In this document: one piece after another, positions 1 to 64,000 of the stretch | How positions within the stretch are numbered: position 1 is the stretch's first letter | Layout of the letters: each line of letters begins with the position of its first letter | Origin: Pseudoflavonifractor sp. Marseille-P3106 | GTDB taxonomy: Bacteria > Bacillota > Clostridia > Oscillospirales > Oscillospiraceae | Reading direction: 5' to 3' | DNA length: 64,000 bases | Assembly: GCA_900169975.1 (NCBI GenBank) | Contig: LT827126.1 | Location: 744,001-808,000 of the forward strand | Notes under the pieces: generated by a model | What the model was told of the DNA's origin: nothing | Database searches by the model: none | What the model saw: the letters and a program-made list of their open reading frames with translations, nothing else | Translations under genes and position numbers: made by a program

Positions 1-1187
1 GCGGAGGCGGTCTCCACCGCCTCCTTCTGACGCAGGGCCTCCATCTCTCCGGCCAGCGTCCCCGCCGAACGGCTCAGATCGTCGGACTCCTGCCGGAAGC
101 CCTCCAGCCGGGCGCCCAGCGCGGCCAGCTCCGTCCCGATCTCCTCCAGCCGGGCCTTGCGCTGGGCGATCTGCTGATCCACGGAGCCGGTCCGTCCCTC
201 CTGGGCCTCCAGCTCCCGGCGGAGACGGTCCGCATTTTCCAGGTCGTTCTGAATGTTGGCCCTCAAAACGGCGATGGCGTTCTCACACTCGTTGGCGTCG
301 GCCTGACGGCCCATCATGGTGAAGCGGACGCCCTCAGCGTCCACCTCCTTCTGGTGCATCCGGGCAGAGAGCTCCTCGGCGGCGGCGTAAAGCCGCTCTA
401 CCTCCGCCTGGGCCTCCCCCTTCTGGCGGACGGCGTTTTCATAGTCGGCGGAGAGCTTGATGGCTCCGGTGCGCACCCGCTCCAACTGCTCCAGCCAGAG
501 GGAGATCTCCAGCCCCCGCAGCTCGTCTCGCAGGATGAGGAACTTTTTGGCCTTCTCGGCGGACGCCCGCAGCGGCTCCACCTGGAGCTCCAGTTCATCG
601 ATCTTGTCGTTGATGCGGGTGAGATTCTCCTCGGTGCGCTCCAACCTCCGCTCCGCGTCCTCCTTGCGGTGGCGGTAGCGGGAAATGCCCGCAGCTTCTT
701 CAAAGATTTCCCGGCGGTCCCCGGACTTGACCGACAGGATCTCGTCGATCTTGCCCTGGCCGATGATAGAGTATCCCTCCCGGCCCAGGCCGGTATCCAT
801 AAACAGCTCATTGACATCCTTGAGCCGGACCGAGCGGCGGTTGATGTAGTACTCGCTTTCCCCAGAGCGGTAATAGCGCCGGGTGACCATGACCTCGCTC
901 TCTTCCAGGTGGGGGAAGATATGCCCTGTGTTGTCCAGCACCAGTGAGACCTCGGCGAAACCCACCTGCTTGCGCCGGGCGGTGCCGCCGAAAATGACAT
1001 CCTCCATCTTGCCGCCCCGGAGCGCCCGGGTGGACTGCTCCCCCATGACCCAGCGGATGGCGTCGGAGATATTTGATTTTCCGGAGCCGTTGGGGCCGAC
1101 GATGGCGGTCACCGCCTCTCCGAAGGTCAGCACAGTCTTGTCCGGAAAGGATTTGAATCCCTGGATCTCCAGTGCTTTTAAGTACAC
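1..1187 (-). CDS. smc: Chromosome segregation ATPase SMC, N-terminal part (cut by window edge)
   Basis: Structural maintenance of chromosomes protein, which with ScpA/ScpB compacts and segregates the nucleoid. About 395 residues are present: the N-terminal ATPase head and the start of the first coiled coil. The Walker A motif GPNGSGKS lies at residues 31-38, followed by RWVMGEQS; from about residue 170 the sequence is charged and heptad-like (RRLERTEENLTRINDKIDEL), as expected for the coiled coil. The start is GTG at 1185-1187, preceded by an AGGTGGG ribosome site, and a TTGCAA-17-TATAAT promoter lies upstream. The C-terminal hinge, second coil and Walker B lie beyond position 1. rnc is its usual neighbour; here two opposite-strand genes lie between them. 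Confidence 0.96.
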   Translation of the reverse strand, partial: MYLKALEIQGFKSFPDKTVLTFGEAVTAIVGPNGSGKSNISDAIRWVMGEQSTRALRGGKMEDVIFGGTARRKQVGFAEVSLVLDNTGHIFPHLEESEVMVTRRYYRSGESEYYINRRSVRLKDVNELFMDTGLGREGYSIIGQGKIDEILSVKSGDRREIFEEAAGISRYRHRKEDAERRLERTEENLTRINDKIDELELQVEPLRASAEKAKKFLILRDELRGLEISLWLEQLERVRTGAIKLSADYENAVRQKGEAQAEVERLYAAAEELSARMHQKEVDAEGVRFTMMGRQADANECENAIAVLRANIQNDLENADRLRRELEAQEGRTGSVDQQIAQRKARLEEIGTELAALGARLEGFRQESDDLSRSAGTLAGEMEALRQKEAVETAS

Positions 1188-1224
1188 GGTCCCACCTCGC
1201 TTCGTCAAAGGTTATGAATAAAAT

Positions 1225-1253
1225 ATTATATCAATTTTTCTCCGTCATTGCAA
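1225..1253 (-). promoter_or_regulatory. Promoter of smc
   Basis: On the minus strand TTGCAA (1248-1253) and TATAAT (1225-1230) are separated by 17 bp, and the GTG start of smc follows about 38 bases downstream. It stands back to back with the promoter of the plus-strand gene pair. Confidence 0.65.
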
Positions 1254-1271
1254 ACTGTTTTCCCGGGTTTC

Positions 1272-1300
1272 TTGTCTTATTTCCATTCCTGTGGTATCAT
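1272..1300 (+). promoter_or_regulatory. Promoter of the YhhN-like/DUF1461 gene pair
   Basis: TTGTCT (1272-1277) and TATCAT (1295-1300) with a 17-bp spacer, 40 bases before the GTG start at 1341. Confidence 0.55.
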
Positions 1301-1340
1301 AGCCGTAAATCCACCCATTGCGGCGGGGAGGTTCGGACGT

Positions 1341-1979
1341 GTGACACGGTATCGGGAACAAATCTTTCCGGCGGCTGCCGAAGCTCTCTGGCTGGTCTTT
1401 CTCTTTCTGGATCTGACCCGAATGGCGGACAGCACCCCTGTCAAGTTCGCGGCCATCTGTCTTTGCCTGGCCACCGCCTGCACTGGAGCCGTCTCCTTGG
1501 ACGGACGGCTGGTGGCCCTGGCCCTCGGCTTCACGGTTGGGTCAGACTGGTTTCTGCTGGTGCGGGACGACCACTACCTGCTGGGCCTGGCTCTCTTCTC
1601 CGTGGTCCAGCTTCTCTACGCTCTGCGCCTCTTACGCCTCCGTGGGAACCGTCTCTGCCCTTGGGGTCTGGCACTCCGCCTGGCCGCCTTGGCCGCCGGA
1701 GCACTGCCGGGCCGCCGGGATCCCGTGGTTGGCCTGTCCGTGTTCTACTTTGCCAACCTGGCAGTCAACACCGCCGAGGCCTTTTCCCTGCATCCCTTTG
1801 ACCGCAAGCAGCGGCGCTTCGCCTTCGGCCTGCTGCTCTTTGTGGGGTGCGATCTGTGCGTGGGAGGCTGGAATTTGGGTCTTTTCCCCGCCTTCACCCG
1901 GGTGGGGATGTGGTTTTTTTACCTCCCCTCCCAAGTCCTCATCGTCCTCTCCCAGCGGCTGAAAGGAGAATCCCCATGA
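1341..1979 (+). CDS. YhhN-like (lysoplasmalogenase family) integral membrane protein
   Basis: About 212 residues, mostly hydrophobic helices with very short loops, around seven or eight membrane segments. Segments such as SDWFLLVRDDHYLLGLALF and LLLFVGCDLCVGGW, with an acidic residue in the membrane next to small residues, resemble the YhhN/TMEM86 family that hydrolyses lysoplasmalogens; this is a weak resemblance judged by eye. An ATG at 1248 is in frame, but the GTG at 1341 has a GGGGAGG ribosome site at a good distance and begins right before the hydrophobic part, so I use it. The stop overlaps the next start (ATGA), so the two genes are co-translated. Confidence 0.6.
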   Translation: MTRYREQIFPAAAEALWLVFLFLDLTRMADSTPVKFAAICLCLATACTGAVSLDGRLVALALGFTVGSDWFLLVRDDHYLLGLALFSVVQLLYALRLLRLRGNRLCPWGLALRLAALAAGALPGRRDPVVGLSVFYFANLAVNTAEAFSLHPFDRKQRRFAFGLLLFVGCDLCVGGWNLGLFPAFTRVGMWFFYLPSQVLIVLSQRLKGESP

Positions 1980-2665
1980 GACCGTCCAAATTCCTCTCCG
2001 CTCTCTGCTCCCTCCTGCTGGCTCTTTTTCTTCTGACGGCGGCCATCGCCGTCCCCATCCTCTGCCGCCCCCTCTACTACGCCCAGATCGACGCCTTGGA
2101 TCTGACAGAGAACACCGGCTGGGACGAGGAGACCATCCGAGGGGCTTACGACCAGGTGATGGACTATCTGGTGGGAAATGCCCCCTTCGGCACCGGCAAA
2201 TTGAAGTGGTCGGAGAGCGGAAGGGCCCACTTTGCCGACTGCCGGGTCCTGTTCCGGCTGGATTTCGCTCTTCTGGGCGTCTCCGCCGCCGGGCTGCTCC
2301 TGCTGGGTGCGCTCCGGTGGGGAAAGCGGATCTCCCTGCACCGCTTTTGCGGCCGCAGTCCCGCCTTCTGGGCCCTTGTCGGGATGACGGCGGTCCTTCT
2401 GGCCCTTCTCTGCTGGGCGCTTGTGGACTTTGAAAGCCTCTTCACCGCCTTCCACACGGTTTTTTTCCCGGGGAAGAGCAACTGGATCTTCGACTGGCGG
2501 ACCGACGAGATCATCCTCATTCTCCCGGAGGCCTTTTGGGCCCGGTGCGGCGCAGTCGTCGCGGCCCTTGCCTTCGGCGGAGGCGCGCTTCTGACGGCGG
2601 TGTGCGAATGGCTCCACTGGCGGCGCTCGCCGAAATCGGTCTATGAATCGGCAAAACTCCTGTAA
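1976..2665 (+). CDS. DUF1461 / TIGR01906 family integral membrane protein
   Basis: 229-residue membrane protein with a hydrophobic N-terminus (about 6-30), an external loop, and three further membrane segments (about 95-113, 130-150, 190-215). The family hallmark is seen at residues 159-173, FHTVFFPGKSNWIFD, followed by a TDEII segment before the last helix. The molecular role of the family is not known to me. The start ATG at 1976 overlaps the upstream stop, and a GAAAGGAG ribosome site lies inside the upstream gene. The longer in-frame extension back to 1847 is a shadow inside the upstream gene. Confidence 0.85.
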   Translation: MRPSKFLSALCSLLLALFLLTAAIAVPILCRPLYYAQIDALDLTENTGWDEETIRGAYDQVMDYLVGNAPFGTGKLKWSESGRAHFADCRVLFRLDFALLGVSAAGLLLLGALRWGKRISLHRFCGRSPAFWALVGMTAVLLALLCWALVDFESLFTAFHTVFFPGKSNWIFDWRTDEIILILPEAFWARCGAVVAALAFGGGALLTAVCEWLHWRRSPKSVYESAKLL

Positions 2666-2675
2666 ACACGCAGGA

Positions 2676-2711
2676 AGGGCCGGGGACACCGTGGTGTCCC
2701 CGGCCCTGTTA
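2676..2711. terminator. Bidirectional terminator between DUF1461 gene and rnc
   Basis: A 14-bp perfect stem (AGGGCCGGGGACAC with its complement, 2676-2707) followed by a short T-rich stretch. It lies between convergent genes and can serve both. Confidence 0.8.
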
Positions 2712-3380
2712 TTATGCTCCCAAATGGGCGATGGCCGCCTTGGCCGCCATCTGCTCGGCCTCTTTCTTGCTGTGCCCCGAGCCCGCGCCCACAGCTTTTC
2801 CGTTGAGCTCCACCTCCACAGAAAAGGTCTTGGCGTGGTCTGGGCCGCTCTCGCCGGTGAGGCGGTAAGTCAGCACACGGCCGCTCTCCCGCTGTACCAG
2901 CTCCTGAAGCGCAGTCTTGTAGTCCCGGCTGGTGCTCTTCTCGCTCTCCTTGTCCAGGATAAAGCGCTGCACGATCTTCCGGGCCTCGGCCAGTCCCCCG
3001 TCCAGGTAGACGGCGGCCAGCACGGCCTCTACGGCGTCGGCGCGGATGGAGGGGCGCTCCCGGCCTCCGCCGGCCTCTTCCCCCCGGCCCAGCTTCAGGT
3101 AAGCCCCCAGATCCAGCAGGTCGGCCACCTCCACCAGGCTCTCCTCACACACCAGAGCAGCCCGGGTGCGGGTCAGATCTCCCTCCGGGAGATCCGGATG
3201 CTCTTTGTAAAGAAAATCAGCCGTCACCATGCCCAGCACGGAGTCGCCCAGAAACTCCAGGCGCTCATTGCTGCCCAGACTGCCCCGGTTCTCGTTGGCA
3301 AAGGAACTGTGGGTGAGGGCGTTTTCCAGCAGGGTGCGGTCCCGGAAGGAGTAGCCCAGCTTGGCCTCCAATGTCTTCAT
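2712..3380 (-). CDS. rnc: Ribonuclease III
   Basis: Double-strand-specific endoribonuclease that processes rRNA precursors and structured RNAs. About 222 residues, the usual size. The catalytic signature ERLEFLGDS is at about residues 39-47, a second acidic cluster (RADAVEAVLAAVYLDGG) at about 113-129, and the C-terminal third (from about 150, SRDYKTALQELVQ to the end) is a double-stranded-RNA-binding domain ending in SKKEAEQMAAKAAI. GTG at 3386 is in frame two codons upstream; I prefer ATG at 3380. The start overlaps or abuts the acpP stop, so both genes are one operon. Confidence 0.96.
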   Translation of the reverse strand: MKTLEAKLGYSFRDRTLLENALTHSSFANENRGSLGSNERLEFLGDSVLGMVTADFLYKEHPDLPEGDLTRTRAALVCEESLVEVADLLDLGAYLKLGRGEEAGGGRERPSIRADAVEAVLAAVYLDGGLAEARKIVQRFILDKESEKSTSRDYKTALQELVQRESGRVLTYRLTGESGPDHAKTFSVEVELNGKAVGAGSGHSKKEAEQMAAKAAIAHLGA

Positions 3381-3382
3381 AT

Positions 3383-3616
3383 TCACTCGTCCAGTTTGTT
3401 CCGGAGGTAATTCACCAAATCACCCACGGTGAGGATGGTGTTCAGGTCTTCCTCTCCCATCTCCTCGATGTCGAACTCCTCTTCCAGAGCCATGGACAGC
3501 TCCACGATATCCACAGAATCGGCGCCCAGATCCTCGAAGCTGGTCTCCTCAGTGATCTCGTCAGCCTCCAGGCCGAACTGTTCGGCCAAAAGTTTGGCCA
3601 CTTTCTCAAAAATCAT
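3383..3616 (-). CDS. acpP: Acyl carrier protein
   Basis: 77-residue, strongly acidic carrier of growing fatty acids. The phosphopantetheine attachment serine lies in the motif [10 protein letters not shown] (Ser34 with this start). The in-frame ATG at 3634 gives a six-residue extension (MGVRFA) not usual in the family; ATG at 3616 has a GGGAG ribosome site 11 bases upstream and gives the normal length. It is followed directly by rnc and preceded by plsX, a classic fatty-acid/phospholipid arrangement. Confidence 0.95.
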
Positions 3617-3661
3617 TGCAAATCGAACTCCCATCTTGTCGTACTGCTTCTAAGCATTATG

Positions 3662-3690
3662 ATAATAGGCAATCTCTCCCTGCCTGTCAA
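3662..3690 (-). promoter_or_regulatory. Promoter of acpP-rnc
   Basis: On the minus strand TTGACA (3685-3690), a 17-bp spacer and TATTAT (3662-3667). It lies between the plsX stop and acpP and would give an acpP-rnc transcript independent of plsX. Confidence 0.7.
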
Positions 3691-3698
3691 GGGGAAAA

Positions 3699-4748
3699 TC
3701 AAATTTTCTCGGTCACTTCGTCCGTCTTGTTCACCGGCAGGCGCATATACGCCACGTTTTCCGTAATATTTTCGATGGTGCCGGAGGCGGCAAATTTAGC
3801 CGCCTGCGCGATGGCGTTTTTAATGGCGTAGTCGTCGGAGGAACCGTGGGCCTTGATGACGGGCCGGGAGATCCCGATGAGCGGGGTACCTCCGACCTCT
3901 CGGGAGTCCATCAGCTTCTTGAAGTCCCGCAGGCCGCCGGAGACCAGTACCGCCCCCAGCTTGGTGCCCACGTTCTTCTTAAACATCTTTTTCAGCTCCC
4001 CGGACAGGAACAGCGCCGTCCCCTCCAGAGTCTTGAGGAAGATATTTCCGGAATAGCCGTCGCAGACGATGACGTCCGCCGCGCCCAGAACCGCGTCCCG
4101 GGCCTCCACATTGCCGATGAAGTGGATGCGGCCCTCATCCGCCGCCTTTTTCAGCAGGGCGTAGCTCTCCCGCTGAAGCGCACCCCCTTTGCTCTCCTCG
4201 GCGCCGATGTTCAGCAGACCCACCCGGGGCTCCGGGCGGCCCAGAATGTGCTCGGCGTAGTAAGAGCCCATGAAGGCAAACTGGAGCAGATACTCCGGCG
4301 TACACTCGGCGGTCGCCCCGGCGTCGATGAGAAGGGCCCCGCCGTTGGGTGTGGGGATCTGGGGGGCCAGGGCGGCCCGGCGGATGCCCCGGATGCGTTT
4401 GGTCAACAGGGTGGCTCCCGACAGGAGCGCCCCGGTGGAACCAGCGGAGACAAAGGCGTCTCCCTTCCCGTCCTTCACCAGATTGAGTCCCACAGTGAGG
4501 GAGGAGTCCTTCTTCTCCTTGAAGGCAGTGGCGGGGTTGTCCTCCATCTCCACCACTTCGGAGGCGTGGACGATCTCAATGCCCGGGGGCGGGGCGTCGC
4601 ACCCCAGGTCCTGGAGCACGGCGAGGATCTCATCTCCCCGGCCCACCAGAGCCACCTCCACTCCCAGCTCCCGGACGGCCTCCACGGCCCCCTTGACGTT
4701 GGATACAGGGGCGTTGTCGCCGCCCATAGCGTCTACAATGATCTTCAT
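3699..4748 (-). CDS. plsX: Phosphate acyltransferase PlsX
   Basis: Converts acyl-ACP to acyl-phosphate, the acyl donor for PlsY, at the start of phospholipid synthesis. 349 residues, normal size. It begins with the family signature MKIIVDAMGGDNAP, and has the downstream blocks GSTGALLSGATLL and DGYSGNIFLKTLEGT. A strong AAGGAGG site precedes the ATG. It lies upstream of acpP, its substrate carrier. Confidence 0.95.
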   Translation of the reverse strand: MKIIVDAMGGDNAPVSNVKGAVEAVRELGVEVALVGRGDEILAVLQDLGCDAPPPGIEIVHASEVVEMEDNPATAFKEKKDSSLTVGLNLVKDGKGDAFVSAGSTGALLSGATLLTKRIRGIRRAALAPQIPTPNGGALLIDAGATAECTPEYLLQFAFMGSYYAEHILGRPEPRVGLLNIGAEESKGGALQRESYALLKKAADEGRIHFIGNVEARDAVLGAADVIVCDGYSGNIFLKTLEGTALFLSGELKKMFKKNVGTKLGAVLVSGGLRDFKKLMDSREVGGTPLIGISRPVIKAHGSSDDYAIKNAIAQAAKFAASGTIENITENVAYMRLPVNKTDEVTEKI

Positions 4749-4782
4749 GCTTCTTTTCCTCCTTGGCGTTTTCCCGGTTCCC

Positions 4783-6087
4783 TCACTCTGTGTCCAGCCC
4801 GGCCAGCGCTTCCAGGGCCCGCTGGGAAATGGCGGCGTTCTTTTCCCGTTTGCCCTTGATGCGGATCTCCAGTGGGGGGATGATGCCGAAATTCACGTTC
4901 ATGGGCTGAAAATCTGTGATGCTCTCATTGGAAACATAGAGGGCCAGGGCCCCGATGGCGGTCTCCCGTGGGAAGTCCACGGGGGCCTTCCCCGTCAGGC
5001 GGCGGGCCAGCTCGATGGCGCACAGCGCCCCGGAGGCGGTTGACTCCACATAGCCCTCCACGCCGGTGATCTGTCCGGCAAAGGCCAGCCTGGGCTCCTC
5101 CTTCACCCGGTAGTACCGGTCCAGGAACCCGGGGGAACGGAGATAGGTATTCCGGTGCATCACGCCGTAGCGCAGAAACTCGGCGTGGGACAGGGCTGGG
5201 GTCATGGAAAAGACCCGCTTCTGCTCCGGCCACTTCAGATGGGTCTGGAAGCCCACCAGATTGTAGACGCTCCCCTCCGCGTTGTCCCGGCGCAGCTGGA
5301 TCACGGCATAGGGCTCCCGCCCGGTGCGGGGGTCCCACAGCCCCTTGGGCTTGAGCGGGCCATAGCGCAGCGTGTCCTCCCCACGCCGGGCCATGACCTC
5401 CACCGGCATACAGCCTTCAAAGACACTCTTGTCCTCAAAGCCGTGGACGTCGGCCTCCTCGGCCTCGGTCAAAGCCTTCCAGAAGTCAAAATACTCCTCC
5501 CGGGAGAGGGCGCAGTTGATGTAGTCCGCAGTCCCCTTGTCGTAGCGGGAGGCGAACCACGCCTGATCCATGTCCACGCTCTCAAAGGAGACGAGGGGCG
5601 CGGCGGCGTCAAAGAAATTCAGGGTCCCGCTGTCGGGGAACCGGCGGCGGATGGCATCGGTCAATCCCTCAGAAGCCAGGGGCCCTGCAGCGACGATCAC
5701 CTGTCCCTCCTCCGGGAGCTCAGTGACCTCCTCTTCCCGGACCGTGATGAGGGGATGGCGGCGGATCTGTTCGGTGACGGCGGCGGAAAAGGCGTTGCGG
5801 TCTACCGCCAGCGCTCCGCCCGCCTCTACCCGATGGGCATCGGCACAGGCGAGGATGAGGCTGTCCAGGCGGCGCAGCTCCTCCTTCAGAAGGCCTGCCG
5901 CATTCTCCAGCTGGTCGGAACGCAGGGAGTTGGAGCAGACGAGCTCCGCAAAATCGGCGCTGTGATGGGCGGGGGTGCTCTGATGCGGCTTCATCTCCCG
6001 CAGCTCCACGGGGATGCCGCGTTTGGCCAGCTGCCAGGCGGCCTCGCAGCCGGCCAGGCCGGCGCCGATGATGATGACGGGATCCAT
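4783..6087 (-). CDS. trmFO: Methylenetetrahydrofolate-tRNA-(uracil-54-C5)-methyltransferase TrmFO
   Basis: FAD- and folate-dependent enzyme making ribothymidine at position 54 of tRNA, the folate-using counterpart of TrmA found mainly in Firmicutes. 434 residues. The N-terminal FAD-binding fold is plain (VIIIGAGLAGCEAAWQLA, residues 4-21), followed by AELVCSNSLRSD, a cysteine-bearing block typical of the family, and a C-terminal GYVESTASG segment. An AAAGGAG site precedes the ATG. It lies between topA and plsX on the same strand. Confidence 0.95.
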   Translation of the reverse strand: MDPVIIIGAGLAGCEAAWQLAKRGIPVELREMKPHQSTPAHHSADFAELVCSNSLRSDQLENAAGLLKEELRRLDSLILACADAHRVEAGGALAVDRNAFSAAVTEQIRRHPLITVREEEVTELPEEGQVIVAAGPLASEGLTDAIRRRFPDSGTLNFFDAAAPLVSFESVDMDQAWFASRYDKGTADYINCALSREEYFDFWKALTEAEEADVHGFEDKSVFEGCMPVEVMARRGEDTLRYGPLKPKGLWDPRTGREPYAVIQLRRDNAEGSVYNLVGFQTHLKWPEQKRVFSMTPALSHAEFLRYGVMHRNTYLRSPGFLDRYYRVKEEPRLAFAGQITGVEGYVESTASGALCAIELARRLTGKAPVDFPRETAIGALALYVSNESITDFQPMNVNFGIIPPLEIRIKGKREKNAAISQRALEALAGLDTE

Positions 6088-6112
6088 GGCGCGCTCTCCT
6101 TTCAGGGGTCAT

Positions 6113-6135
6113 TCACAGGCGCGGCGCGCCTGTGA
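6113..6135. repeat. Near-perfect 23-bp palindrome between topA and trmFO
   Basis: Arms TCACAGGCGCG and CGCGCCTGTGA separated by one base. It begins one base past the topA stop. No T-run follows on the minus strand, so it is not a standard terminator. Confidence 0.6.
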
Positions 6136-6136
6136 T

Positions 6137-8524
6137 TCAAGTCTCTTCCGCAGGCTTTTTCGCCGCGGATCTCCTCGCGGCCGGTTTTTTGGCCGCAGGC
6201 TTCTTTTCGGCGGCTTTCTTGGCCGGTGCCTTCTTCGCCGTTGGTTTCTTTTCAGCGGCTTTCTTAACGGGCATCTTTTTAGCAGCCGGTTTTTTCGCCG
6301 TTGTCTTCTTCCCGGCCGGCTTCTCTTCCGTAGGCGTCCCCTCCGCCGGGGCGGCAGTGTTCTCCCCTTCTCCGGCGGTCTTTTTCTTATAGTAGCCCCG
6401 CTGATCCTCCGGGAGAAACTCGGGACAGTCCGGGTTGGCGCAGAAGGGCTTGCGGGCCCCCCGTCCGGAGCGCTTGAACAGGGTCTTGCCGCAGGCGGCG
6501 CACACGTCCGCCGTGGGCACGTCCCAGGTCATAAAGTCGCACTTGGCATGGGGGTTTCCCTCCCGGACCACGTTGAACTCACAGCCGTAGTAGGGATATC
6601 CCCGCTTGGAGGTCTTTTTCAAAATGCGGCCGCCGCACTTGGGGCACTTGCCCGGCATCTCCACCACGATGGGCTGCGTATAGCCGCACTCCGGCCAGCC
6701 GGGGCAGGCCAGGAACCGGCCGAACCGGCCGGATTTAAACACCAGATTCCGTCCGCACAAGGGGCAGATCTCCTCGGAGACCTCGTCGGGAACCTTGATG
6801 CGCTCCCCGTCCAGATCGCTCTCCGCCCGCTCCAGCTCCTGGGAAAAATCCTCGTAAAAACGGCGGAGCAGCGCCTTCCAGTTCTCCTTTCCGTTCTCCA
6901 CCCCATCCAGGTTTTCCTCCATCTGGGCGGTGAACGCATAGTCCACGATGTCGGGGAACTTGTCCTTCATCAGGCCGGTGACCACCTCGCCCAGGGGCGT
7001 GGTGCGCAGGTACTTGCCCTCCTTCACCACATACTCCCGGCCCTCGATGGTGGAGATGGTGGGGGCGTAGGTGGAGGGCCGGCCGATCCCCTTTTCCTCC
7101 AGGGCCTTGATGAGGCTGGCCTCGGTGTATCGTGCGGGGGGCTGGGTGAAGTGTTGCTCGGGCTTGAGCCCCTTGAGCTCCAGCGGCTCCCCCTCCTTCA
7201 GATCAGGCAGGGGGGACTGGTGGAGCTCCTCCTCCTCGTCCTTTCCCTCCACGTAGACCGCCGTGTAACCGGCGAACTTCAGCGCGGTGTGGTTGGCCCG
7301 GAAGCGGTACCCGGCGGAGGCCGCCTCGATGGTGACCGAGTCGTAGATGGCGGAAGCCATCTGGCAGGCCAGGAAGCGGCTCCAGATGAGCTTATAAAGG
7401 CGGAACTGCTCCGCAGTCAGGTCCTTTTTGATGTTCTCAGGGACCAACTCCACGCTGGAGGGGCGGATGGCCTCGTGAGCGTCCTGTGCGCCGGACTTGG
7501 TCTTATAGCGCCGGGTCTCCGGGGGATAGTAGTCCTTCCCGTAGCGGCCCAGGATAAACTGTTTGGCGGCATCCACCGCCTCGTCCGACAGGCGCAGGGA
7601 GTCGGTTCTCATGTAGGTGATGAGACCCACCGTGCCCTCTCCGGTAATGTCCACGCCCTCGTAGAGCTGCTGGGCGATGGCCATGGTCCGCCGGGGCGCC
7701 ATACCCAGCTTCCGGCTGGCCTCCTGTTGGAGGGTAGAGGTGGTGAAGGGGGGCGCGGGATTGCGGGTCTTGTCCTGCCGTTTGACCCCTGTAACAGTAA
7801 AGGTACCCGCCTTTACCTCGGACATGACGGCATTTACCTCTTCCTCGCTGTGGAGCTCCTGCTTTTTCTCCTTGCCGTAAAAGCCTGCGGTGAATCGGCC
7901 CATGTTGGGGCGCACCCGCTCCAGATCGGCGTCCAGAGACCAGTACTCCTGGGGAACAAAGGCCCGGATCTCCTCCTCCCGCTCGCACACCAGCCGGGTG
8001 GCCACGGACTGGACCCGTCCGGCGGAGAGGCCCCGGCGGATCTTCCGCCACAGCAGCGGGGAGATCTGGTAGCCCACCACCCGGTCCAGCACCCGCCGGG
8101 CCTGCTGTGCGTCCACCAGATCCATATCCAGCTGCCGGGGGGCAGCAATGGACTCGTTGACCACCTTCCTGGTGATCTCATTGAAGGTGACCCGGAAGGT
8201 CCGGTCGTCCGGCAGCTCCAACATCTCCTTCAGGTGCCACGAAATGGCCTCTCCCTCTCGGTCAGGGTCGGTGGCGAGAAAGACTTTGTCACTTTTCCTG
8301 GCGGACTTTTTCAGGTCGGAGATGATCTCCTCCTTGCCCTTGATGGGCTGATAGTCCACGGCAAAGTCGTGTTCCACGTCCACGCCCAGCTTGCTCTTGG
8401 GCAGGTCCCGGACATGGCCCATGGACGCCACGACCTCATAGCCGGGGCCCAGATATTTGGTTATGGTCTTCGCCTTGGCAGGCGATTCCACAATCACCAG
8501 GTTGTTCTTTGTTTTGGAAGCCAC
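6137..8524 (-). CDS. topA: DNA topoisomerase I (type IA)
   Basis: Relaxes negatively supercoiled DNA by single-strand passage. With the GTG start at 8522-8524 the protein has 795 residues; that start has a GGAGGG site and avoids overlapping dprA, whereas the longer in-frame GTG at 8566 would overlap it. The Toprim acidic motif DPDRE is at residues 86-90 and the catalytic tyrosine is Tyr304 in GLITYMRTDS. Three zinc ribbons follow (CPLC..., CPKC..., CAAC...). The last 75 or so residues are a lysine/alanine/proline tail of repeated KKPAAKK-like units, resembling histone H1 tails, probably for nonspecific DNA binding. Confidence 0.96.
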   Translation of the reverse strand: MASKTKNNLVIVESPAKAKTITKYLGPGYEVVASMGHVRDLPKSKLGVDVEHDFAVDYQPIKGKEEIISDLKKSARKSDKVFLATDPDREGEAISWHLKEMLELPDDRTFRVTFNEITRKVVNESIAAPRQLDMDLVDAQQARRVLDRVVGYQISPLLWRKIRRGLSAGRVQSVATRLVCEREEEIRAFVPQEYWSLDADLERVRPNMGRFTAGFYGKEKKQELHSEEEVNAVMSEVKAGTFTVTGVKRQDKTRNPAPPFTTSTLQQEASRKLGMAPRRTMAIAQQLYEGVDITGEGTVGLITYMRTDSLRLSDEAVDAAKQFILGRYGKDYYPPETRRYKTKSGAQDAHEAIRPSSVELVPENIKKDLTAEQFRLYKLIWSRFLACQMASAIYDSVTIEAASAGYRFRANHTALKFAGYTAVYVEGKDEEEELHQSPLPDLKEGEPLELKGLKPEQHFTQPPARYTEASLIKALEEKGIGRPSTYAPTISTIEGREYVVKEGKYLRTTPLGEVVTGLMKDKFPDIVDYAFTAQMEENLDGVENGKENWKALLRRFYEDFSQELERAESDLDGERIKVPDEVSEEICPLCGRNLVFKSGRFGRFLACPGWPECGYTQPIVVEMPGKCPKCGGRILKKTSKRGYPYYGCEFNVVREGNPHAKCDFMTWDVPTADVCAACGKTLFKRSGRGARKPFCANPDCPEFLPEDQRGYYKKKTAGEGENTAAPAEGTPTEEKPAGKKTTAKKPAAKKMPVKKAAEKKPTAKKAPAKKAAEKKPAAKKPAARRSAAKKPAEET

Positions 8525-8546
8525 AGTATCCCTCCGCGGTTCGTAT

Positions 8547-9767
8547 TTAAGAAGTGAGAATGACACAAGCGGCGTACCGCTTCCCCGGGCGTTCCTCCAC
8601 CATGCCCCGGATCTGGAGCATGGTCAAGGCGGAAAGCACTCTCCGGGCCGGAATTTGGGCCGCTTCGGACAGATCGTCGGCGGTCAGGATTCGGCGCTGA
8701 AGCGCCAAGAGGAGGTCTCGCTCGTCGTCCGTAAAGGCCTCAGGGTCGTCTGATAAAGAAATATATGCCCGCTGAGGCCCCTTGTCAACCTCTTTTTCCT
8801 CGGTTTTTTCCGCTTTGGGCGGTTCCGGAACCACTTCAAGCCGGCTTTGTGCCTCTTTTTCCGGGAGTGGCGGCCGGGGGTGGAGCCGCCCCGGGAAGAG
8901 GGGCGCGAACTCCTCCAGCACGTCGGCGGCCGAGAGAATGAGCTTGGCCTCTCCACGCTGAATGAGCCGGTTGGCCCCCAGGCTGGCCGGGGCATCTGCC
9001 GGGCCCGGGAAGGCAAAAACCTCCCGATCCTGCTCCAGCGCCAGCCGAGCAGTGATGAGCGCGCCGCTCGGCTGTCCGGCCTCCACCACCGCCACTCCCA
9101 TGGACAGTCCGCTGAGGATGCGGTTGCGGATGGGAAAATGAAACGCCTCATGCCGGGTCCCCGGGGGATACTCGCTCACCAGAGTTCCCGCGGCGGCCAC
9201 ATCCTCATAGAGCCATCGGTTACCGCTGGGATAAAAGACATCGATTCCCCCGCCCAGCACGCTGATGACGGTGCCGCCGCCCTGAAGCGCTCCCTTCAGT
9301 CCGGCAGTGTCGATGCCCTGGGCCATTCCGGAGACCAGAACGGCCCCCGACCGGGCCAGCTCCAGGCCCAGTTTCCCCGCCAGATTCGTCCCGTAGGGGG
9401 TACAGGAGCGGGTGCCCACCACGCCGACGGTCAGCGTCCCGTCCACCTGGAGTGATTTTCCACGCCAATAGAGGACACAGGGCGGATCGTAGATCTGGGC
9501 CAGCCGCTCAGGGTACTCGGCGTCTTGGATGGTGAGGATCCGGATGCCCAGACGATCGCAGTCGGCCAAGATTTTCTCAGCCCCTGACAGATCCTTGTCC
9601 TCCAGAACCTTGGCCTTGGCCGGAGAGAGCCCCGCCAGAGCGTATTCCTCCGGCGCGGCGAAATAGATCGCCTCGGGCGTACCGAAGCGCTGAAGGAGCT
9701 GCCACGGATCTCCGGGCTGAAAGCCCTTGCGGGTGGTGAGCCACAGAAAATAGTTGAGGTTTGCCAT
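8547..9767 (-). CDS. dprA: DNA processing protein DprA
   Basis: Loads RecA on single-stranded DNA taken up in transformation. 406 residues. An N-terminal SAM-like region (about 1-95) is followed by the Rossmann-type core with VGVVGTRSCTPYG, SGMAQGIDTAGLKGAL and the block FPIRNRILSGLS. After a charged linker rich in Glu/Lys, a C-terminal winged helix (about 345-400, DERDLLLALQRRI...) is present. It lies directly upstream of topA with a 22-base gap, a common dprA-topA arrangement. Confidence 0.94.
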   Translation of the reverse strand: MANLNYFLWLTTRKGFQPGDPWQLLQRFGTPEAIYFAAPEEYALAGLSPAKAKVLEDKDLSGAEKILADCDRLGIRILTIQDAEYPERLAQIYDPPCVLYWRGKSLQVDGTLTVGVVGTRSCTPYGTNLAGKLGLELARSGAVLVSGMAQGIDTAGLKGALQGGGTVISVLGGGIDVFYPSGNRWLYEDVAAAGTLVSEYPPGTRHEAFHFPIRNRILSGLSMGVAVVEAGQPSGALITARLALEQDREVFAFPGPADAPASLGANRLIQRGEAKLILSAADVLEEFAPLFPGRLHPRPPLPEKEAQSRLEVVPEPPKAEKTEEKEVDKGPQRAYISLSDDPEAFTDDERDLLLALQRRILTADDLSEAAQIPARRVLSALTMLQIRGMVEERPGKRYAACVILTS

Positions 9768-9833
9768 GGCGGAAGCTCCTTCCTTAATTATAATAGGGAC
9801 TGCGGCGCTTTGCGTCGAAAGCAGTCGGCAGCC

Positions 9834-10598
9834 CTATCTCATTCCCCGCCGTCCCTCCCAGAGGACTACGGCAGCCGCCACTGCGGCATTCAGAGACTCA
9901 CAGCGGTCCTCCATGGGAATTCTCAAAGACTTTTGGCATAGGGAGAGCATCTTCTCCGAGATTCCCTTCCCCTCACTGCCGATCACCACCGCCGCCCCGG
10001 ACAGATCCACGTCCCGGAGATCCTCGGTGTCCTCCCGCAAGGCGGTGGCGTAGAGTGGGATACCGGAGCGCTCCAGGAGCCGCTGGATCTCTTCCGGCTC
10101 TCCACGCCAGACAGGCAGCTCCCGGAAACAGGCTCCCATGGTAGAGCGCACCGCTTTGGGGGAATAGGGGTCTGCACAGGCTCCAGTGAGCAGGAGGCCG
10201 CCGGCGCCCATGGCATCAGCGGTCCTCCAGACGGTGCCCAGATTCCCCGGATCCTGCACGCCGTCCAAAATCAGATAGCGACCGGGCTCCAACCGCTGGG
10301 GCAGGACGGTGTCCGGCAGAGCGCAGACAAAGACCACGCCCTGGGGCGTCTCCGTGTCGGCCAGAGTCCCCAGCACATCCGCCGGAGTGGTCACCACACG
10401 TCCCGTGACCCCCGGAGGAAGCTCTCTCCCCTCGGCAGACACCACCGTTCGGATCTCTGCGCCCCACCTGAGCGCTTCCTCCAGCAGCTTGGGCCCCTCG
10501 CCCAGAAACTCCCCCGCCTGTCTGCGGTAGCCGCCGGAGTTGCGGAGCTTCCGGATGTGCTGAAAAAGCGGATTCTGGCGGCTGGTGATGAGCTCCAT
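9834..10598 (-). CDS. TrmH/SpoU family RNA 2'-O-methyltransferase
   Basis: 254 residues: an N-terminal L30e-like substrate-binding part (about 1-95) and a SPOUT methyltransferase domain. All three SpoU motifs are visible: LDGVQDPGNLGTVWRTA, VIGSEGKGIS, and IPMEDRCESLNAAVAAAV, where the knot binds S-adenosylmethionine. The target (a 23S rRNA or tRNA ribose) cannot be told from the sequence. The start shares one base with the stop of the upstream potassium-channel regulator gene. Confidence 0.92.
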   Translation of the reverse strand: MELITSRQNPLFQHIRKLRNSGGYRRQAGEFLGEGPKLLEEALRWGAEIRTVVSAEGRELPPGVTGRVVTTPADVLGTLADTETPQGVVFVCALPDTVLPQRLEPGRYLILDGVQDPGNLGTVWRTADAMGAGGLLLTGACADPYSPKAVRSTMGACFRELPVWRGEPEEIQRLLERSGIPLYATALREDTEDLRDVDLSGAAVVIGSEGKGISEKMLSLCQKSLRIPMEDRCESLNAAVAAAVVLWEGRRGMR

Positions 10599-11257
10599 TA
10601 CTTCACCTCATGGAGGTGGTTGATGTCCTCACTGCGGCCCAGCACCACCAAATTGTCCTTCTCCTCCAGCACATAGTCCGCTCCGGGGGCGACGTCCAGA
10701 TCCCGGTCGGCCTTGGCCTTCCGAACGGCGATGACATTGACGTGGTAGCGGTTGCGCACGTCCAGCTCCCGAATGGTGTGGTAGCGCCAGGATTTGGGCG
10801 CGGCCAGCTCCACGATCCCATAGTCGTCCGAGACCTCAATGAAGTTGAGCACGTTGGAAGAGGACAGGCCCTGGGCCAGTTTCACCCCCATCTCGTGTTC
10901 GGGGAACACCACCCGGTCGGCGCCGATCTTCTCCAGCACCTTCCGGTGGACGTGGCTCTGGGCCTTGCAGATGACCTCCCGCATGCCCAGCTCCTTCAAA
11001 TTCAGAGTGATCAGGGCGGAATTTCCCACATCGTCTCCCACGGCCACGATGGCGCAGTCATAGTTGCGCACTCCCATGGCCCGCAGTACGGCGGGGTCCC
11101 GGGCGTCGCCGGTGACCGCATGGGTCACCTGGTCGGCAACCTTTTGAACGCTGTCCTCCCGGCCGTCGATGGCCAGCACCTCATGGCCCAGAGCGGACAA
11201 CTCCGTGGCCACCGCCGTTCCAAAACGGCCCAGACCGATCACTACAAAAGTTTTCAT
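10598..11257 (-). CDS. TrkA/KtrA family potassium uptake regulatory subunit
   Basis: Cytoplasmic nucleotide-binding gate of a Ktr/Trk cation channel. 219 residues, the length of KtrA with one RCK unit rather than the double-length TrkA. The N-terminal Rossmann fold has VIGLGRFGTAVA (6-17) and an acidic residue (ID) after the second strand for NAD(H)/ATP ribose binding. A C-terminal TrkA_C domain (about 138-216) follows. An AAGGAGG site precedes the ATG. It lies downstream of its membrane partner. Confidence 0.93.
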   Translation of the reverse strand: MKTFVVIGLGRFGTAVATELSALGHEVLAIDGREDSVQKVADQVTHAVTGDARDPAVLRAMGVRNYDCAIVAVGDDVGNSALITLNLKELGMREVICKAQSHVHRKVLEKIGADRVVFPEHEMGVKLAQGLSSSNVLNFIEVSDDYGIVELAAPKSWRYHTIRELDVRNRYHVNVIAVRKAKADRDLDVAPGADYVLEEKDNLVVLGRSEDINHLHEVK

Positions 11258-11340
11258 ACGCGCAGCAGACCTCCTTACCGGCGTCCCGGGCGGCAGCGCT
11301 GCCGGACGCTTCGGTCAAAAATCATCTCAAGATTTTCCCA

Positions 11341-12723
11341 CTAACCGATCATAATGCTGAATTCCGGGTATTTGATATGGAGAGAACTTTTCCCGCCGAT
11401 CAGGAAGGCGATGGAGACCGAGAGCACACCCACCCGCCCCGTGTACATGAGCGCAATGAGCAGCATTCGGGACAACGGGGAGAGCGTGGGGGTGATCCCG
11501 GTGGTCAGGCCCACGGTTCCCAGGGCCGATGCCGTTTCAAAGGCAGCGTGGAGGAAGGGCACTCCGTCGGCCAGAGACAGCACCATAGCGCCGCCCATCT
11601 GGAGAAGGAGCACCATGAGAAACATGGTCACCGCGTTCATGGCCCGCCGGGCCGGAAGGGTGCGGCCCAGGAAAGTGATAGATTCCCGCCCCCGCAGGTT
11701 GGTGAACAGCACCATGAACAGCACCCAGGCCGTCACAGTCTTGATACCGCCGGCGGTGGAGCCGGAAGAGCCGCCGATCAGCATGAGGATACATCCCATA
11801 ACCTGGGAATTGTCCCGCATGGCCCCCTGGTCGATCACATTGAACCCCGCCGTGCGGAGCGTGACGGACTGAAAGACAGCGTTGAGCCACTTCTCCCCCG
11901 CAGGCATTTCCCCCAGGGTGGCCGGATTGTCCCCCTCTGTGGCCATAAAAAAGACTGCGCCAAAGAGAATGAGAAACGCGGTGAGCCCCAGCACCAGGCG
12001 GCTGTACAGCGTCAGCTTCCCCCAGCGCCGGTTCCTGGCCACATCCTCCCAGACGAAAAAGCCCAGACCGCCCATTACGATCAGCCCGGCAGTGGTGAGC
12101 AGCACCAGCGGGTCTGCATGGAAATCAGCCAGGCTGGAAAAAGCGCCGGTATCCCCGCCCTGGAGGTCAAAGCCCGCGTTACAAAAAGCGGATACCGAAT
12201 GGAACAGGGCGTGCCAAAGCCCCCGGATCAGGCCGAACCGGGGGATCATGCGGATGGAGAGCAGCACAGTGCCCAGCAGTTCCAAAAAGGCGGTGCCCAT
12301 CAGGGCCCGGCGCACCACCCGCACCACACCGTCCAGGTCGTTGAGGTTCAGCGTGGAGACCATAATGAGCCGCTCAGACAGGCCGATGTGCCGGTGGGCC
12401 ACCAGGGAGATCAGGGTGATCACCGTCATAAAACCCAGTCCGCCCAGTTGAATGAGCAAAAGAATCACCGCCTGACCAAAAGGCGACCAGGTCAGCCAGG
12501 TATCCACTACGATCAGTCCCGTGACGCAGGTGGCGGAGGTGGCGGTAAACAGTGCGGAAAAAAAGCCGATACTCTCTCCGCTTCTGGTTGCAATGGGGAG
12601 AGTGAGCAGCAGTGCTCCCACCAGGATAATCATGCCGAAAGACTGCGCCACCAGCCGGGTGGAGTTGAGCCTCCGGCCACGAATAAAATGATCCTGGATA
12701 AAATGAGCCAAACGTTCCAGCAA
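11341..12723 (-). CDS. TrkH/KtrB family potassium channel subunit
   Basis: Membrane-spanning pore of the Ktr/Trk system, about 460 residues with four pore repeats. Selectivity-filter-like segments are seen (TCVTGLIVVDT, AFCNAGFDLQGG, LRTAGFNVID, ALGTVGLTTGI). Two starts are possible: GTG at 12750 without a clear ribosome site, or TTG at 12723 preceded by AAAGGAG eight bases upstream; I use the latter. This is the last chromosomal gene before the element. A short gap of about 80 bases holding a GC-rich hairpin separates it from its regulator subunit. Confidence 0.9.
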   Translation of the reverse strand: MLERLAHFIQDHFIRGRRLNSTRLVAQSFGMIILVGALLLTLPIATRSGESIGFFSALFTATSATCVTGLIVVDTWLTWSPFGQAVILLLIQLGGLGFMTVITLISLVAHRHIGLSERLIMVSTLNLNDLDGVVRVVRRALMGTAFLELLGTVLLSIRMIPRFGLIRGLWHALFHSVSAFCNAGFDLQGGDTGAFSSLADFHADPLVLLTTAGLIVMGGLGFFVWEDVARNRRWGKLTLYSRLVLGLTAFLILFGAVFFMATEGDNPATLGEMPAGEKWLNAVFQSVTLRTAGFNVIDQGAMRDNSQVMGCILMLIGGSSGSTAGGIKTVTAWVLFMVLFTNLRGRESITFLGRTLPARRAMNAVTMFLMVLLLQMGGAMVLSLADGVPFLHAAFETASALGTVGLTTGITPTLSPLSRMLLIALMYTGRVGVLSVSIAFLIGGKSSLHIKYPEFSIMIG

Positions 12724-12788
12724 ACAGCCTTCTCCTTTCCGTTCAAACACAGCGCAAAAAGGGGGACTCCCCCCGGGGAACGCAGAAA

Positions 12789-12821
12789 GGCATACCGGCG
12801 AGGAAATGTCACCGGTATGCC
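12789..12821. repeat. Inverted repeat upstream of the potassium-channel gene
   Basis: GGCATACCGG (12789-12798) and CCGGTATGCC (12812-12821), a perfect 10-bp inverted repeat with a 13-base loop. It may be an operator or an RNA hairpin in the channel leader, or part of the chromosome-element junction. Confidence 0.5.
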
Positions 12822-12989
12822 CATCTGGGAGATCCGATCAAAGGGGCTTCATCGTCGGAAATAAAATTTTGCTCTCTCCATCCTGCCCCATGCCGCTCTG
12901 TAAGGGTTCAAAACTCGCACAATACTCGATTCGTGAAACTTTTTTCATTCGTCTTGTGTCCTCTTGTGCCGTCCTTTTCGCCTCAAAAG

Positions 12990-13016
12990 TTGTAGAAAAA
13001 TTGTAGAAAGTTGTAG
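12990..13016 (+). repeat. Three TTGTAG direct repeats
   Basis: TTGTAG at 12990, 13001 and 13011, spaced 11 and 10 bp, about one helical turn apart, as in an iteron or integrase-arm type binding site. Function unknown. Confidence 0.45.
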
Positions 13017-13027
13017 TGCGTCTGTTA

Positions 13028-13096
13028 TGGCATATTACTGGCACAGGAATGGCAGCATTCTGCTATGCTATCCCAGTATGCCGTATCCACCATAAT
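13028..13096 (+). promoter_or_regulatory. Candidate promoter region with paired TGGCA half-sites (copy 0)
   Basis: TGGCA occurs at 13028 and 13050, 22 bp apart, followed by TTCTGCT and a CATAAT box at 13091. It also forms a larger imperfect palindrome (13029-13082). The 22-bp spacing equals that of the two better copies at 14955 and 29603; the -10 box is about 2 bp off register. Confidence 0.35.
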
Positions 13097-13245
13097 CTCT
13101 ACATGAAGAACGGCTTGTTTGTTTAATCGCAGACGCATACATATTATATGATAACCTCCAAGCCCATCCAAGTCAACGGTTTTTATTGAAACATTTTATG
13201 ACTTTTATTTCCCCACCTTTAATAATTAGTAAAGAGGAGACTGCC

Positions 13246-14406
13246 ATGCCTGAATACCAACTTCAAATTAAACAAGTGGTAGATTACCCACGATGCCGGA
13301 TTTATCGTGAGTTCATCCACAAACTGATCAACGACCGGAGCATCCGCATAAACGGAGGCTCCGGCCTTTTTCATTTTACTGTACTTTGCAGCTATGCAAA
13401 CTTCCGCACCTCATATCGCCGTATTGACGGGATCAGTTATACAGTCTCGCCCGGCGAATGGGTGTGCACCGTCAAGGAACTGTCTTGCTGGTTCCGCACC
13501 CGCTTTCATCGGCAGGCGCTGTCCATGCTGGATACCCTTCAGAAGCAGCACTTGATTTCCTATACACTGCTGGGCCGTGGCAATGTAGTCAAATATAAAA
13601 TCCTCCACTGGGCCCGCCACAATTCCGCACTGGAGTACAATGCCCCATGCCAAAAGGATACCGGTTTTTTCTTCCTGCCAGTCTCTGTTGCCCTGGAACT
13701 GGTCAGCTCTGCCCGCTGCTCTGAAATGGACATCGTTCTGGATCTGTGGGTATCCGCTGTCTACAACGATACGCAGGTGCAGGGGGCAGAGGTCGGTCCG
13801 GTAGCCTACTTTCGCAATGGTACAGGAAACCCGTTAGTCAGTTATACCGAACTCTCCTGCCGCTGGGGGCTGTCACGCGCTACCGTATGCCGGATACTGA
13901 AAAAGCTGGACGGTCTTGGGTATATCTCTATCATGTCGTTTCCCGGCCGGCATGGAAGCGTGATCTACCTGCAGAACTACCTGTCCACCATGTTTGAGAT
14001 TTCCGATGTTTTAATCGACAAGGAGGAAGTTGCCATGACCTTAAACATTCATCTGGAGCTTCCGGAAACTGCTGAAACCGAAGAGAGCCATTCCATCTCT
14101 GAGCATGAGGTCATTGTTTCGAATGCACTTTCCAGCGTTTCAAAATCGCACATTGAAACGATACTCCGCAAGATGGCTGACATCCTATCTACGCAAGGGA
14201 TTTCCTGCTTTTCTTGCCCCCTCTCCCGCTATAAGTTATATCCCTTATCGGACGACTGCTGGGAAGAGTTGATTCCGCGTGCGCGAGGGAAATCCACAGC
14301 CCACTTTGGTCTGACCATCCTCTGCGGCACAAACACTTCAATCGCCACTTTTGAACTTACACTCACTCCCTTTGAGGAGCACGAAAATAGGAGGAACCTG
14401 AAATGA
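13246..14406 (+). CDS. Double winged-helix DNA-binding protein (first gene of the element)
   Basis: 386 residues. Two winged-helix-like segments can be seen: about residues 65-110 (VKELSCWFRTRFHRQALSML...) and about 195-240 (SYTELSCRWGLSRATVCRIL, ending in a beta wing GRHGSVIYL). Such proteins occur as replication initiators or regulators in conjugative elements, and either role fits; I cannot decide. The ATG at 13246 follows a strong GAGGAG site; an earlier in-frame ATG at 13186 lacks one. The stop overlaps the next start (ATGA). Confidence 0.75.
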   Translation: MPEYQLQIKQVVDYPRCRIYREFIHKLINDRSIRINGGSGLFHFTVLCSYANFRTSYRRIDGISYTVSPGEWVCTVKELSCWFRTRFHRQALSMLDTLQKQHLISYTLLGRGNVVKYKILHWARHNSALEYNAPCQKDTGFFFLPVSVALELVSSARCSEMDIVLDLWVSAVYNDTQVQGAEVGPVAYFRNGTGNPLVSYTELSCRWGLSRATVCRILKKLDGLGYISIMSFPGRHGSVIYLQNYLSTMFEISDVLIDKEEVAMTLNIHLELPETAETEESHSISEHEVIVSNALSSVSKSHIETILRKMADILSTQGISCFSCPLSRYKLYPLSDDCWEELIPRARGKSTAHFGLTILCGTNTSIATFELTLTPFEEHENRRNLK

Positions 14407-14954
14407 GAAAATTTGTTGAACCTGATGTTGCTGATAATCCCCTGTACCATGATACCTGGAAACTGCTGAAAAAATACCGGGATGTTGTGTGGAGCCTGGA
14501 GCTTTCTGTCCAGCATGTCCGCACCAAGTTTGAGATCGAGTATGGCACCTCCATCGAGGATTTTCTGGATTCAGTCTATCTGGCTGGCGCTGATTTGGCC
14601 GGAAGCGACATCGAGCATCATGCCAAATGCATTGAACGCAGCCACAAAATGCTCAAGCTGCTGGATTCCGCAGTCGAATTGCTGCGTACCAAGCACAAAA
14701 ACGGTGAGGCATATTACTGGCTGCTGTACTACTCCTTCCTCTCGCCGCAGCAGCTTAAAAATGTTGAGGAAATCATCGAGACCCTGCGGCCGCATATTCG
14801 TGACATCAGTTTCAGAACCTACTACCGCAAACGCCGGGAAGCTATTGAAGCCCTCAGTTCCGTCCTTTGGGGCTATACCTCCAAGGATAGTTTAGACATG
14901 CTGGAACAGTTCTTTCCAGAGACAAAATCACCTTCCGGACCATCGGGCAAATAA
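14403..14954 (+). CDS. ArpU/sigma-like helical protein
   Basis: 183 residues, all predicted helix. The C-terminal part (about 105-165; PQQLKNVEEIIETL then FRTYYRKRREAIEALSSVLWG) resembles the region-4-like domain of phage ArpU/DUF1492 transcription regulators, which recognise late promoters. This is a resemblance only. Translationally coupled to the winged-helix gene upstream (ATGA overlap, AGGAGG site). Confidence 0.6.
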   Translation: MRKFVEPDVADNPLYHDTWKLLKKYRDVVWSLELSVQHVRTKFEIEYGTSIEDFLDSVYLAGADLAGSDIEHHAKCIERSHKMLKLLDSAVELLRTKHKNGEAYYWLLYYSFLSPQQLKNVEEIIETLRPHIRDISFRTYYRKRREAIEALSSVLWGYTSKDSLDMLEQFFPETKSPSGPSGK

Positions 14955-15022
14955 TTGGCACAATTCGGGAACAAAATTGGCATGGTTCTGCTCTTTCAGT
15001 GTAAATACCGATGTGTTAAACT
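14953..15022 (+). promoter_or_regulatory. Transfer-operon promoter with paired TTGGCA half-sites (copy A)
   Basis: TTGGCA at 14955 and at 14977 (22 bp apart), then GTTCTGCTCTTTC, GTAAAT and TGTTAAACT with the -10 box TAAACT at 15017-15022, 40 bp after the second half-site. The same layout with the same spacings recurs at 29603-29670. The -35 box (TTTCAG) is poor, as for an activated promoter. Confidence 0.6.
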
Positions 15023-15066
15023 GAATATGCTCAAACTTGCACCCAAAACCGAACAGGACAGTAACG

Positions 15067-15091
15067 GCACCTTTCATCAGGGTGCTTTTTT
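15067..15091 (+). terminator. Intrinsic terminator in the transfer-operon leader
   Basis: GCACC (15067-15071) and GGTGC (15081-15085) followed by six T. The stem is short. It lies 45 bases after the promoter at 15022 and before the first gene. Confidence 0.5.
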
Positions 15092-15123
15092 GCTGCCCAG
15101 ATGGCCGCCCGGCCATTTGAAAG

Positions 15124-15154
15124 CCCACATTTGTTTTGACAGGTGTGGGTTTTT
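15124..15154 (+). terminator. Second hairpin with T-run in the same leader
   Basis: CCCACA (15124-15129) and TGTGGG (15144-15149) followed by five T. A further GGCCGCCCGGCC hairpin lies between the two terminators. Confidence 0.5.
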
Positions 15155-15204
15155 CTGTTCCCTATTGAGCATCAAAAAATCATTCAGAATTGGAGGATCG
15201 CAAA

Positions 15205-15606
15205 TTGAAGAAAACGAAAACCCCTCAAACTCCGCAGCTTCAGGAGCCGGATACCCAGTCCAAGCGCAGGCTTTCGCTGCCCAAAGTGGCTTACAGCGCC
15301 TTCCTGTGTGTGATGATGTCCATGATGTTCTGCCAGCCGGCTTATGCGGCAACAGATGTATGGACTAAGGCCAAAGAGATCATGCAGGATGTATACACCC
15401 AAATCCTTGCCATCTCCACTATCGCTGCCATCGTCACTGCTTCGGTAGCCTTGCTGCTCATGAACTTCTCCCGTTCCGGACGGACGGTGGATGAAAGCCG
15501 CGCCTGGCTCAAACGAATCTGTATCACCTGGGCTATCCTCAACGGCTTGGGCTTTATCATGGCGTATGTGACGCCGCTCTTTAGTGGCGGACAATGGACA
15601 GGCTGA
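15205..15606 (+). CDS. VirB2/TrbC-like pilin-type membrane protein
   Basis: 133 residues: a basic N-terminus, a signal-type hydrophobic stretch (about 27-46) ending in QPAYAA, then two membrane helices (about 63-85 and 100-122). Size and layout fit the VirB2/TrbC type of conjugative pilin or small channel subunit. The TTG at 15205 has a GGAGG site eight bases upstream; a TTG at 15190 is less good. The signal end (CQPAYAA) is almost the same as in the protein at 16371 (CQPAFAA). Confidence 0.65.
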   Translation: MKKTKTPQTPQLQEPDTQSKRRLSLPKVAYSAFLCVMMSMMFCQPAYAATDVWTKAKEIMQDVYTQILAISTIAAIVTASVALLLMNFSRSGRTVDESRAWLKRICITWAILNGLGFIMAYVTPLFSGGQWTG

Positions 15607-15646
15607 TTGACCGTCTGACTGCTCGCCGGAAAGGAGGCTTGCATTC

Positions 15647-16357
15647 ATGGGCATTTTAGACGGCATAGTGGAATGGATCGCAGAACAGGTAATGGCCGGT
15701 CTTGATCTGGTGACCACATCGGTTTTGGGTGCGCTGGGCTGTGATATGGCTGTATTTCTGCGTTATTTTCCCGCAGCAGAGACTATGTACTCTGTTTTCG
15801 TGGCTCTGGCAATCGGGATCATCCTGCTCAACTGGGTCTGGCAGTTATTCAAAAACTTCGGTCTTGGCGCAGGTGTGGAAGCAGAAGACCCGGTAAAGCT
15901 GAGTATCCGTTCCGTTATTTTTATCCTGCTGACGCTCTTTTCAGATGAGATCGTCAATATTGTTCTTACCATCGGCGGCACCCCCTACCACTGGATCATG
16001 GAGTCCGACCTTCCTGCATTAAGCTTTGCAGACTTCAATTCCGTGATGCTGGTCATCATCGGTGTGTGTGCCAATGGGGCTGTGGCGCTGATTACCTTGA
16101 TTTTGGTTCTCATCCTGGCCTGGAACTACCTAAAACTTCTGTTCGAGGCAGCCGAACGGTATGTGCTGCTCGGTGTACTGGTCTACACGGCTCCTGTGGC
16201 TTTTTCTATGGGCGCCAGCCAGACCACAGCAAACATCTGGAAATCCTGGTGCCGGATGCTTGGCGGTCAAATTTTCCTATTGGTCATGAACGCCTGGTGC
16301 CTGCGCCTGTTCACAAGCATGGTGGGGTCCTTCCTTGCGAACCCGCTTTCGTTGTAA
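15647..16357 (+). CDS. VirB6/TrbL-like polytopic membrane protein of the mating channel
   Basis: 236 residues with about six membrane helices and a loop carrying GTPYHWIMESDLPALSF. Small polytopic proteins of this kind, placed between pilin-like genes and VirB4, are the VirB6/TrbL component of Gram-positive conjugation systems. AAGGAGG precedes the ATG. Assignment rests on topology and position. Confidence 0.65.
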   Translation: MGILDGIVEWIAEQVMAGLDLVTTSVLGALGCDMAVFLRYFPAAETMYSVFVALAIGIILLNWVWQLFKNFGLGAGVEAEDPVKLSIRSVIFILLTLFSDEIVNIVLTIGGTPYHWIMESDLPALSFADFNSVMLVIIGVCANGAVALITLILVLILAWNYLKLLFEAAERYVLLGVLVYTAPVAFSMGASQTTANIWKSWCRMLGGQIFLLVMNAWCLRLFTSMVGSFLANPLSL

Positions 16358-16370
16358 GGAGGTCTTATCC

Positions 16371-17363
16371 TTGAAGAAACTCAAAAAATTTTTGTTTGCG
16401 GCCTTTACAGTCGCAATTCTCTCCTGCCTGCTCTGCCAGCCGGCTTTTGCCGCTATCTCCGAAAGCGATGTGCAGGCTCAGGTAGACGCTGTGGGAAAAG
16501 AAGCCGTTTCCGGCAATGTGTTTATCTGGTTTCTCTGTGCTATCGGCTTTCTCAAAGTCGGCCAGAAAATCGATTCCTTCCTCTCCAGTCTTGGTGTCAA
16601 TGTAGGACATACCGGCGGCAGCATGCTGGCTGAGGCTATGATTGCTGCCAGAGGCATCGGCGGCATCAAGAACTTTTCCAGTCACCACTTTGGCGGCGGG
16701 AGAAACAGCAGTTCCACCAATGTCAACGCAAACGGTGGTAAAGGCAGCGGCGGCTTTGGAGCAGGGTTTGCCAGCGGCGGTCTTGCTGGAGTGGTGAGCC
16801 GAAAAGTCACAAACAGCGCCATCAAAACAGCCACCACAACTCCCGGCTCCAAGCCTTCCGGTCTTGGCAGTCTTTTAGGCAATGCAGCCGGAGGGATCGG
16901 CGGCCATATGTACGCTTCTTCCGTTAGTAAGGGTGGCAATTTTGCCAACAACGTAATCGGCAGCGTAGCCACGGGCAGTATCAGCCAGATGGGTTCCATT
17001 TCCGGTGAAAAAGCCGCCGAAGCCCTGCACTCTTACATGGGATATGCGGCACTGGAATCCGGAGCTGAAAATGTTCCGACCTTCCAAAATGTCGAAATTG
17101 GCGGCGGCCGCATCACCGGCACAGAAGTGACTGCGGAACATCCCGAAGGCATCTCCTTTGGTATGTACCACACAGACCAATATGTTGCCCCGGAAGGCCA
17201 GTACACCACCGTTCATGCCGTGGATGGCACAGCATGGTATAAGCAGTACGCTGTGGATGCTGTTGACAAATCGCCCTATATGGCTCCTGACGGTTCTATC
17301 GCCTTCAACGAGTCCATTGTCAAAAAACTGCCTCCAGCCCCGAGGAGAAAGGACAAAATATAA
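16371..17363 (+). CDS. Secreted/membrane conjugation protein with pilin-like N-terminus and Gly/Ser/Asn-rich region
   Basis: 330 residues. Residues 1-24 are a signal peptide ending CQPAFAA; a second hydrophobic helix lies at about 45-62. Residues 100-200 are low in complexity (GGGRNSSSTNVNANGGKGSGG) with repeated glycine patches; the C-terminal part looks globular. The TTG at 16371 follows a perfect AAGGAGGT site; the ATG-type start at 16335 lies inside the upstream gene. The stop is immediately followed by the next ATG. Function unknown; probably a surface or channel part of the transfer machine. Confidence 0.6.
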   Translation: MKKLKKFLFAAFTVAILSCLLCQPAFAAISESDVQAQVDAVGKEAVSGNVFIWFLCAIGFLKVGQKIDSFLSSLGVNVGHTGGSMLAEAMIAARGIGGIKNFSSHHFGGGRNSSSTNVNANGGKGSGGFGAGFASGGLAGVVSRKVTNSAIKTATTTPGSKPSGLGSLLGNAAGGIGGHMYASSVSKGGNFANNVIGSVATGSISQMGSISGEKAAEALHSYMGYAALESGAENVPTFQNVEIGGGRITGTEVTAEHPEGISFGMYHTDQYVAPEGQYTTVHAVDGTAWYKQYAVDAVDKSPYMAPDGSIAFNESIVKKLPPAPRRKDKI

Positions 17364-18740
17364 ATGCCAGAAGATCAAAAAAGCGGTTTTTCCGAAGCTG
17401 TGGAGACCGGCGCCTCCGCAGCGCATACCATCCGCGGCGCAATCAAAACAGGAAAGGCCATTTCCTCCGCTGCCAAAGGCGCTGCCGCAGGCGGTCCTTA
17501 CGGTGCAGTTGCAGGCGCAGTGTGGGCAGGTCGGAAGCATATCGGAAAAATCATTGTGGCAGTCATTGCCCTGCTTATGCTGCCGGTATTATTTGTTCTC
17601 ATGCTCCCCGGTCTTATTTTCGGCGGACTGACCAATGCCTTTTCGCCATCTGACCCCGAAATTCCGATTTTGAATAGCGAAACAGCGATTATTGAGAACG
17701 CCAACGAGATCACCTTTACCCTCAACGGCATCTTGGGCGAGGCACTGGATGATGTACTTGCCCGGATCGAAGCTGACTTTGCGGCATCGGGAGCCGACCA
17801 TATGGAGGTCAAAAATGCCTATTCCGGCGGTCCCATTTATAACGCCAACCTGTTTATCTCTCAGTATTGTGCGGCCAAAGACAAGGATTTTGAAAGCATT
17901 TCTCTGAATGACCTTGCCGCCACCCTGCGGGAAAACAAACAGCATCTATATTCCTACACCAGCAAGCAAGAGATTCGTGAAAGCACCGTGACTGATCCGG
18001 AGACTGGGGAAGAAACAACGGTGTCCGAAACATGGATGGTCTATACCGTCCGTTACAACGGTGAGTCCTATTTTTCTGATGTTGTATTCCAGCTTACCGA
18101 TGACCAAAAGGAGTTTGCATCTGATTACGCTTCCAACCTAAGCCTGTTCTTGGGCGATGGTCTGCTGCAAAATCTGGAAGCGTGGACCGGAAACAGCATC
18201 ACCGCTCTGGGCGATGTTACTTTCACCGACGGGATCACACCTGTTGTTTACTACAATCAACTGGATGAACGCTATGCCGGTAAAGCATATGGTACGGACA
18301 ATATTGGCGGTTATGGCTGCGGCCCTACCGCTATGGCAATCGTGGTGTCCTCTCTGACGGACGATATGGTTGACCCTGTGGAGATGGCCGAGTGGTCTTA
18401 CAACAACGGCTACTGGTGTAAAAGCAGTGGTTCTTACCATGCGCTGATACCTGCCGCCGCTGGGGAATGGGGGCTTCCGGTTTCCGGCTGTACCACTGCG
18501 GAACCACAGCGCATCACAGACGCACTGGCTAATGGTAAACTGGTAGTAGCAATCATGTCTGAAGGCCACTTTACCTCTTCCGGTCACTTCATTGTCCTGC
18601 GTGGCGTAAAAGACGGCAAGATCATGGTGGTTGACCCTGCCAGTTACACACGGAGCGAACAGCTCTGGGATCTGTCCATTATCTTAAATGAGGCCAGCCG
18701 GCGCGCTGGAGCTGGCGGTCCGTTCTGGATTATCGGCTGA
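17364..18740 (+). CDS. Membrane-anchored C39-type cysteine peptidase of the transfer locus
   Basis: 458 residues: an Ala/Gly-rich N-terminus, one membrane helix (about 64-88), a middle domain, then a C-terminal papain-like peptidase. The catalytic Cys319 is in YGCGPTAMAI and the His408 in GHFIVLRGVKDGKIMVVDP, with Asp following. It occupies the position of the VirB1/cell-wall hydrolase of Gram-positive systems (usually lytic transglycosylase plus NlpC/P60), so opening peptidoglycan is the likely task; processing a peptide is the alternative. Confidence 0.75.
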   Translation: MPEDQKSGFSEAVETGASAAHTIRGAIKTGKAISSAAKGAAAGGPYGAVAGAVWAGRKHIGKIIVAVIALLMLPVLFVLMLPGLIFGGLTNAFSPSDPEIPILNSETAIIENANEITFTLNGILGEALDDVLARIEADFAASGADHMEVKNAYSGGPIYNANLFISQYCAAKDKDFESISLNDLAATLRENKQHLYSYTSKQEIRESTVTDPETGEETTVSETWMVYTVRYNGESYFSDVVFQLTDDQKEFASDYASNLSLFLGDGLLQNLEAWTGNSITALGDVTFTDGITPVVYYNQLDERYAGKAYGTDNIGGYGCGPTAMAIVVSSLTDDMVDPVEMAEWSYNNGYWCKSSGSYHALIPAAAGEWGLPVSGCTTAEPQRITDALANGKLVVAIMSEGHFTSSGHFIVLRGVKDGKIMVVDPASYTRSEQLWDLSIILNEASRRAGAGGPFWIIG

Positions 18741-18773
18741 TGTGCCCGCCCGGCTTCGGAAACGAGGTTAATC

Positions 18774-21700
18774 ATGAATCATAAAATCGACCGAGATACC
18801 TACATAATACCACCGAATTTCATCGAGTCAGGCACCTTCTTCGGTGGTATGTTCAAAGCCCGCAATGTGATTGAAGCCGGCATCCTGGCATTTGCCATTG
18901 GTGTGCCGGTTTTTTCATTGCTCCCTCTTGGCCTGACTGCCCGTATCATCGCTTTGTGCCTGACCGCACTGCCAGCAGCATTGGTGGCGCTTATCGGAAT
19001 TTCCGGTGAGAGCCTTTCCTCTTTTCTGCTGATTTTCATAAAGTACCTGCGAAACCGCCGCATTGTAGGCGGTAACAGCGCAGAAGATGCGGTTCCTGCG
19101 GCAGAGCATGGCGGCAAGCATATTAAAAAGAAGGCACACAAGCCCGATAAGGCTCCCAGGCGGTCACGGCGCTCCGGCAGAGAGGATTTCCCAGCGGAGT
19201 TTGATGAAGTTCGTGGCTACGAGATCCGCCAAAAACTCCGTCCTGTGAAAAAGCAGAAGCCTGCCAAAGAGAAGAAAACCGCCAAGCAAAAAAAGAAGGT
19301 CTCCAAGGAGCGCAAAGTAAAACGCCCTATCCGCACTCAGGAGCCGAAGCCCGCCTGCCTTAACCCGGTAGCAGATTATCTGCCGATTTCCAAAATTGAA
19401 AACGGCATCATCTACACGAAGGACCACCGCTATGTCAAGGTCGTCGAGGTAGTACCCATCAATTTTATGCTGCGCAGTGCCCAGGAACAGCGGAACATCA
19501 TCTATTCCTTTGTGTCCTACTTGAAAATCAGCCCCATCAAGCTGCAAATCAAGGTACTGACACGCCGGGCAGAGATCAACCGCCATCTGGATACCGTTCG
19601 GAAGGAGATGGAACAGGAGACCAATGAACAGTGTCTGCTCATGCAGGAAGACTACCTCCAGTTCGTTCAGCAGATCGGTTCCCGTGAGGCAATTACCCGA
19701 CGTTTCTTCCTGATTTTTGAATATGAGCCGTGGAGCAACACCAAGCGCTCTGATGAAGAAGGCGAGGCAATCAATGCCCTGCAAAGTGCAGTCCATACTG
19801 CTACCAACTACCTCCGTCAGTGCGGTAACGAGGTCATCGTTCCGGAAAACTGGGATGAGTTTACCGTAGATGTCCTCTATAACCTGCTCTGCAGAAATGA
19901 AAGTGCTGTAAAGCCGCTCTCCGTCCGGGCACAGGAGGTTGTGGCTGAGTACCTTGCCAAAGGGTGCGACAGTGAGATCGACCATATCCCTGCCACCGAA
20001 TTCTGTGCGCCAAAAAGCATTGACTTCACGCATGGTCACCATATCTGCATTGATGGTCTGTATTATGCTTATTTGCTGGTGCCCTCTGATGGCTACAAAA
20101 CGCAGGTTCCAGCCGGCTGGCTCAGTCTTATCGTCAATGCCGGTGACGGGATCGATATGGATATGTTCCTCTCCCGCCAGCCCAAAGAAACCATCATCCA
20201 GAAAGTCGGACAGCAGCTGCGTATCAACCGTTCCAAAATCAAGGACGCCAGCGACACCAACACCGACTTTGATGACATTGATGGCGCTATCCGAAGCGGG
20301 TACTTTCTCAAAGAGGGCCTTGCCAACAACGAGGACTTCTACTACTTGAATCTGCTGATTACCATTACTGCCTCCAACGAGGAAGACTTGGAATGGAAGG
20401 TCAGCGAAATGAAAAAGCTCCTGCTCTCACAGGACATGAACGCCTGCACCTGCCATTTTCGGGAGGAACAGGCGTTTTTATCTGCCCTGCCATTGGTGGC
20501 AATGGAAAAGAAACTGTATGAGCGGGGTAAGCGCAACCTGCTGACAGGCGGTGCGGCAAGCTGTTATCCCTTTACATCCTATGAGATGTGTGATGATAAC
20601 GGTATCCTGCTGGGTGTCAACAAGTACAACAGTTCCCTTATTATCGTGGACATCTTCAATTCTGCGGTCTATAAGAACGCCAATATGTCGATCCTTGGCA
20701 CGAGCGGAGCCGGCAAAACCTTTACCATGCAGTTGATGGCGCTGCGAATGAGGCGGAAAAATATCCCCATTTTCATTGTTGCGCCCCTAAAAGGCCATGA
20801 ATTTCATCGCGCCTGCTCCAACGTGGGCGGCTCCTTTATCCAGATTTCACCAGCCAGTCCCCACTGCATCAATGTCATGGAAATCCGGCGGGTAGACCGC
20901 TCAGTGAATGAACTTCTGGACGGTCCAGGCATCCAGTTATCTGAACTTGCAGCAAAGATCCAGCAGCTCCACATATTTTTCAGTCTGCTGATCCCCGATA
21001 TGTCTCACGAGGAACGACAGCTTTTGGACGAAGCCCTTGTTCGTACCTATAACACAAAAGGCATCACTCATGATAATGCCTCTTTAGAAGACCCTGCAAA
21101 GCCCGGTCAGTACCGTGAGATGCCGGTGCTTGGTGACCTGTACGAAATTTTGAAAACCTCCAAGGAAACGATGCGCATGGCCCACATCCTAAATCGTCTG
21201 GTAAACGGAAGCGCCAGCACCTTCAATAAGCAGACCAATGTTCGGCTCGACAACAAGTACACTGTTTTGGATATTTCCTCCCTCACCGGAGACCTGCTCA
21301 CCGTAGGTATGTTTGTGGCGCTGGACTTTGTTTGGGACAGAGCCAAAGCCGACCGTACAGAAGAAAAAGCCATCTTCATCGATGAGTGTTGGCAGCTTCT
21401 ATCCGGTGCCGGTGCTGCTGGTGTAAGATTGGCCGGCGATTTTCTTTTGGAAATTGCCAAAACCATACGCGGTTACGGCGGCGCCTCGATTTTTGCAAGC
21501 CAGGATCTTGCCGATTTCTTTGACCTTGACGGCGGCAGATTTGGTAAGGGCATCATCAACAACTCCAAGACCAAGATCATTCTGAATCTGGAAGACGACG
21601 AAGCCCAGCGGGTACAGGAAGCCCTTCACCTGTCCGATGCTGAAACAATGGAGATCACTCACTTTGAAAGAGGTCACGGTCTGATTTCTACCAATAACAA

Positions 21701-21830
21701 CAATATTATGGTGGAGTTCAAAGCCAGCCCTCTGGAAAAGGATCTGATCACTACCGACCGCTGCGAGCTGCGTGAAATCGTAGAGCGAAAACGCCGTGAA
21801 CAATCCACATCTGCCGAACAGCAGATATAA
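18774..21830 (+). CDS. PrgI-VirB4 fusion, conjugation ATPase
   Basis: 1018 residues, main energy-supplying ATPase of the mating channel. The first 95 or so residues match the small membrane protein PrgI (RDTYIIPPNFIESGTFFGG start, two membrane helices), normally a separate gene. A very basic linker (about 100-195, KKQKPAKEKKTAKQKKK) joins it to the VirB4 body. Walker A is GTSGAGKT at residues 642-649 and Walker B is AIFIDECWQLL near 866. No relaxase or wall-anchor domain is seen. Downstream are the DUF5697-like gene and the coupling protein. Confidence 0.88.
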   Translation: MNHKIDRDTYIIPPNFIESGTFFGGMFKARNVIEAGILAFAIGVPVFSLLPLGLTARIIALCLTALPAALVALIGISGESLSSFLLIFIKYLRNRRIVGGNSAEDAVPAAEHGGKHIKKKAHKPDKAPRRSRRSGREDFPAEFDEVRGYEIRQKLRPVKKQKPAKEKKTAKQKKKVSKERKVKRPIRTQEPKPACLNPVADYLPISKIENGIIYTKDHRYVKVVEVVPINFMLRSAQEQRNIIYSFVSYLKISPIKLQIKVLTRRAEINRHLDTVRKEMEQETNEQCLLMQEDYLQFVQQIGSREAITRRFFLIFEYEPWSNTKRSDEEGEAINALQSAVHTATNYLRQCGNEVIVPENWDEFTVDVLYNLLCRNESAVKPLSVRAQEVVAEYLAKGCDSEIDHIPATEFCAPKSIDFTHGHHICIDGLYYAYLLVPSDGYKTQVPAGWLSLIVNAGDGIDMDMFLSRQPKETIIQKVGQQLRINRSKIKDASDTNTDFDDIDGAIRSGYFLKEGLANNEDFYYLNLLITITASNEEDLEWKVSEMKKLLLSQDMNACTCHFREEQAFLSALPLVAMEKKLYERGKRNLLTGGAASCYPFTSYEMCDDNGILLGVNKYNSSLIIVDIFNSAVYKNANMSILGTSGAGKTFTMQLMALRMRRKNIPIFIVAPLKGHEFHRACSNVGGSFIQISPASPHCINVMEIRRVDRSVNELLDGPGIQLSELAAKIQQLHIFFSLLIPDMSHEERQLLDEALVRTYNTKGITHDNASLEDPAKPGQYREMPVLGDLYEILKTSKETMRMAHILNRLVNGSASTFNKQTNVRLDNKYTVLDISSLTGDLLTVGMFVALDFVWDRAKADRTEEKAIFIDECWQLLSGAGAAGVRLAGDFLLEIAKTIRGYGGASIFASQDLADFFDLDGGRFGKGIINNSKTKIILNLEDDEAQRVQEALHLSDAETMEITHFERGHGLISTNNNNIMVEFKASPLEKDLITTDRCELREIVERKRREQSTSAEQQI

Positions 21831-21855
21831 CAATTTGAAAAGCGAGGTGATTCCC

Positions 21856-21915
21856 ATGTGCAACTTTCCTTCCAGACGCCGCTATGCGTCTGCTTTGCGT
21901 CTGTATTACGCCTAA
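21856..21915 (+). CDS. 19-residue Arg/Tyr-rich small ORF (possible leader peptide)
   Basis: ATG at 21856 with a perfect GAGGTGA ribosome site, 19 codons ending LYYA then TAA: MCNFPSRRRYASALRLYYA. It lies in the gap between the VirB4 gene and the next gene and is followed by a hairpin (AAAGCCAGT ... ACTGGCTTT, 21914-21965). It may be a regulatory leader peptide or simply a small protein. Confidence 0.35.
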   Translation: MCNFPSRRRYASALRLYYA

Positions 21916-21965
21916 AAGCCAGTTTTGCCAGCCAGATCATCTTTTTAGCTTACACTGACTGGCTT
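21914..21965 (+). other. Hairpin after the leader ORF
   Basis: AAAGCCAGT at the left and ACTGGCTTT at the right with a long loop; the stem overlaps the stop of the small ORF, so translation could affect its folding. Confidence 0.4.
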
Positions 21966-22023
21966 TCCTTCCTATTTAATGCGTCTTGAATACGCCTATA
22001 TTACGCCATTGGAGGTGATACCC

Positions 22024-22551
22024 ATGAGGACCAGGGCTGAAATCTATGGAAATGAAGCTGCGGCTCTGCTGCGGATCGTCACGATGTATCCCGGTCTCAA
22101 TATGCAGCAGCTTCTTTGCTTTCACCCTGGCAAAGAAGAAATCATCAAGACCCTGCTCTCCCATCTGCAAAAGCAGGGCCGTATTTTTCAAACTGATACA
22201 GGCGGTTACTTTCCGTCTGGTTGGGCAGCAAAATCGGACAGCTCCCTGATACGGGCTGCCTGGGTACTCTTGGATTTTATCGGGCAGGTGGAATACCATG
22301 CTCCCGGTGATTTTCCGGTCAAGCTTATCTTCTTTGCAAACGGTGAACTATACGAAATCGTCTACGCAGCTTCCGGCCAGGAGGCCCTAATCAACCATGC
22401 GCTTCGGGATGACCGCAGCGGTGGACGCCGCATCATTTTGGTCGATAATCCGGAAGACATTCGCCGCATTGACTGCCCTGGCATTTCCGGTTTCTGCACC
22501 GTGGATGCAGCGGGCCAGGTGCATTACTTTAAGAAAACAGGAGGAACTTGA
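22024..22551 (+). CDS. DUF5697-like conjugation-associated protein
   Basis: 175 residues. The N-terminal part (about 1-65; LLRIVTMYPGLNMQQLLCFHP...LLSHLQKQGRIF) reads as a winged helix; the rest is a small alpha/beta domain. It recalls the family DUF5697 seen beside VirB4/VirD4 in Firmicutes elements; family named from memory. ATG at 22024 follows GGAGGTGAT. The next gene starts directly after its stop. Confidence 0.6.
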   Translation: MRTRAEIYGNEAAALLRIVTMYPGLNMQQLLCFHPGKEEIIKTLLSHLQKQGRIFQTDTGGYFPSGWAAKSDSSLIRAAWVLLDFIGQVEYHAPGDFPVKLIFFANGELYEIVYAASGQEALINHALRDDRSGGRRIILVDNPEDIRRIDCPGISGFCTVDAAGQVHYFKKTGGT

Positions 22552-23214
22552 TTGGAACGAAAAATCATCTCACACCGGATTGGAAGCATTCTTGATGATA
22601 TATCCCGTTTGAGCAATGCTCTTTACGCGATGGATACCACGGATATTCAGCGCTATCCGGACAACTATGAAGTCTTATCCACTGATGCCGCCCTGCGGGC
22701 AGAGAAAATTGCCTGCAGGCTGCGGCATTTGATATATTCCAGCACCACCATCCGCAAAGGCGATTACCTGACATCCGCCGGTATTGTACACGGAATTGAG
22801 GTTGTCTATGAGGACGGTGTACTGGAGGTCACCCTGCCTGGTCTGCTCCCAAAACGCAAGCAGAGGCAAAACACTGAGTTTCTGCTCGACCCGTTCTACT
22901 TCTCATTGGAGCAATACGCCAAAGAGCATCCCATGCCCCGCTTCAGCGATTGTGTAGTGTGCTTTACGCAGGTTTATGACCAGTGCCTTCCCACCCGGCG
23001 TATCCGTGACTACGACAATCTGGAAGAAAAGCAGCTTCTGGATGTCCTCTCCACCTTCGTCATGGCTGACGATACCGGCCTGCTCTGCGATGCCTACAAC
23101 ACCGCTGCGCTGGGCGAAAAGGACTGTACCAGAATCAGTGTCATGGAAAAAAAGCGGTTTCCCGCCTGGCTTGCTGAGCATGAAAACACCCTAAAATCCA
23201 TCTCGGATTTTTGA
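22552..23214 (+). CDS. Conserved conjugative-element protein (DUF6100-like)
   Basis: 220 residues, TTG start with AGGAGG site inside the preceding gene. Largely helical N-terminus (about 1-60), then a beta-rich middle and a C-terminal helical part. No catalytic motif recognised. It resembles DUF6100 proteins found in the same place in related elements (from memory, not checked). A strong terminator follows. Confidence 0.5.
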   Translation: MERKIISHRIGSILDDISRLSNALYAMDTTDIQRYPDNYEVLSTDAALRAEKIACRLRHLIYSSTTIRKGDYLTSAGIVHGIEVVYEDGVLEVTLPGLLPKRKQRQNTEFLLDPFYFSLEQYAKEHPMPRFSDCVVCFTQVYDQCLPTRRIRDYDNLEEKQLLDVLSTFVMADDTGLLCDAYNTAALGEKDCTRISVMEKKRFPAWLAEHENTLKSISDF

Positions 23215-23259
23215 GCATTTTCAGCCATTGCTTGTCCGACCTGCCGCAACATCGTATTT

Positions 23260-23283
23260 AGCCCCGGATTTCGGGGCTTTTTT
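23260..23283 (+). terminator. Strong intrinsic terminator inside the transfer gene cluster
   Basis: AGCCCCG (23260-23266), five-base loop, CGGGGCT (23272-23278), then a run of T. The next co-directional gene begins 104 bases later with no evident promoter between. Confidence 0.8.
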
Positions 23284-23386
23284 CTGTCGTTACACCACGG
23301 ATTTTTACCGAAGTTCCTTGCAGTCTCGGTAAAAGCCACACACCACAAGGAGGTGATCACTTGGGAAATTCCCACAGCCAGACACG

Positions 23387-24472
23387 ATGGCGTACAGGCT
23401 TCTCTCTCTGACTGCCATCTCCGGCGAGTTCCCCACAGACCAGCTTAACAGACTTCCCGGCAGTCCATATTATCTGGAGTCTGTTGTCACTGCACTGAAA
23501 AAAGACGGGCTGCTGCGTACCTATTACCGGGATAAACTGCGCGGCTACCGTCTGGGGCCGCGAGCCAAAGCCACTCTACTGGAAAGCCGACCGGACAGGT
23601 TTGCCAGCTACCTGACGGGAGATACCGACACCAACCGTTTGAAATGCGAAATTGACCGAAGACTCCGGCTACACCGCCTGGCAGAAACCTATATGACCAT
23701 GGATAATGCGGGTGTATGTGTGTATCGGGATGAAAAACCGGCAATTTTTGCGCCGGAGGGTTACGCTGGCGGCAGGATTGTCTATCCTGCTTTTTTCAGT
23801 TCCAGAGAAGTGAAAGAAATGGGGATCGACACCACGAAGATCCGCAGTTCCCGCTCCACTGGAATACTCCTTGCGCCCTCCGGCATCTTCGTGACCTACA
23901 ACAGCAGCAGCGCCCTGATGAAGTGGCGCTACAAATCGGAAATGCGGGTCAAGACATTGATTTGGAGCGTAATCTGCCAACAGCGCCTGTCCCCACAGTT
24001 TCGCCACGAGGATGTTCATGGACTGATTCTGGGCAACAGCATGGATCTGGCTTACCAGATTTTGACCAGCACCGGAGGACGCAAACATGATTTCTTCATG
24101 CTGGATGGCAGCTATGAGCATTTTCTTTATCTTACCAACGACCATCAGGGGGAGGTGATACTTGCACTGCTGTGCGACCCTGGGAAAACTGCGGAGCTGG
24201 ATCGCATTCTGCTCCAAGGTCTTACTGCGAGGCAGCCCGGACTGGCTATTGAGCATGACGGCATTTCACCGGATGGCTCACCAGTCCTATTTGGCTATTT
24301 CTGCGATCTGCCCCGTATCGCACGCTTTAACACCTCTCTCGAACTATCCGAGCGCCCGGGCACACTGATCTGCTTTGACTTCCAGGCAGAGGTACTTCGC
24401 AGCTACTGCGGTTCCCGGGTGCGCTTCCAGACCATTGACTTCACAAAATTCGAGGGGAGGTTGTTCCCATAA
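23387..24472 (+). CDS. Winged-helix protein of unknown role upstream of the coupling ATPase
   Basis: 361 residues. Residues 1-75 form a winged helix (LLSLTAISGEFPTDQLNRLP...VVTALKKDGLLRTYYRDKLRGYRL); the rest is an alpha/beta domain without a motif I know. It may be a replication-relaxation type or transfer regulator. The only usable start in frame is ATG at 23387, without a good ribosome site; a perfect AAGGAGGTGATC site 20-30 bases upstream serves a TTG at 23361 in another frame whose product ends after 16 codons. That suggests a lost or shifted N-terminus. Confidence 0.6.
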   Translation: MAYRLLSLTAISGEFPTDQLNRLPGSPYYLESVVTALKKDGLLRTYYRDKLRGYRLGPRAKATLLESRPDRFASYLTGDTDTNRLKCEIDRRLRLHRLAETYMTMDNAGVCVYRDEKPAIFAPEGYAGGRIVYPAFFSSREVKEMGIDTTKIRSSRSTGILLAPSGIFVTYNSSSALMKWRYKSEMRVKTLIWSVICQQRLSPQFRHEDVHGLILGNSMDLAYQILTSTGGRKHDFFMLDGSYEHFLYLTNDHQGEVILALLCDPGKTAELDRILLQGLTARQPGLAIEHDGISPDGSPVLFGYFCDLPRIARFNTSLELSERPGTLICFDFQAEVLRSYCGSRVRFQTIDFTKFEGRLFP

Positions 24473-24489
24473 ACAAGAAAAAACTGATC

Positions 24490-26424
24490 GTGAGCCTGAT
24501 TGCAGCGCCCTTTGCCATTCTTGCAATCCTATACGCAGGCGGCTTTCTGGCACAGCTTTTGGGTAACTATGCAACCTGGAAACAGGGCGGCGGTATTCCC
24601 GGTGATGGTACTTCACCGCTGGCCGCTTCGCCCGACTTCCTTCTCTGCCTTTCCTCTGTGCTTCGACCGCCTTATGGCGTGTATGGCATTTTGATCTGCA
24701 TTGGCTTGTTAGCAGTGCTGCTCATCATGGTCATGCGCATGGGATATGGTGATGCCGGCGAGTATGATGAAGACCGTAATTTCTCCTACTCCGCCAAAGG
24801 CACTTATGGCACCTCCGGCTGGATGTCCCGCAAAGAAATGTCCGGCGTACTGGATCTGGTGCCCGATCTGCGCAAACACAAGGGTGTTGTACTGGGTATG
24901 CTGGATGGCAAAGCAGTCTGCATACCGGAAGATACCAGAATCAACAGTAATCTGGCAGTCTACGGCGCCAGTGGTTCCATGAAAACCCGTTCGTTTTGTA
25001 TGAACCGTATCCTTCAGGCCACTGTCCGAGGCGAAAATGGCGCCGGAGAATCGTTGATCATCTGCGATCCCAAATCGGAATTGTACGAGAAGTCAAGCGA
25101 ATTTCTCCGCAGCCGGGGCTATTGTGTCAAGGTATTCAACCTCGTTTCGCCTGAAAACTCAGATTCCTGGTGTTGCCTTGCCGAAGTTGAGGGACAGGAA
25201 CTAATGGCCCAGCTTTTTGTAGATGTCATCATCAAGAACACCACGAACAACGGCAAGAGCGACCATTTCTGGGATGCCTGCGAGATGAATCTGCTCAAGG
25301 CCTTGGTACTGTATGTGGATCAAGGCTATGCGGAAGAAAACCGCAACATTGGCGAAGTCTACCGGCTGCTGACTCTCAATGGGGAATCCCAACTTGACAC
25401 ATTGTTCGAGGCGCTTCCTTCCACGCACCCTGCCAAAGCACCCTACAGCCTGTTCAAGCAGGCCAGCGACACAGTGCGAAGCGGCGTGATTATCGGTCTG
25501 GGCAGCCGCCTGCAGGTATTCCAGTCTGAGCTGATCAAAAAAATTACCGCTAAGAATGAGATCGATCTGGAGCTTCCGGGTCAGCAGCCCTGTGCCTACT
25601 TCCTCGTTACCAGCGACCAGGACAGCACCTTTGATTTTCTGGCCTCGCTGTTTCTATCTTTCTGCTTCATCAAACTGGTGCGATATGCAGACCACAACTG
25701 CGAGGGCGGCAAACTGCCTGTGCCCGTCCATATCCTTGGGGAAGAACTGACAGCGTGCGGCACGATCCCCGACCTCTCCCGCCGGCTCAGCGTAATACGC
25801 TCCCGGAATATCTCCATGTCCTGTGTGTTCCAAAATCTCGCAGGATTGCAGAACAGATACCCGCAGAATTTGTGGCAGGAGATCATTGGAAACTGTGACG
25901 CGCAGTTGTTTTTAGGCTGTACAGACCAGCTTACTGCCGAATTTATTTCTGCCAGGACAGGGCTTGCCTCTGTAGCAGTATCCAGTAAATCCAAACAGCT
26001 GGGCACCTGGCGTATCTCCAACTATACACCGGAGTTTCGTGAGACCTCCGGTGTTGGAAAACGCCCTGTACTTACTCCTGATGAAGTCCTGCGGCTCCCG
26101 TTGGATCAGGCGCTCATCATCATCCGCGGCAAGAAGGTTCTGCAGGTAGACAAAATGGATTACTCCAAACACCCGGAAGCCAAGTACCTGCGTTCCTGCA
26201 AAGCATCTGCCCATGTACCGGAATGGCGCCGCTTGGAAGAAGAAGACGCCAAAACACCGCAGCCCGCGCCGAAACCGGCTCCTGCAGCAAAGAAACCGGC
26301 AAAGCGCAAAGCCACCAAGCCGGCATCCCCCACGGATAAATCACCCAAAGAGGCTCCGGCCCCTAAATCTGCCGGTACGCCGGAAGGCATTATCACCGCA
26401 GACAAGGATTCCATCCTGTCTTAA
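24490..26424 (+). CDS. VirD4/TraG-like type IV coupling ATPase
   Basis: About 644 residues; brings the DNA-protein substrate to the channel. Two N-terminal membrane helices (about 4-24 and 62-85), then the ATPase. Walker A reads GASGSMKT (159-166), with Met where Gly is usual; the region that normally reads DEFANIG reads GEELTACGTIPDL, so Walker B is also unusual. The C-terminus is a Lys/Ala/Pro tail. The natural N-terminus (reading N-K-K-K-L-I-V-S) would start at an ATA at 24469, eight bases after a GGGGAGG site and overlapping the previous stop; GTG at 24490 is the first conventional start but lacks such a site. Confidence 0.85.
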   Translation: MSLIAAPFAILAILYAGGFLAQLLGNYATWKQGGGIPGDGTSPLAASPDFLLCLSSVLRPPYGVYGILICIGLLAVLLIMVMRMGYGDAGEYDEDRNFSYSAKGTYGTSGWMSRKEMSGVLDLVPDLRKHKGVVLGMLDGKAVCIPEDTRINSNLAVYGASGSMKTRSFCMNRILQATVRGENGAGESLIICDPKSELYEKSSEFLRSRGYCVKVFNLVSPENSDSWCCLAEVEGQELMAQLFVDVIIKNTTNNGKSDHFWDACEMNLLKALVLYVDQGYAEENRNIGEVYRLLTLNGESQLDTLFEALPSTHPAKAPYSLFKQASDTVRSGVIIGLGSRLQVFQSELIKKITAKNEIDLELPGQQPCAYFLVTSDQDSTFDFLASLFLSFCFIKLVRYADHNCEGGKLPVPVHILGEELTACGTIPDLSRRLSVIRSRNISMSCVFQNLAGLQNRYPQNLWQEIIGNCDAQLFLGCTDQLTAEFISARTGLASVAVSSKSKQLGTWRISNYTPEFRETSGVGKRPVLTPDEVLRLPLDQALIIIRGKKVLQVDKMDYSKHPEAKYLRSCKASAHVPEWRRLEEEDAKTPQPAPKPAPAAKKPAKRKATKPASPTDKSPKEAPAPKSAGTPEGIITADKDSILS

Positions 26425-26458
26425 ACAAAACTATCAAATTCATAGGAGGTTTTAATCT

Positions 26459-27100
26459 ATGGCAACCAAGAAAAAAGAACTTCTGGAACAGGACGCTCCT
26501 GTTACCGAAACCGTTATGTCGGAAGGCGAAACTCTGCCGGCCGATACCGCTCAACCTGAATCCCTTCCTGCTGACACTGGCGATGGTCTGGATTTGAATG
26601 AACTGCTGGGGCAGATGGATCAGCCCCTGGAGGATACCTCTGCCGAAGATATGGCTGAAGATCCCCTTCCTGAGCTCACCGAGGAGGAAATGTTCGGGGA
26701 TACGCCTGCTGAAACAGATGATCAAAGCACTGCTCCCACTGATATGCCGGAAGACTCTGATGTGCAGCCGCCTGATGTTTACGAAAATAACGCCGACGCT
26801 GTGCAGGAAGCCCCTGCACCTCCCAAGCCCAAGCGTACCAGCCGAAAGAAGAAAGAAGCAGTTGCTCCTGAAGAAACTGTCACAGAGGAAGTTCCTGCCG
26901 AAACAACAGAGTCGGCGGATACAGCCGACTCTATTCTTGATACGGAGGAACCTGCTGTGGAGCCTGATGTTCCTGTCGTGGAAGAAGCTGCCGCTCCTGC
27001 CCCCACTCCTTCTCCTCCCCGGCGTCAGCCCCGCCCGCCCCCGTCCTTACCATCCGCAGCCGGGATGATGTCGAGACTGCCGAAGACCGTGATGATGTAA
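26459..27100 (+). CDS. S1-domain protein, N-terminal acidic half (frame ends early)
   Basis: 213 residues in this frame: a low-complexity N-terminal region rich in Glu, Asp, Pro and Thr with a basic patch (PKRTSRKKKE, about 122-131). After about residue 185 the reading becomes Pro/Arg-rich (RRQPRPPPS), which looks like an out-of-frame tail. The next frame carries the natural continuation, so this and the gene at 27190 are one gene broken by a one-base shift near 26990-27018. AGGAGG precedes the ATG. Confidence 0.6.
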   Translation: MATKKKELLEQDAPVTETVMSEGETLPADTAQPESLPADTGDGLDLNELLGQMDQPLEDTSAEDMAEDPLPELTEEEMFGDTPAETDDQSTAPTDMPEDSDVQPPDVYENNADAVQEAPAPPKPKRTSRKKKEAVAPEETVTEEVPAETTESADTADSILDTEEPAVEPDVPVVEEAAAPAPTPSPPRRQPRPPPSLPSAAGMMSRLPKTVMM

Positions 27101-27189
27101 TCTGGCATGAAATCCATAATGCCTACCGCACCCGCAAGATCATCACCGGCAAGCTGGGCGGCATTGAACAGCTGGACAACCGCAAGACG

Positions 27190-27942
27190 GTGGCAGTTGT
27201 GGATTACAAGGGGTTCCGTGTCATTATCCCTATCAAGGAAATGATGATCAATCTGGGCCGCAGCCCTTCCGGTCAGGAATACGCCGACCTTATGCTGCGC
27301 CAAAATAAGATCCTTGGCAACATGCTCGGTGCTGACATTGACTTCATCGTGCGTGGTATCGACTCCAAGACCCGCAGCGTGGTTGCCAGCCGCAAGGAAG
27401 CCATGCTGCGCAAACGCCAGATTTTCTATCTGGATACGGATGCTGCCGGTATGTACCGTGTCTATGAGGGCCGCATCGTCCAGGCGCGTGTGATTGCAGT
27501 GGCTGAAAAGGTTGTGCGCGTGGAAGTTTTCGGCGTTGAAACCTCCATCCTTGCCCGTGACCTTGCCTGGGACTGGATCGGTGACGCCCATGAGCGTTTT
27601 TCCGTAGGCGATGAGGTTCTGGTCCGTATTCTCAGCGTGCGGCGCAACAGTCTGGAGGACTTGGGCATCAAGGCTGACATCAAGAGTATTTCCGAGAACA
27701 CCGACAGGGACAACCTGCAGAAGTGCCGTATCCAGGGCAAGTATGCCGGCCGTGTCACAGATGTCCACAAGGGCGTTGTCTATGTACGCCTCTCCAATGG
27801 CGTCAATGCGGTAGCCCACTCCTGCTATGACTACCGGATGCCAGGCAAAAAGGACGATGTATCTTTTGCTGTCACCCGTCTGGATATGGAGCGGGGTGTG
27901 GCCGTAGGTATTATCACCCGGATCATCCGTCAGAACCTGTAA
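27190..27942 (+). CDS. S1-domain RNA-binding protein, C-terminal half
   Basis: 250 residues from GTG at 27190, but the open frame continues upstream in sense (…RDDVIWHEIHNAYRTRKIITGKL), to about 27013, where it should join the acidic half. Two OB/S1-like repeats are seen: residues about 95-155 (GRIVQARVIAVAEKVVRVEV...) and about 180-245 (GKYAGRVTDVHKGVVYVRLS). S1 proteins of this kind are common in conjugative elements of Clostridia; the role is not known. A GC-rich hairpin (AGTCTGGGAA with its complement) lies just after the stop. Confidence 0.7.
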   Translation: MAVVDYKGFRVIIPIKEMMINLGRSPSGQEYADLMLRQNKILGNMLGADIDFIVRGIDSKTRSVVASRKEAMLRKRQIFYLDTDAAGMYRVYEGRIVQARVIAVAEKVVRVEVFGVETSILARDLAWDWIGDAHERFSVGDEVLVRILSVRRNSLEDLGIKADIKSISENTDRDNLQKCRIQGKYAGRVTDVHKGVVYVRLSNGVNAVAHSCYDYRMPGKKDDVSFAVTRLDMERGVAVGIITRIIRQNL

Positions 27943-28028
27943 GCAAAAGAGTCTGGGAAGCAGCGGCAAACTGTTTCCCAGACTACCTTCTATCATCAAC
28001 CTCGCTACTTTCTGTTTATCAGATTTTC

Positions 28029-28096
28029 GACAAACACACATTACTTATGGGTAATTTAATGTGTGTTTGTCAGTTTTGATTGACAAACACACATTA
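28029..28096. promoter_or_regulatory. AbiEi operator: three copies of a 15-bp repeat
   Basis: GACAAACACACATTA at 28029-28043, its perfect reverse complement at 28057-28071, and a third direct copy at 28082-28096 that covers the -35 box of the promoter. AbiEi antitoxins bind inverted repeats before their own operon, so this is the likely autoregulation site. Confidence 0.85.
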
Positions 28097-28108
28097 TTTT
28101 TATATAAT
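28080..28108 (+). promoter_or_regulatory. Consensus promoter of abiEi-abiEii
   Basis: TTGACA (28080-28085), exact 17-bp spacer, TATAAT (28103-28108). Both boxes match consensus, so repression by the overlapping operator must set expression. Confidence 0.85.
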
Positions 28109-28143
28109 ATAATGTGTCTTAGTCTGAAAGCGAGGTGGTGGCT

Positions 28144-28737
28144 ATGAGCGACAAAGAAAAAATCATTGAGCTTTTGAACTCGTCACCGGACGGAACAATT
28201 ACAGCTGAACAGGTAACTACCGCAGGGTTGCACCGCAGCGTCTTGCAGAATCTTGTTGAGAGCGGTGAAATTTACCGTTTTGGACGTGGCCTGTATCTAT
28301 GCAGCAGCGCCTGGGAGGATGATTTCTATTTACTGCAGCGTAAATACGGGCGTGGAATCTACTCACATGATACCGCACTGTACCTGCTCGGTTATTCCGA
28401 CCGTACCCCAGCGCAATATACCATGACATTCCCCAAAGGCTACAATTCTTCATCGCTGAAACATGAAAATATTATCGTCAAGCGTGTTGTACCCGCGAAT
28501 TATTCGTTTGGCATAACAGAAGTGCAGTCTCCCTGCGGCAATCCAATCCGCATCTATGATCTTGAGAGAACACTATGCGATATTCTCCGTGGCAGCGGCA
28601 GCGACGTTCAAATTGTCGGAGCAGCAATGAAGAAGTACGCAGACTCTAAAGAAAAAGATATACACAAATTGATGAAGTATGCAGAGCAACTTCGCGTGAA
28701 ACCCAAGATACTTCGATATATGGAGATTCTACTATGA
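28144..28737 (+). CDS. abiEi: AbiEi-type antitoxin (type IV toxin-antitoxin)
   Basis: 197 residues. An N-terminal winged helix (about 1-60; AEQVTTAGLHRSVLQNLVESGEIYRFGRGLYL) and a C-terminal antitoxin domain with YSHDTALYLLG and DLERTLCDILRG blocks typical of AbiEi. Type IV antitoxins counteract the toxin without direct contact and repress their own promoter. ATG at 28144 follows GAGGTGG; two upstream GTG codons are inside that site. ATGA overlap with the toxin gene. Confidence 0.9.
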   Translation: MSDKEKIIELLNSSPDGTITAEQVTTAGLHRSVLQNLVESGEIYRFGRGLYLCSSAWEDDFYLLQRKYGRGIYSHDTALYLLGYSDRTPAQYTMTFPKGYNSSSLKHENIIVKRVVPANYSFGITEVQSPCGNPIRIYDLERTLCDILRGSGSDVQIVGAAMKKYADSKEKDIHKLMKYAEQLRVKPKILRYMEILL

Positions 28738-29579
28738 TTACAAAGAATCCAATGCAACTGAAAGCATTTATAAAAAAGAAAGCTGCAGAGAAGAATATCT
28801 CCGCTCAGCTTGTCATGCAAAATTATATGTTGGAAAGGCTGCTCGAACGAATTTCGCTGTCAAAATACAAGCATAATTTCATTCTAAAAGGCGGCTTTCT
28901 TATTTCCGCAATCGTTGGTCTGGACACTCGCGCTACCATGGATTTGGATACTACGATTAAAGGCTTTACGCTGACGCATGAATCTATCCGTAAGATTTTT
29001 GAAGAAATCTGCGCTGTGGAAGTTGCCGATGATGTGCAGTTTGAACTGGTGGATATTTCGGATATACGCGAAGGAGATGATTACCCAGGCATTCGCATCG
29101 CACTGAAAGCGATCTACCCTCCGATCAGCGTACCATTAACTGTGGATGTGACTACCGGAGATGTTATCACACCGCGAGAAATTGAATATACCTTTTCCCT
29201 GCTGTTCGATGACCGTACAATCAGCATTTTTGCCTATAATCTTGAAACAGTATTAGCGGAAAAAATCGAAACAGTACTGTCCCGCAGTATCGCCAATACC
29301 CGTCCGAGAGATTTCTACGATATACATATTCTGTATTCTCTGAGAGGTGCAGAATGCAATGAGAAAACGCTGCTGCAAGCGCTGAAACGAACAGCAGACA
29401 AGCGTGGCAGTCATAAAATACTGGAGCAATATCAGGATATTATCAATGAAATCCGTTCCAGCGAGCAGCTCCAAAGCTTCTGGAAAAAATATCAACGTGG
29501 TTTCGACTACGCAAAGGATATTTCCTTTGACGAGACCTGTGACACAATTCAGCGCATTATGAACAAAATCACTCAGTAA
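28734..29579 (+). CDS. abiEii: AbiEii-type nucleotidyltransferase toxin
   Basis: 281 residues. The nucleotidyltransferase motifs are in place: LKGGFLISA at about 51-59 and the acidic pair in TMDLDT at 70-72; further down EKIETVLSR and RPRDFYDIHIL are family blocks. Such toxins stop growth by attaching nucleotides to an acceptor (tRNA in studied members). With the antitoxin it can stabilise the element or abort phage infection. Confidence 0.9.
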   Translation: MITKNPMQLKAFIKKKAAEKNISAQLVMQNYMLERLLERISLSKYKHNFILKGGFLISAIVGLDTRATMDLDTTIKGFTLTHESIRKIFEEICAVEVADDVQFELVDISDIREGDDYPGIRIALKAIYPPISVPLTVDVTTGDVITPREIEYTFSLLFDDRTISIFAYNLETVLAEKIETVLSRSIANTRPRDFYDIHILYSLRGAECNEKTLLQALKRTADKRGSHKILEQYQDIINEIRSSEQLQSFWKKYQRGFDYAKDISFDETCDTIQRIMNKITQ

Positions 29580-29600
29580 GCTCCAACCATGCAGAAAGCA

Positions 29601-29670
29601 AATTGACACAGGTTTGTCTCTACATTGGCACAGTCCTGCCCTTTCGCCGTAAATCCATATCTGTTATACT
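29601..29670 (+). promoter_or_regulatory. Pilus-operon promoter with paired half-sites (copy B)
   Basis: TTGACA at 29603 and TTGGCA at 29625 (22 bp apart), then GTCCTGCCCTTTC, GTAAAT and TGTTATACT with the -10 box TATACT at 29665-29670, 40 bp after the second half-site. Spacings equal those of copy A at 14955. Confidence 0.65.
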
Positions 29671-29694
29671 TGGTACAGTCAAAACTTTGCATAG

Positions 29695-29723
29695 CAGCCG
29701 CTCCGGTTTGGAGCGGCTGTTTT
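29695..29723 (+). terminator. Intrinsic terminator directly after the pilus-operon promoter
   Basis: CAGCCGCTCC (29695-29704), five-base loop, GGAGCGGCTG (29710-29719), then TTTT. It begins about 20 bases after the expected transcription start and ends before the first gene, so transcription must be attenuated or antiterminated. Confidence 0.8.
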
Positions 29724-29740
29724 CAATTTCAGTAAAGGTG

Positions 29741-30199
29741 GTGGTTTCTATTCTCTTTCAAAAAGCCCGGAAAGTGCTGAACAACGAGCGGGGCGAAGCC
29801 AACTATTTCAGTACGGTGGTCTTCATCTTCATCGCTGTCCTGCTGCTGGCCTTCATTATTGACCTGTTCAGCATCATTTCCACCAAGCAGGAACTTGACC
29901 ATGCCGCCGATCAGATGGTCAAACAGATCCAGCTTTCCGGCGGCGTCAACGGCGAGACCGATGAGCTGTTTGAATTTTTGAGTTCTCAGATCGAAGGAGC
30001 CGAAAATATTTCCTACTCCATTGACGCTACCTACACATCACCCAGGCCATCCGGTATGACAAATGCCATCCAGTTGGGCACCCCCTTCTTCATTACCATC
30101 GAGGGAGATGCCAAACTGGGCGGGTTCTGGAATTTTGACCTGGTAAACATCACAGTGGTTGCCCGTGGCAGCGGCGTCAGTGAGCACTACTGGAAGTGA
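29741..30199 (+). CDS. DUF4320/TadE-like small pilus-associated membrane protein
   Basis: About 150 residues: basic N-terminus with LNNERGEANYFS, a single membrane helix right after it, and an extracytoplasmic domain. It recalls DUF4320 (from memory) and the TadE/TadF pseudopilins. The start is unclear: GTG at 29738 or 29741 lies within the AAAGGTGGTG ribosome site, while the best-spaced codon is ATT at 29750 (reading I-L-F-Q-K-A-R). The N-E-R-G-E motif recurs in the next protein and, as N-Q-R-G-D, in the one at 40468. Confidence 0.65.
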   Translation: MVSILFQKARKVLNNERGEANYFSTVVFIFIAVLLLAFIIDLFSIISTKQELDHAADQMVKQIQLSGGVNGETDELFEFLSSQIEGAENISYSIDATYTSPRPSGMTNAIQLGTPFFITIEGDAKLGGFWNFDLVNITVVARGSGVSEHYWK

Positions 30200-30207
30200 G
30201 GTGACCT

Positions 30208-30708
30208 ATGAAACGCATATTCCTGCGGCTGAAACAGCCGCTGCGAAACGAACGGGGCGAGATCACCTTTTTCGCCTGCTTTTTTGTGGTAGGTATCGTG
30301 ATGCTGATTTCCTTCCTGCTCCTGTACGCTTCCATACGGATCACCTGCATCAACATCCGCAACGGCGCTAAAATGGAGTTAAATAACCTCAGCGGCACTA
30401 TTTATGCAGACACCTACCGCTCCCAGCGTGAAACCAACTTTGAAGAGTACCTAAATACCCTTTACTCCAGCAATGATTATACCGACATGCTGGAGGCTAC
30501 AGTGGCAGGCGGCCTGGACTCCAAGATTCCGCTTTCAACGGAGAATTACAAGGTTTCCGACATCAGCCTGGAGTTCAATGTAGAGGATGGACGGGTTGAG
30601 TACATCTTTTACTGTGACGTGGAGTTCTATGTGCGGATGTTCGGCCACAGTTATCCGGCTATCACCCAACGGGTGGAGCTGACAGGCTACCACAACACAA
30701 AATTCTAA
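30208..30708 (+). CDS. TadE-like pseudopilin
   Basis: 166 residues. The N-terminus RLKQPLRNERGEITFFA is followed at once by a membrane helix (about 20-42) and an extracytoplasmic domain with YKVSDISLEFNVEDGRVEYIF. Type IV-like prepilins are cut after Gly just before such a helix; the R-G-E junction would fit. GAGGTGA precedes the ATG. Confidence 0.65.
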   Translation: MKRIFLRLKQPLRNERGEITFFACFFVVGIVMLISFLLLYASIRITCINIRNGAKMELNNLSGTIYADTYRSQRETNFEEYLNTLYSSNDYTDMLEATVAGGLDSKIPLSTENYKVSDISLEFNVEDGRVEYIFYCDVEFYVRMFGHSYPAITQRVELTGYHNTKF

Positions 30709-30782
30709 CAATACTGTTGAAAGCCCGGCACATTCTACCGTATAGGCTTTATATAACAGCAAAAAAGGAGTGTATGTAAAAT

Positions 30783-31352
30783 ATGAAGAAGTTTTTCCAA
30801 TCCAAAGGCTTTATTGTTTCCTCGCTGGCTCTCCTCTGCGTCACTATTCTGGGTGTCTGCTGGTTCGTAAGCCGCGACCGTACCGGAGATTTTAGACCAG
30901 ATGAATCCCCACCCAGCAGCGTCACCGGCGATTGGTCAGATGGCGGCACACAGACAGATGGTGATAATGGAGCAGATGCTTATGCTCCCGGCCAGTCCAC
31001 AGATGCCGAAGAAGAATATCCCAAAGTAACCTCCCAAACGGAGGATGAGGTTGTGATCGACTTCACCGATACTGAAAAGCCTGAAGAAACGCCTCCTCCG
31101 GTGCCGGAAGGTAAGACCGAAATCAAAGATCCTGGTCAGGAGCATACCGTCAATCCCGACCCGTCAGTTCCGGAGGTTGCTGACCCGCCCGCCGAGCAAG
31201 CGCCGTCCATCACTGAACCGGCTCCAGGCTCCAGCAATGGAAATGGAGCTATATACGATCCGGTGTTTGGCTGGGTTGTTCCCGGTAATGTACAGCAGTC
31301 CACCGGTGACAGCGATGGGGATCTGAACAAACAGGTCGGCAATATGGGCTGA
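30783..31352 (+). CDS. Membrane-anchored Pro/Glu/Asp-rich surface protein (DUF6550-like)
   Basis: 189 residues: one N-terminal membrane anchor (about 11-28), then a low-complexity acidic and proline-rich stalk (TEKPEETPPPVPEGKTEIKD), and a conserved-looking end IYDPVFGWVVP. It resembles DUF6550 proteins known from the same type of locus (from memory). Probably a wall-spanning stalk of the pilus or mating apparatus. Confidence 0.5.
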   Translation: MKKFFQSKGFIVSSLALLCVTILGVCWFVSRDRTGDFRPDESPPSSVTGDWSDGGTQTDGDNGADAYAPGQSTDAEEEYPKVTSQTEDEVVIDFTDTEKPEETPPPVPEGKTEIKDPGQEHTVNPDPSVPEVADPPAEQAPSITEPAPGSSNGNGAIYDPVFGWVVPGNVQQSTGDSDGDLNKQVGNMG

Positions 31353-31432
31353 TTTACTACAACTGAATATGGCACTACTTGGCCGTCACAGGATTGTGGC
31401 GGCCTTCCTATTTTCAAAAGGAATGGAGCGTG

Positions 31433-33130
31433 ATGTATTTGAAACGACTTCTCGCCTTCCTATGCTGCTTTACCCTTGTTTTCTGTCTATTCCCCTCCTC
31501 TGCCTTTGCAACGGGCGGAAATGGAAACATAGATGGCGGCGGTGGCAGCATGGGTCACGGCACAAGCAGCAACTTCTGGAACTCAGGCAACGATGGCGTC
31601 CGCATTACTGTTGTTGACGCATCCAGCGGAACTGCCGTATCTTCTCCGCTGGACTTTTCAAACCGGACGCAGAAGACCAGTCTTCTCCATTTTGGGAAAG
31701 TCAACAAACTGCAATACCTGGGCGGTGCCGGCCTGTCCCTCCAGTCCGGCGCTGCCTATTCCTGCATTAGACCTACACAGTCTATGCCCACAATCGTCAG
31801 CAGCAAGGGGCAGAGCAACATCGAAGCCATCAAACGGTATTTCTGTTCTGAATATGCGTGCATGATGCTCGCTCAGGCAGCCGGAGTCGATTATGAGCGG
31901 ATGATTGCCGGCGAGTACAAGCTGCTGATCGAGCCCATTGCCTATTTCACGCACAACGGCCAGTATTACTGTATGACAGCTACTGAAGCCGGCCTGTATG
32001 ATCAGATGTCCGGCGGCAATCTGCGGAAAACCATGACCTCGCTTACCCATAAAAATCTGCCGCTGTCAATGTTCCTGGAATTCAGCGACCTTGGCATCTC
32101 CGCCTGGACAGGCAGCACCACTGGAAAGCAGAACAATTCCGACATCATCAGCACCCTTGGCGTTGGTATCGTCTGGTTTGATGAAGCTCCGCCGGAAGGA
32201 GAAATTGAGACCCCTGATGTCGAATACCGAGTAGATACGGATGTGATCACCGCCGTCACACTGCGGACAGATCAGGATTTGACGCCAGATAATCCGGCAT
32301 CGGTTACCTTCCATATTCTCGGCACCACCTACCGGGTCAATGATATAGTGATCCCAGCCGGTGACAGCCAGGTAGTCTGGGTCAAATGGCATACCCCCTC
32401 CACCCCACAGACCGTGACCATTACGGTATCTGTCAACGGTGCCTATACCGCTCAGGATACCTTTGTTGCAAAGATCGTGGATCTGAATGAGCACATTCCG
32501 CCTGACCCTGTGGCAACCGACACGAATCCCGGCTACTCTGTGCCGTCCCTGCCCAATGAAACGCAGAAACTCACTGCCAACTGGGGCGTCTGGAGCTGCT
32601 ACTGGGTGCCTGTATGGGTATGGTGCGACCACGGTGAAGATGGCGGGCACTGGGTTGATGAAGGATATTGGGAATACGAATATACGGGCTACTCCGCTTC
32701 CATCAGCGGCGAGATGTCTCTAATGCCAGATGATATTGTACCCACAGCATCCGGCAAGACGATGAAAAGCGGGTACGGCGTTAAAACCGAAGTGCGGGCA
32801 ACGCTGTCCACAGATGCCCCGACCAGCCACATTACTTATCCTCAAACTGCTTTTTCTGTATTTCCTGAGTTCCAGTATCAGACCTATCTGCGGCTTCTGC
32901 AGCGTTCCGGCGGCCAAAGTGCAAAATTCATCTTCAAGCCCAACGAGTTTTCCACCTATGACCGGACAGTGCATTTCACACCGCTGTGGTTCCCCGATGC
33001 CACCGACTACACCATCTATACACAGGTGTGGGATACCTGGACTCCTGACGGCATGTTATCCATCAACCTAAATGACTATGTTTCGATCCAAGGGAGCCTT
33101 TATGATGACTGGTATACCAATCGAGAATAG
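31433..33130 (+). CDS. Large secreted surface protein of the pilus locus
   Basis: 565 residues with a clear signal peptide (hydrophobic 6-23, ending SSAFA). After a Gly-rich linker there is a globular domain, a CARDB/Ig-like beta domain (about 270-330, LTPDNPASVTFHIL...VTITVSVNG), and an aromatic-rich segment (WSCYWVPVWVWC, HWVDEGYWEYEYTGY). No LPXTG or other anchor is seen. It could be a tip adhesin or a contact protein; that is inference. ATG at 31433 has a GGAG site. Confidence 0.6.
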   Translation: MYLKRLLAFLCCFTLVFCLFPSSAFATGGNGNIDGGGGSMGHGTSSNFWNSGNDGVRITVVDASSGTAVSSPLDFSNRTQKTSLLHFGKVNKLQYLGGAGLSLQSGAAYSCIRPTQSMPTIVSSKGQSNIEAIKRYFCSEYACMMLAQAAGVDYERMIAGEYKLLIEPIAYFTHNGQYYCMTATEAGLYDQMSGGNLRKTMTSLTHKNLPLSMFLEFSDLGISAWTGSTTGKQNNSDIISTLGVGIVWFDEAPPEGEIETPDVEYRVDTDVITAVTLRTDQDLTPDNPASVTFHILGTTYRVNDIVIPAGDSQVVWVKWHTPSTPQTVTITVSVNGAYTAQDTFVAKIVDLNEHIPPDPVATDTNPGYSVPSLPNETQKLTANWGVWSCYWVPVWVWCDHGEDGGHWVDEGYWEYEYTGYSASISGEMSLMPDDIVPTASGKTMKSGYGVKTEVRATLSTDAPTSHITYPQTAFSVFPEFQYQTYLRLLQRSGGQSAKFIFKPNEFSTYDRTVHFTPLWFPDATDYTIYTQVWDTWTPDGMLSINLNDYVSIQGSLYDDWYTNRE

Positions 33131-33614
33131 CCTCTGGACAGCTTACCTGCTTACCATATTTTTTGTGGTGGCCGGCTTTGCTGTCTACGATGTGCTTTAC
33201 AGACGGGTGCCTGATCGGGCACTCGTCTTTTTTATCCCCTTAGCTGCCCTGGCGCCGGTCCTGCAGGGGTATTTCCTGTTAAATCATGGGCTCCCGCCGC
33301 TCTTCCTCTGGCCGGTCGCTACCCATGCCCTGGTAGGTGCCCTGCTCGGCTTTTGTATTCCATTGGCAGCTGCACTGGCAACAAACGGCACCGGTCTTGG
33401 CGGCGGGGATATCAAGTTCTGCGGGATATTAGGGCTGGTCTATGGCTCTTCCGGCATGGCGCTGGTCTTTCTGACTGCCGCTGTTACCGCAATGCCTGTA
33501 ATCTTTCTTCTCAGGCGGCTTTATCGAACTGGGCAGCCCCTTGCTATCCCGTTCCTGCCATTTCTCGCCTGTGGCTGCTGTACAGCGACCCTGGCCCAAC
33601 TATTTTTAAGATAG
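33102..33614 (+). CDS. A24-family prepilin peptidase (TadV/CpaA-like)
   Basis: 170 residues, about six membrane helices; cuts the leader of type IV-like prepilins on the cytoplasmic side. Both catalytic aspartates are visible: Asp30 in AVYDVLYRRVPD and Asp103 in the GxGD-type motif GLGGGDIKF. It lacks the N-terminal methylase domain, as usual for TadV/CpaA. The start overlaps the end of the upstream gene; AAGGGAG precedes the ATG. Confidence 0.88.
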   Translation: MMTGIPIENSLWTAYLLTIFFVVAGFAVYDVLYRRVPDRALVFFIPLAALAPVLQGYFLLNHGLPPLFLWPVATHALVGALLGFCIPLAAALATNGTGLGGGDIKFCGILGLVYGSSGMALVFLTAAVTAMPVIFLLRRLYRTGQPLAIPFLPFLACGCCTATLAQLFLR

Positions 33615-33626
33615 GAGACAACGCTT

Positions 33627-34466
33627 ATGAAACTGAATAACCGATTCATCTTCGGTATCCTCTCTCTGCTGTTGGCGGCAGTTATCGCCTTTGTGGCACT
33701 TCCAACCATCGCCCGTCAGACCAATGGAAAAGAGGAAATCGTCCGTATCACCCAGCCGGTATTGAAAGGCGAGCAAATCTCGTCAGAAAATGCCGAGGTG
33801 GTTGAGGTAGGCGGCTATAACCTCCCCTCCAACATCGCCCATCAGCTCTCCGATGTAAATGGTCTTTACGCTACCGCCGACTTGGCTGTGGGTGACTATA
33901 TCCTTACCAGCAAGATCAGCTCTGTACTGGTTTCGTCCGATGTGGCGCTCAACAGCATCCCTTCCGGTAAGGTTGCTATCTCGCTGACCGTTAAAACACT
34001 TGCTTCCGGCCTCTCTGACAAGCTTCAGCCCGGTGACATCATCCGTATTTACCACTTTCTTGATACAGCGGCCGAAGTACCGGAACTGCGTTTTGTCAAA
34101 GTATTGTCCGTCACAGACTCAGACGGCATCAATGTGGATAATGCCAAGGAGCCCACGGAGGATGAAGAAAAGCAGCAGTCAGCCACCATCACTGTGCTGG
34201 CAAGCCCTGAACAGGCGAAGATCATTACCGGTCTTGAAAATGACGGCGTAGCTCATGTGGCTCTTATCTCCCGCAACAATGACAAACTGGCAGATGAGCT
34301 GCTTGCCGAGCAGGATAAGACTCTGCAGGAAATCTACTTCCCCGAAACTTTGATTGAGGAAGAAGCTGCAGATGCGGAAAATTCTGATGTTGAAAGTGAA
34401 CCCCAGGAAACGGAAACTGCAGAGTCTGCACAATCCACTAATGAAACTGCACCCTCGGCAGAATAA
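33627..34466 (+). CDS. CpaB/RcpC-like SAF-domain pilus assembly protein
   Basis: 279 residues: N-terminal membrane helix (about 8-27), a SAF-like domain (about 35-105; VRITQPVLKGEQISSENAEVV ... DYILTSKIS), a second conserved block (LQPGDIIRIYHF), and an acidic C-terminal tail (about 235-279). RcpC/CpaB in Gram-negative Tad systems works next to the secretin; here, in a Gram-positive host, it more likely faces the wall. Confidence 0.82.
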   Translation: MKLNNRFIFGILSLLLAAVIAFVALPTIARQTNGKEEIVRITQPVLKGEQISSENAEVVEVGGYNLPSNIAHQLSDVNGLYATADLAVGDYILTSKISSVLVSSDVALNSIPSGKVAISLTVKTLASGLSDKLQPGDIIRIYHFLDTAAEVPELRFVKVLSVTDSDGINVDNAKEPTEDEEKQQSATITVLASPEQAKIITGLENDGVAHVALISRNNDKLADELLAEQDKTLQEIYFPETLIEEEAADAENSDVESEPQETETAESAQSTNETAPSAE

Positions 34467-34593
34467 TCAAATCAAGCCTGCAAATAAAAAGTCAATAGGA
34501 AAATGAAAAATTTTCAAGATTTATTGTTGACTGAATTTCAGGTACGCCAAATAGACCACCGTTATCCGCTGGTCTGAAAGGATGTGGTATTCC

Positions 34594-35805
34594 TTATTCC
34601 GGAAGAGATGTGAGATATTCTTTAACTCTTCCGTAATAGATGCGCAGAAACTTGTTAGCGCCTGCGGTCATGTAGACATAGTAAGGCTTTCCCTGAGCAC
34701 GTTTCTTATCAATAAATGTATATACATGGTCATCCTGCGGCTTTGTCTTAATGAGACAATCCATGACCTGAAATAAGGTTTTTCTAAGTGAAGATGAGCC
34801 GCGTTTGGAAGTCGGAACGCTTTTTTGTTCATAGGTGCCGGATTCATTGACACCCGGATCTACACCGGCAAATGCAGTGATAGCTCCTTTGTGGGTGAAA
34901 CGTGTAACATCTCCGAGCTCAGCTATAAGCTGAGGGCCAAGAGATGGACCGACCCCCTTCATACCCATAACAACGGGATATTCCGGCAGTTTGGCGGCTG
35001 TCTCATTCATCAGGGCACGGAGTTCTTCCACGGTCTTGGAAGCAGTGTTTAATTGTTTTATGGCCTGTTTCACGATCAGTTTGGTCAAATCATCTTTTGG
35101 AAATACAGGAACAAGCTCCCTGGCAGTTCCATAGATTTCTTCAGCCTTGTCTTTGCTGAAGTTGTACTTCCTGCGTTTGCACCATTTCTGATAATGGTCG
35201 ACAAATGCGTTTAATGACAGTTTACGAACACAGTCCACATGCCAGTATGTAGCGGCGAAATCAACCCACTTCTGGCTGCCGTCCTCACGGGCAGGGCTGT
35301 CAAAGTAAGTATTCACACCAGGGTAAGTCTGATCGAGGATGCCGATGAGGTTATTCTTCATAGCTGTTTTGTGTTTCATGTAGAAGCCAATCTGACGGTT
35401 CATAGTCTTTAACTGATTGCGTAGTTCATCCATAAGACTATATTGTTTCAATTCGGTCCAACTGTCAAGTGTATAACGGGCTATTTTTATAGCATCCGCT
35501 TTATCAGACTTTACTTTACGGAGAGAGTTATCTCCGAAGTCTTTAATGAGTTTAGGATTTACGGCAGATACAAAAAGACCTGCCAGAGAAAGCTCACGAG
35601 CCAGTGGTTCGTAGTAACGGCCAGTGTGCTCCATAACGATGCGGGACTCACCATCGAAAGATTTGATCTGCTCAATTAAGGATCGGATGTTACCGGAAGT
35701 GTACTTGATTTCAAAGGGAGAAGAAACGATATCTCCATAAGGCCGGAGAATGGCGACCATACCTTTCCCTTTGGAAACATCAATACCAACAGCGTTCATG
35801 TTCAT
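34594..35805 (-). CDS. IS110-family transposase
   Basis: 403 residues, complete. N-terminal DEDD/RuvC-like domain with Asp9 (GIDVSKGK), Glu59 (VMEHTGRYYEPLA) and Asp101/Asp104 (KSDKADAIKIAR); C-terminal Transposase_20 domain (MGMKGVGPSLG, FAGVDPGVNESG) with a serine-rich SKRGSSSLRK active-site segment. IS110 recombinases are guided by a bridge RNA from the non-coding end of the element. It lies against the direction of the pilus genes, between cpaB and tadZ. Confidence 0.93.
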   Translation of the reverse strand: MNMNAVGIDVSKGKGMVAILRPYGDIVSSPFEIKYTSGNIRSLIEQIKSFDGESRIVMEHTGRYYEPLARELSLAGLFVSAVNPKLIKDFGDNSLRKVKSDKADAIKIARYTLDSWTELKQYSLMDELRNQLKTMNRQIGFYMKHKTAMKNNLIGILDQTYPGVNTYFDSPAREDGSQKWVDFAATYWHVDCVRKLSLNAFVDHYQKWCKRRKYNFSKDKAEEIYGTARELVPVFPKDDLTKLIVKQAIKQLNTASKTVEELRALMNETAAKLPEYPVVMGMKGVGPSLGPQLIAELGDVTRFTHKGAITAFAGVDPGVNESGTYEQKSVPTSKRGSSSLRKTLFQVMDCLIKTKPQDDHVYTFIDKKRAQGKPYYVYMTAGANKFLRIYYGRVKEYLTSLPE

Positions 35806-35829
35806 AAATTTGTCACTCCTTAAGATGAT

Positions 35830-36080
35830 TGCAATGGATAGGTACCAGTTTTACTCATTGCCTATTCAATCTACTGTGGTGTGACACGAACGTACCGGAG
35901 GCAGTTCAACCTGCATAAAACGAACGCTGCAAATGAGGAGCTGGTTATCAGTCTTGTTTACGGACGCGAGGTCCAAGGAAGGAAGCCGATATACCGATTG
36001 CTCCATCATTATAACAGCTTAAGCAACAAGATGGATCATTCCTTACTGGATGTAAGGGATATTAACCATAAATATATTGT
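35830..36080 (-). ncRNA. Candidate IS110 bridge RNA region
   Basis: About 250-300 bases of non-coding DNA lie on the start side of the transposase and fewer than 130 on the other side. In the IS110 subgroup the bridge RNA is made from this upstream end. The position is inferred from family layout; I have not folded it. Confidence 0.4.
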
Positions 36081-36103
36081 AGTAGGAAGGAGGATCTTCG
36101 TTA

Positions 36104-36897
36104 TGGGTAAAGTTATCACCGTCTGGGGAAGCCCCGGCAGCGGCAAATCCATGTTCTGCTGTATTCTGGCCAAAGCCCTGACCCGGGACAAGCGGAAAGC
36201 CATCATTATCAATGCCGATATGAATGTCCCTATGCTGCCGGTCTGGCTGCCGGAGCAGATCATCCAGACCAATACCTCTATCGGCCAGGTTTTGAGCAGT
36301 GTGGAGATTGATACCTCTCTGGTTGCCAGTCATGTGACAGTGCTGAAAAACTATCCCTTCATTGGGATGATGGGCTATGCGGCTGGAGAAAACCCGCTGA
36401 GCTACCCAGAGGTCAAATATACCATGGTACTGCAGCTCATTCATGCTGCCGCCAAACTGGTAGATTTCGTCATTCTGGACTGCAGCACCAGCATGACCAA
36501 TGTGTTCACTCCCGCCGCCATTGAAGCCGGCGATGTAGTCATCCGTATCCTCACCCCGGACCTAAAGGGCATCAACTACCTGAAAGCCCATCAACCTCTG
36601 CTTGTGGACGAGCGCTTCCGGTTTTCTGAGCATATGACATTCGCCGGTCTGGCCCGTCCCTTCCACGCCTTGGATGAAATGGGCTATATCATTGGCGGGT
36701 TTGACGGCCTGCTTCCCTACAGTAAGGAGATCGACCGCTGTGCTACCGAAGGCGGTATGTTCAAGGCTATCACCTACTGTAACCCCAAATACACTGCTTC
36801 ACTGAACAAGGTACTGGAAATTCTGGAGCAAATGGAACTGGCCGAGCAGTCAGAGGATGATGCGGCGTATGAATGTGAGGAGGATGCCGATGAGTAA
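36104..36897 (+). CDS. TadZ/CpaE-like ParA-family ATPase
   Basis: 264 residues. P-loop GSPGSGKS at residues 9-16, followed by a ParA-type DxD region (IIINADMNVPML) and VDFVILDCS as the hydrophobic strand before the second acidic site. TadZ marks the cell pole for pilus assembly in Tad systems. The ATG at 36104 has an AGGAAGGAGG site; the longer in-frame reading from 35881 runs into the IS110 end. The gene ends eight bases inside the next one. Confidence 0.82.
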
Positions 36898-38266
36898 TTT
36901 GAATGATATATTCTTCACACCGGCCGCCAATCAGGAGCTGACCTATGACCAGGTACTGGAGGATGTGCAGCGGTATTTTGCCGAAAACCATGCTTCCACC
37001 ATTGCCGAAGCTGGGGAAGGCAATGCAGCGCGTGCCACAAGCCTGCTCAAAGAACTGATGGAACACTACATTGTCAAGCGAAAGTATGCCCTTGACGGGC
37101 TCTCTACAAAAGAACTGTGTTCCAAACTCTATGAGGATATGGCCGGCTACTCCTTTTTGAAGAAATGGATCTATAAGCCCGGTGTTGAGGAGGTCAACAT
37201 CAACGCCTACAACGACATTGAAGTGATCGAATCCAGTGGGCGCAGTATCAAGATCCCTGATAAATTCAGTTCGCCCCAGCACGCCATCGATGTGATCCGC
37301 CGAATGCTCAACGCCTGCGGCATGGTCATTGATGATACTATGCCCAGCATTGTGGGATTTCTGGACAAAAACATCCGTATTTCAGTGGACAAAACTCCCA
37401 TTGTGGATGCAGATGTAGGCGTCAATGCCTCCATCCGTATTGTCAACCAGCAGACCGTCAGTGAAGAAAAACTGCTGAACTCCGGCAGTGCCACCGCTGA
37501 AATGCTTCACTTTCTGACTGCCTGTATTCGATATGGGGTGTCTGTCTGCATCGCAGGTTCCACCGGCTCCGGCAAGACCACGATCATGGCCTGGCTGCTG
37601 TCCAATGTGCCCAATAACCGGCGCCTTATTACCATTGAAGAAGGCAGCCGCGAATTTGATCTGGTCAAGCGGGATGCACAGGGCAATATCCTCAATTCCG
37701 TGGTACATCTGCTGACCCGCCCCAGCGAGAACCCTGCGCTGAACATCAATCAGGATTTTCTTCTGGAGCGGGTGCTGCGTAAGCATCCGGATGTCATCGG
37801 CGTGGGTGAAATGCGGTCAGCAGCAGAAAGCCTGTCCGCAGCCGAAAGTTCCCGCACCGGCCATACCGTATGTACCACCATCCACTCCAATTCCTGCAAC
37901 AGTACTTACCGCAGGATGATGACCCTTGCCAAACGCAAGTACAACATGGATGACTCCATCCTCATGCAGATCATGGTAGAGGCGTATCCCATCATCGTCT
38001 TTACCAAGCAGCTGGAGGACCGTTCCCGTAAGATCATGGAGATCATCGAGGGCGAGGATTACCAGGACGGGCGGCTGATCGCCCATTCCCTATACAAATA
38101 TGAAGTGGAGGACAATGTAACTGATAACCGTGGTAAAACCCATGTGGTAGGGCACCATAAAAAAATTGGCTTGATCTCCGATTCCTTGAAGAAAAGGCTG
38201 TTGGACAATGGCATTTCCAACAAGGAATTGGAAGAATTCATGCAGCCGCCAAAGGAGGTGGGTTAA
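36890..38266 (+). CDS. tadA: TadA/CpaF-type secretion ATPase (VirB11 superfamily)
   Basis: 458 residues, the hexameric motor that drives pilus extension and, in Tad systems, retraction. N-terminal helical part to about 100; Walker A GSTGSGKTT at residues 223-231; then an acidic block LITIEEGSREF, HPDVIGVGEMRSAAE (Walker B) and the His box HTVCTTIHSNS. ATG at 36890 has GGAGG six bases upstream. The organisation tadZ-tadA-tadB-tadC is the core Tad order. Confidence 0.92.
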   Translation: MSNLNDIFFTPAANQELTYDQVLEDVQRYFAENHASTIAEAGEGNAARATSLLKELMEHYIVKRKYALDGLSTKELCSKLYEDMAGYSFLKKWIYKPGVEEVNINAYNDIEVIESSGRSIKIPDKFSSPQHAIDVIRRMLNACGMVIDDTMPSIVGFLDKNIRISVDKTPIVDADVGVNASIRIVNQQTVSEEKLLNSGSATAEMLHFLTACIRYGVSVCIAGSTGSGKTTIMAWLLSNVPNNRRLITIEEGSREFDLVKRDAQGNILNSVVHLLTRPSENPALNINQDFLLERVLRKHPDVIGVGEMRSAAESLSAAESSRTGHTVCTTIHSNSCNSTYRRMMTLAKRKYNMDDSILMQIMVEAYPIIVFTKQLEDRSRKIMEIIEGEDYQDGRLIAHSLYKYEVEDNVTDNRGKTHVVGHHKKIGLISDSLKKRLLDNGISNKELEEFMQPPKEVG

Positions 38267-39199
38267 TTGCAATGGATCTATCTTATCTGTTTTATCCTGC
38301 TCAGTGCTGGGCTTTTGGCTCTGTTTGGTGTGAAGCCGGGTGATTTTATTGACGCCCTCTTCCGCTCCCAGCGAAAATCCGCCACCTTGCCTGATGAACT
38401 GAATGTTCTTCTGGGCACACCAGCCAAGGGCTTTTTTAATCAGGATTACGAACTGAAACAGATCTTGAAGGGTACCGGACGGGCGGACCGCTATGAGGCA
38501 ATAAAACGACTGTCCCTGATCCTGTTCGCTGTGGGGGCTGTGCTGGCTCTTTTGATTGGGAATGTGTACATGGTGCCCATTCTGGGTATCGGTTTTTCCC
38601 TTATACCGATCTGGTATCTGCGCAGCACTGCCGCCAGCTATAAAAAGCACCTGAATGAAGAACTGGAAACCGCTATTTCCATCATCACGACTTCCTACCT
38701 GCGTACCGAGGATCTGATCCGTTCTGTCAAGGAAAACCTGCCCTATATCAATGAGCCGGTAAAAGCCAACTTTGAAGCCTTCGTTTATGAAGCGGAACTG
38801 ATCAATGCCAACATCACCAGCGCTATCAACAGCCTGAAGATGAAGATTCCCAACCGGGTCTTCCATGAATGGTGCGGCACCCTCATCCAGTGCCAGTCCG
38901 ACCGCAGTATGAAGAATACCCTGCCTACCATCAACCAGAAATTCTCCGATGTGCGTGTGGTGCAGTCGGAACTGGAGGCAATGATGCAAGGGCCGCGGCG
39001 TGAAGCCATCACCATGATATTTCTGGTTATCGCCAATGTGCCGCTGCTCTATTTCTTGAATGAGGATTGGTTCCACACCCTTATCTTCACCACACCGGGC
39101 AAAATTGCACTGGCGATCTGCGCAGCCATCATCCTATTTGCGCTGACCCAGATCATGAAACTGAGCAAGCCCATCGAATATGGAGGTGATAGCGTATGA
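38267..39199 (+). CDS. TadB-like pilus platform protein
   Basis: 310 residues, GspF-type inner-membrane platform: helices at about 2-20, 86-125 and two at the C-terminus, with a cytoplasmic domain between (LETAISIITTSYLRTEDLIRSVKENLPYI). TTG start with AAGGAGGTG site, right after the tadA stop. Overlaps the next gene by four bases. Confidence 0.8.
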   Translation: MQWIYLICFILLSAGLLALFGVKPGDFIDALFRSQRKSATLPDELNVLLGTPAKGFFNQDYELKQILKGTGRADRYEAIKRLSLILFAVGAVLALLIGNVYMVPILGIGFSLIPIWYLRSTAASYKKHLNEELETAISIITTSYLRTEDLIRSVKENLPYINEPVKANFEAFVYEAELINANITSAINSLKMKIPNRVFHEWCGTLIQCQSDRSMKNTLPTINQKFSDVRVVQSELEAMMQGPRREAITMIFLVIANVPLLYFLNEDWFHTLIFTTPGKIALAICAAIILFALTQIMKLSKPIEYGGDSV

Positions 39200-40074
39200 C
39201 TTTTCTGGCGCTCATCGCCATCATCTTCTTCGGTTTTGCTGTCTACAACCTGACCTGCGCCTTTGTGGACATCCCGACCAAGAAGACCTCACAAATGATG
39301 ATGCTCTCCCGCAAACAGCAGGGCACCAAAAACGAAAAGCTGCTTGATGTCTATGTAACAAAAATCGCCGGTTGGATCGCCCCTTATTTGCGGCTGGACC
39401 GGCTCAAGCGCAATAAGGTACAACGCGCTCTGGACATTGCAGGTCTGCAGCTTACCCCAGAGGTCTATACAGCCAGAGCCTGGGTAACTGCAGGGGCAGT
39501 TGGCCTGTGTTCCATCCCCATGGCATTTCTTATTCCGCTGCTGGTGCCTATTTTGATTGGCCTTGCGGTGGCACTGTGGTTTTCAACCTACTATGCAGCC
39601 TTTGATTTTGTTAAAAAGCGCCGCAAACTGATTGAGGGTGAGATTCCCCGATTTGCTTTGACCGTCGGCCAGAGCCTTGAAAATGACAGGGATGTACTTA
39701 AAATCCTGACTTCCTACCGCCGTGTGGCTGGGAAAGACTTCGGCGCCGAGCTGGATCAGACCATTGCTGATATGAAGACCGGCAATTATGAAAATGCCCT
39801 CATTCGATTTGAAACCCGCATTGGCAGCCCCATGCTGTCCGATGTGATCCGTGGCCTGATTGGTGTCCTGCGCGGTGATGACCAGCGGATGTACTTCAAA
39901 ATGATTACCTTCGATATGCGTCAGATCGAGCAGAACAATCTGAAAAAGGAAGCTGCCAAACGTCCCAAAAAGATCCAGCGTTACTCTATGATGATGCTGA
40001 TTTGCATTATGATCATCTACCTGGTGGTGCTCTGTACCGAGGTTATGAGTTCGCTCGGGGCGTTCTTTGGCTAA
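39196..40074 (+). CDS. TadC-like pilus platform protein
   Basis: 292 residues: helix at 1-20, paired helices at about 95-130, cytoplasmic domain with EIPRFALTVGQSLENDRDVLKIL, and a last helix near 265-285. Second platform subunit next to TadB. ATGA coupling to the gene before. Confidence 0.8.
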   Translation: MTFLALIAIIFFGFAVYNLTCAFVDIPTKKTSQMMMLSRKQQGTKNEKLLDVYVTKIAGWIAPYLRLDRLKRNKVQRALDIAGLQLTPEVYTARAWVTAGAVGLCSIPMAFLIPLLVPILIGLAVALWFSTYYAAFDFVKKRRKLIEGEIPRFALTVGQSLENDRDVLKILTSYRRVAGKDFGAELDQTIADMKTGNYENALIRFETRIGSPMLSDVIRGLIGVLRGDDQRMYFKMITFDMRQIEQNNLKKEAAKRPKKIQRYSMMMLICIMIIYLVVLCTEVMSSLGAFFG

Positions 40075-40210
40075 TCGGCATCCGCCACGGTACTTCCGGG
40101 CGTTTTCATACCTACTCCTCATATGGAAGACAGATACACAGGGAGGTGAGCGTTTGTACCCAAGCGATTTTCCATAGCGGCAGGCACATCATTTCTTTTC
40201 ATCTGAACTG

Positions 40211-40245
40211 AGCCGGACTGTTTCATCAGCCCGGCTTCATTTTTT
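40211..40245 (+). terminator. Terminator after the tadZABC genes
   Basis: AGCCGG (40211-40216) and CCGGCT (40231-40236) with inner CTG/CAG pairing, followed by six T (to 40245). The ribosome site of the next small gene follows directly. Confidence 0.6.
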
Positions 40246-40259
40246 ACAGGAGAATGCCT

Positions 40260-40406
40260 ATGCCCAAAAAGAAATTTTATCCGCCGAATGATACCGGCAC
40301 CAAAAAACGCCGCTTTCGTTGCTTGCTGTTCCAGCGGCCTAAAGCATATCCGAACCGGCCCCGTTCCAACAAAAACAATCTGATCAAGCCTATCCGCCGC
40401 GCTTAA
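40260..40406 (+). CDS. 48-residue very basic small protein
   Basis: MPKKKFYPPNDTGTKKRRFR at the start and KPIRRA at the end; about a third Lys/Arg. ATG at 40260 with an AGGAG site. No family known to me. It is placed between the pilus platform genes and the Flp-like gene. A similar small basic ORF lies at 50447. Confidence 0.5.
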   Translation: MPKKKFYPPNDTGTKKRRFRCLLFQRPKAYPNRPRSNKNNLIKPIRRA

Positions 40407-40467
40407 CAGACGGTGGACTTGATATACCTATCCACTCAATCATCAAACATATAACAGGAGGTTACCC

Positions 40468-40689
40468 ATGAGAAAATTCACGACCCGTATCTATACCAAA
40501 GCCAACTATCTGCTCAACCGCGGCCGTATGGCATTGTCCAATCAGCGCGGCGATTTTTACATTTCGGACGCCGTCAAGATCATTATCGCCGTAGTTTTGG
40601 GTGCGCTGCTCCTGGCGGCTCTGACCCTCATCTTCAACGATACGGTCATCCCCCGCATCACTGAGGAGATTGAAAGTCTGTTCTCCTAA
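40468..40689 (+). CDS. Flp-pilin-like small membrane protein (DUF6133-like)
   Basis: 73 residues: a basic N-terminus ending ALSNQRGDFYISDAV, then one long membrane helix (about 35-58) and a short acidic tail. Size and layout fit a Flp-type prepilin cut after Gly. It resembles DUF6133 (from memory). AGGAGG precedes the ATG. It is a candidate for the pilus subunit of this locus. Confidence 0.65.
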   Translation: MRKFTTRIYTKANYLLNRGRMALSNQRGDFYISDAVKIIIAVVLGALLLAALTLIFNDTVIPRITEEIESLFS

Positions 40690-40698
40690 GCACCAAAT

Positions 40699-40741
40699 CA
40701 GGGGCCAGTTTGCAGAACTTCTGCAGCTGGCCCCCTTTTTT
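40699..40741 (+). terminator. Strong terminator after the Flp-like gene
   Basis: GGGGCCAG with CTGGCCCC (40701-40708 / 40727-40734) and inner TGCAGAA/TTCTGCA, followed by six T. Confidence 0.85.
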
Positions 40742-40773
40742 ATTTGCAGATAACGAATAACGGAGGTGAAAGC

Positions 40774-41121
40774 ATGAATCAAAAACCGTGTCAGTTCTAT
40801 TCCTTTCTGCAGGCAGTCCGGGGTAACTGGCGCAACGCCCTGTTCATCCGCTGCAGCGGTTCACTTTGTCCAATGATCCGGCAGGCATCCTGTGAGGGGT
40901 TCCTGATGGCAGCAGACGCAAGCTGTCAGCCGATCTTTCTGTCCGTCCAGACAGTGCGGAAGCTGAGTGGAGAAGCAGTGGACCCCGAAGAATGCTCTGC
41001 AATTCTGGAGTGCCGCTCGTTCCGGACTGCTTATACCAAGTTTCTGGAATGGCATACCTCTTCGGACCATGTATGTCCGTTTTTACAGCTATGCCCAGAC
41101 CGGGATACCTACTTCGGATGA
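40774..41121 (+). CDS. Cysteine-containing protein of unknown function
   Basis: 115 residues with seven cysteines in no standard zinc pattern. ATG at 40774 follows GGAGGTGA. No family recognised. Confidence 0.5.
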   Translation: MNQKPCQFYSFLQAVRGNWRNALFIRCSGSLCPMIRQASCEGFLMAADASCQPIFLSVQTVRKLSGEAVDPEECSAILECRSFRTAYTKFLEWHTSSDHVCPFLQLCPDRDTYFG

Positions 41122-41177
41122 TTCTGCCTGTTAAGACGCAATGCCGCCGTCATCGGCGCGTAATGGAGGTGATTTTA

Positions 41178-41585
41178 TTGAAACAAAAGCAAATCAAATG
41201 TCCTTATTGTCATGCTCACGCTTCTCTTCGGCCTGTAAGCCTTGTGTATGGATCTACTCCACAGACCAGAGGAAAGTACCTGTATGTCTGTGACAGATGG
41301 CCGGCCTGCAATGCCTATGTCAGTGCTCATGAGCGCACATTGCTCCCCATGGGGACACTGGCGAATGGCGATCTGCGCCACAAACGCATTCTGGCCCATC
41401 GTGCCCTAAAAAAACTGCAGCAGGACTGCCATATGGAAAAATGGGAGGTCTATATCTGGCTTCAAGCCAAGCTGGGGCTGGATGCACGCCAGACCCACAT
41501 CGGCCAGTTTTCCGAATATATGTGTGAGCAAGTCATTTCCCTCTGTCAGCAGGCTCCGGCGTACACATCCGGGCGTGCTGCCTGA
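41178..41585 (+). CDS. Zinc-ribbon protein (DUF3268-like)
   Basis: 135 residues. An N-terminal zinc ribbon IKCPYCHAHA ... YVCDRWPACNAYV (Cys at about 8, 11, 39, 45), then helices. The layout recalls small zinc-finger proteins of plasmids and phages (DUF3268, from memory). TTG start at 41178 with a GGAGGTGAT site; longer in-frame readings overlap the gene before. Confidence 0.55.
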   Translation: MKQKQIKCPYCHAHASLRPVSLVYGSTPQTRGKYLYVCDRWPACNAYVSAHERTLLPMGTLANGDLRHKRILAHRALKKLQQDCHMEKWEVYIWLQAKLGLDARQTHIGQFSEYMCEQVISLCQQAPAYTSGRAA

Positions 41586-41601
41586 ACGGAGGTGAAGCCG
41601 G

Positions 41602-42183
41602 ATGAAGCAAAACTTTAAACTTACCAAAGACCAGCAGACATTGGTAGAAAAAAACCTGTCCATCGTTCACTGGGTCATTGTCAACAACATTCATGTAAAT
41701 TCCGGCATCTGTGGTCTGGAGTACGGAGATCTATTCCAGGAAGGATGCCTGTGGCTCTGCAAGGCCGCCTTTACCTACAATGCCGGACAGGCGCAGTTTT
41801 CAACCTACGCCAAAAAGGTTGTGAAAAATGGACTCCTCTCCTACTGCCGAAAAATCTGTAGTCAGGGGCGGCACATCAGTCGGCTGATTATCGGAGAACA
41901 GGGCGAGCTGGCCGCAGATGGAGAGCAGGTAGACCATCCCGACGACCATTTTGACTCCCACCTTTCTCGTCTGGAGACCCTTGATCTGCTGGAAGCCAGC
42001 AAACAGAACTATCAGGGCGTTGCCAGACTCGGCATCGAAGCACTGGCGCTGAAGGTTCAGGGCATGCGCATTACAGACATCGCCGCCCTCTATCAAGTCC
42101 CTCCTTCCCATGTAGGCGCCTGGATTTCCCGCTCCCTGGAAAAACTTCGCAATGACCCTGACTTTTTGACCTGCCTGCTTTGA
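41602..42183 (+). CDS. Small sigma-70-family factor (first of two)
   Basis: 193 residues. Region 2 is plain at about 10-85 (YGDLFQEGCLWLCKAAFTYNAGQAQFSTYAKKVVKNGLL, with the FSTYA core), and a region-4 helix-turn-helix lies near 160-185 (MRITDIAALYQVPPSHVGAWISRSLEKLR). It lacks region 1 and is short, like sporulation or ECF-type factors. Probably directs transcription of element genes; targets unknown. Confidence 0.75.
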   Translation: MKQNFKLTKDQQTLVEKNLSIVHWVIVNNIHVNSGICGLEYGDLFQEGCLWLCKAAFTYNAGQAQFSTYAKKVVKNGLLSYCRKICSQGRHISRLIIGEQGELAADGEQVDHPDDHFDSHLSRLETLDLLEASKQNYQGVARLGIEALALKVQGMRITDIAALYQVPPSHVGAWISRSLEKLRNDPDFLTCLL

Positions 42184-42243
42184 TTTGTTGAAAATCAGCA
42201 TCAACAACAGTAAGGGATATGTATAAGAAGGAGGTATCGAAAT

Positions 42244-42939
42244 ATGGCAATCAAAACCCTATACACTGCGGTCGGCCGGTTTGAACGAAGGACAAACGGA
42301 TGCAACCGCAGTTGTCCAATCATCCTGTTAGGCGGTCAGGAATACATGGTCGATATGCAGGAAATGGTGATTTGGAGCATGCTCAACTGGAGAATCCTGC
42401 GTTGGGACGACATCGCACAAGAATATGAAAAGCTATCCACCGCATCCGGTTACTGTACCGAGCGGTCTTGGGAAGACTGTACAAACCGCCTGCTGACCCG
42501 TGGCCTTCTGGTATCCGGCAGCGGTGAAACAGAATACGATGCTCTGTATGACCTGCTTGGCTCGCTCAGCATTATCCCAACCAGCGGACCGTTCTTCCTC
42601 CGGCTCGCCTCTTTTGTCAAGCTGACGCTGCTGGCACATGTTCCGGTATCCGCTGCGCGGAAACTGTTCCAGAAAGATAAACGCACCAAATACGAAGCTC
42701 TGGTCATGCGCCTTGCCGGACAAGCCCTGCTCTCCACTGCAGAGATCATCAAGTGCATAGATAAAAATATTTCCCGCCTCCCCAATGAATGTGCGCTTTT
42801 GGATTCCCTCTACGGAGATGAAACGACCACCAGTGACAACATTGCAAGCATGGTCAAAATCAGCCAGAGCAGCAAGCCAGTGACATTAGCCGTTGCCAAT
42901 CTTTATCTGCGGCAGCAGATTATCTTTGAGAGGGTATGA
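42244..42939 (+). CDS. Conserved element protein of unknown function
   Basis: 231 residues, mostly helical; no motif known to me. The N-terminal segment (FERRTNGCNRSCPIILLGGQEYMVDMQEMVIWSMLNW) may form a small winged-helix-type unit. AGGAGG site, ATGA overlap with the next gene. Confidence 0.5.
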   Translation: MAIKTLYTAVGRFERRTNGCNRSCPIILLGGQEYMVDMQEMVIWSMLNWRILRWDDIAQEYEKLSTASGYCTERSWEDCTNRLLTRGLLVSGSGETEYDALYDLLGSLSIIPTSGPFFLRLASFVKLTLLAHVPVSAARKLFQKDKRTKYEALVMRLAGQALLSTAEIIKCIDKNISRLPNECALLDSLYGDETTTSDNIASMVKISQSSKPVTLAVANLYLRQQIIFERV

Positions 42940-43427
42940 GCATGATGAAACAATGGACTCTTTTTCCCACTGTATTGCAGCGAAAGTTTCTGCTCACTCT
43001 GCTGGCCGGAATCGCCAGTGCGGGAATCAGCGTCATCATCTGTGTGGCGACTAAAGATCATATCCTGCTGGCATTGGGGATTGTCGTACTCTGCGCCTGT
43101 CTTATATCCTGTCGAGGGATCTGGGCGACTGCAACACATAAGAACTACGAGGTAGTGGAAGGCATCTGCACCGGTATCAGTACACCTATGCTCCGCCGCT
43201 ACCGCAAAGTACATCTGATAGACAGCCATGGCATAGAGATCACACTGCTTCTCAGTAAATCGGCCCTGCTTAAAATAGGCGAGCCCTACCGATTTTACTT
43301 TCAGAAAGGGTCACGGCCTGTCGTTGGAAATGACTATCTGGACGCAGCACTTTCAACGAACAGCTTTTTGGGCTATGAAGCAATCAGCGAGCCGGAGGAG
43401 CATCCCGATCCGTCCTCTGAATCCTAA
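42936..43427 (+). CDS. Two-helix membrane protein of unknown function
   Basis: 163 residues: two membrane helices at about 17-36 and 43-62, then a beta-rich cytoplasmic domain (YEVVEGICTGI...KVHLIDSHGIEITLLLSKSALLKIGEPYRFYF) and an acidic tail. No family recognised. A terminator follows. Confidence 0.5.
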   Translation: MSMMKQWTLFPTVLQRKFLLTLLAGIASAGISVIICVATKDHILLALGIVVLCACLISCRGIWATATHKNYEVVEGICTGISTPMLRRYRKVHLIDSHGIEITLLLSKSALLKIGEPYRFYFQKGSRPVVGNDYLDAALSTNSFLGYEAISEPEEHPDPSSES

Positions 43428-43431
43428 AAAT

Positions 43432-43462
43432 GCGAGGTGGTTTTGAGCCACCTCGCTTTCTT
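43432..43462 (+). terminator. Intrinsic terminator
   Basis: GCGAGGTGG (43432-43440), seven-base loop, CCACCTCGC (43448-43456), then TTTCTT. Confidence 0.7.
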
Positions 43463-43572
43463 AAAGGGCATTTTGCAAATCACAATGACCAACGCCTGAT
43501 TTCCTTATATTTTGCAGAATACATTCCTTCTGTCCCTATTTATTGGGTAGATCAAGGAAAGGAGGGTTTCCT

Positions 43573-44100
43573 ATGTATAAGCCCCACACCATCGAACAAT
43601 ATAAAGTCTATCGCTTTCTGGAAGAAAACTTTGCGCTGGAGCATTTCCTGCTCGCTCCTTTGTCACGATTCGGACTGATGCTGGAGGACAAAACCGGTGA
43701 AAAAATCGCGTTTGCCTTTCTCAATGACTGTGTGCAGGAAATACCTGTACCGGCTCCAGCTGCTCCGAAAACAGTAATCGCTTTTCTAAAACAATTCCGC
43801 AGCCTTACGCCCCGCCCAGTCATCCATGACTTTGAAGCGCTGACCCGCTGGTGGCTGGACAATCCCAACCCGCTTACCTACCAGCAGGCGCTTGGTATGT
43901 CCGATATTCTTTACCGCCATTTTCTGTCTCATCCCCTGATCAATGAAGATGACGCCCTTCGGCTGGCACGCAAAGGACTCGTTACTGAATCGGAATATAA
44001 CGATCTGCAGCTATGGTATTTCAACGGCCATACGATGGTCCTGCTGGTTTGGTTCCCTGGGAGTGGATGGCACCGGCAGCCTATATGGTCTGATCTTTGA
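43573..44100 (+). CDS. Unknown protein, C-terminus probably shifted out of frame
   Basis: 175 residues from ATG at 43573 (AAAGGAGGG site). From about 44050 the reading turns into GSGWHRQPIWSDL and stops, while the neighbouring frame reads GVDGTGSLYGLIFDYQ ... LLDDYYRIMNHLTE to 44182, a much more protein-like ending. A one-base indel near 44050-44065 is the likely cause, or a sequencing error. Function unknown. Confidence 0.55.
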   Translation: MYKPHTIEQYKVYRFLEENFALEHFLLAPLSRFGLMLEDKTGEKIAFAFLNDCVQEIPVPAPAAPKTVIAFLKQFRSLTPRPVIHDFEALTRWWLDNPNPLTYQQALGMSDILYRHFLSHPLINEDDALRLARKGLVTESEYNDLQLWYFNGHTMVLLVWFPGSGWHRQPIWSDL

Positions 44101-44248
44101 CTACCAAACTGCATCTCCAACAAAAACGCAGTTCTACCTATTGGACGACTACTACCGTATTATGAACCATCTTACAGAGTAAGACCTTTTCAACTACTAC
44201 ATATCGTACTTGTCGCTGGCTATAAATCTATATATAGTGCTTTACATC

Positions 44249-44277
44249 TTGACAGGCACAAGATACAGTGCTATACT
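44249..44277 (+). promoter_or_regulatory. Consensus promoter upstream of the SSB-like gene
   Basis: TTGACA (44249-44254), 17-bp spacer, TATACT (44272-44277). About 190 bases of leader follow before the ATG at 44476. Confidence 0.8.
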
Positions 44278-44383
44278 GAACTTGTAATTGATTTTTGTGC
44301 GTATCCCATTTGGGAATACAGGTCTTTTTGATCTGTACCGTAGGCCAAAAGCCTGCATTGCACACACTGTTAAGTTTGTATGC

Positions 44384-44440
44384 AAGTGTCAGTGATTTTT
44401 TGCGCCCTTTTAGGGCCGAAAAACTGCTGGCACTTTTTTA
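44384..44440 (+). terminator. Long leader hairpin with T-run (attenuator candidate)
   Basis: Left arm from AAGTGTCAG (44384) and right arm ending GCTGGCACTT (44435) pair over most of 23 positions around a GCCCTTTTAGGGC tip; six T follow. An upstream ACACT (44364-44368) can pair with AGTGT (44385-44389) of the left arm and so oppose the hairpin. Confidence 0.65.
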
Positions 44441-44475
44441 TATAGATAATAATGCCAATGGCAGAAAGGAGTGTT

Positions 44476-44877
44476 ATGGCACAGATTTTTGTGTTCGGGC
44501 GCGTCATGAACGACCTTGTACCCAAAGAAAGCCAGTCCAAACAAAGCTATGTATGCTTTGATCTGATGGAACGCACCAAAAACTGGACGCAGTTCTATCA
44601 GGTATGGGCCTGGGATGCAGATGTCACCCGGCTCATGCAATTCAAGGTCAAAAAAGGCAGTATGATCTGGCTTGCCGGCTCACAGCGGCTGGTAGATGTT
44701 CGCATGAAGGACGGTAAATTGGAAAAGAAGCTGAAGATCAGTCTAAATGACTTTGGTTTCCTCCCCAAACAGCCCGCCGCAGCGAACAGACAGGAGAATG
44801 ACCCGGACATTACTGCGGAACCCGCACCGCCTCTCACAGAGGTATTGGACGGCGACCGTGAATCCCTGCCGGAGTAG
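44476..44877 (+). CDS. SSB-like OB-fold single-stranded-DNA-binding protein
   Basis: 133 residues: an N-terminal OB fold (about 1-98; IFVFGRVMNDLV ... FYQVWAWDADVTRLMQFKVKKGSMIWLAGSQRL) and a Pro/Glu/Asp-rich acidic tail ending DRESLPE, without the usual DDDIPF tip. The conserved aromatic positions of SSB are partly kept. Likely coats transferred single strands. AAAGGAG precedes the ATG. A strong terminator follows. Confidence 0.72.
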   Translation: MAQIFVFGRVMNDLVPKESQSKQSYVCFDLMERTKNWTQFYQVWAWDADVTRLMQFKVKKGSMIWLAGSQRLVDVRMKDGKLEKKLKISLNDFGFLPKQPAAANRQENDPDITAEPAPPLTEVLDGDRESLPE

Positions 44878-44893
44878 TTTACTTCGGCGCCCA

Positions 44894-44955
44894 AGAGGGA
44901 CCGTATCAAGTTTTTCAGAATGAAACTGAAAGCTTGGTGCGGTCCCTCTTTTTTT
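44894..44955 (+). terminator. Long-stem intrinsic terminator after the SSB-like gene
   Basis: AGAGGGACCG (44894-44903) pairs with CGGTCCCTCT (44940-44949); inner CAAG/CTTG and TTTCAG/CTGAAA extend the stem. A run of T follows. Confidence 0.85.
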
Positions 44956-44993
44956 GTTTTCCAACAAATTCAGAAAAAAGGATGGTATCAAAC

Positions 44994-45809
44994 ATGAATA
45001 ATGACAAAGGACTTTTGAGCGGCAGCATCACGATCCTGATTGGTGCGGTCATCGCAATTATGGCTCTGGTACGTGGGCCCTGGCAGGTTTGGCTACTTCT
45101 GGGCGTTTTCACTCTCTGGGGACTGTGGGTAGTTTTGATCCTGCTTCTCCCCTATATGCAGCAGGCTAAACGGCATCTCCAGCGTCAGCAGCGCACCAGA
45201 CAGCTCCATGCAGAAGGCATCCAAACAAGAAGTTTTGAGATCCCTGACCTGGGCAGCACCAGCTCCGATGAACTGCTGGTTCGCCACACCAACCATCGTA
45301 TTCTGGCATATCTGCGCTCCGCTTATCCGCAAGCCACCTTCGAGTGGTGTGAAAAGCAGCCGGAGCAGCTGATCCGCAATGGCGGTACCGGCCGCATCCG
45401 TGTGTTTGGCATTGACGAGTTTGATCACGCTGATGTGACACTGGATCAGAACGCCAATATCAAATGCGATATGGTCAAGATCGTTCCGCTATCCAAGGTC
45501 GGCGGAGAAACAAACGAGGATGATGCAACACCTCCGAACAGGCAGCCTGTTGATCCCCGTATCTGGTATGAAACGCAGGTACGCTCTGTACTGGAAGCAC
45601 TGATCTCCGACCTTAATTCCCGTGGACACAGCAAACTGACGCTTCGGGAAGACGGTGATATCTGCATTGAGCAGGGCGAAGATGCTGTTTCTCAGGAGCA
45701 TCTGAACAACTTTCCCCAGAAGGTCTACTGGCCCCGTCTGGCAGAGGTACTGGAAAGCAATGGTCTGGCGGCTGAAGTCACTGCCCAGGGCATTCAGGTA
45801 TCCTGGTAA
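44994..45809 (+). CDS. Membrane-anchored protein of unknown function
   Basis: 271 residues: two membrane helices (about 8-27 and 31-53), a basic helical linker, then a soluble alpha/beta domain (about 95-271). No family recognised. ATG at 44994 with AAGGA site; an in-frame ATG at 44982 is less well placed. Confidence 0.5.
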   Translation: MNNDKGLLSGSITILIGAVIAIMALVRGPWQVWLLLGVFTLWGLWVVLILLLPYMQQAKRHLQRQQRTRQLHAEGIQTRSFEIPDLGSTSSDELLVRHTNHRILAYLRSAYPQATFEWCEKQPEQLIRNGGTGRIRVFGIDEFDHADVTLDQNANIKCDMVKIVPLSKVGGETNEDDATPPNRQPVDPRIWYETQVRSVLEALISDLNSRGHSKLTLREDGDICIEQGEDAVSQEHLNNFPQKVYWPRLAEVLESNGLAAEVTAQGIQVSW

Positions 45810-45854
45810 TGCTTCTGCTGACAAGGAACACAGAGAAAGGAGTGAACTTGACGA

Positions 45855-46928
45855 ATGAAATCAGGACTTACCATCGTGGAAATGGCACAGCAGATTGAAC
45901 GCCAATCCAAACTCAAGCAAGACTATTTGCTTGATACCAGGCGACTTCAAGTAGAACCTTTTGATTCTCAACTTTATCTCCACACCTTTGATGACCACGA
46001 TGACCCACTGGTGGAGCCATTGGAGATCAACCAGATCGCCCATCGGCAGATCGGCACACATCTGAAGATTCCGGCTGCTTACTATGACCGTATGCTTTCC
46101 GATTATCCGGAACTGCTGGCAGAGAATGTGAATTCCTGGTTCCAGCGGGAACCGACCCAGCGTATGGTCCGCACCCTGGATGGCACTGTACGGGCGTTTT
46201 TGAGCAACCGCTATCGCCGCATTGACAATCTGGACATTGCAGAAATCGTCCTTCCTGTCATTCAGCAAATGGAGGACGCCTATTTTGAAAGCTGCCAGAT
46301 CACGGACAGCCGTACGTACATCAAGGTAGTCAACAAGCGGCTTGAAGCCGAAGTTGTACCCGGTGACATCGTACAGTCCGGCGTTATCATCAGCAATAGT
46401 GAAGTTGGACTGGGTTCCGTCAACATCCAGCCTTTGGTCTATCGGCTGGTATGCAGCAACGGCATGGTCGTCAACGATGCCCAGACTCGCCGCACTCACA
46501 TCGGCCGGGTCAATGAGGCAGATGAAAACTTCCAACTGTTCTCACAGGAGACATTGGCCGCTGATGACCACGCATTTGCCATGAAGATCAAAGATACCGT
46601 GATGGCCGCCGTGGATGAAACGCGGTTTACACGGGTAGTTGGCATGATGCGTGAAGCCACAACCGTTCAGATGAATACCACTGATATTCCCGGCGTTGTC
46701 CGCCTGGCAAGCAAGGATTTCAATATCACCGAGGAAGAAAGCACCGGCGTTCTGCAGCGTCTGATTGAAGGCAAAGATCTGACCCTCTATGGGCTATCCA
46801 ATGCCGTAACACGCTTTAGTCAGGATGTGGACAGCTATGACCGCGCCACTGCCCTGGAGGGGATCGGATACAATATCCTGTCCATGCCCCGACAGCAGTG
46901 GAACCGTATCAATCAGATGGCCGCCTGA
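45855..46928 (+). CDS. DUF932 / phage-plasmid-like protein
   Basis: 357 residues, with the DUF932 features: AFLSNRYRRIDNLDIAEIVLPVI in the middle, GVIISNSEVGLGSVNIQPLVYRLVCSNGMVV, and a helical C-terminus. Common on plasmids and phages of many phyla; suspected of roles in DNA replication or defence evasion but not settled. AAAGGAG site. Confidence 0.8.
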   Translation: MKSGLTIVEMAQQIERQSKLKQDYLLDTRRLQVEPFDSQLYLHTFDDHDDPLVEPLEINQIAHRQIGTHLKIPAAYYDRMLSDYPELLAENVNSWFQREPTQRMVRTLDGTVRAFLSNRYRRIDNLDIAEIVLPVIQQMEDAYFESCQITDSRTYIKVVNKRLEAEVVPGDIVQSGVIISNSEVGLGSVNIQPLVYRLVCSNGMVVNDAQTRRTHIGRVNEADENFQLFSQETLAADDHAFAMKIKDTVMAAVDETRFTRVVGMMREATTVQMNTTDIPGVVRLASKDFNITEEESTGVLQRLIEGKDLTLYGLSNAVTRFSQDVDSYDRATALEGIGYNILSMPRQQWNRINQMAA

Positions 46929-46966
46929 CCATCTGCAACCATCACAATTTTTAAGGAGGAACCACT

Positions 46967-47800
46967 ATGTATAATCAGAACAGCGATTTGATGAAACAGG
47001 AAAAATTCATGCTCCCCACTATGATCGAAGGCGATTTCAGCGCCGAGGAACTGGCTGAGGACGCCGATGGTCTGCAGATGAGCTTTCAGCGTGTCAAGAT
47101 TCCCGCCGGCGGCACACTCCAATTTGAGATGCCGTCCGATGATCCGGACAATCCCGACTATGAAAAGACTCTGGTAGGCGTCATTCTGCATAACCACGCC
47201 ACCTGCGCCTACTGGCCGGCTGGCAGCGAATATGACGACGATACCACGCCGCTTTGTTCTTCTGTGGATGGCAAGGTTGGCATCGGCACTCCCGGAGGCG
47301 CCTGTGCTGCCTGCGTGATGAACCGCTTTGGTTCTGCACCTGATGGCAGCAAAGGAAAAGCCTGTAAAAATATGCGTGTGCTCTACCTGCTTCGCAGTGG
47401 TGAGTACATGCCTCTGCAGGTAAATCTGCCTCCTACCAGCATCAAGCCCTTCAAGGAATTTCTGAACCGGGCCTTCATGCTCCGCCGCCGCGCCACTTAC
47501 GGCAGTATCGTGCAGATTGGTCTCAAGCGTGAGAACAACGGCACCAATGACTACAGTGTTGCTACCTTCAAACTGCTGCAGGATTTCCAGGGCGAGGAGC
47601 TGGCTCAGATCCGGGCTTACGCCAACAGTTTTAAGGAGCAGATCAAACTCCTGCTCCAGCAGCGTGCCGAGATCACTGAGGAGCAGCGCGACACCGGCTG
47701 CGATTATGTAATCGAGCCTGGCGCCATGACCAACGAGCCGGCAGACGGTCACTATACTGTCAGCCAGATCAATGGTGACTGCGAGCAGCTGCCCGCATAA
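46967..47800 (+). CDS. Cysteine-cluster protein of unknown function, partner of DUF932
   Basis: 277 residues. A possible zinc-binding cluster lies at about 85-133 (LCSSVDGKVGIG, GGACAACVMNRFG, GKACKNMRVLYLL). The fold before and after is beta-rich with a helical C-terminus. It may be a DNA-binding protein; I can name no family. AAGGAGG site, good terminator after it. Confidence 0.55.
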   Translation: MYNQNSDLMKQEKFMLPTMIEGDFSAEELAEDADGLQMSFQRVKIPAGGTLQFEMPSDDPDNPDYEKTLVGVILHNHATCAYWPAGSEYDDDTTPLCSSVDGKVGIGTPGGACAACVMNRFGSAPDGSKGKACKNMRVLYLLRSGEYMPLQVNLPPTSIKPFKEFLNRAFMLRRRATYGSIVQIGLKRENNGTNDYSVATFKLLQDFQGEELAQIRAYANSFKEQIKLLLQQRAEITEEQRDTGCDYVIEPGAMTNEPADGHYTVSQINGDCEQLPA

Positions 47801-47840
47801 GTATTCTGATGTGGCCTGCGCCACATGACACATGAACAAA

Positions 47841-47884
47841 GGGATGCCTTCGGTTTAACACACCGGAGGTATCCCTCTTTTTTT
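47841..47884 (+). terminator. Intrinsic terminator
   Basis: GGGATGCCT (47841-47849) and AGGTATCCC (47867-47875) with inner CGGT/ACCG, followed by seven T. Confidence 0.85.
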
Positions 47885-47903
47885 ATTTAAGGAGGAAAAC
47901 ACA

Positions 47904-48443
47904 ATGTTATGTGAAGTACCATTAACCAAAGAACAACAGGCATTTGCCACTGATCATCACGGACTGGTCTACAAGTTCCTGAATGAAAACCATCTGCCGG
48001 AAGATGAATTTTATGATGTGGTTGTTTTCGCATACTTAAAGGCAGTAAAAGATTACTTCAACTCTCCATCTGCACAAAAATTCTCTTTTAGCACAATCGC
48101 CACACGACAAATGAAATTCCGGCTCTATGATTACTTCCGCACCCAGGAGCGCCGCAAGCGCAATATGGAGGTTCTCAGTATTCACGTCGGATTATATCCC
48201 GATGGTGCACCTTTAGAAGATACCATTCCTGCCCATGACCCAATCATGCAGCAGTTGGAAATGGATCTTCTGCTCCACGGGCTGGCCGGCAGAGTCTCCA
48301 AGCAGCAAATGGATATTGTGCATCTGAAACAGGGCGGCTATGGTATCCGTGAGATTGCCCGCACCCAGAAGGTTCCTATGCGGCGTATTAAAGAGCTTCT
48401 GGCCGAAGTCCATGATGTGCTGCTGGACATTTGCTATGGGTAA
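47904..48443 (+). CDS. Small sigma-70-family factor (second of two)
   Basis: 179 residues. Region 2 at about 10-80 (DEFYDVVVFAYLKAVKDYF ... FSFSTIATRQMKFRLYDYFR) and a region-4 helix-turn-helix near 135-170 (GYGIREIARTQKVPMRRIKELLAEV). Related in layout to the factor at 41602 but not close in sequence. AAGGAGG site. Confidence 0.75.
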   Translation: MLCEVPLTKEQQAFATDHHGLVYKFLNENHLPEDEFYDVVVFAYLKAVKDYFNSPSAQKFSFSTIATRQMKFRLYDYFRTQERRKRNMEVLSIHVGLYPDGAPLEDTIPAHDPIMQQLEMDLLLHGLAGRVSKQQMDIVHLKQGGYGIREIARTQKVPMRRIKELLAEVHDVLLDICYG

Positions 48444-48506
48444 ACCCATTACAGATACGAAATACCCTTACATCCACATTTTCAAAAAGATTGGAGGTCA
48501 AACCGA

Positions 48507-48752
48507 ATGAAGAAAGAAAAGAAACAGATCGTTTTGAATGGTTCTCTGCTGCGTCCACTGTCTGTTGGGCGAGGTGCGCTTCTGCACGCCGGAGGAAACA
48601 TCTACCACACTTCGCGTGTGGTAGCAATTCTGGAGGAGTCGGAGGATTGCGTCCGTTTTGAAACGCAGAACTCCCACTACCACCTCTCCATGTCCCCTTT
48701 TCCGCTGGCGGCTGTCAGTCCGCTCCCTGTGAGATTGGCCGCATGTGCGTGA
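48507..48752 (+). CDS. Small protein of unknown function
   Basis: 81 residues, basic start, then a beta-rich segment (LHAGGNIYHTSRVVAILEES, CVRFETQNSHYHLSM) that could be a small SH3-like barrel. GGAGG site. No family recognised. Confidence 0.5.
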   Translation: MKKEKKQIVLNGSLLRPLSVGRGALLHAGGNIYHTSRVVAILEESEDCVRFETQNSHYHLSMSPFPLAAVSPLPVRLAACA

Positions 48753-48808
48753 AGGGGCTGTAAATGGATTGGAACAGCCGGCTCCCGCTGACTATTCCAC
48801 AAGTTTTG

Positions 48809-48843
48809 GCCGTGGCGGATACCATTCCGTCACGGCTCTTTTT
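48809..48843 (+). terminator. Terminator abutting the ribosome site of the next gene
   Basis: GCCGTG (48809-48814) and CACGGC (48831-48836) then TCTTTTT. The GGAGG of the next gene begins only three bases after the T-run. Confidence 0.65.
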
Positions 48844-48856
48844 ATGGAGGAACAAA

Positions 48857-49540
48857 ATGAATGAAGAAATCATGAATGAGATCCAACCAGTCCGCCCCAA
48901 AGACCAGTTTACCTTTTCCTGCCGTCAATGCGGGGCGTGCTGCCGCAATATCGAAGGCTGTGTAATGGTGGAAAGTCTGGATGCCTACCGTCTGGCTCGC
49001 TACCTCCGGACAAAAGGTGAGCCCATCGAAGGAATAGAGGATTTTCTGTTCCGCTACTGCGATCCGGAACCTCTGACCGAAGAAGGCTTCCCTATCTATA
49101 TGCTCAAGACAAACACCCCCAACGGCTCCTGCATCTTCCTTACGGATGGGCGCTGTTCCGTCTACCCTACCCGTACCCGTACCTGCCGTATCTATCCTCT
49201 TACCGTAGGTCCAGGGGAGCGTGGCCGCGATTTTGAATACTGCCTGTGTCTGGACCGGCACTGGAGCCACTTTACCGGCAGCCGGGTATCCGTCAAGGAC
49301 TGGCTGTATCAGAATTTTAAGCGGGAAGACAAAGAATATGTGAAGCGGGAATATGAGATTGCTACCGAACTGGGCAAACTGATGCGCGCCATTGACCCTA
49401 CCATGCGGCAGGGCATTGTATTCAAGGTGCTCTACTACCGCTATTACAATTTTGATTTAGACCAGCCTTTTCAGCCTCAGTATGAGCAGAATAACCGGCA
49501 CCTGTTAGCAGACCTGCACCGGATTGCCGGGGAACAGTAA
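48857..49540 (+). CDS. YkgJ-family cysteine-cluster protein
   Basis: 227 residues. N-terminal CRQCGACCRN and later GSCIFLTDGRCSVYPTRTRTCRIYPL are the hallmark of the YkgJ/CxxCxxCC family, thought to bind zinc or an iron-sulfur cluster. No role is proven. ATG at 48857 with GGAGG site; the earlier start at 48764 lies before the terminator and is a shadow. Confidence 0.8.
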   Translation: MNEEIMNEIQPVRPKDQFTFSCRQCGACCRNIEGCVMVESLDAYRLARYLRTKGEPIEGIEDFLFRYCDPEPLTEEGFPIYMLKTNTPNGSCIFLTDGRCSVYPTRTRTCRIYPLTVGPGERGRDFEYCLCLDRHWSHFTGSRVSVKDWLYQNFKREDKEYVKREYEIATELGKLMRAIDPTMRQGIVFKVLYYRYYNFDLDQPFQPQYEQNNRHLLADLHRIAGEQ

Positions 49541-49577
49541 AAGGCAAATGGCTTTTTTAGAAAGGGGGCCTTATTCT

Positions 49578-50006
49578 ATGAATTTACACGAAACAGCAAT
49601 GGGGCAAAGATTTTTTAATGTTCAGCTCCCTGCACTGATCAACACACTCAAAGATATTGCGGCGGCGCTTTCCCGCCCTGCACCATCTGCTATATCCTTT
49701 CCGGCAGACCCACGCTTTCTCACTTCGCTCTATTATGGCGAATATGAAGCAGATGTGTTCAAGCCCGATAAACGCCTCGCGCCTTTTAACCAGGCAGTAC
49801 ATCAGAAAGAAAAAGCTCTGCTTCCGCTGCTCTCCAACGAGGCGTCCATCGCTTTTGAACAGTATCAGACTGCGGTACAATGCCGCAATTCTGCTGTATT
49901 GGAGCAGGCATACGCCTCTGGTTACCGTACCGCTGTGCAGATGTTTGCGGCAGGCTTAGGCCCACAACCGCCAGTACCAGAACATGGGGAGGATAATAAT
50001 GGATGA
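49578..50006 (+). CDS. Helical protein of unknown function
   Basis: 142 residues, mainly helix, N-terminal RFFNVQLPALINTLKDIAAAL and a second helical half. AAAGGGGG site. No family recognised. Overlaps the next gene by eight bases. Confidence 0.45.
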   Translation: MNLHETAMGQRFFNVQLPALINTLKDIAAALSRPAPSAISFPADPRFLTSLYYGEYEADVFKPDKRLAPFNQAVHQKEKALLPLLSNEASIAFEQYQTAVQCRNSAVLEQAYASGYRTAVQMFAAGLGPQPPVPEHGEDNNG

Positions 50007-50484
50007 GAACAGACTGCCCGAACTGCCCCAGGAAGCTTTTCGGCCAATGATCGCACAATCAGTCCAACTGGAACAGTTTTTGGGGGAAGAACTGAGTTTT
50101 TGCTTTCGGGATCTTGATGGCGTCCATACCTTTACTACCTGCTATGGCGATATCTACAAAACAGTCAACGCACTGTGGGACTATGTCCGGCTTCTGGAAT
50201 CGGTGTGCGATCAGTGGGAGCTGACTGGATTCCATCGTGCTACCTATGAGTACCATGCCGAAAAGCTGCGTAAAATTGCGGATAAACTGCAAGCTGGTAT
50301 CGGCTACGACTATGACAAAGCCGTGGAAAGATGCAAAAAGAAACGAGCCAGAAAGTCCCACAGCAATGATGTCGGAGAAGATGCCCTTCTGCTGACGGTA
50401 CGGGCTGCCGGCAAGTCCACTGACAATGAAAAGGAGGCTGCGCCTTATGAGGAAGATACCCCTTGGGAACCTGAACTCGAATAA
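49999..50484 (+). CDS. Helical protein of unknown function
   Basis: 161 residues; N-terminal acidic part, a helical middle with ATYEYHAEKLRKIADKLQ and a basic patch KKKRARKSH, acidic tail. GGGGAGG site. No family recognised. Confidence 0.45.
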   Translation: MDENRLPELPQEAFRPMIAQSVQLEQFLGEELSFCFRDLDGVHTFTTCYGDIYKTVNALWDYVRLLESVCDQWELTGFHRATYEYHAEKLRKIADKLQAGIGYDYDKAVERCKKKRARKSHSNDVGEDALLLTVRAAGKSTDNEKEAAPYEEDTPWEPELE

Positions 50485-50629
50485 ACCTATAAAAGCATCT
50501 GCTAAAAAGTATCATGCAAGCGTTGCCCGACAATCCCCCAGAGAACGTAACCGATTGCCGGCCTGCAAGCGCTATGCGTTTGTCCACGCCAATGTGCATA
50601 AGCACTGCCGCCACTTCCGGCGCGGATAG
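50447..50629 (+). CDS. 60-residue basic, His/Arg-rich small protein
   Basis: Begins MRKIPLGNLNSNKPIKASAK and ends HKHCRHFRRG. ATG at 50447 overlaps the end of the previous gene in another frame; AGGAGG site nine bases before. Similar in size and charge to the protein at 40260. Function unknown. Confidence 0.4.
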   Translation: MRKIPLGNLNSNKPIKASAKKYHASVARQSPRERNRLPACKRYAFVHANVHKHCRHFRRG

Positions 50630-50659
50630 CCGCCCGGAAGCTACCCACGGAGGATGCCT

Positions 50660-51199
50660 ATGGAACGAGATGAACTACGCACCACTTTAGTGAACCACCT
50701 GGAAACCCTGCGGCGCAATCTGCAGGTCGTATCCATGGAGGTGCTGAAAACCAAGTACAAAAAACCATTTGATGCCCTGCGGCAAGACATCTGTAAAGCC
50801 GCTACCGCCTATACCCGTTTTCTGGTATTCGACGGTATGTGAATCAAACACAAATACTTTGATGAGGCTGTACCCTATATCGATACAGCTGTGAAGCAAA
50901 CCAAACGGCTCAAACAGATCTCAGATGCTGCCTTTCAGCGTCAGGATATTGACGAGATCGAATCACTCGCCCTTGCCCTGCGCAAAGAGATAGAAGCTGC
51001 TCTGCAGCCCTTCTACATGGGACATATGTGCCTTTATGTGACGCCGGAATGCTTTGACGACCCGCCCAAGACGCCGGAAGTCTACAACGATGCAACCGCC
51101 TGTGTCTGGCGGGATGGCACATGGCAGCTTCTGGAGGATACCAGCGAAGGGTTCCTGCTCTTTGTTCAATCCAAATCCAAGGAGGAAGCTGCCGCATGA
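50660..51199 (+). pseudogene. Gene of unknown function split by one in-frame TGA
   Basis: One frame is open from ATG at 50660 (CGGAGG site) to 51199 except for a TGA at 50840-50842, giving 60 plus about 118 residues. The part after the stop (IKHKYFDEAVPYIDTAVKQ) has no ribosome site of its own. The continuous reading is helical at first and ends in a small domain with VYNDATACVWRDGTWQLLEDT. Either a nonsense mutation, a readthrough site, or a sequencing error. Confidence 0.55.
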
Positions 51200-51741
51200 A
51201 AAAAACATCTCAGCAATATCTAAACAGCGAAGCACACGGTTATCTCATGGAGGCCAAAGCCTGCAAGCTTTTGCTCAAAGACTTGGAGCGCATCCGCGCC
51301 AAGCTCAGGCGGCACATCGAAAAGGAAGCCGCAGACCGCGAGGCAGAATTTGAAGCGGCTATGCAATACCATAGCGAAAGTGACATCCAGGAAGCCTACG
51401 GCTGGGAATTCATCAGCGAACAGCAGTATGGGCGCTATCTGGAATTGTTCCGTCAGGGTCGAAAGGCGATTGATGAACACAACCCCACTGTTACAGAGCT
51501 GGCTCTCTCCATCCTAAACCGCATCTTTCAGGATATTGATAGCGACTGCCACCAATGCGAGTTTGAAGCCCTGTCGCCGGAAGAACAGCTTGCCGAGTTG
51601 AAGCGTGCTGAAGAATCCAGGCAGGCATGGAAGCAGTATATCGCCAGTCTGAAAGAAATGGTCGGCTCTATGACTGGAAAGACCAATGACCACACTGCGT
51701 CAAAAAATGCAGCAACTATACACAAGGAGGATGCAAAATGA
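51196..51741 (+). CDS. Coiled-coil protein of unknown function
   Basis: 181 residues, long charged helices (LEAKACKLLLKDLERIRAKL-like start; LSPEEQLAELKRAEESRQAW). ATG at 51196 in an ATGA overlap with the gene before; GGAGG site. No family recognised. Confidence 0.5.
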   Translation: MKKTSQQYLNSEAHGYLMEAKACKLLLKDLERIRAKLRRHIEKEAADREAEFEAAMQYHSESDIQEAYGWEFISEQQYGRYLELFRQGRKAIDEHNPTVTELALSILNRIFQDIDSDCHQCEFEALSPEEQLAELKRAEESRQAWKQYIASLKEMVGSMTGKTNDHTASKNAATIHKEDAK

Positions 51742-52832
51742 AAATTCACGAAAATCGTTCTCATATGAATATTGATACCAGATGGTTTGAAAAAGGCTAT
51801 GCCAAAGAAGACGTCCACTCCCTACGCCTGCAGTCTCTATGCACCGAAGCAGAGGCAGCAGCAAACAAACAGTTTTATGACAGCCACACCCGCGAAGAAT
51901 GGGAGCAGTATATCCGTCAGGCAAGTTTGGAGAGCAGCGCAGCAATGAAACCCGTCATGGAAACCATCGCACAAGACTTTGTCTGCTACCAGTATGACGA
52001 AAATATCCCTGTGTCCTATGGCAGCGACCGATGGGATCTGTACTTCTGGTGTAATCCCTTTAACGGCGCCGCAGACGCATCCGAACGGGATTTCTCATAT
52101 TTCACGCTGACCTTTAACGAACGTCAGACGCTGGAGAAACGAAGAAAAGTCTGTCAACAGGTGCTGGATCTCCTATGCTCACGCTTTCAGGAGCATCCTA
52201 ATCTCGATGTAGCCGTACAGTATTCCATATGGTTTGACCATCCAAAGATCCACGATGCGGTGGAGCGCGCAAAGCCCCGTCTGCATGGCCTGCGCTGTAT
52301 TCAGGACCAAAAAGAAGGAAAGCTGCTCCTGCAGGACGGTGCCCTGCTCTTCAAGCCAAAATACGCAAAGAAATATACCCGCACGCTGAGCCAGAGCCAG
52401 ATTTTGTCCCTTAGTTGGGAACTGGGCGTAGAGGACGGAGAGCCTGATACCGATGCTGCACCTGTTACCTTGCCTTACAAGAAATTTGGTGCCACGCACC
52501 CCATCCAGCTGCAGGTGACTTCCTACCTGAATGGAAACCTTGCCATACAAATGGTGACATGGGAAAGCGGTGACCCGGAACCCTGGGCGACTCTCACCGT
52601 CAACCTGCCCGGCCAACGGCAAAAAGACCATGCCTTTATCGACACCAATGCCGATTCGAAATTTCCCACCTGGCTCATACGACATGGTCTGGCTATCCCA
52701 ACCGGTCGCACCATGCAGAGTGGGTTCTGCACCTATCCTGAATATCGTTTTCGTGCCAACCGGCTGCAGGAGTTGGACCCGGAAGGGTATGCAGGCTACC
52801 TGAAAAACTTTGAAAGGCGGTGCAGCGCATGA
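51738..52832 (+). CDS. Protein with C-terminal DUF4313-like domain
   Basis: 364 residues. The N-terminal two thirds are unknown. The C-terminal part (about 248-350) has YLNGNLAIQMVTWESGDPEP, ATLTVNL, HAFIDTNADSKFPTWLIRHGLAIPTGR and FCTYPEYRF, as in DUF4313 (from memory). The same domain starts the protein at 53281. Overlaps neighbours on both sides by four bases. Confidence 0.6.
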   Translation: MKIHENRSHMNIDTRWFEKGYAKEDVHSLRLQSLCTEAEAAANKQFYDSHTREEWEQYIRQASLESSAAMKPVMETIAQDFVCYQYDENIPVSYGSDRWDLYFWCNPFNGAADASERDFSYFTLTFNERQTLEKRRKVCQQVLDLLCSRFQEHPNLDVAVQYSIWFDHPKIHDAVERAKPRLHGLRCIQDQKEGKLLLQDGALLFKPKYAKKYTRTLSQSQILSLSWELGVEDGEPDTDAAPVTLPYKKFGATHPIQLQVTSYLNGNLAIQMVTWESGDPEPWATLTVNLPGQRQKDHAFIDTNADSKFPTWLIRHGLAIPTGRTMQSGFCTYPEYRFRANRLQELDPEGYAGYLKNFERRCSA

Positions 52833-53152
52833 AATATAAGGCAGTTTATGATGTACTGAATGAAAGGCGGCAGACTACCCCCAGTTTCTGTTACCATGAC
52901 CGCAGCGGCTGGCGTGCTTACCCCCAAACCTACATGACCATGCAGTGCCCTTTATGGATTATTGCTGAAGATACTGCCACGGGCAGGCGTCTGTGGATCA
53001 CCCAGGAGGGCACCCGATTTAGCATTTCCATTCGAAGGATGGATGAACAGGGGCGTAACTATGGCCCTACCTATCGCATTACTTGTGAAAACAGGACAAA
53101 GCTGGCTCAGGTTCTGCGCTATCAGTTCGAGTCAAAGACTTTGGCTGTGTAG
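52829..53152 (+). CDS. Small protein related to the C-terminal half of the 53281 protein
   Basis: 107 residues. YHDRSGWRAYPQTYMTMQCP, LWIIAEDTATGRRLWITQEG and the last helix match in order the C-terminal half of the protein at 53281 (YTDYSGWRCPDGVSTTLP, LWIEASDPSHGRKFIFTQKG). Function unknown. Confidence 0.55.
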   Translation: MKYKAVYDVLNERRQTTPSFCYHDRSGWRAYPQTYMTMQCPLWIIAEDTATGRRLWITQEGTRFSISIRRMDEQGRNYGPTYRITCENRTKLAQVLRYQFESKTLAV

Positions 53153-53220
53153 CTGACGATGACCAGAGAGGAACTGCATTCCTCTCCCTGCTCCGGTTTC
53201 CTTGTCCGGAACACACACTA

Positions 53221-53266
53221 AGAAGCACCGGCAATCTGCATTTTTGCAGGCGTCCGGTGCTTCTTT
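53221..53266 (+). other. Strong hairpin just before the next ribosome site
   Basis: AGAAGCACCGG (53221-53231) and CCGGTGCTTCT (53254-53264), inner CTGCA/TGCAG; only two T follow before GGAGG. It may act as terminator or as translation control. Confidence 0.5.
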
Positions 53267-53280
53267 GGAGGAAAACGCTT

Positions 53281-53988
53281 ATGAATACTCTCGCATTTAC
53301 GCTGGGCGAACACCGAGCCCAGCTGACTTTGAAAATCAGTACATATCCCAACGGCAATCTCGCCATCAAACTTTATGAAAAGGATCACGGCATCCTGATT
53401 TTTTGGGAAACCCTTACCACCAACTTAACCGGAATCCGCCCCGACCACTGCGCTTTCATCAATATAAAAGCCGCAGACGGACTTTTTCCGGTCTGGCTAT
53501 CAGACAATCACCTTGCGGAACCTACCGGACAAATTCTTGAATCGAATGGCTGTCTTTACCCTGAATACCTGTTTTATGGCAAAGAACTGGATGGCCTGGA
53601 CCATGAGGGGCACACCCTCTACATCCGGCATCAGAAAGGCGAGCTGGGGCGCCGCTTTGAGCGGCTGTATCTTGCCCTGCGCAGACTGGCACGAGAAATC
53701 AATGGGTTCAGCTACACTGATTACAGCGGCTGGCGGTGTCCAGATGGGGTTTCCACCACCCTGCCCCTCTGGATTGAGGCATCTGACCCTTCTCATGGCC
53801 GCAAATTCATCTTCACACAGAAAGGTCCCGCACTCCAGACTACCATCCGCTATGCCGATGGTACGGAGAAGCAGTGCATCTACCGGCGCAAAGAGGACAT
53901 GGCAGGCGATCTGATGACCATGTTCCAGGATGAGCTGCGTGTCTACCCTCCCTGGTCTGAAGACCGAAGGAAACGGTACGAATATTAA
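53281..53988 (+). CDS. Two-module protein: DUF4313-like domain plus SGW module
   Basis: 235 residues. Residues 1-115 match the C-terminal domain of the 51738 protein (YPNGNLAIKLYEKDHGILIF, CAFINIKAADGLFPVWL, PTGQILESNGCLYPEYLF). Residues about 138-225 match the small protein at 52829. It looks like a fusion of copies of its two upstream neighbours. GGAGG site. Confidence 0.6.
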   Translation: MNTLAFTLGEHRAQLTLKISTYPNGNLAIKLYEKDHGILIFWETLTTNLTGIRPDHCAFINIKAADGLFPVWLSDNHLAEPTGQILESNGCLYPEYLFYGKELDGLDHEGHTLYIRHQKGELGRRFERLYLALRRLAREINGFSYTDYSGWRCPDGVSTTLPLWIEASDPSHGRKFIFTQKGPALQTTIRYADGTEKQCIYRRKEDMAGDLMTMFQDELRVYPPWSEDRRKRYEY

Positions 53989-54014
53989 ACACGATAAAAT
54001 AGGAGGACATCATC

Positions 54015-54671
54015 ATGAAGATCCGTATCTATCCTAAATCCCTGTTAGAAACCATGTGGCAGCAGGACAAACTGCTGTTTACCCCAGAGGCGGAGCAACC
54101 ACCCTTGTGTCTTCGGTGTGGTCAGCCGCTGGACCGCAGGCTGGTCATCAACGCCCTGAGCCGCTATGCAGATGTCCATATCTGCGAGGCGTGCGGTATG
54201 GATGAAGCCCTGCGTGATGCCAACCGTTACCCACTCCCTCTAACAGAATGGGCAGCTGTCAAAAACGGTTTGAGCCAGCAGCAGACCGATTTTGAAGATC
54301 CGCTACTGACTACTTCCTGCACCTTTGAATATCTGTTTCAGCAAGGCTCCCGCCCTGCCAGCGAGATAGCCTATTCCCGTTCTGATTATGATGGATGGAA
54401 ATGGTGGACCACCTGGCATCAGTGCCAAAAGGATACGCCTGTTCTAGAAGTTGCCCGTGAAATTGATGCTTTCCAGAATGCGCTGTTCCAACTGCCGGAG
54501 TTTCGGAATTTGGACACCCTGACACGGTTCTGCCGAGGGTACGCCCAGCCCACCAGCGAGCCCACCGAATTCAATCTGTATTCGGAAACTGCCCACTTTT
54601 GTATCTGGCTGCGGCTGATTACCCGGCATCGAGATTATAATGTCTATGTTCATTACTATCTGAAAGGTTAA
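54015..54671 (+). CDS. Zinc-ribbon protein of unknown function
   Basis: 218 residues. Zinc ribbon with LCLRCGQPL (Cys32, Cys35) and ICEACGMDE (Cys56, Cys59). The rest is helical with aromatic patches (YDGWKWWTTWHQC). AGGAGG site. A strong terminator closes the region. Confidence 0.5.
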   Translation: MKIRIYPKSLLETMWQQDKLLFTPEAEQPPLCLRCGQPLDRRLVINALSRYADVHICEACGMDEALRDANRYPLPLTEWAAVKNGLSQQQTDFEDPLLTTSCTFEYLFQQGSRPASEIAYSRSDYDGWKWWTTWHQCQKDTPVLEVAREIDAFQNALFQLPEFRNLDTLTRFCRGYAQPTSEPTEFNLYSETAHFCIWLRLITRHRDYNVYVHYYLKG

Positions 54672-54682
54672 AAATTTACAAC

Positions 54683-54729
54683 GCACCGGATACAGTATGC
54701 CTATCGGCTCTGTATTCGGTGCTTTTTTC
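54683..54729 (+). terminator. Strong intrinsic terminator
   Basis: GCACCGGATACAG (54683-54695) and CTGTATTCGGTGC (54710-54722), then six T. The loop text resembles that of the terminator at 63227. Confidence 0.85.
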
Positions 54730-54766
54730 TCAAAGTATATACTGCACCATTAACTTTACCATTATA

Positions 54767-54970
54767 TCAATATACATTTCGTTCCAGATTAAGCTGTATG
54801 ATAACCGGCAAGCTGGGAATCGTGTCATCGTTTTCAAGGTTGGTAAGATAGCGCCAGCCGATATTGACCTGTTCTGCCAGCGTCTTACGCGATAACTACT
54901 TGACTTTCTGCGCCGCTTTTACATCTGCGCCGAAAGTTTCAAAGCCGAGACAATCTTTAATATTTGCCAT
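54767..54970 (-). pseudogene. Broken XRE-type regulator gene
   Basis: From ATG at 54970 the minus strand reads a helix-turn-helix protein (LGFETFGADVKAAQKVK, stop TAG, LSRKTLAEQVNIGWRYLTNLE) with one nonsense codon and an early end after about 66 codons. The first helix-turn-helix is recognisable; the C-terminal part is gone. Confidence 0.6.
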
Positions 54971-55101
54971 ATAGCACCACCCATCTACATTGTATATTTC
55001 ATATTTTCTCAATGAAATGTTGCTATATGCAGGAAGATTAAACTTTATAATTCATATCCCGAAACATAGACATAGGAAATTATTGCCACCCCCTTGAAAT
55101 A

Positions 55102-55130
55102 TTGACAAGATACGCCTCTCGTGTTATACT
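55102..55130 (+). promoter_or_regulatory. Consensus promoter of the GntR-ABC operon
   Basis: TTGACA (55102-55107), 17-bp spacer, TATACT (55125-55130). The -10 box lies in an imperfect palindrome GTGTTATACTATTATACAC, a likely site for the GntR protein. Confidence 0.8.
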
Positions 55131-55176
55131 ATTATACACAACAGCATAACAGTTAAAACACACGGAGGATGCAGAA

Positions 55177-55560
55177 ATGAAACTGATTATTTCAAATGTA
55201 TCTGGCGTTCCCATATACGAGCAGATTAAACAGCAGATCAAGGCGGCTATTTTATCTGGCGAGCTTCAAGCCGAAGAAACTTTACCCTCCCTTAGAACAC
55301 TTGCCAAAGACTTAAAGATCAGCGTCTTAACAGTGACAAAGGCATACACAGAATTAGAGCAAGAGGGCTTTGTTAAAAATGTGCAGGGGCGCGGATGTTT
55401 CGTAATGGGGTCTGGTTCAGAACTGATTAAGGAGCAGCTTATTTGCAAAGTAGAAAACAATCTCACCGAAGCAATAAAAGCTGCAAGAATGGCAAATCTA
55501 TCCACAGAGGAATTACATCGCCTTTTGGACATTTTAACGGAGGTAAAAACAGATGACTAA
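55177..55560 (+). CDS. GntR-family regulator, YtrA subfamily
   Basis: 127 residues. Winged helix at about 10-75 (PIYEQIKQQIKAAILSGEL, LPSLRTLAKDLKISVLTVTKAY) and a short C-terminal helical dimer part, the YtrA layout. Such proteins repress ABC-exporter operons and respond to wall stress. GGAGG site; overlaps the ABC gene by eight bases. Confidence 0.88.
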   Translation: MKLIISNVSGVPIYEQIKQQIKAAILSGELQAEETLPSLRTLAKDLKISVLTVTKAYTELEQEGFVKNVQGRGCFVMGSGSELIKEQLICKVENNLTEAIKAARMANLSTEELHRLLDILTEVKTDD

Positions 55561-56413
55561 TTATTTAGAGGTAACGAATCTTTCAAAATCTTTTGATTCT
55601 TTTCAACTTCACAATATCAGCTTTACTTTGCCAAAGGGATATATTATGGGCTTGATCGGCCCGAATGGTTCTGGCAAAACAACGACAATCAAACTGATTT
55701 TGAATATGCTCAAGCGCACCGGCGGCACAGTCAAAGTGATGGGGCTGGATAATATCGCAGAAGAACAAAAAGTAAAATCAGAGCTGGGCGTTGTTTTCGA
55801 TACAAATTATTTCAGTGATGATTGGAAAGTGTCGCAGGTTGAAAAATCCATTTCGGTATTTTATCCAAATTGGGACAGCCAGAAATTTGCGGATATGTTA
55901 CGGAAATTTCACATTGCACCAACCAAAAAGGTAAAAGAACTTTCCAAAGGTATGCAGATGAAGTTAATGCTTGCTTGTGCGTTTTCATACGACGCCAAAC
56001 TGCTGATCCTCGACGAGCCGACCAGTGGACTTGATCCGGTTTCCAGAGATGAACTTTTGAAAATTCTTTCAGAGTATATTGAAGATGGCGAGCATAGTGT
56101 TTTGTTCTCCACCCATATCACAGGCGATTTGGAGCGTGCAGCCGATTATATTACCTACATCAGTTATGGCGAGCTGTACTTTACTGGCAGCAAAGATGAT
56201 TTTGTAGATATGTTCCGCATTGTAAAAGGTGGAATTGAGGAACTGTCCGATGATCTGAAAAATAAGGCGGCTGGTATTCGTACATTCCCTACGGGATTTG
56301 AGGCGCTGATGAAAACCGAAGATATTAGCGGTTTCCCTAACCTGACCGTTGAGCCTGCCACCATTGATGAAATTGTAGTGTTTACAAGCAAGAAAGGTGA
56401 CGATTATGAGTAA
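55553..56413 (+). CDS. ABC transporter ATP-binding protein
   Basis: 286 residues. Walker A GPNGSGKTT (36-44), signature ELSKGMQMKLML, Walker B KLLILDEPTSGLDP and the His switch FSTHI. A C-terminal extension of about 70 residues follows, as in YtrB-type exporters. Works with the permease after it. Base composition lower in G+C than the surrounding element. Confidence 0.9.
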   Translation: MTNYLEVTNLSKSFDSFQLHNISFTLPKGYIMGLIGPNGSGKTTTIKLILNMLKRTGGTVKVMGLDNIAEEQKVKSELGVVFDTNYFSDDWKVSQVEKSISVFYPNWDSQKFADMLRKFHIAPTKKVKELSKGMQMKLMLACAFSYDAKLLILDEPTSGLDPVSRDELLKILSEYIEDGEHSVLFSTHITGDLERAADYITYISYGELYFTGSKDDFVDMFRIVKGGIEELSDDLKNKAAGIRTFPTGFEALMKTEDISGFPNLTVEPATIDEIVVFTSKKGDDYE

Positions 56414-57056
56414 TATTTTGAAATCCACAAAATTAGATATTGCATTGGTAAAACCATATTTTAAGACAATTTGTTTCACCCTGCTTCTGCCGATTGTGTT
56501 TGCCGCAATCAATCGTTCTTTGCTGACAGGGGTATCATTTGCTATGTGCTTTATTGCCATGACGACGGGATATACCTTTTCCATCACAGAAAAAAACAGT
56601 ATGGATCGTCTGTTTGGTATTTTACCTGTTCGTAAAAGTGAGCTTGTGATCGGACGCTATGTTTTCGTCCTTGCAATGGGGCTTCTTTCCTTGATTATTT
56701 CTTTGATTGCACAGCCGCTTGTCTTGAAAGTGCTGGGTGAAACAGTTGGCGTATTTGATATTGTAACTGCCGCTATTGCAGGAGTATTCTTATTTGCACT
56801 CTATACCGTGTTCCAGATTCCGGGATATTACAAGTACGGCTCAATCAAAGGACGGGTATTTATGTATATTCCAGTGGCCGGTTTTTTGGTGACTTTACTT
56901 CTTCTCTCTAAAATGCCAGCTATCGGGAACTCAATTATTTCAGTCGTTGAATCTTCTCCGATACTTCTTGTTTTGCTTGCGGTTTTTGCTATTGTCGTGA
57001 TGTATGCGGTTTCAATCTTCTTGTCCATTCGGGTTATGAAGAATAAGGAAATGTGA
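56406..57056 (+). CDS. ABC-2 type permease
   Basis: 216 residues with six membrane helices. No signal peptide. It lies in one operon with the ATPase (eight-base overlap), and would form the membrane part of the exporter. Substrate unknown. Confidence 0.8.
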   Translation: MSNILKSTKLDIALVKPYFKTICFTLLLPIVFAAINRSLLTGVSFAMCFIAMTTGYTFSITEKNSMDRLFGILPVRKSELVIGRYVFVLAMGLLSLIISLIAQPLVLKVLGETVGVFDIVTAAIAGVFLFALYTVFQIPGYYKYGSIKGRVFMYIPVAGFLVTLLLLSKMPAIGNSIISVVESSPILLVLLAVFAIVVMYAVSIFLSIRVMKNKEM

Positions 57057-57065
57057 GGTGATTGT

Positions 57066-57188
57066 ATGGATTTCACAATTTTGGCAGTTGTGCTTTTGAT
57101 TGGTGTTGGCGTTCCTATCCGTAATAAACTCATACGGAAATATCGGGATAAAAAGAAACAAGAAGATAATAAGGATAAGCTGAAATAA
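57066..57188 (+). CDS. 40-residue membrane microprotein
   Basis: One membrane helix (about 3-17) and a charged tail KKKQEDNKDKLK. ATG at 57066 with GAGGTGATT site, nine bases after the permease stop. Possibly a small subunit of the exporter. Confidence 0.6.
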   Translation: MDFTILAVVLLIGVGVPIRNKLIRKYRDKKKQEDNKDKLK

Positions 57189-57196
57189 TATATAAA

Positions 57197-57242
57197 CAGC
57201 ACCGGGAGGAATATGAAAATATCTTCTTTGGTGCTGCTTTTT
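57197..57242 (+). terminator. Terminator of the GntR-ABC operon
   Basis: CAGCACC (57197-57203) and GGTGCTG (57230-57236), then CTTTTT. Confidence 0.7.
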
Positions 57243-57286
57243 AATAGAGCTATATTTTGCTGATAGATTTTTTGAAAAAATCCGTC

Positions 57287-57322
57287 CGCTGTAACATTTC
57301 GCGGACATTTGCCTGTTATACT
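57287..57322 (+). promoter_or_regulatory. Response-regulator operator and promoter, copy 1
   Basis: CTGTAACATTTCGCGGACAT within 57287-57311, then TATACT at 57317-57322, exactly five bases after the operator. No -35 box is present, as for an activated promoter. The same operator at the same distance stands at 59171 and 62469. Confidence 0.7.
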
Positions 57323-57350
57323 ATCTGCAAAAAGCAAAGGAAGTGAGAAT

Positions 57351-58043
57351 ATGAAGCAGATTTTAATTGTCGAGGACGACAGTTTTTTGAATAAGATGTT
57401 AGCCTATAACCTGACCGCAGACGGCTACGGCGTGACTTCTACTCTAAATGCCAGAACCGCAGCCGAAGCTATCCGCCAGCGGGAATTTGATTTGGTGCTG
57501 CTGGACATCAACCTGCCGGACGGCAACGGTTTTGAGCTGTGCAGGCTGATAAAGCCCCAGCACCCGGACACCATCGTGATTTTCCTGACCGCCAACGATC
57601 AGGAGAGCGACCAGATACGGGGCTATGAGGTGGGCGCGGTGGACTACATCACAAAGCCCTTTGTGATCGGGGCCTTGCAGCGGAAGATCAAAGCCATGTT
57701 CGCCATGCTGGAACACCACAAACCGGCCAAGGACATTTACGACGACGGGCGGCTGTTTCTGGACTTCTCGGAGCAGACAGCTTCCTTAAACGGCAAGCCC
57801 CTGACCCTATCCCCGATGGAGTACAAAATGCTGAACCTGTTCCGCAAAAATCCCCGGCAAGTGCTGACCCGTGGGCAGCTTTTGGAAAAGCTGTGGGATA
57901 TAGACGAGAGGTTTGTAGACGAACACACCCTGACAACCTCCATCAGCCGGATTCGCAGCAAGATTGAATCCGACGGCGGCGCACCCTACATCAAGACCAT
58001 TTATGGCATGGGCTATCAATGGACGGGAGGCGAGGCAAAATGA
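57351..58043 (+). CDS. OmpR-family response regulator
   Basis: 230 residues. Receiver domain with acidic pocket Asp9/Asp10, phosphorylation site Asp52 (LLDINLPDG) and Lys102 (YITKPF); C-terminal winged helix (about 130-226) ending IKTIYGMGYQW. Probably binds the three operators at 57287, 59171 and 62469. ATGA overlap with the kinase gene. Confidence 0.92.
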   Translation: MKQILIVEDDSFLNKMLAYNLTADGYGVTSTLNARTAAEAIRQREFDLVLLDINLPDGNGFELCRLIKPQHPDTIVIFLTANDQESDQIRGYEVGAVDYITKPFVIGALQRKIKAMFAMLEHHKPAKDIYDDGRLFLDFSEQTASLNGKPLTLSPMEYKMLNLFRKNPRQVLTRGQLLEKLWDIDERFVDEHTLTTSISRIRSKIESDGGAPYIKTIYGMGYQWTGGEAK

Positions 58044-59071
58044 AGGTTAAGAACCTATCGGTAAAGCGGCTGTTTGGCCGGGTGGCAATAGGGCTTGTCC
58101 TCTCCATGTCCGGGATCACCATAGCCCTGTTTTTTGTGACGAAACAGACGGCGGTGCTGCTGACGGGCGGGGCGCTGCTGCTGTGCGCCCTTGTGGGGAT
58201 TTTTGTACTGACGCAGGCGTTTGGAAAGCGGTTGTCACAGTTTACCGCTGACCTGTGCCAGACCTTAGACCACATGATCGCCGGGAATGAAGCGCCCCAG
58301 CGCCCGGAGGACAGCGAAACCCAGCTTGCCAGAATCGGACACCGGCTGGCAAGGCTTTACCAGATCATGCAGGAGAACCGCCGCCGGGTGGACGAGGAAC
58401 GGCAGGAGTTACAGACCCTTGTATCAGATATTTCCCATCAGGTGAAAACGCCGGTAAGCAATCTGAAAATGGCGACGGACACCCTGCTGGAAAAGCCCAT
58501 GACCGAGGCGGAGCGCACCGACTTTATCCGGGGAATCCGCAGCCAGACGGATAAGCTGGACTTTCTCTTTCAGGCCCTTGTGAAAACCTCCCGGCTGGAA
58601 ACGGGCGTGATCCAGTTGGATAAGAAGCTGGGCCGCCTATTTGATACCGTGGCGCAGGCCATGAGTGGGATCGTGTATGCAGCGGAGAGAAAGAAAATTG
58701 CCGTGTCCGTGGACTGCCCGGAGGATTTGACCGTTTCCCATGACAGCAAGTGGACATCGGAAGCCCTCTTTAACCTGCTGGACAATGCGGTGAAGTACAC
58801 CCCGGCAGGCGGGAAAATCGCTGTGTCGGTGGTGCAGTGGGAAATGTATGTGGAGATCAAAGTGACCGACACCGGCAAGGGCATTTCCGAAAGCAATCAG
58901 GCCGCCATCTTCCGGCGCTTTTATCGTGAGGAAGAAATACACGAACAGCAGGGCGTGGGCATTGGCCTGTATCTGGCCCGCGAGATCGTAACACGGCAGG
59001 GCGGCTACATCAAAGTGGTTTCGGAGCCAGGAAAAGGTTCGGAATTTTCCATTATGCTGCCTACAAAATAG
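58040..59071 (+). CDS. Sensor histidine kinase
   Basis: 343 residues. Two membrane helices (about 14-32, 39-60) with almost no loop between, so sensing probably needs a partner. His133 in SDISHQVKTPVS; N box NLLDNAVKYTP; G boxes DTGKGIS and GVGIGLYLA. The short-loop, BceS-like layout next to a FtsX-type transporter is typical of peptide-antibiotic resistance modules. Confidence 0.92.
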   Translation: MKVKNLSVKRLFGRVAIGLVLSMSGITIALFFVTKQTAVLLTGGALLLCALVGIFVLTQAFGKRLSQFTADLCQTLDHMIAGNEAPQRPEDSETQLARIGHRLARLYQIMQENRRRVDEERQELQTLVSDISHQVKTPVSNLKMATDTLLEKPMTEAERTDFIRGIRSQTDKLDFLFQALVKTSRLETGVIQLDKKLGRLFDTVAQAMSGIVYAAERKKIAVSVDCPEDLTVSHDSKWTSEALFNLLDNAVKYTPAGGKIAVSVVQWEMYVEIKVTDTGKGISESNQAAIFRRFYREEEIHEQQGVGIGLYLAREIVTRQGGYIKVVSEPGKGSEFSIMLPTK

Positions 59072-59111
59072 AACGCGGCGGACGGCCATTTCCGGTTGCC
59101 CGCCGTAAATT

Positions 59112-59206
59112 TTTTTGAAATGTCCGAGCGTTGTAACATTTCACCCCGATTTTCAATGAAATTTTTTGGCCGCTGTAACATTTCGCGGACATTTGGGTTT
59201 TACAAT
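59112..59206 (+). promoter_or_regulatory. Operator-promoter region, copy 2 (95 bp identical to copy 3)
   Basis: The region has two TGTAACATTTC units (59132 and 59174) and ends with TACAAT at 59201-59206, five bases after the operator. It is identical over 95 bp to 62410-62504. It drives the ABC/FtsX pair. Confidence 0.75.
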
Positions 59207-59248
59207 AGCCTTATCAACAGGCAGAAAGCCTTGAAAGGAGTTTTGAGT

Positions 59249-59914
59249 ATGAGCGTTTTGCAGACGATTGATCTGAAAAAGTATTACGGCACAGAACCGA
59301 ACATCACCCGCGCCCTTGACGGTGTGAACTTCTCTGTAAATGACGGTGAATTTGTGGCCGTTGTGGGAACCTCTGGCAGCGGCAAGTCTACCCTACTTCA
59401 CATGATGGGCGGGCTGGACACTCCCACCAGCGGAACCGTGACTGTCCGGGGCGAAGAACTGGCAAAGAAGAACGACGAACAGCTCACCATCTTCCGCCGC
59501 CGCAACATCGGCTTTATCTTCCAGAACTATAACCTTGTTCCCATCCTGAATGTGTATGAGAACATCGTCCTGCCGGTGGAGCTGGACGGGGACACGGTGG
59601 ATCAGAAGTTTTTGGACGAGATCGTTCACCTGCTGGGGCTGGAAGATAAACTGAAAAATATGCCGAACAATCTCTCCGGCGGCCAGCAGCAGCGTGTGGC
59701 GATTGCCCGCGCCCTGATTACCAAACCGGCTATTGTGCTGGCCGACGAGCCGACCGGCAACCTTGACAGCAAGACCAGCGCCGAGGTGCTGGGGCTTATC
59801 AAGCGCACCAGTGCGGAATTCCGGCAAACTGTTGTGATGATTACCCACAATGACGACATAGCCCGCCTTGCAGATCGGATTGTCCGCATTGAGGACGGAA
59901 AAATTGTGGAATAA
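59249..59914 (+). CDS. ABC transporter ATPase, MacB/BceA-like
   Basis: 221 residues. Walker A GTSGSGKS (40-47), NLSGGQQQRVAIARAL signature, Walker B IVLADEPTGNLD. Partner of the FtsX-type permease. AAAGGAG site; the long upstream extension in frame is only non-coding DNA. Confidence 0.92.
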   Translation: MSVLQTIDLKKYYGTEPNITRALDGVNFSVNDGEFVAVVGTSGSGKSTLLHMMGGLDTPTSGTVTVRGEELAKKNDEQLTIFRRRNIGFIFQNYNLVPILNVYENIVLPVELDGDTVDQKFLDEIVHLLGLEDKLKNMPNNLSGGQQQRVAIARALITKPAIVLADEPTGNLDSKTSAEVLGLIKRTSAEFRQTVVMITHNDDIARLADRIVRIEDGKIVE

Positions 59915-59928
59915 GGAGGTGGCAAGCT

Positions 59929-62346
59929 ATGACATGGCCTTTTGAGAATGACACCAGCACCATTATAAAGAAACTGGCGAAAGCTGACCTAAAGGAGCAT
60001 AAGCTCAAGACTTTAATCACTGCAATTATTATTGTAATTGCGACTTGCCTAATGGCAACCGTCTTTTCGATTTTAGTAAATGACGCACTGAAACAATCCA
60101 CACAAGCACCTTATCATGCTATGTTTCGCGCTGTGAGCGAAGATACGAAAAACAAGTTACAGACCGATAATGATTTTGAAACAGTTGGTGTTTACAAAAC
60201 TTTTGGCAATATTGTGGACAGTGATGGGCGCACTGATCTGGCATACATGGATGATTCGGCAATGTCCTTTTTGGGCTTTGAACTGATGGATGGAAACCTA
60301 CCGCAAAGCAATACAGAGGTACTTGTATCTGAAACTTATCTGTCTATTCACAAATTGGTATTAGGTGATTCATTTTCCTTTGAATATGTAGACACCTTGA
60401 CAAACGAATTGAAAGAAAACACATTTACTGTTTGCGGCATTATCCAAAACAAAACGCAGGAAAAAGGAAAACAGTTTTATATTCTGACCTCTGATCATTT
60501 CCGCACAGAATACGCACAACAGTACAGCGAGCTTTCTTTAACTTACAGCACACAAACTGCCTCGACTGTTGATGTATTAGTTTCACTTAATTCGGAAAAA
60601 GCCGATATGAGTCCTGACACTCAAAAAGATTTCTTAAAAAGTAAGGGTGAAGCCGAAGGTATTAAAGATTTTGACATCATACTAAATGACAGATATATTG
60701 ATGGAATCTATATTGATGGTGCTGTGGCGGTCGGTATTATCTTTTTTGCGATATTCATTATGTTCGCCAGCAGCTTTGTAATTTACAGTATTTTTTATAT
60801 TTCCATTGTCAATTCGATGCCTATGTATGCCCAGTTTATTTCATTAGGGACGACGAAAAAACAGTTGCGTTACTTTTTGAAAATGCAGGGGAATTTACTG
60901 GCATTACGGTTTATCCCTTTGGGAGCATTGATTTCTATTTTGATTGTAGTTATTCTCTCCGGGGTACGATGGCTTTTATATGATATGGCGATTGTTTTAT
61001 TGTCTGGTTTCTTGATTTTTGCTGTTATCAAGTTCGCTTTGAGAAAGCCAGCGAAACTTCTTGCCAAAACTTCTCCTATTGAAGCAATGAAATTTCAAGG
61101 GGAAAAGGTCGGACAAGGACACAAAACATTGAAGCGGATTACACCAAACACTTTGGCGCAAAGCAACCTGAAAATGAATCAGAAGAAAAACCGTATGTCA
61201 ATTATTTCGTTGAGCATTAGTGGAACCTTGATGATTGCATTAGCTATCCTCATTTCTTCCATCAATCTTCCAGCTATGTTACGACAAAGCTATCCATTAG
61301 ACGAGGATTTCCAGATTGGCATACAGATGGATAACTTTTATGAGCGTTTTCCGACTATCATTCAAGACAATCCTCTATCAGAGGATTTGCAGGCACAAAT
61401 ATATAAAATTCCCGGCGTAGAAAAGATTGTATTGGATGGATGTGTCGTGGGCCGCTTAGTAGAATCAAAAGTTGTCTACGATTCGCCAGAGGACAATTTA
61501 GAAACTGTAAACAGTCTATCACCAGAACTTGTTGCTAATGCAAGTGAACTTGTGGACGGTACAATCAATTATGATGAAGTCGGTCTGGATGGCATAGTTG
61601 TCAATAAATACCGTACAGATCGAAGTGATACAAACTATGGCGATTTGAAAATTGGGGATACACTATTATTCCATTTTGATGTTGCCGGACAAACCATTGA
61701 AAAAACTTTTACCGTTGCCGGGATTGCTTACTTCCCATCAACAGGGTTGTTCTATTGTACCAGCGAAGCAATAGCAGAACTTTCCCCTTATAATAATACA
61801 TCACATTTATCCGTTTTTTGTGACCCGGATTATAAGGAATCTGTTCAAGATGGGATAATGGCGCTTATAAGCGGAAATCCAAATTTGAGGCTCAAAATTT
61901 ACAATGAAGAATTTTCTACAATTAGAGGATTCATAAAGGCAACCACAAGCAGTCTGTACGGTATTTCTGCATTTGTAATTCTTTTCGGGTTATTAAACAT
62001 GGTGAATATGCTGATCAGCAGCGCTATTGTCCGTAAACGGGAATTTGCTCTTTTGCAGGCAGTTGGAATGACAAATCAACAACTAAGAAAAATGCTTTAC
62101 CGAGAGGGAATGAGCATTAGTGTAAAGTCTGCAATATTGGCAACCTTTTTGGGCGTTACAGTAGGTGCCTTGCTATGTTATTTGGCAAATAAGGTATTAG
62201 CCCTGAAATTTATCCTTTTTGAGTTTAATATATTCCCGGTTCTTTTATTCTCCATTTTGCTCGTCGGGTTGCAGATTTGCATTAGCTATGGAGTTAGCCG
62301 ATCCATTGAAAAAGATACTTTGGTGGAACGGTTGAGAACGGAATAA
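59929..62346 (+). CDS. FtsX/MacB-type ABC permease
   Basis: 805 residues. N-terminal helix (about 22-45), a large extracytoplasmic domain (about 50-260), three helices (about 265-365), then a second set with another external domain (about 455-655) and the last three helices. Lower G+C than the regulator genes before it. Likely exports, or removes from the membrane, a peptide antibiotic. AAGGAGG site. Confidence 0.88.
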   Translation: MTWPFENDTSTIIKKLAKADLKEHKLKTLITAIIIVIATCLMATVFSILVNDALKQSTQAPYHAMFRAVSEDTKNKLQTDNDFETVGVYKTFGNIVDSDGRTDLAYMDDSAMSFLGFELMDGNLPQSNTEVLVSETYLSIHKLVLGDSFSFEYVDTLTNELKENTFTVCGIIQNKTQEKGKQFYILTSDHFRTEYAQQYSELSLTYSTQTASTVDVLVSLNSEKADMSPDTQKDFLKSKGEAEGIKDFDIILNDRYIDGIYIDGAVAVGIIFFAIFIMFASSFVIYSIFYISIVNSMPMYAQFISLGTTKKQLRYFLKMQGNLLALRFIPLGALISILIVVILSGVRWLLYDMAIVLLSGFLIFAVIKFALRKPAKLLAKTSPIEAMKFQGEKVGQGHKTLKRITPNTLAQSNLKMNQKKNRMSIISLSISGTLMIALAILISSINLPAMLRQSYPLDEDFQIGIQMDNFYERFPTIIQDNPLSEDLQAQIYKIPGVEKIVLDGCVVGRLVESKVVYDSPEDNLETVNSLSPELVANASELVDGTINYDEVGLDGIVVNKYRTDRSDTNYGDLKIGDTLLFHFDVAGQTIEKTFTVAGIAYFPSTGLFYCTSEAIAELSPYNNTSHLSVFCDPDYKESVQDGIMALISGNPNLRLKIYNEEFSTIRGFIKATTSSLYGISAFVILFGLLNMVNMLISSAIVRKREFALLQAVGMTNQQLRKMLYREGMSISVKSAILATFLGVTVGALLCYLANKVLALKFILFEFNIFPVLLFSILLVGLQICISYGVSRSIEKDTLVERLRTE

Positions 62347-62362
62347 TAACTGTATGGAATCG

Positions 62363-62392
62363 GCGGGGTGGCCTGTGCTACCCCGCTTTTTT
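62363..62392 (+). terminator. Terminator after the permease gene
   Basis: GCGGGGT (62363-62369) and ACCCCGC (62380-62386), then six T. Confidence 0.85.
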
Positions 62393-62409
62393 ACCGTTCC
62401 TCAAGGAAA

Positions 62410-62504
62410 TTTTTGAAATGTCCGAGCGTTGTAACATTTCACCCCGATTTTCAATGAAATTTTTTGGCCGCTGTAACATTTCGCGGACATTTGGGTTTTA
62501 CAAT
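62410..62504 (+). promoter_or_regulatory. Operator-promoter region, copy 3
   Basis: Identical to 59112-59206, with TACAAT at 62499-62504. It places the small membrane protein gene that follows under the same response regulator. Confidence 0.75.
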
Positions 62505-62536
62505 GACCTTATCAACAAAAGTGAGGAGGCAACGCA

Positions 62537-62794
62537 ATGGAACTGACCCCGACCTTGATTTTAAATCTGACGCTGCTGATCGTCCCGCCAGTTGTCCTTG
62601 TGCTGGTGTTCCGGCAATGGCTGGCCCGGTATGTCCGCTGGACGGTTGCCTTGACTGCTCTCTGTGATATTCTCCTGTTTTGGGATGAACTGTTCTACTA
62701 TGAGAGCTTCGGCCTGTTCGCGGTGCTGATTCTGGTACAGTTGGCGGCCACCGGCGCAGCAGCGTTCCATATTTACTACAAACAAAGGATGTGA
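62537..62794 (+). CDS. Small three-helix membrane protein
   Basis: 85 residues, three membrane helices (about 7-24, 33-50, 58-78). Under its own copy of the operator. Possibly an accessory to the peptide-resistance transporter. GAGGAGG-like site. Confidence 0.6.
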   Translation: MELTPTLILNLTLLIVPPVVLVLVFRQWLARYVRWTVALTALCDILLFWDELFYYESFGLFAVLILVQLAATGAAAFHIYYKQRM

Positions 62795-62799
62795 GCAAT

Positions 62800-63222
62800 A
62801 TGGGGAAACTTTTGATATTATCTGTTACAGACCACAAAGAACATATACTCAAAAAAATTATAAACGCCATTGCAAACGAACCAGAGCTTGACCGTATTGC
62901 TCTCCCGCTCTCTGATACCTGTCTCTCCTTCCCCAATATTGAAATTCGGCTGAAGGAGCAGACGGTATCTTGCAGCGGTCAACTTGTTACTCTGACTCAC
63001 CATGAGTTTGCTGTCCTTACATATCTGGCTCGTCATCCTGGCTGGGTATTCTCAGCCAGCCAGATTTATGAGGCCGTATGGGATAGAGACGGTGAACATT
63101 GCGGCACCGCCGTTGCCAGTGTCATCGGTCAGATCCGGCGCAAGTTGACGCCGGATACACCAAAGGGTGGCTATATCCGGACTGTACTGGGCAGTGGATA
63201 TAAATTTGAATCCGTGATATAG
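62800..63222 (+). CDS. Orphan OmpR-type DNA-binding domain protein
   Basis: 140 residues. The C-terminal winged helix is complete (about 45-138; TLTHHEFAVLTYLARHPGWVF, YIRTVLGSGYKFE), but there is no receiver domain, only a short N-terminus. Probably a phosphorylation-independent regulator of element genes. GTG at 62791 is in frame; ATG at 62800 is used. Confidence 0.75.
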   Translation: MGKLLILSVTDHKEHILKKIINAIANEPELDRIALPLSDTCLSFPNIEIRLKEQTVSCSGQLVTLTHHEFAVLTYLARHPGWVFSASQIYEAVWDRDGEHCGTAVASVIGQIRRKLTPDTPKGGYIRTVLGSGYKFESVI

Positions 63223-63226
63223 GAAA

Positions 63227-63271
63227 CGCCGGACATATGCCGATTGGCTCTGTCCGGCGCTTCGTTTTTTT
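63227..63271 (+). terminator. Intrinsic terminator
   Basis: CGCCGGACA (63227-63235) and TGTCCGGCG (63251-63259), then seven T. The loop is similar to that at 54683. Confidence 0.85.
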
Positions 63272-63363
63272 AGAAACAAGGCTGCAAGTATTGCTTCCTG
63301 TGTTACTTGAAAAACATATATAAATTCGACAAACGGCAGTCTACTCTTCCCAAAATAGACTAT

Positions 63364-63717
63364 TTACAGTTTTGAACCACAAGGCGGCGTAATATCCAAT
63401 CCTTCAAGAAAGTGTATTCCCCAGTTACACATAGAATCTAATACCGGAATGATACTTTTTCCAAAAGCGGTAAGAGAATACAAAGTTTTAGGTGGTTTTT
63501 CTGGAATTACTTCTCTATGAATCATGCCACATTCTTCCAAATCGTGAAGTTGTTGTGAAAGCATTTTAGGTGTGGCTTTTGGAATTAAGCGTTGTAATTC
63601 CATGTAGTGCAAAGGTTTTTCTATCAAATGCCAAAGAATGAGAGGTTTATATTTTCCTCCGATTAGAAAAAGTGTGGCTTCCACTGGGCAACTAAATTGA
63701 TCTTTTTGATAATTCAT
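63364..63717 (-). CDS. HxlR-family regulator
   Basis: 117 residues, a MarR-like winged helix with the N-terminal CPVEATLFLIGGKYKPLILWHL block of the family. Faces the nitroreductase gene, and probably controls it in response to reactive electrophiles or redox. ATG at 63717 with GGAG site; the upstream extension is a shadow. Confidence 0.88.
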   Translation of the reverse strand: MNYQKDQFSCPVEATLFLIGGKYKPLILWHLIEKPLHYMELQRLIPKATPKMLSQQLHDLEECGMIHREVIPEKPPKTLYSLTAFGKSIIPVLDSMCNWGIHFLEGLDITPPCGSKL

Positions 63718-63820
63718 TTTTATGAATTCACTCCTTTTGGGGTACTTTCTTTGAGGGAAGTATCTACCTGAAAAGTGCAATCTTGTTATTCTACTGCACC
63801 ATGTTAAAATTAGTACGACG

Positions 63821-63835
63821 ATTGAATATGTCAAT
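63821..63835. promoter_or_regulatory. Palindrome in the divergent promoter region
   Basis: ATTGA-ATATG-TCAAT, a short palindrome between the HxlR and nitroreductase genes, a candidate HxlR site. Confidence 0.35.
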
Positions 63836-63866
63836 TAAATTATACAACACCAAGAAAGGATTGACC

Positions 63867-64000
63867 ATGATGAATTTTATTGAGATTGCAAAAAAACGGT
63901 ATTCTGTACGCAATTACAGCAGCAAAAAAGTGGAAAAAGAGAAGCTTGATAAAATTTTGCAGGCTGCTCATGTTGCACCAACAGCAGCAAACTTACAGCC
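63867..64000 (+). CDS. Nitroreductase family protein, N-terminus (cut by window edge)
   Basis: About 44 residues are present: FIEIAKKRYSVRNYSSKKVE, then a helix and AAHVAPTAANLQP, the FMN-binding start of nitroreductases (R-x-S-x-R-x-Y/F motif). ATG at 63867 or 63870; AAAGGA site. Confidence 0.85.
   Translation, partial: MMNFIEIAKKRYSVRNYSSKKVEKEKLDKILQAAHVAPTAANLQ

Follow-up and report, generated by a model that had tools for sequence, protein, structure and literature searches.

The locus raises the question of how an insertion sequence came to lie precisely between two genes of a pilus operon, and of what its RNA recognises there. We analysed a 64,000 bp stretch (hereafter the window) of Pseudoflavonifractor sp. 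Marseille-P3106, contig LT827126.1, in which cpaB and tadZ are separated by such an element. Its borders, recombinase, non-coding ends and neighbours were compared with those of related copies and with loci in which the insertion is absent. The features discussed below are collected in Table 1.

Borders of the element and its insertion site

The span originally singled out for study (34467-36103) is essentially the entire gap between cpaB and tadZ, and the IS110-group element proper, with a length of 1,607 bp and its recombinase gene on the minus strand, occupies 34477-36083. An uninterrupted counterpart was found in another genus of the same family (locus L064, on G045:C69), where cpaB and tadZ are adjacent. 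The flanks of the element match this locus at 99.1% identity on the left (1,477 bp) and at 96.9% on the right (1,917 bp), and because the two matches overlap by 2 bp we place the borders at exactly these positions, with a precise insertion at a 2-bp core. The claim that an insertion interrupts the pilus operon between cpaB and tadZ is thus demonstrated by the uninterrupted locus. Independent support for the ends came from 83 related loci, 66 of which align to exactly bases 1-1607 of the element; of the remainder, 14 have only the left end in common with it, and the other 3 are either truncated or distant. The core is CT at both ends in 81 of the 84 guide-bearing elements which were readable on both sides, and CT was present on the left-end side in 145 of 151 sites.

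Within its own genome the element is a single copy, and one very distant IS110 relative (23% identity) was found elsewhere in the same genome. A search of a plasmid collection by near-identity gave no match to the element.

Table 1 Features of the element and its surroundings in the window (positions are those of the window).
Feature	Position	Strand	Remarks
cpaB/RcpC, neighbour to the left	33627-34466	+	Intact
Core dinucleotide copy, right-end (RE) side	34475-34476		AG on +, which is CT on the recombinase strand; 2-bp overlap with L064
Whole IS110-group element	34477-36083	-	1607 bp; left end (LE) at 36083, RE at 34477; L064 and 66/83 loci
TTGACT in RE, putative -35 of the circle-form promoter	34490-34495	-	Survey of distinct junctions
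IS110 recombinase	34594-35805	-	403 aa; DEDD and Transposase_20
Predicted bridge RNA	35853-36068	-	Ends approximate; consensus fold
Proposed left donor guide UAUGCAGGUU	35908-35917	-	Matches RE end TGCAGG and core with a G-U pair; conserved
Right target guide (RTG)	35953-35959	-	Complementary to CTTGTTT; site CTTGATT (6/7)
Hairpin between guides	35962-35974	-	GGAC...GTCC in 101/118 copies; GGGC...GCCC in 11/118
Left target guide (LTG) GCTTCCTTCCT	35976-35986	-	9/11 match to target TCCTCCTTCCT
TACAAT in LE, putative -10 of the circle-junction promoter	36076-36081	-	Survey of distinct junctions
Core dinucleotide copy, LE side	36084-36085		L064 junction and survey of CT at sites
Shine-Dalgarno of tadZ (AGGAAGGAGG), the target	36084-36093	+	Intact, directly beside the element
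tadZ-like AAA gene	36103-36897	+	ATG at 36103, start intact; weak AAA_31, below the Pfam cut-off
T2SSE ATPase, tadA-like	36857-38266		Right of the element

Recombinase, element ends and circle junction

The original assignment to the IS110 group was borne out by both Pfam domains of the recombinase, DEDD_Tnp_IS110 (PF01548, E 9.4e-27) and Transposase_20 (PF02371, E 3.7e-18), and by its catalytic residues. D9, E59, D101, D104 and S322 (numbered by hand) align with D11, E60, D102, D105 and S241 of IS621, the roles of which are given in the available text of PMC11208158, and all five are kept. The layout is also that of the IS110 group, with a long non-coding region of 278 bases upstream of the recombinase gene (the left end, 35806-36083) versus 117 bases downstream (the right end, 34477-34593), and as judged from these sequence features the element belongs to this group. 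By sequence, the closest proteins of solved structure were ISCro4 (PDB 9t56, the best match, E 1.8e-17) and IS621 (8wt6), both at E about 2e-17. The recombinase gene carries AAGGAG ahead of its start codon. An apparent in-frame TGA in some relatives was discarded: the stop lies one codon before the real start in the 6 relatives with such a stop close to the front which were checked (L041, L042, L046, L047, L048 and L168; L040 gave no row).

The right end reads ...TTGACTTTTTATTTGCAGG, and joining it via CT to the left end, ACTACAATAT, yields TTGACT-17-TACAAT. This arrangement was found, with a spacing of 16 or 17, in 61 of 63 distinct junctions, the spacing being 17 in 59 of them. The sequence of a promoter is restored in a circle of the form RE-CT-LE; we infer that this promoter is active, in which case it would transcribe the bridge RNA and the recombinase gene. 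A promoter across the RE-LE junction is described for IS110 elements in the available text of PMC11208160, and the motif in the window fits this description.

Possible effects of the insertion on the pilus operon

The insertion keeps the reading frames of both cpaB and tadZ, as well as the Shine-Dalgarno (SD) sequence of tadZ, its spacing and its start codon. Two further open reading frames to the right have no Pfam match and would, from their position, be tadB and tadC.

It had been suggested that the insertion may block or supply transcription of tadZABC. Reversible switching has been proposed for some IS110 elements. Here, precise excision and insertion would turn tadZABC on and off. We consider such a switch unlikely. 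It would accord with the precise junction and its uninterrupted counterpart, with the circle-junction promoter motif, and with a terminator-like hairpin with a T-run at 34801-34820, which lies inside the recombinase gene on the plus strand, in the direction of tad transcription. However, the empty locus comes from another genus, the arms of the hairpin vary in those relatives which could be lined up (13 of 17; by eye, unscored), and the scan gave three terminator-like sites against an expectation of 1.2 ± 1.0.

As to a supply of transcription, some IS ends do provide outward promoters. A consensus scan of 34380-36200 for promoters of the sigma-70 type found none reading out to tadZ; the only promoter-like site, against 4.1 expected, was on the minus strand inside the recombinase gene. 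We therefore rejected an outward promoter of this type, and consider it very improbable that the element drives tadZABC in this manner.

Two observations concern the annotation and the surroundings of the operon. The left end is open in frame with tadZ over 35881-36102, so a call based on the frame would start tadZ at GTG 35881, within the element. Apart from the insertion sequence and 27997-29613, the stretch of the window from 13246 to 54731 has 97.5-99.0% identity to G045:C69, from another genus. Genes for a TraG-type ATPase (18774-21830) and a coupling protein (24490-26424) lie within this stretch; the pilus locus is apparently carried by a conjugative element which was exchanged recently. 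The segment 27997-29613 has no match to the G045 element. An AbiEii-type nucleotidyltransferase gene (28734-29579) lies wholly or largely within it, so an exchange at this position may have brought in or removed a toxin-antitoxin module.

Predicted bridge RNA and its guides

The upstream flank had been predicted to encode a bridge RNA, a claim which turns on whether related copies share a conserved structure. We aligned the left end (the 278 bases upstream of the recombinase gene) in 44 copies and found a conserved fold with compensated changes, consisting of a 5' stem-loop, a long outer stem, a first arm with a variable guide loop and a second, conserved arm. Across the 44 copies, 97.9% of 2,373 cells pair on the consensus structure. 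Changes on both sides of a pair were seen in 16 of 54 consensus pairs and 72 cells, the corresponding values after shuffling being 7.3 and 15.1 (0 of 500). Slid versions of the structure paired in only 28-44% of cells, a comparison in which the structure is favoured because it was derived from the same alignment that was used for scoring. When the sequence from the window was folded alone, it had a z of -3.87 and 0 of 200 shuffles folded as well. Rfam gave 0 matches above the gathering score within the window.

The guides had been expected to match the target in the pilus operon, and they do so at 9 of 11 bases for the LTG and 6 of 7 for the RTG. Guides could be read at 118 of the 151 sites, the remaining 33 being at contig ends or having another hairpin; a few of those parsed (L216, L257) seem to be wrong and were kept in the counts. 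Guides were compared with their own targets and with permuted targets, in tests which ignore ancestry and therefore overstate certainty, since the copies are related: in 116 unique pairs from the 118 guide-bearing sites, the LTG matched a mean of 7.94 of 11 bases versus 6.26 ± 0.11 after permutation (0 of 2000); in the 22 pairs without the common SD-like words, it matched 7.86 versus 5.27 ± 0.28 (0 of 2000); and positions 3-6 of the RTG matched 3.11 of 4 bases versus 1.61 ± 0.10 (0 of 2000) in 73 unique pairs, 42 of the 118 sites having no readable right flank. Reprogrammed guides still match their own sites, for example in L121 (AATTAATCT) and L137. Five groups each have one identical bridge RNA at several different sites (7, 4, 4, 3 and 4, or 22 in all), and the LTG matches 6-10 of 11 bases at every one of these.

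For the donor side, we propose that the left donor guide lies in the conserved UAUGCAGGUU. A parallel change, in a single case, is consistent with this assignment: a relative in G094 with the end AGCAGG has AAGCAGGUU in its RNA. An 8-base match in the left end, ATTTGCAG, which was first taken as the left donor guide, lies in a predicted stem, and UAUGCAGGUU is the better candidate.

Nested copies were also observed, one element having inserted into the DNA that codes for a sibling's guide (108 bp inward from the left end) and others into donor-arm DNA (185 bp inward); their positions are 608 for L270, 685 for L242 and 49 for L160. Because the DNA of a guide copies the target of that guide, guide DNA is itself a hazard.

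Probable homing to Shine-Dalgarno sequences

The target beside the left end in the window is the SD of tadZ, and we examined whether other copies sit at similar positions. Sites were gathered by similarity to the left end: 194 hits gave 154 distinct flanks, of which 151 were retained (3 were dropped for N or less than 200 bases of flank), and these sites are related and hence not independent. A strict SD within 16 bases of the core was found at 94 of the 151 sites. At 78 of the 151, an SD, a start codon and a frame open for 50 codons follow directly at the left end, while the same combination was found at 0.65% of 74,180 flank positions and 1.15% of 4,258 AG positions used as controls. With a looser test for SD, start and frame, the count was 90 of 151 sites versus 2.0-2.8% in the controls. 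As a strict SD is absent from 57 of the 151 sites, and 61 fail even the loose test, we describe the homing as a strong preference; those 61 are either real exceptions or failures of a simple test.

Most of the guides resemble the anti-SD tail of 16S rRNA. We took the 3' end of 16S rRNA to be GGCTGGATCACCTCCTTTCT; this exact tail was found in 8 of the 20 genomes examined, and it had no match in the genome of the window, in which the 16S is incomplete. At least 6 consecutive bases are common to the tail and the guide in 35 of 58 unique guides, compared with 12.7% of guides after shuffling and 0.63% of the 17,189 other 12-mers taken from these RNAs; the guide of the window shares only 5 consecutive bases. 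Full gene starts were found at 55 of 96 sites with anti-SD-like guides (at least 5 shared bases) and at 4 of 22 with other guides (Fisher p 0.0016), this set of 22, defined by the match to the 16S tail, overlapping but not being identical to the 22 of the LTG permutation, which were defined by a word list. Among the flanks listed there was no case of GGATCACC beside the left end, as would be seen for insertions into 16S genes, which carry the anti-SD tail.

These findings could also be produced by selection acting on ordinary IS110 insertions, if insertions within genes are lost, those ahead of genes survive and the guide has a minor role. A host would be expected to tolerate insertions in 5' leaders, and the sites without a strict SD are also in keeping with this. 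On the other hand, guide and target covary to the left and to the right of the core alike, also among guides without SD-like words. In 64 elements which were readable on both sides, an SD was found on the LE side in 40 and on the RE side in 1, and an SD with start and frame on the LE side in 32 and on the RE side in 0. The association is moreover lost with guides that are not anti-SD-like, and because gene-start siting depends on the guide in this way, we consider it highly unlikely that selection alone left the leader insertions. That the guide was programmed for this pilus operon, making the element a tad-locus specialist, is barely credible in spite of its matches at the site, since relatives with 86-93% DNA identity and similar guides (L086-L094, L166) are at unrelated sites and cpaB and tadZ lie side by side without an insert in the 3 further tad loci aligned on both sides (L067, L068 and L070; L065, L066 and L069 align on the tadZ side only). 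The expected match to the pilus-operon target therefore held, while the specificity to the operon did not: the target is an SD, which the clade uses in many genes.

Taken with the guide data, the SD association makes it very probable that this IS110 clade homes to ribosome-binding sites via an anti-SD-like guide, as a bridge-RNA-guided element. By analogy with IS621, from which the mechanism is taken, the LTG in the first RNA loop, which resembles the 3' anti-SD tail of 16S rRNA, would pair with the strand complementary to the left target, the RTG would pair with the top strand beyond the CT core, and the recombinase would exchange strands at CT. As the left target reads as an SD in reverse complement, the element would land directly 5' of the SD of a gene and antisense to that gene, leaving the SD, the spacing and the start codon whole. 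In the window the SD is that of tadZ, and the pilus operon is consequently split between cpaB and tadZ with both frames undamaged. Transcription of the RNA, its pairing and the strand exchange probably take place in this clade as they do in IS621.

A more speculative reading, which we regard as rather doubtful, is that the LTG is a mimic of the 16S anti-SD tail in more than its address and that the bridge RNA also pairs with the SDs of mRNAs, including that of its own recombinase, tuning translation and limiting copy number. In this reading the mimicry would open thousands of tolerable sites to the element in nearly every bacterium with SD-led translation, and this would explain its spread across unrelated hosts.

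Relatives, host range and implications

The SD association extends to a relative at 51-55% protein identity. Its ends, read from five G094 copies (L076-L080), are ATTACAATAAATTTG...GCAGGT around a CT core which was assigned without an empty site. In 12 distinct loci (15 rows were read, 2 of them without a left end and 2 being the same locus), an SD was found beside the left end in 10 and a full gene start in 7. A scan allowing at most 2 mismatches detected the left-end motif of the window's clade in 91 of the 397 genomes in the family to which G528 (a Hungatella hathewayi record) belongs; some of these matches are due to chance, the backward control matching in at least 7 genomes. Tetragenococcus, Acetobacterium and Eggerthia are among the named carriers. 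Copies of the element or its relatives were also present on IMG/VR contigs (L166, L167 and L168), and phages or prophages may carry it.

The natural targets of bridge-RNA guides, and the reasons for them, are little charted, and here a large clade appears to have a guide which addresses a functional motif common to most host genes. Targeting of SDs would offer a simple reason for a wide host range combined with low harm. The copies form a natural data set of guide/target pairs with mismatches, and they add new recombinases for which guide rules could be derived from comparative data on several hundred bases. Since such insertions are found in host gene leaders and within operons, always in antisense orientation, their effects on expression are directly testable.

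Comparison with known systems

IS110 bridge RNAs are already known, and we did not find the SD class of targets described in the open literature: no description of an SD target for IS110 was found in the open-access papers searched, and the word "shine" occurs 0 times in the available text of PMC11208160 and PMC11187229. The element has much in common with IS621 as it is presented in the available text of PMC11208160 (Durrant 2024) and PMC11208158 (Hiraizumi 2024), namely the recombinase domains, the five catalytic positions, a left-end bridge RNA, guides flanking a CT core and an RE-LE promoter, and the RNA predicted in the window agrees with the architecture of the IS621 bridge RNA (PMC11208160). 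IS621 targets REP elements, whereas the clade of the window targets SD sequences. The IS621 recombinase is only remotely similar (two stretches, phmmer E about 2e-17), with 328 aa in the PDB chain compared with 403 aa here. ISCro4 (PDB 9t56) is an IS110-type transposase, like that of the window.

In ISEc21 and the other seekRNA elements, the RNA likewise comes from an upstream non-coding region and short stretches of it match both target strands, and natural reprogramming is reported for these elements (Siddiquee 2024, available text of PMC11187229). Elements of the IS1111 group at attC sites, as covered by the available text of PMC11616780, also combine a DEDD transposase with RNA-guided choice of a recurring functional motif, but differ in having a long non-coding region downstream of the transposase, sub-terminal inverted repeats and another target. 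A long downstream non-coding region of the IS1111 type was not found in our element (117 bases downstream versus 278 upstream), and no inverted repeats joining its ends were found at the length searched, at least 12 bp, the sub-terminal repeats of IS1111 elements being 7-17 bp. Group IIC introns are not relatives of the element, and they use another recurring functional motif, the terminator. The likeness lies in the use of a motif which is frequent in each genome and hence offers many tolerable sites, whereas the enzyme and the chemistry of these introns differ from those of the element.
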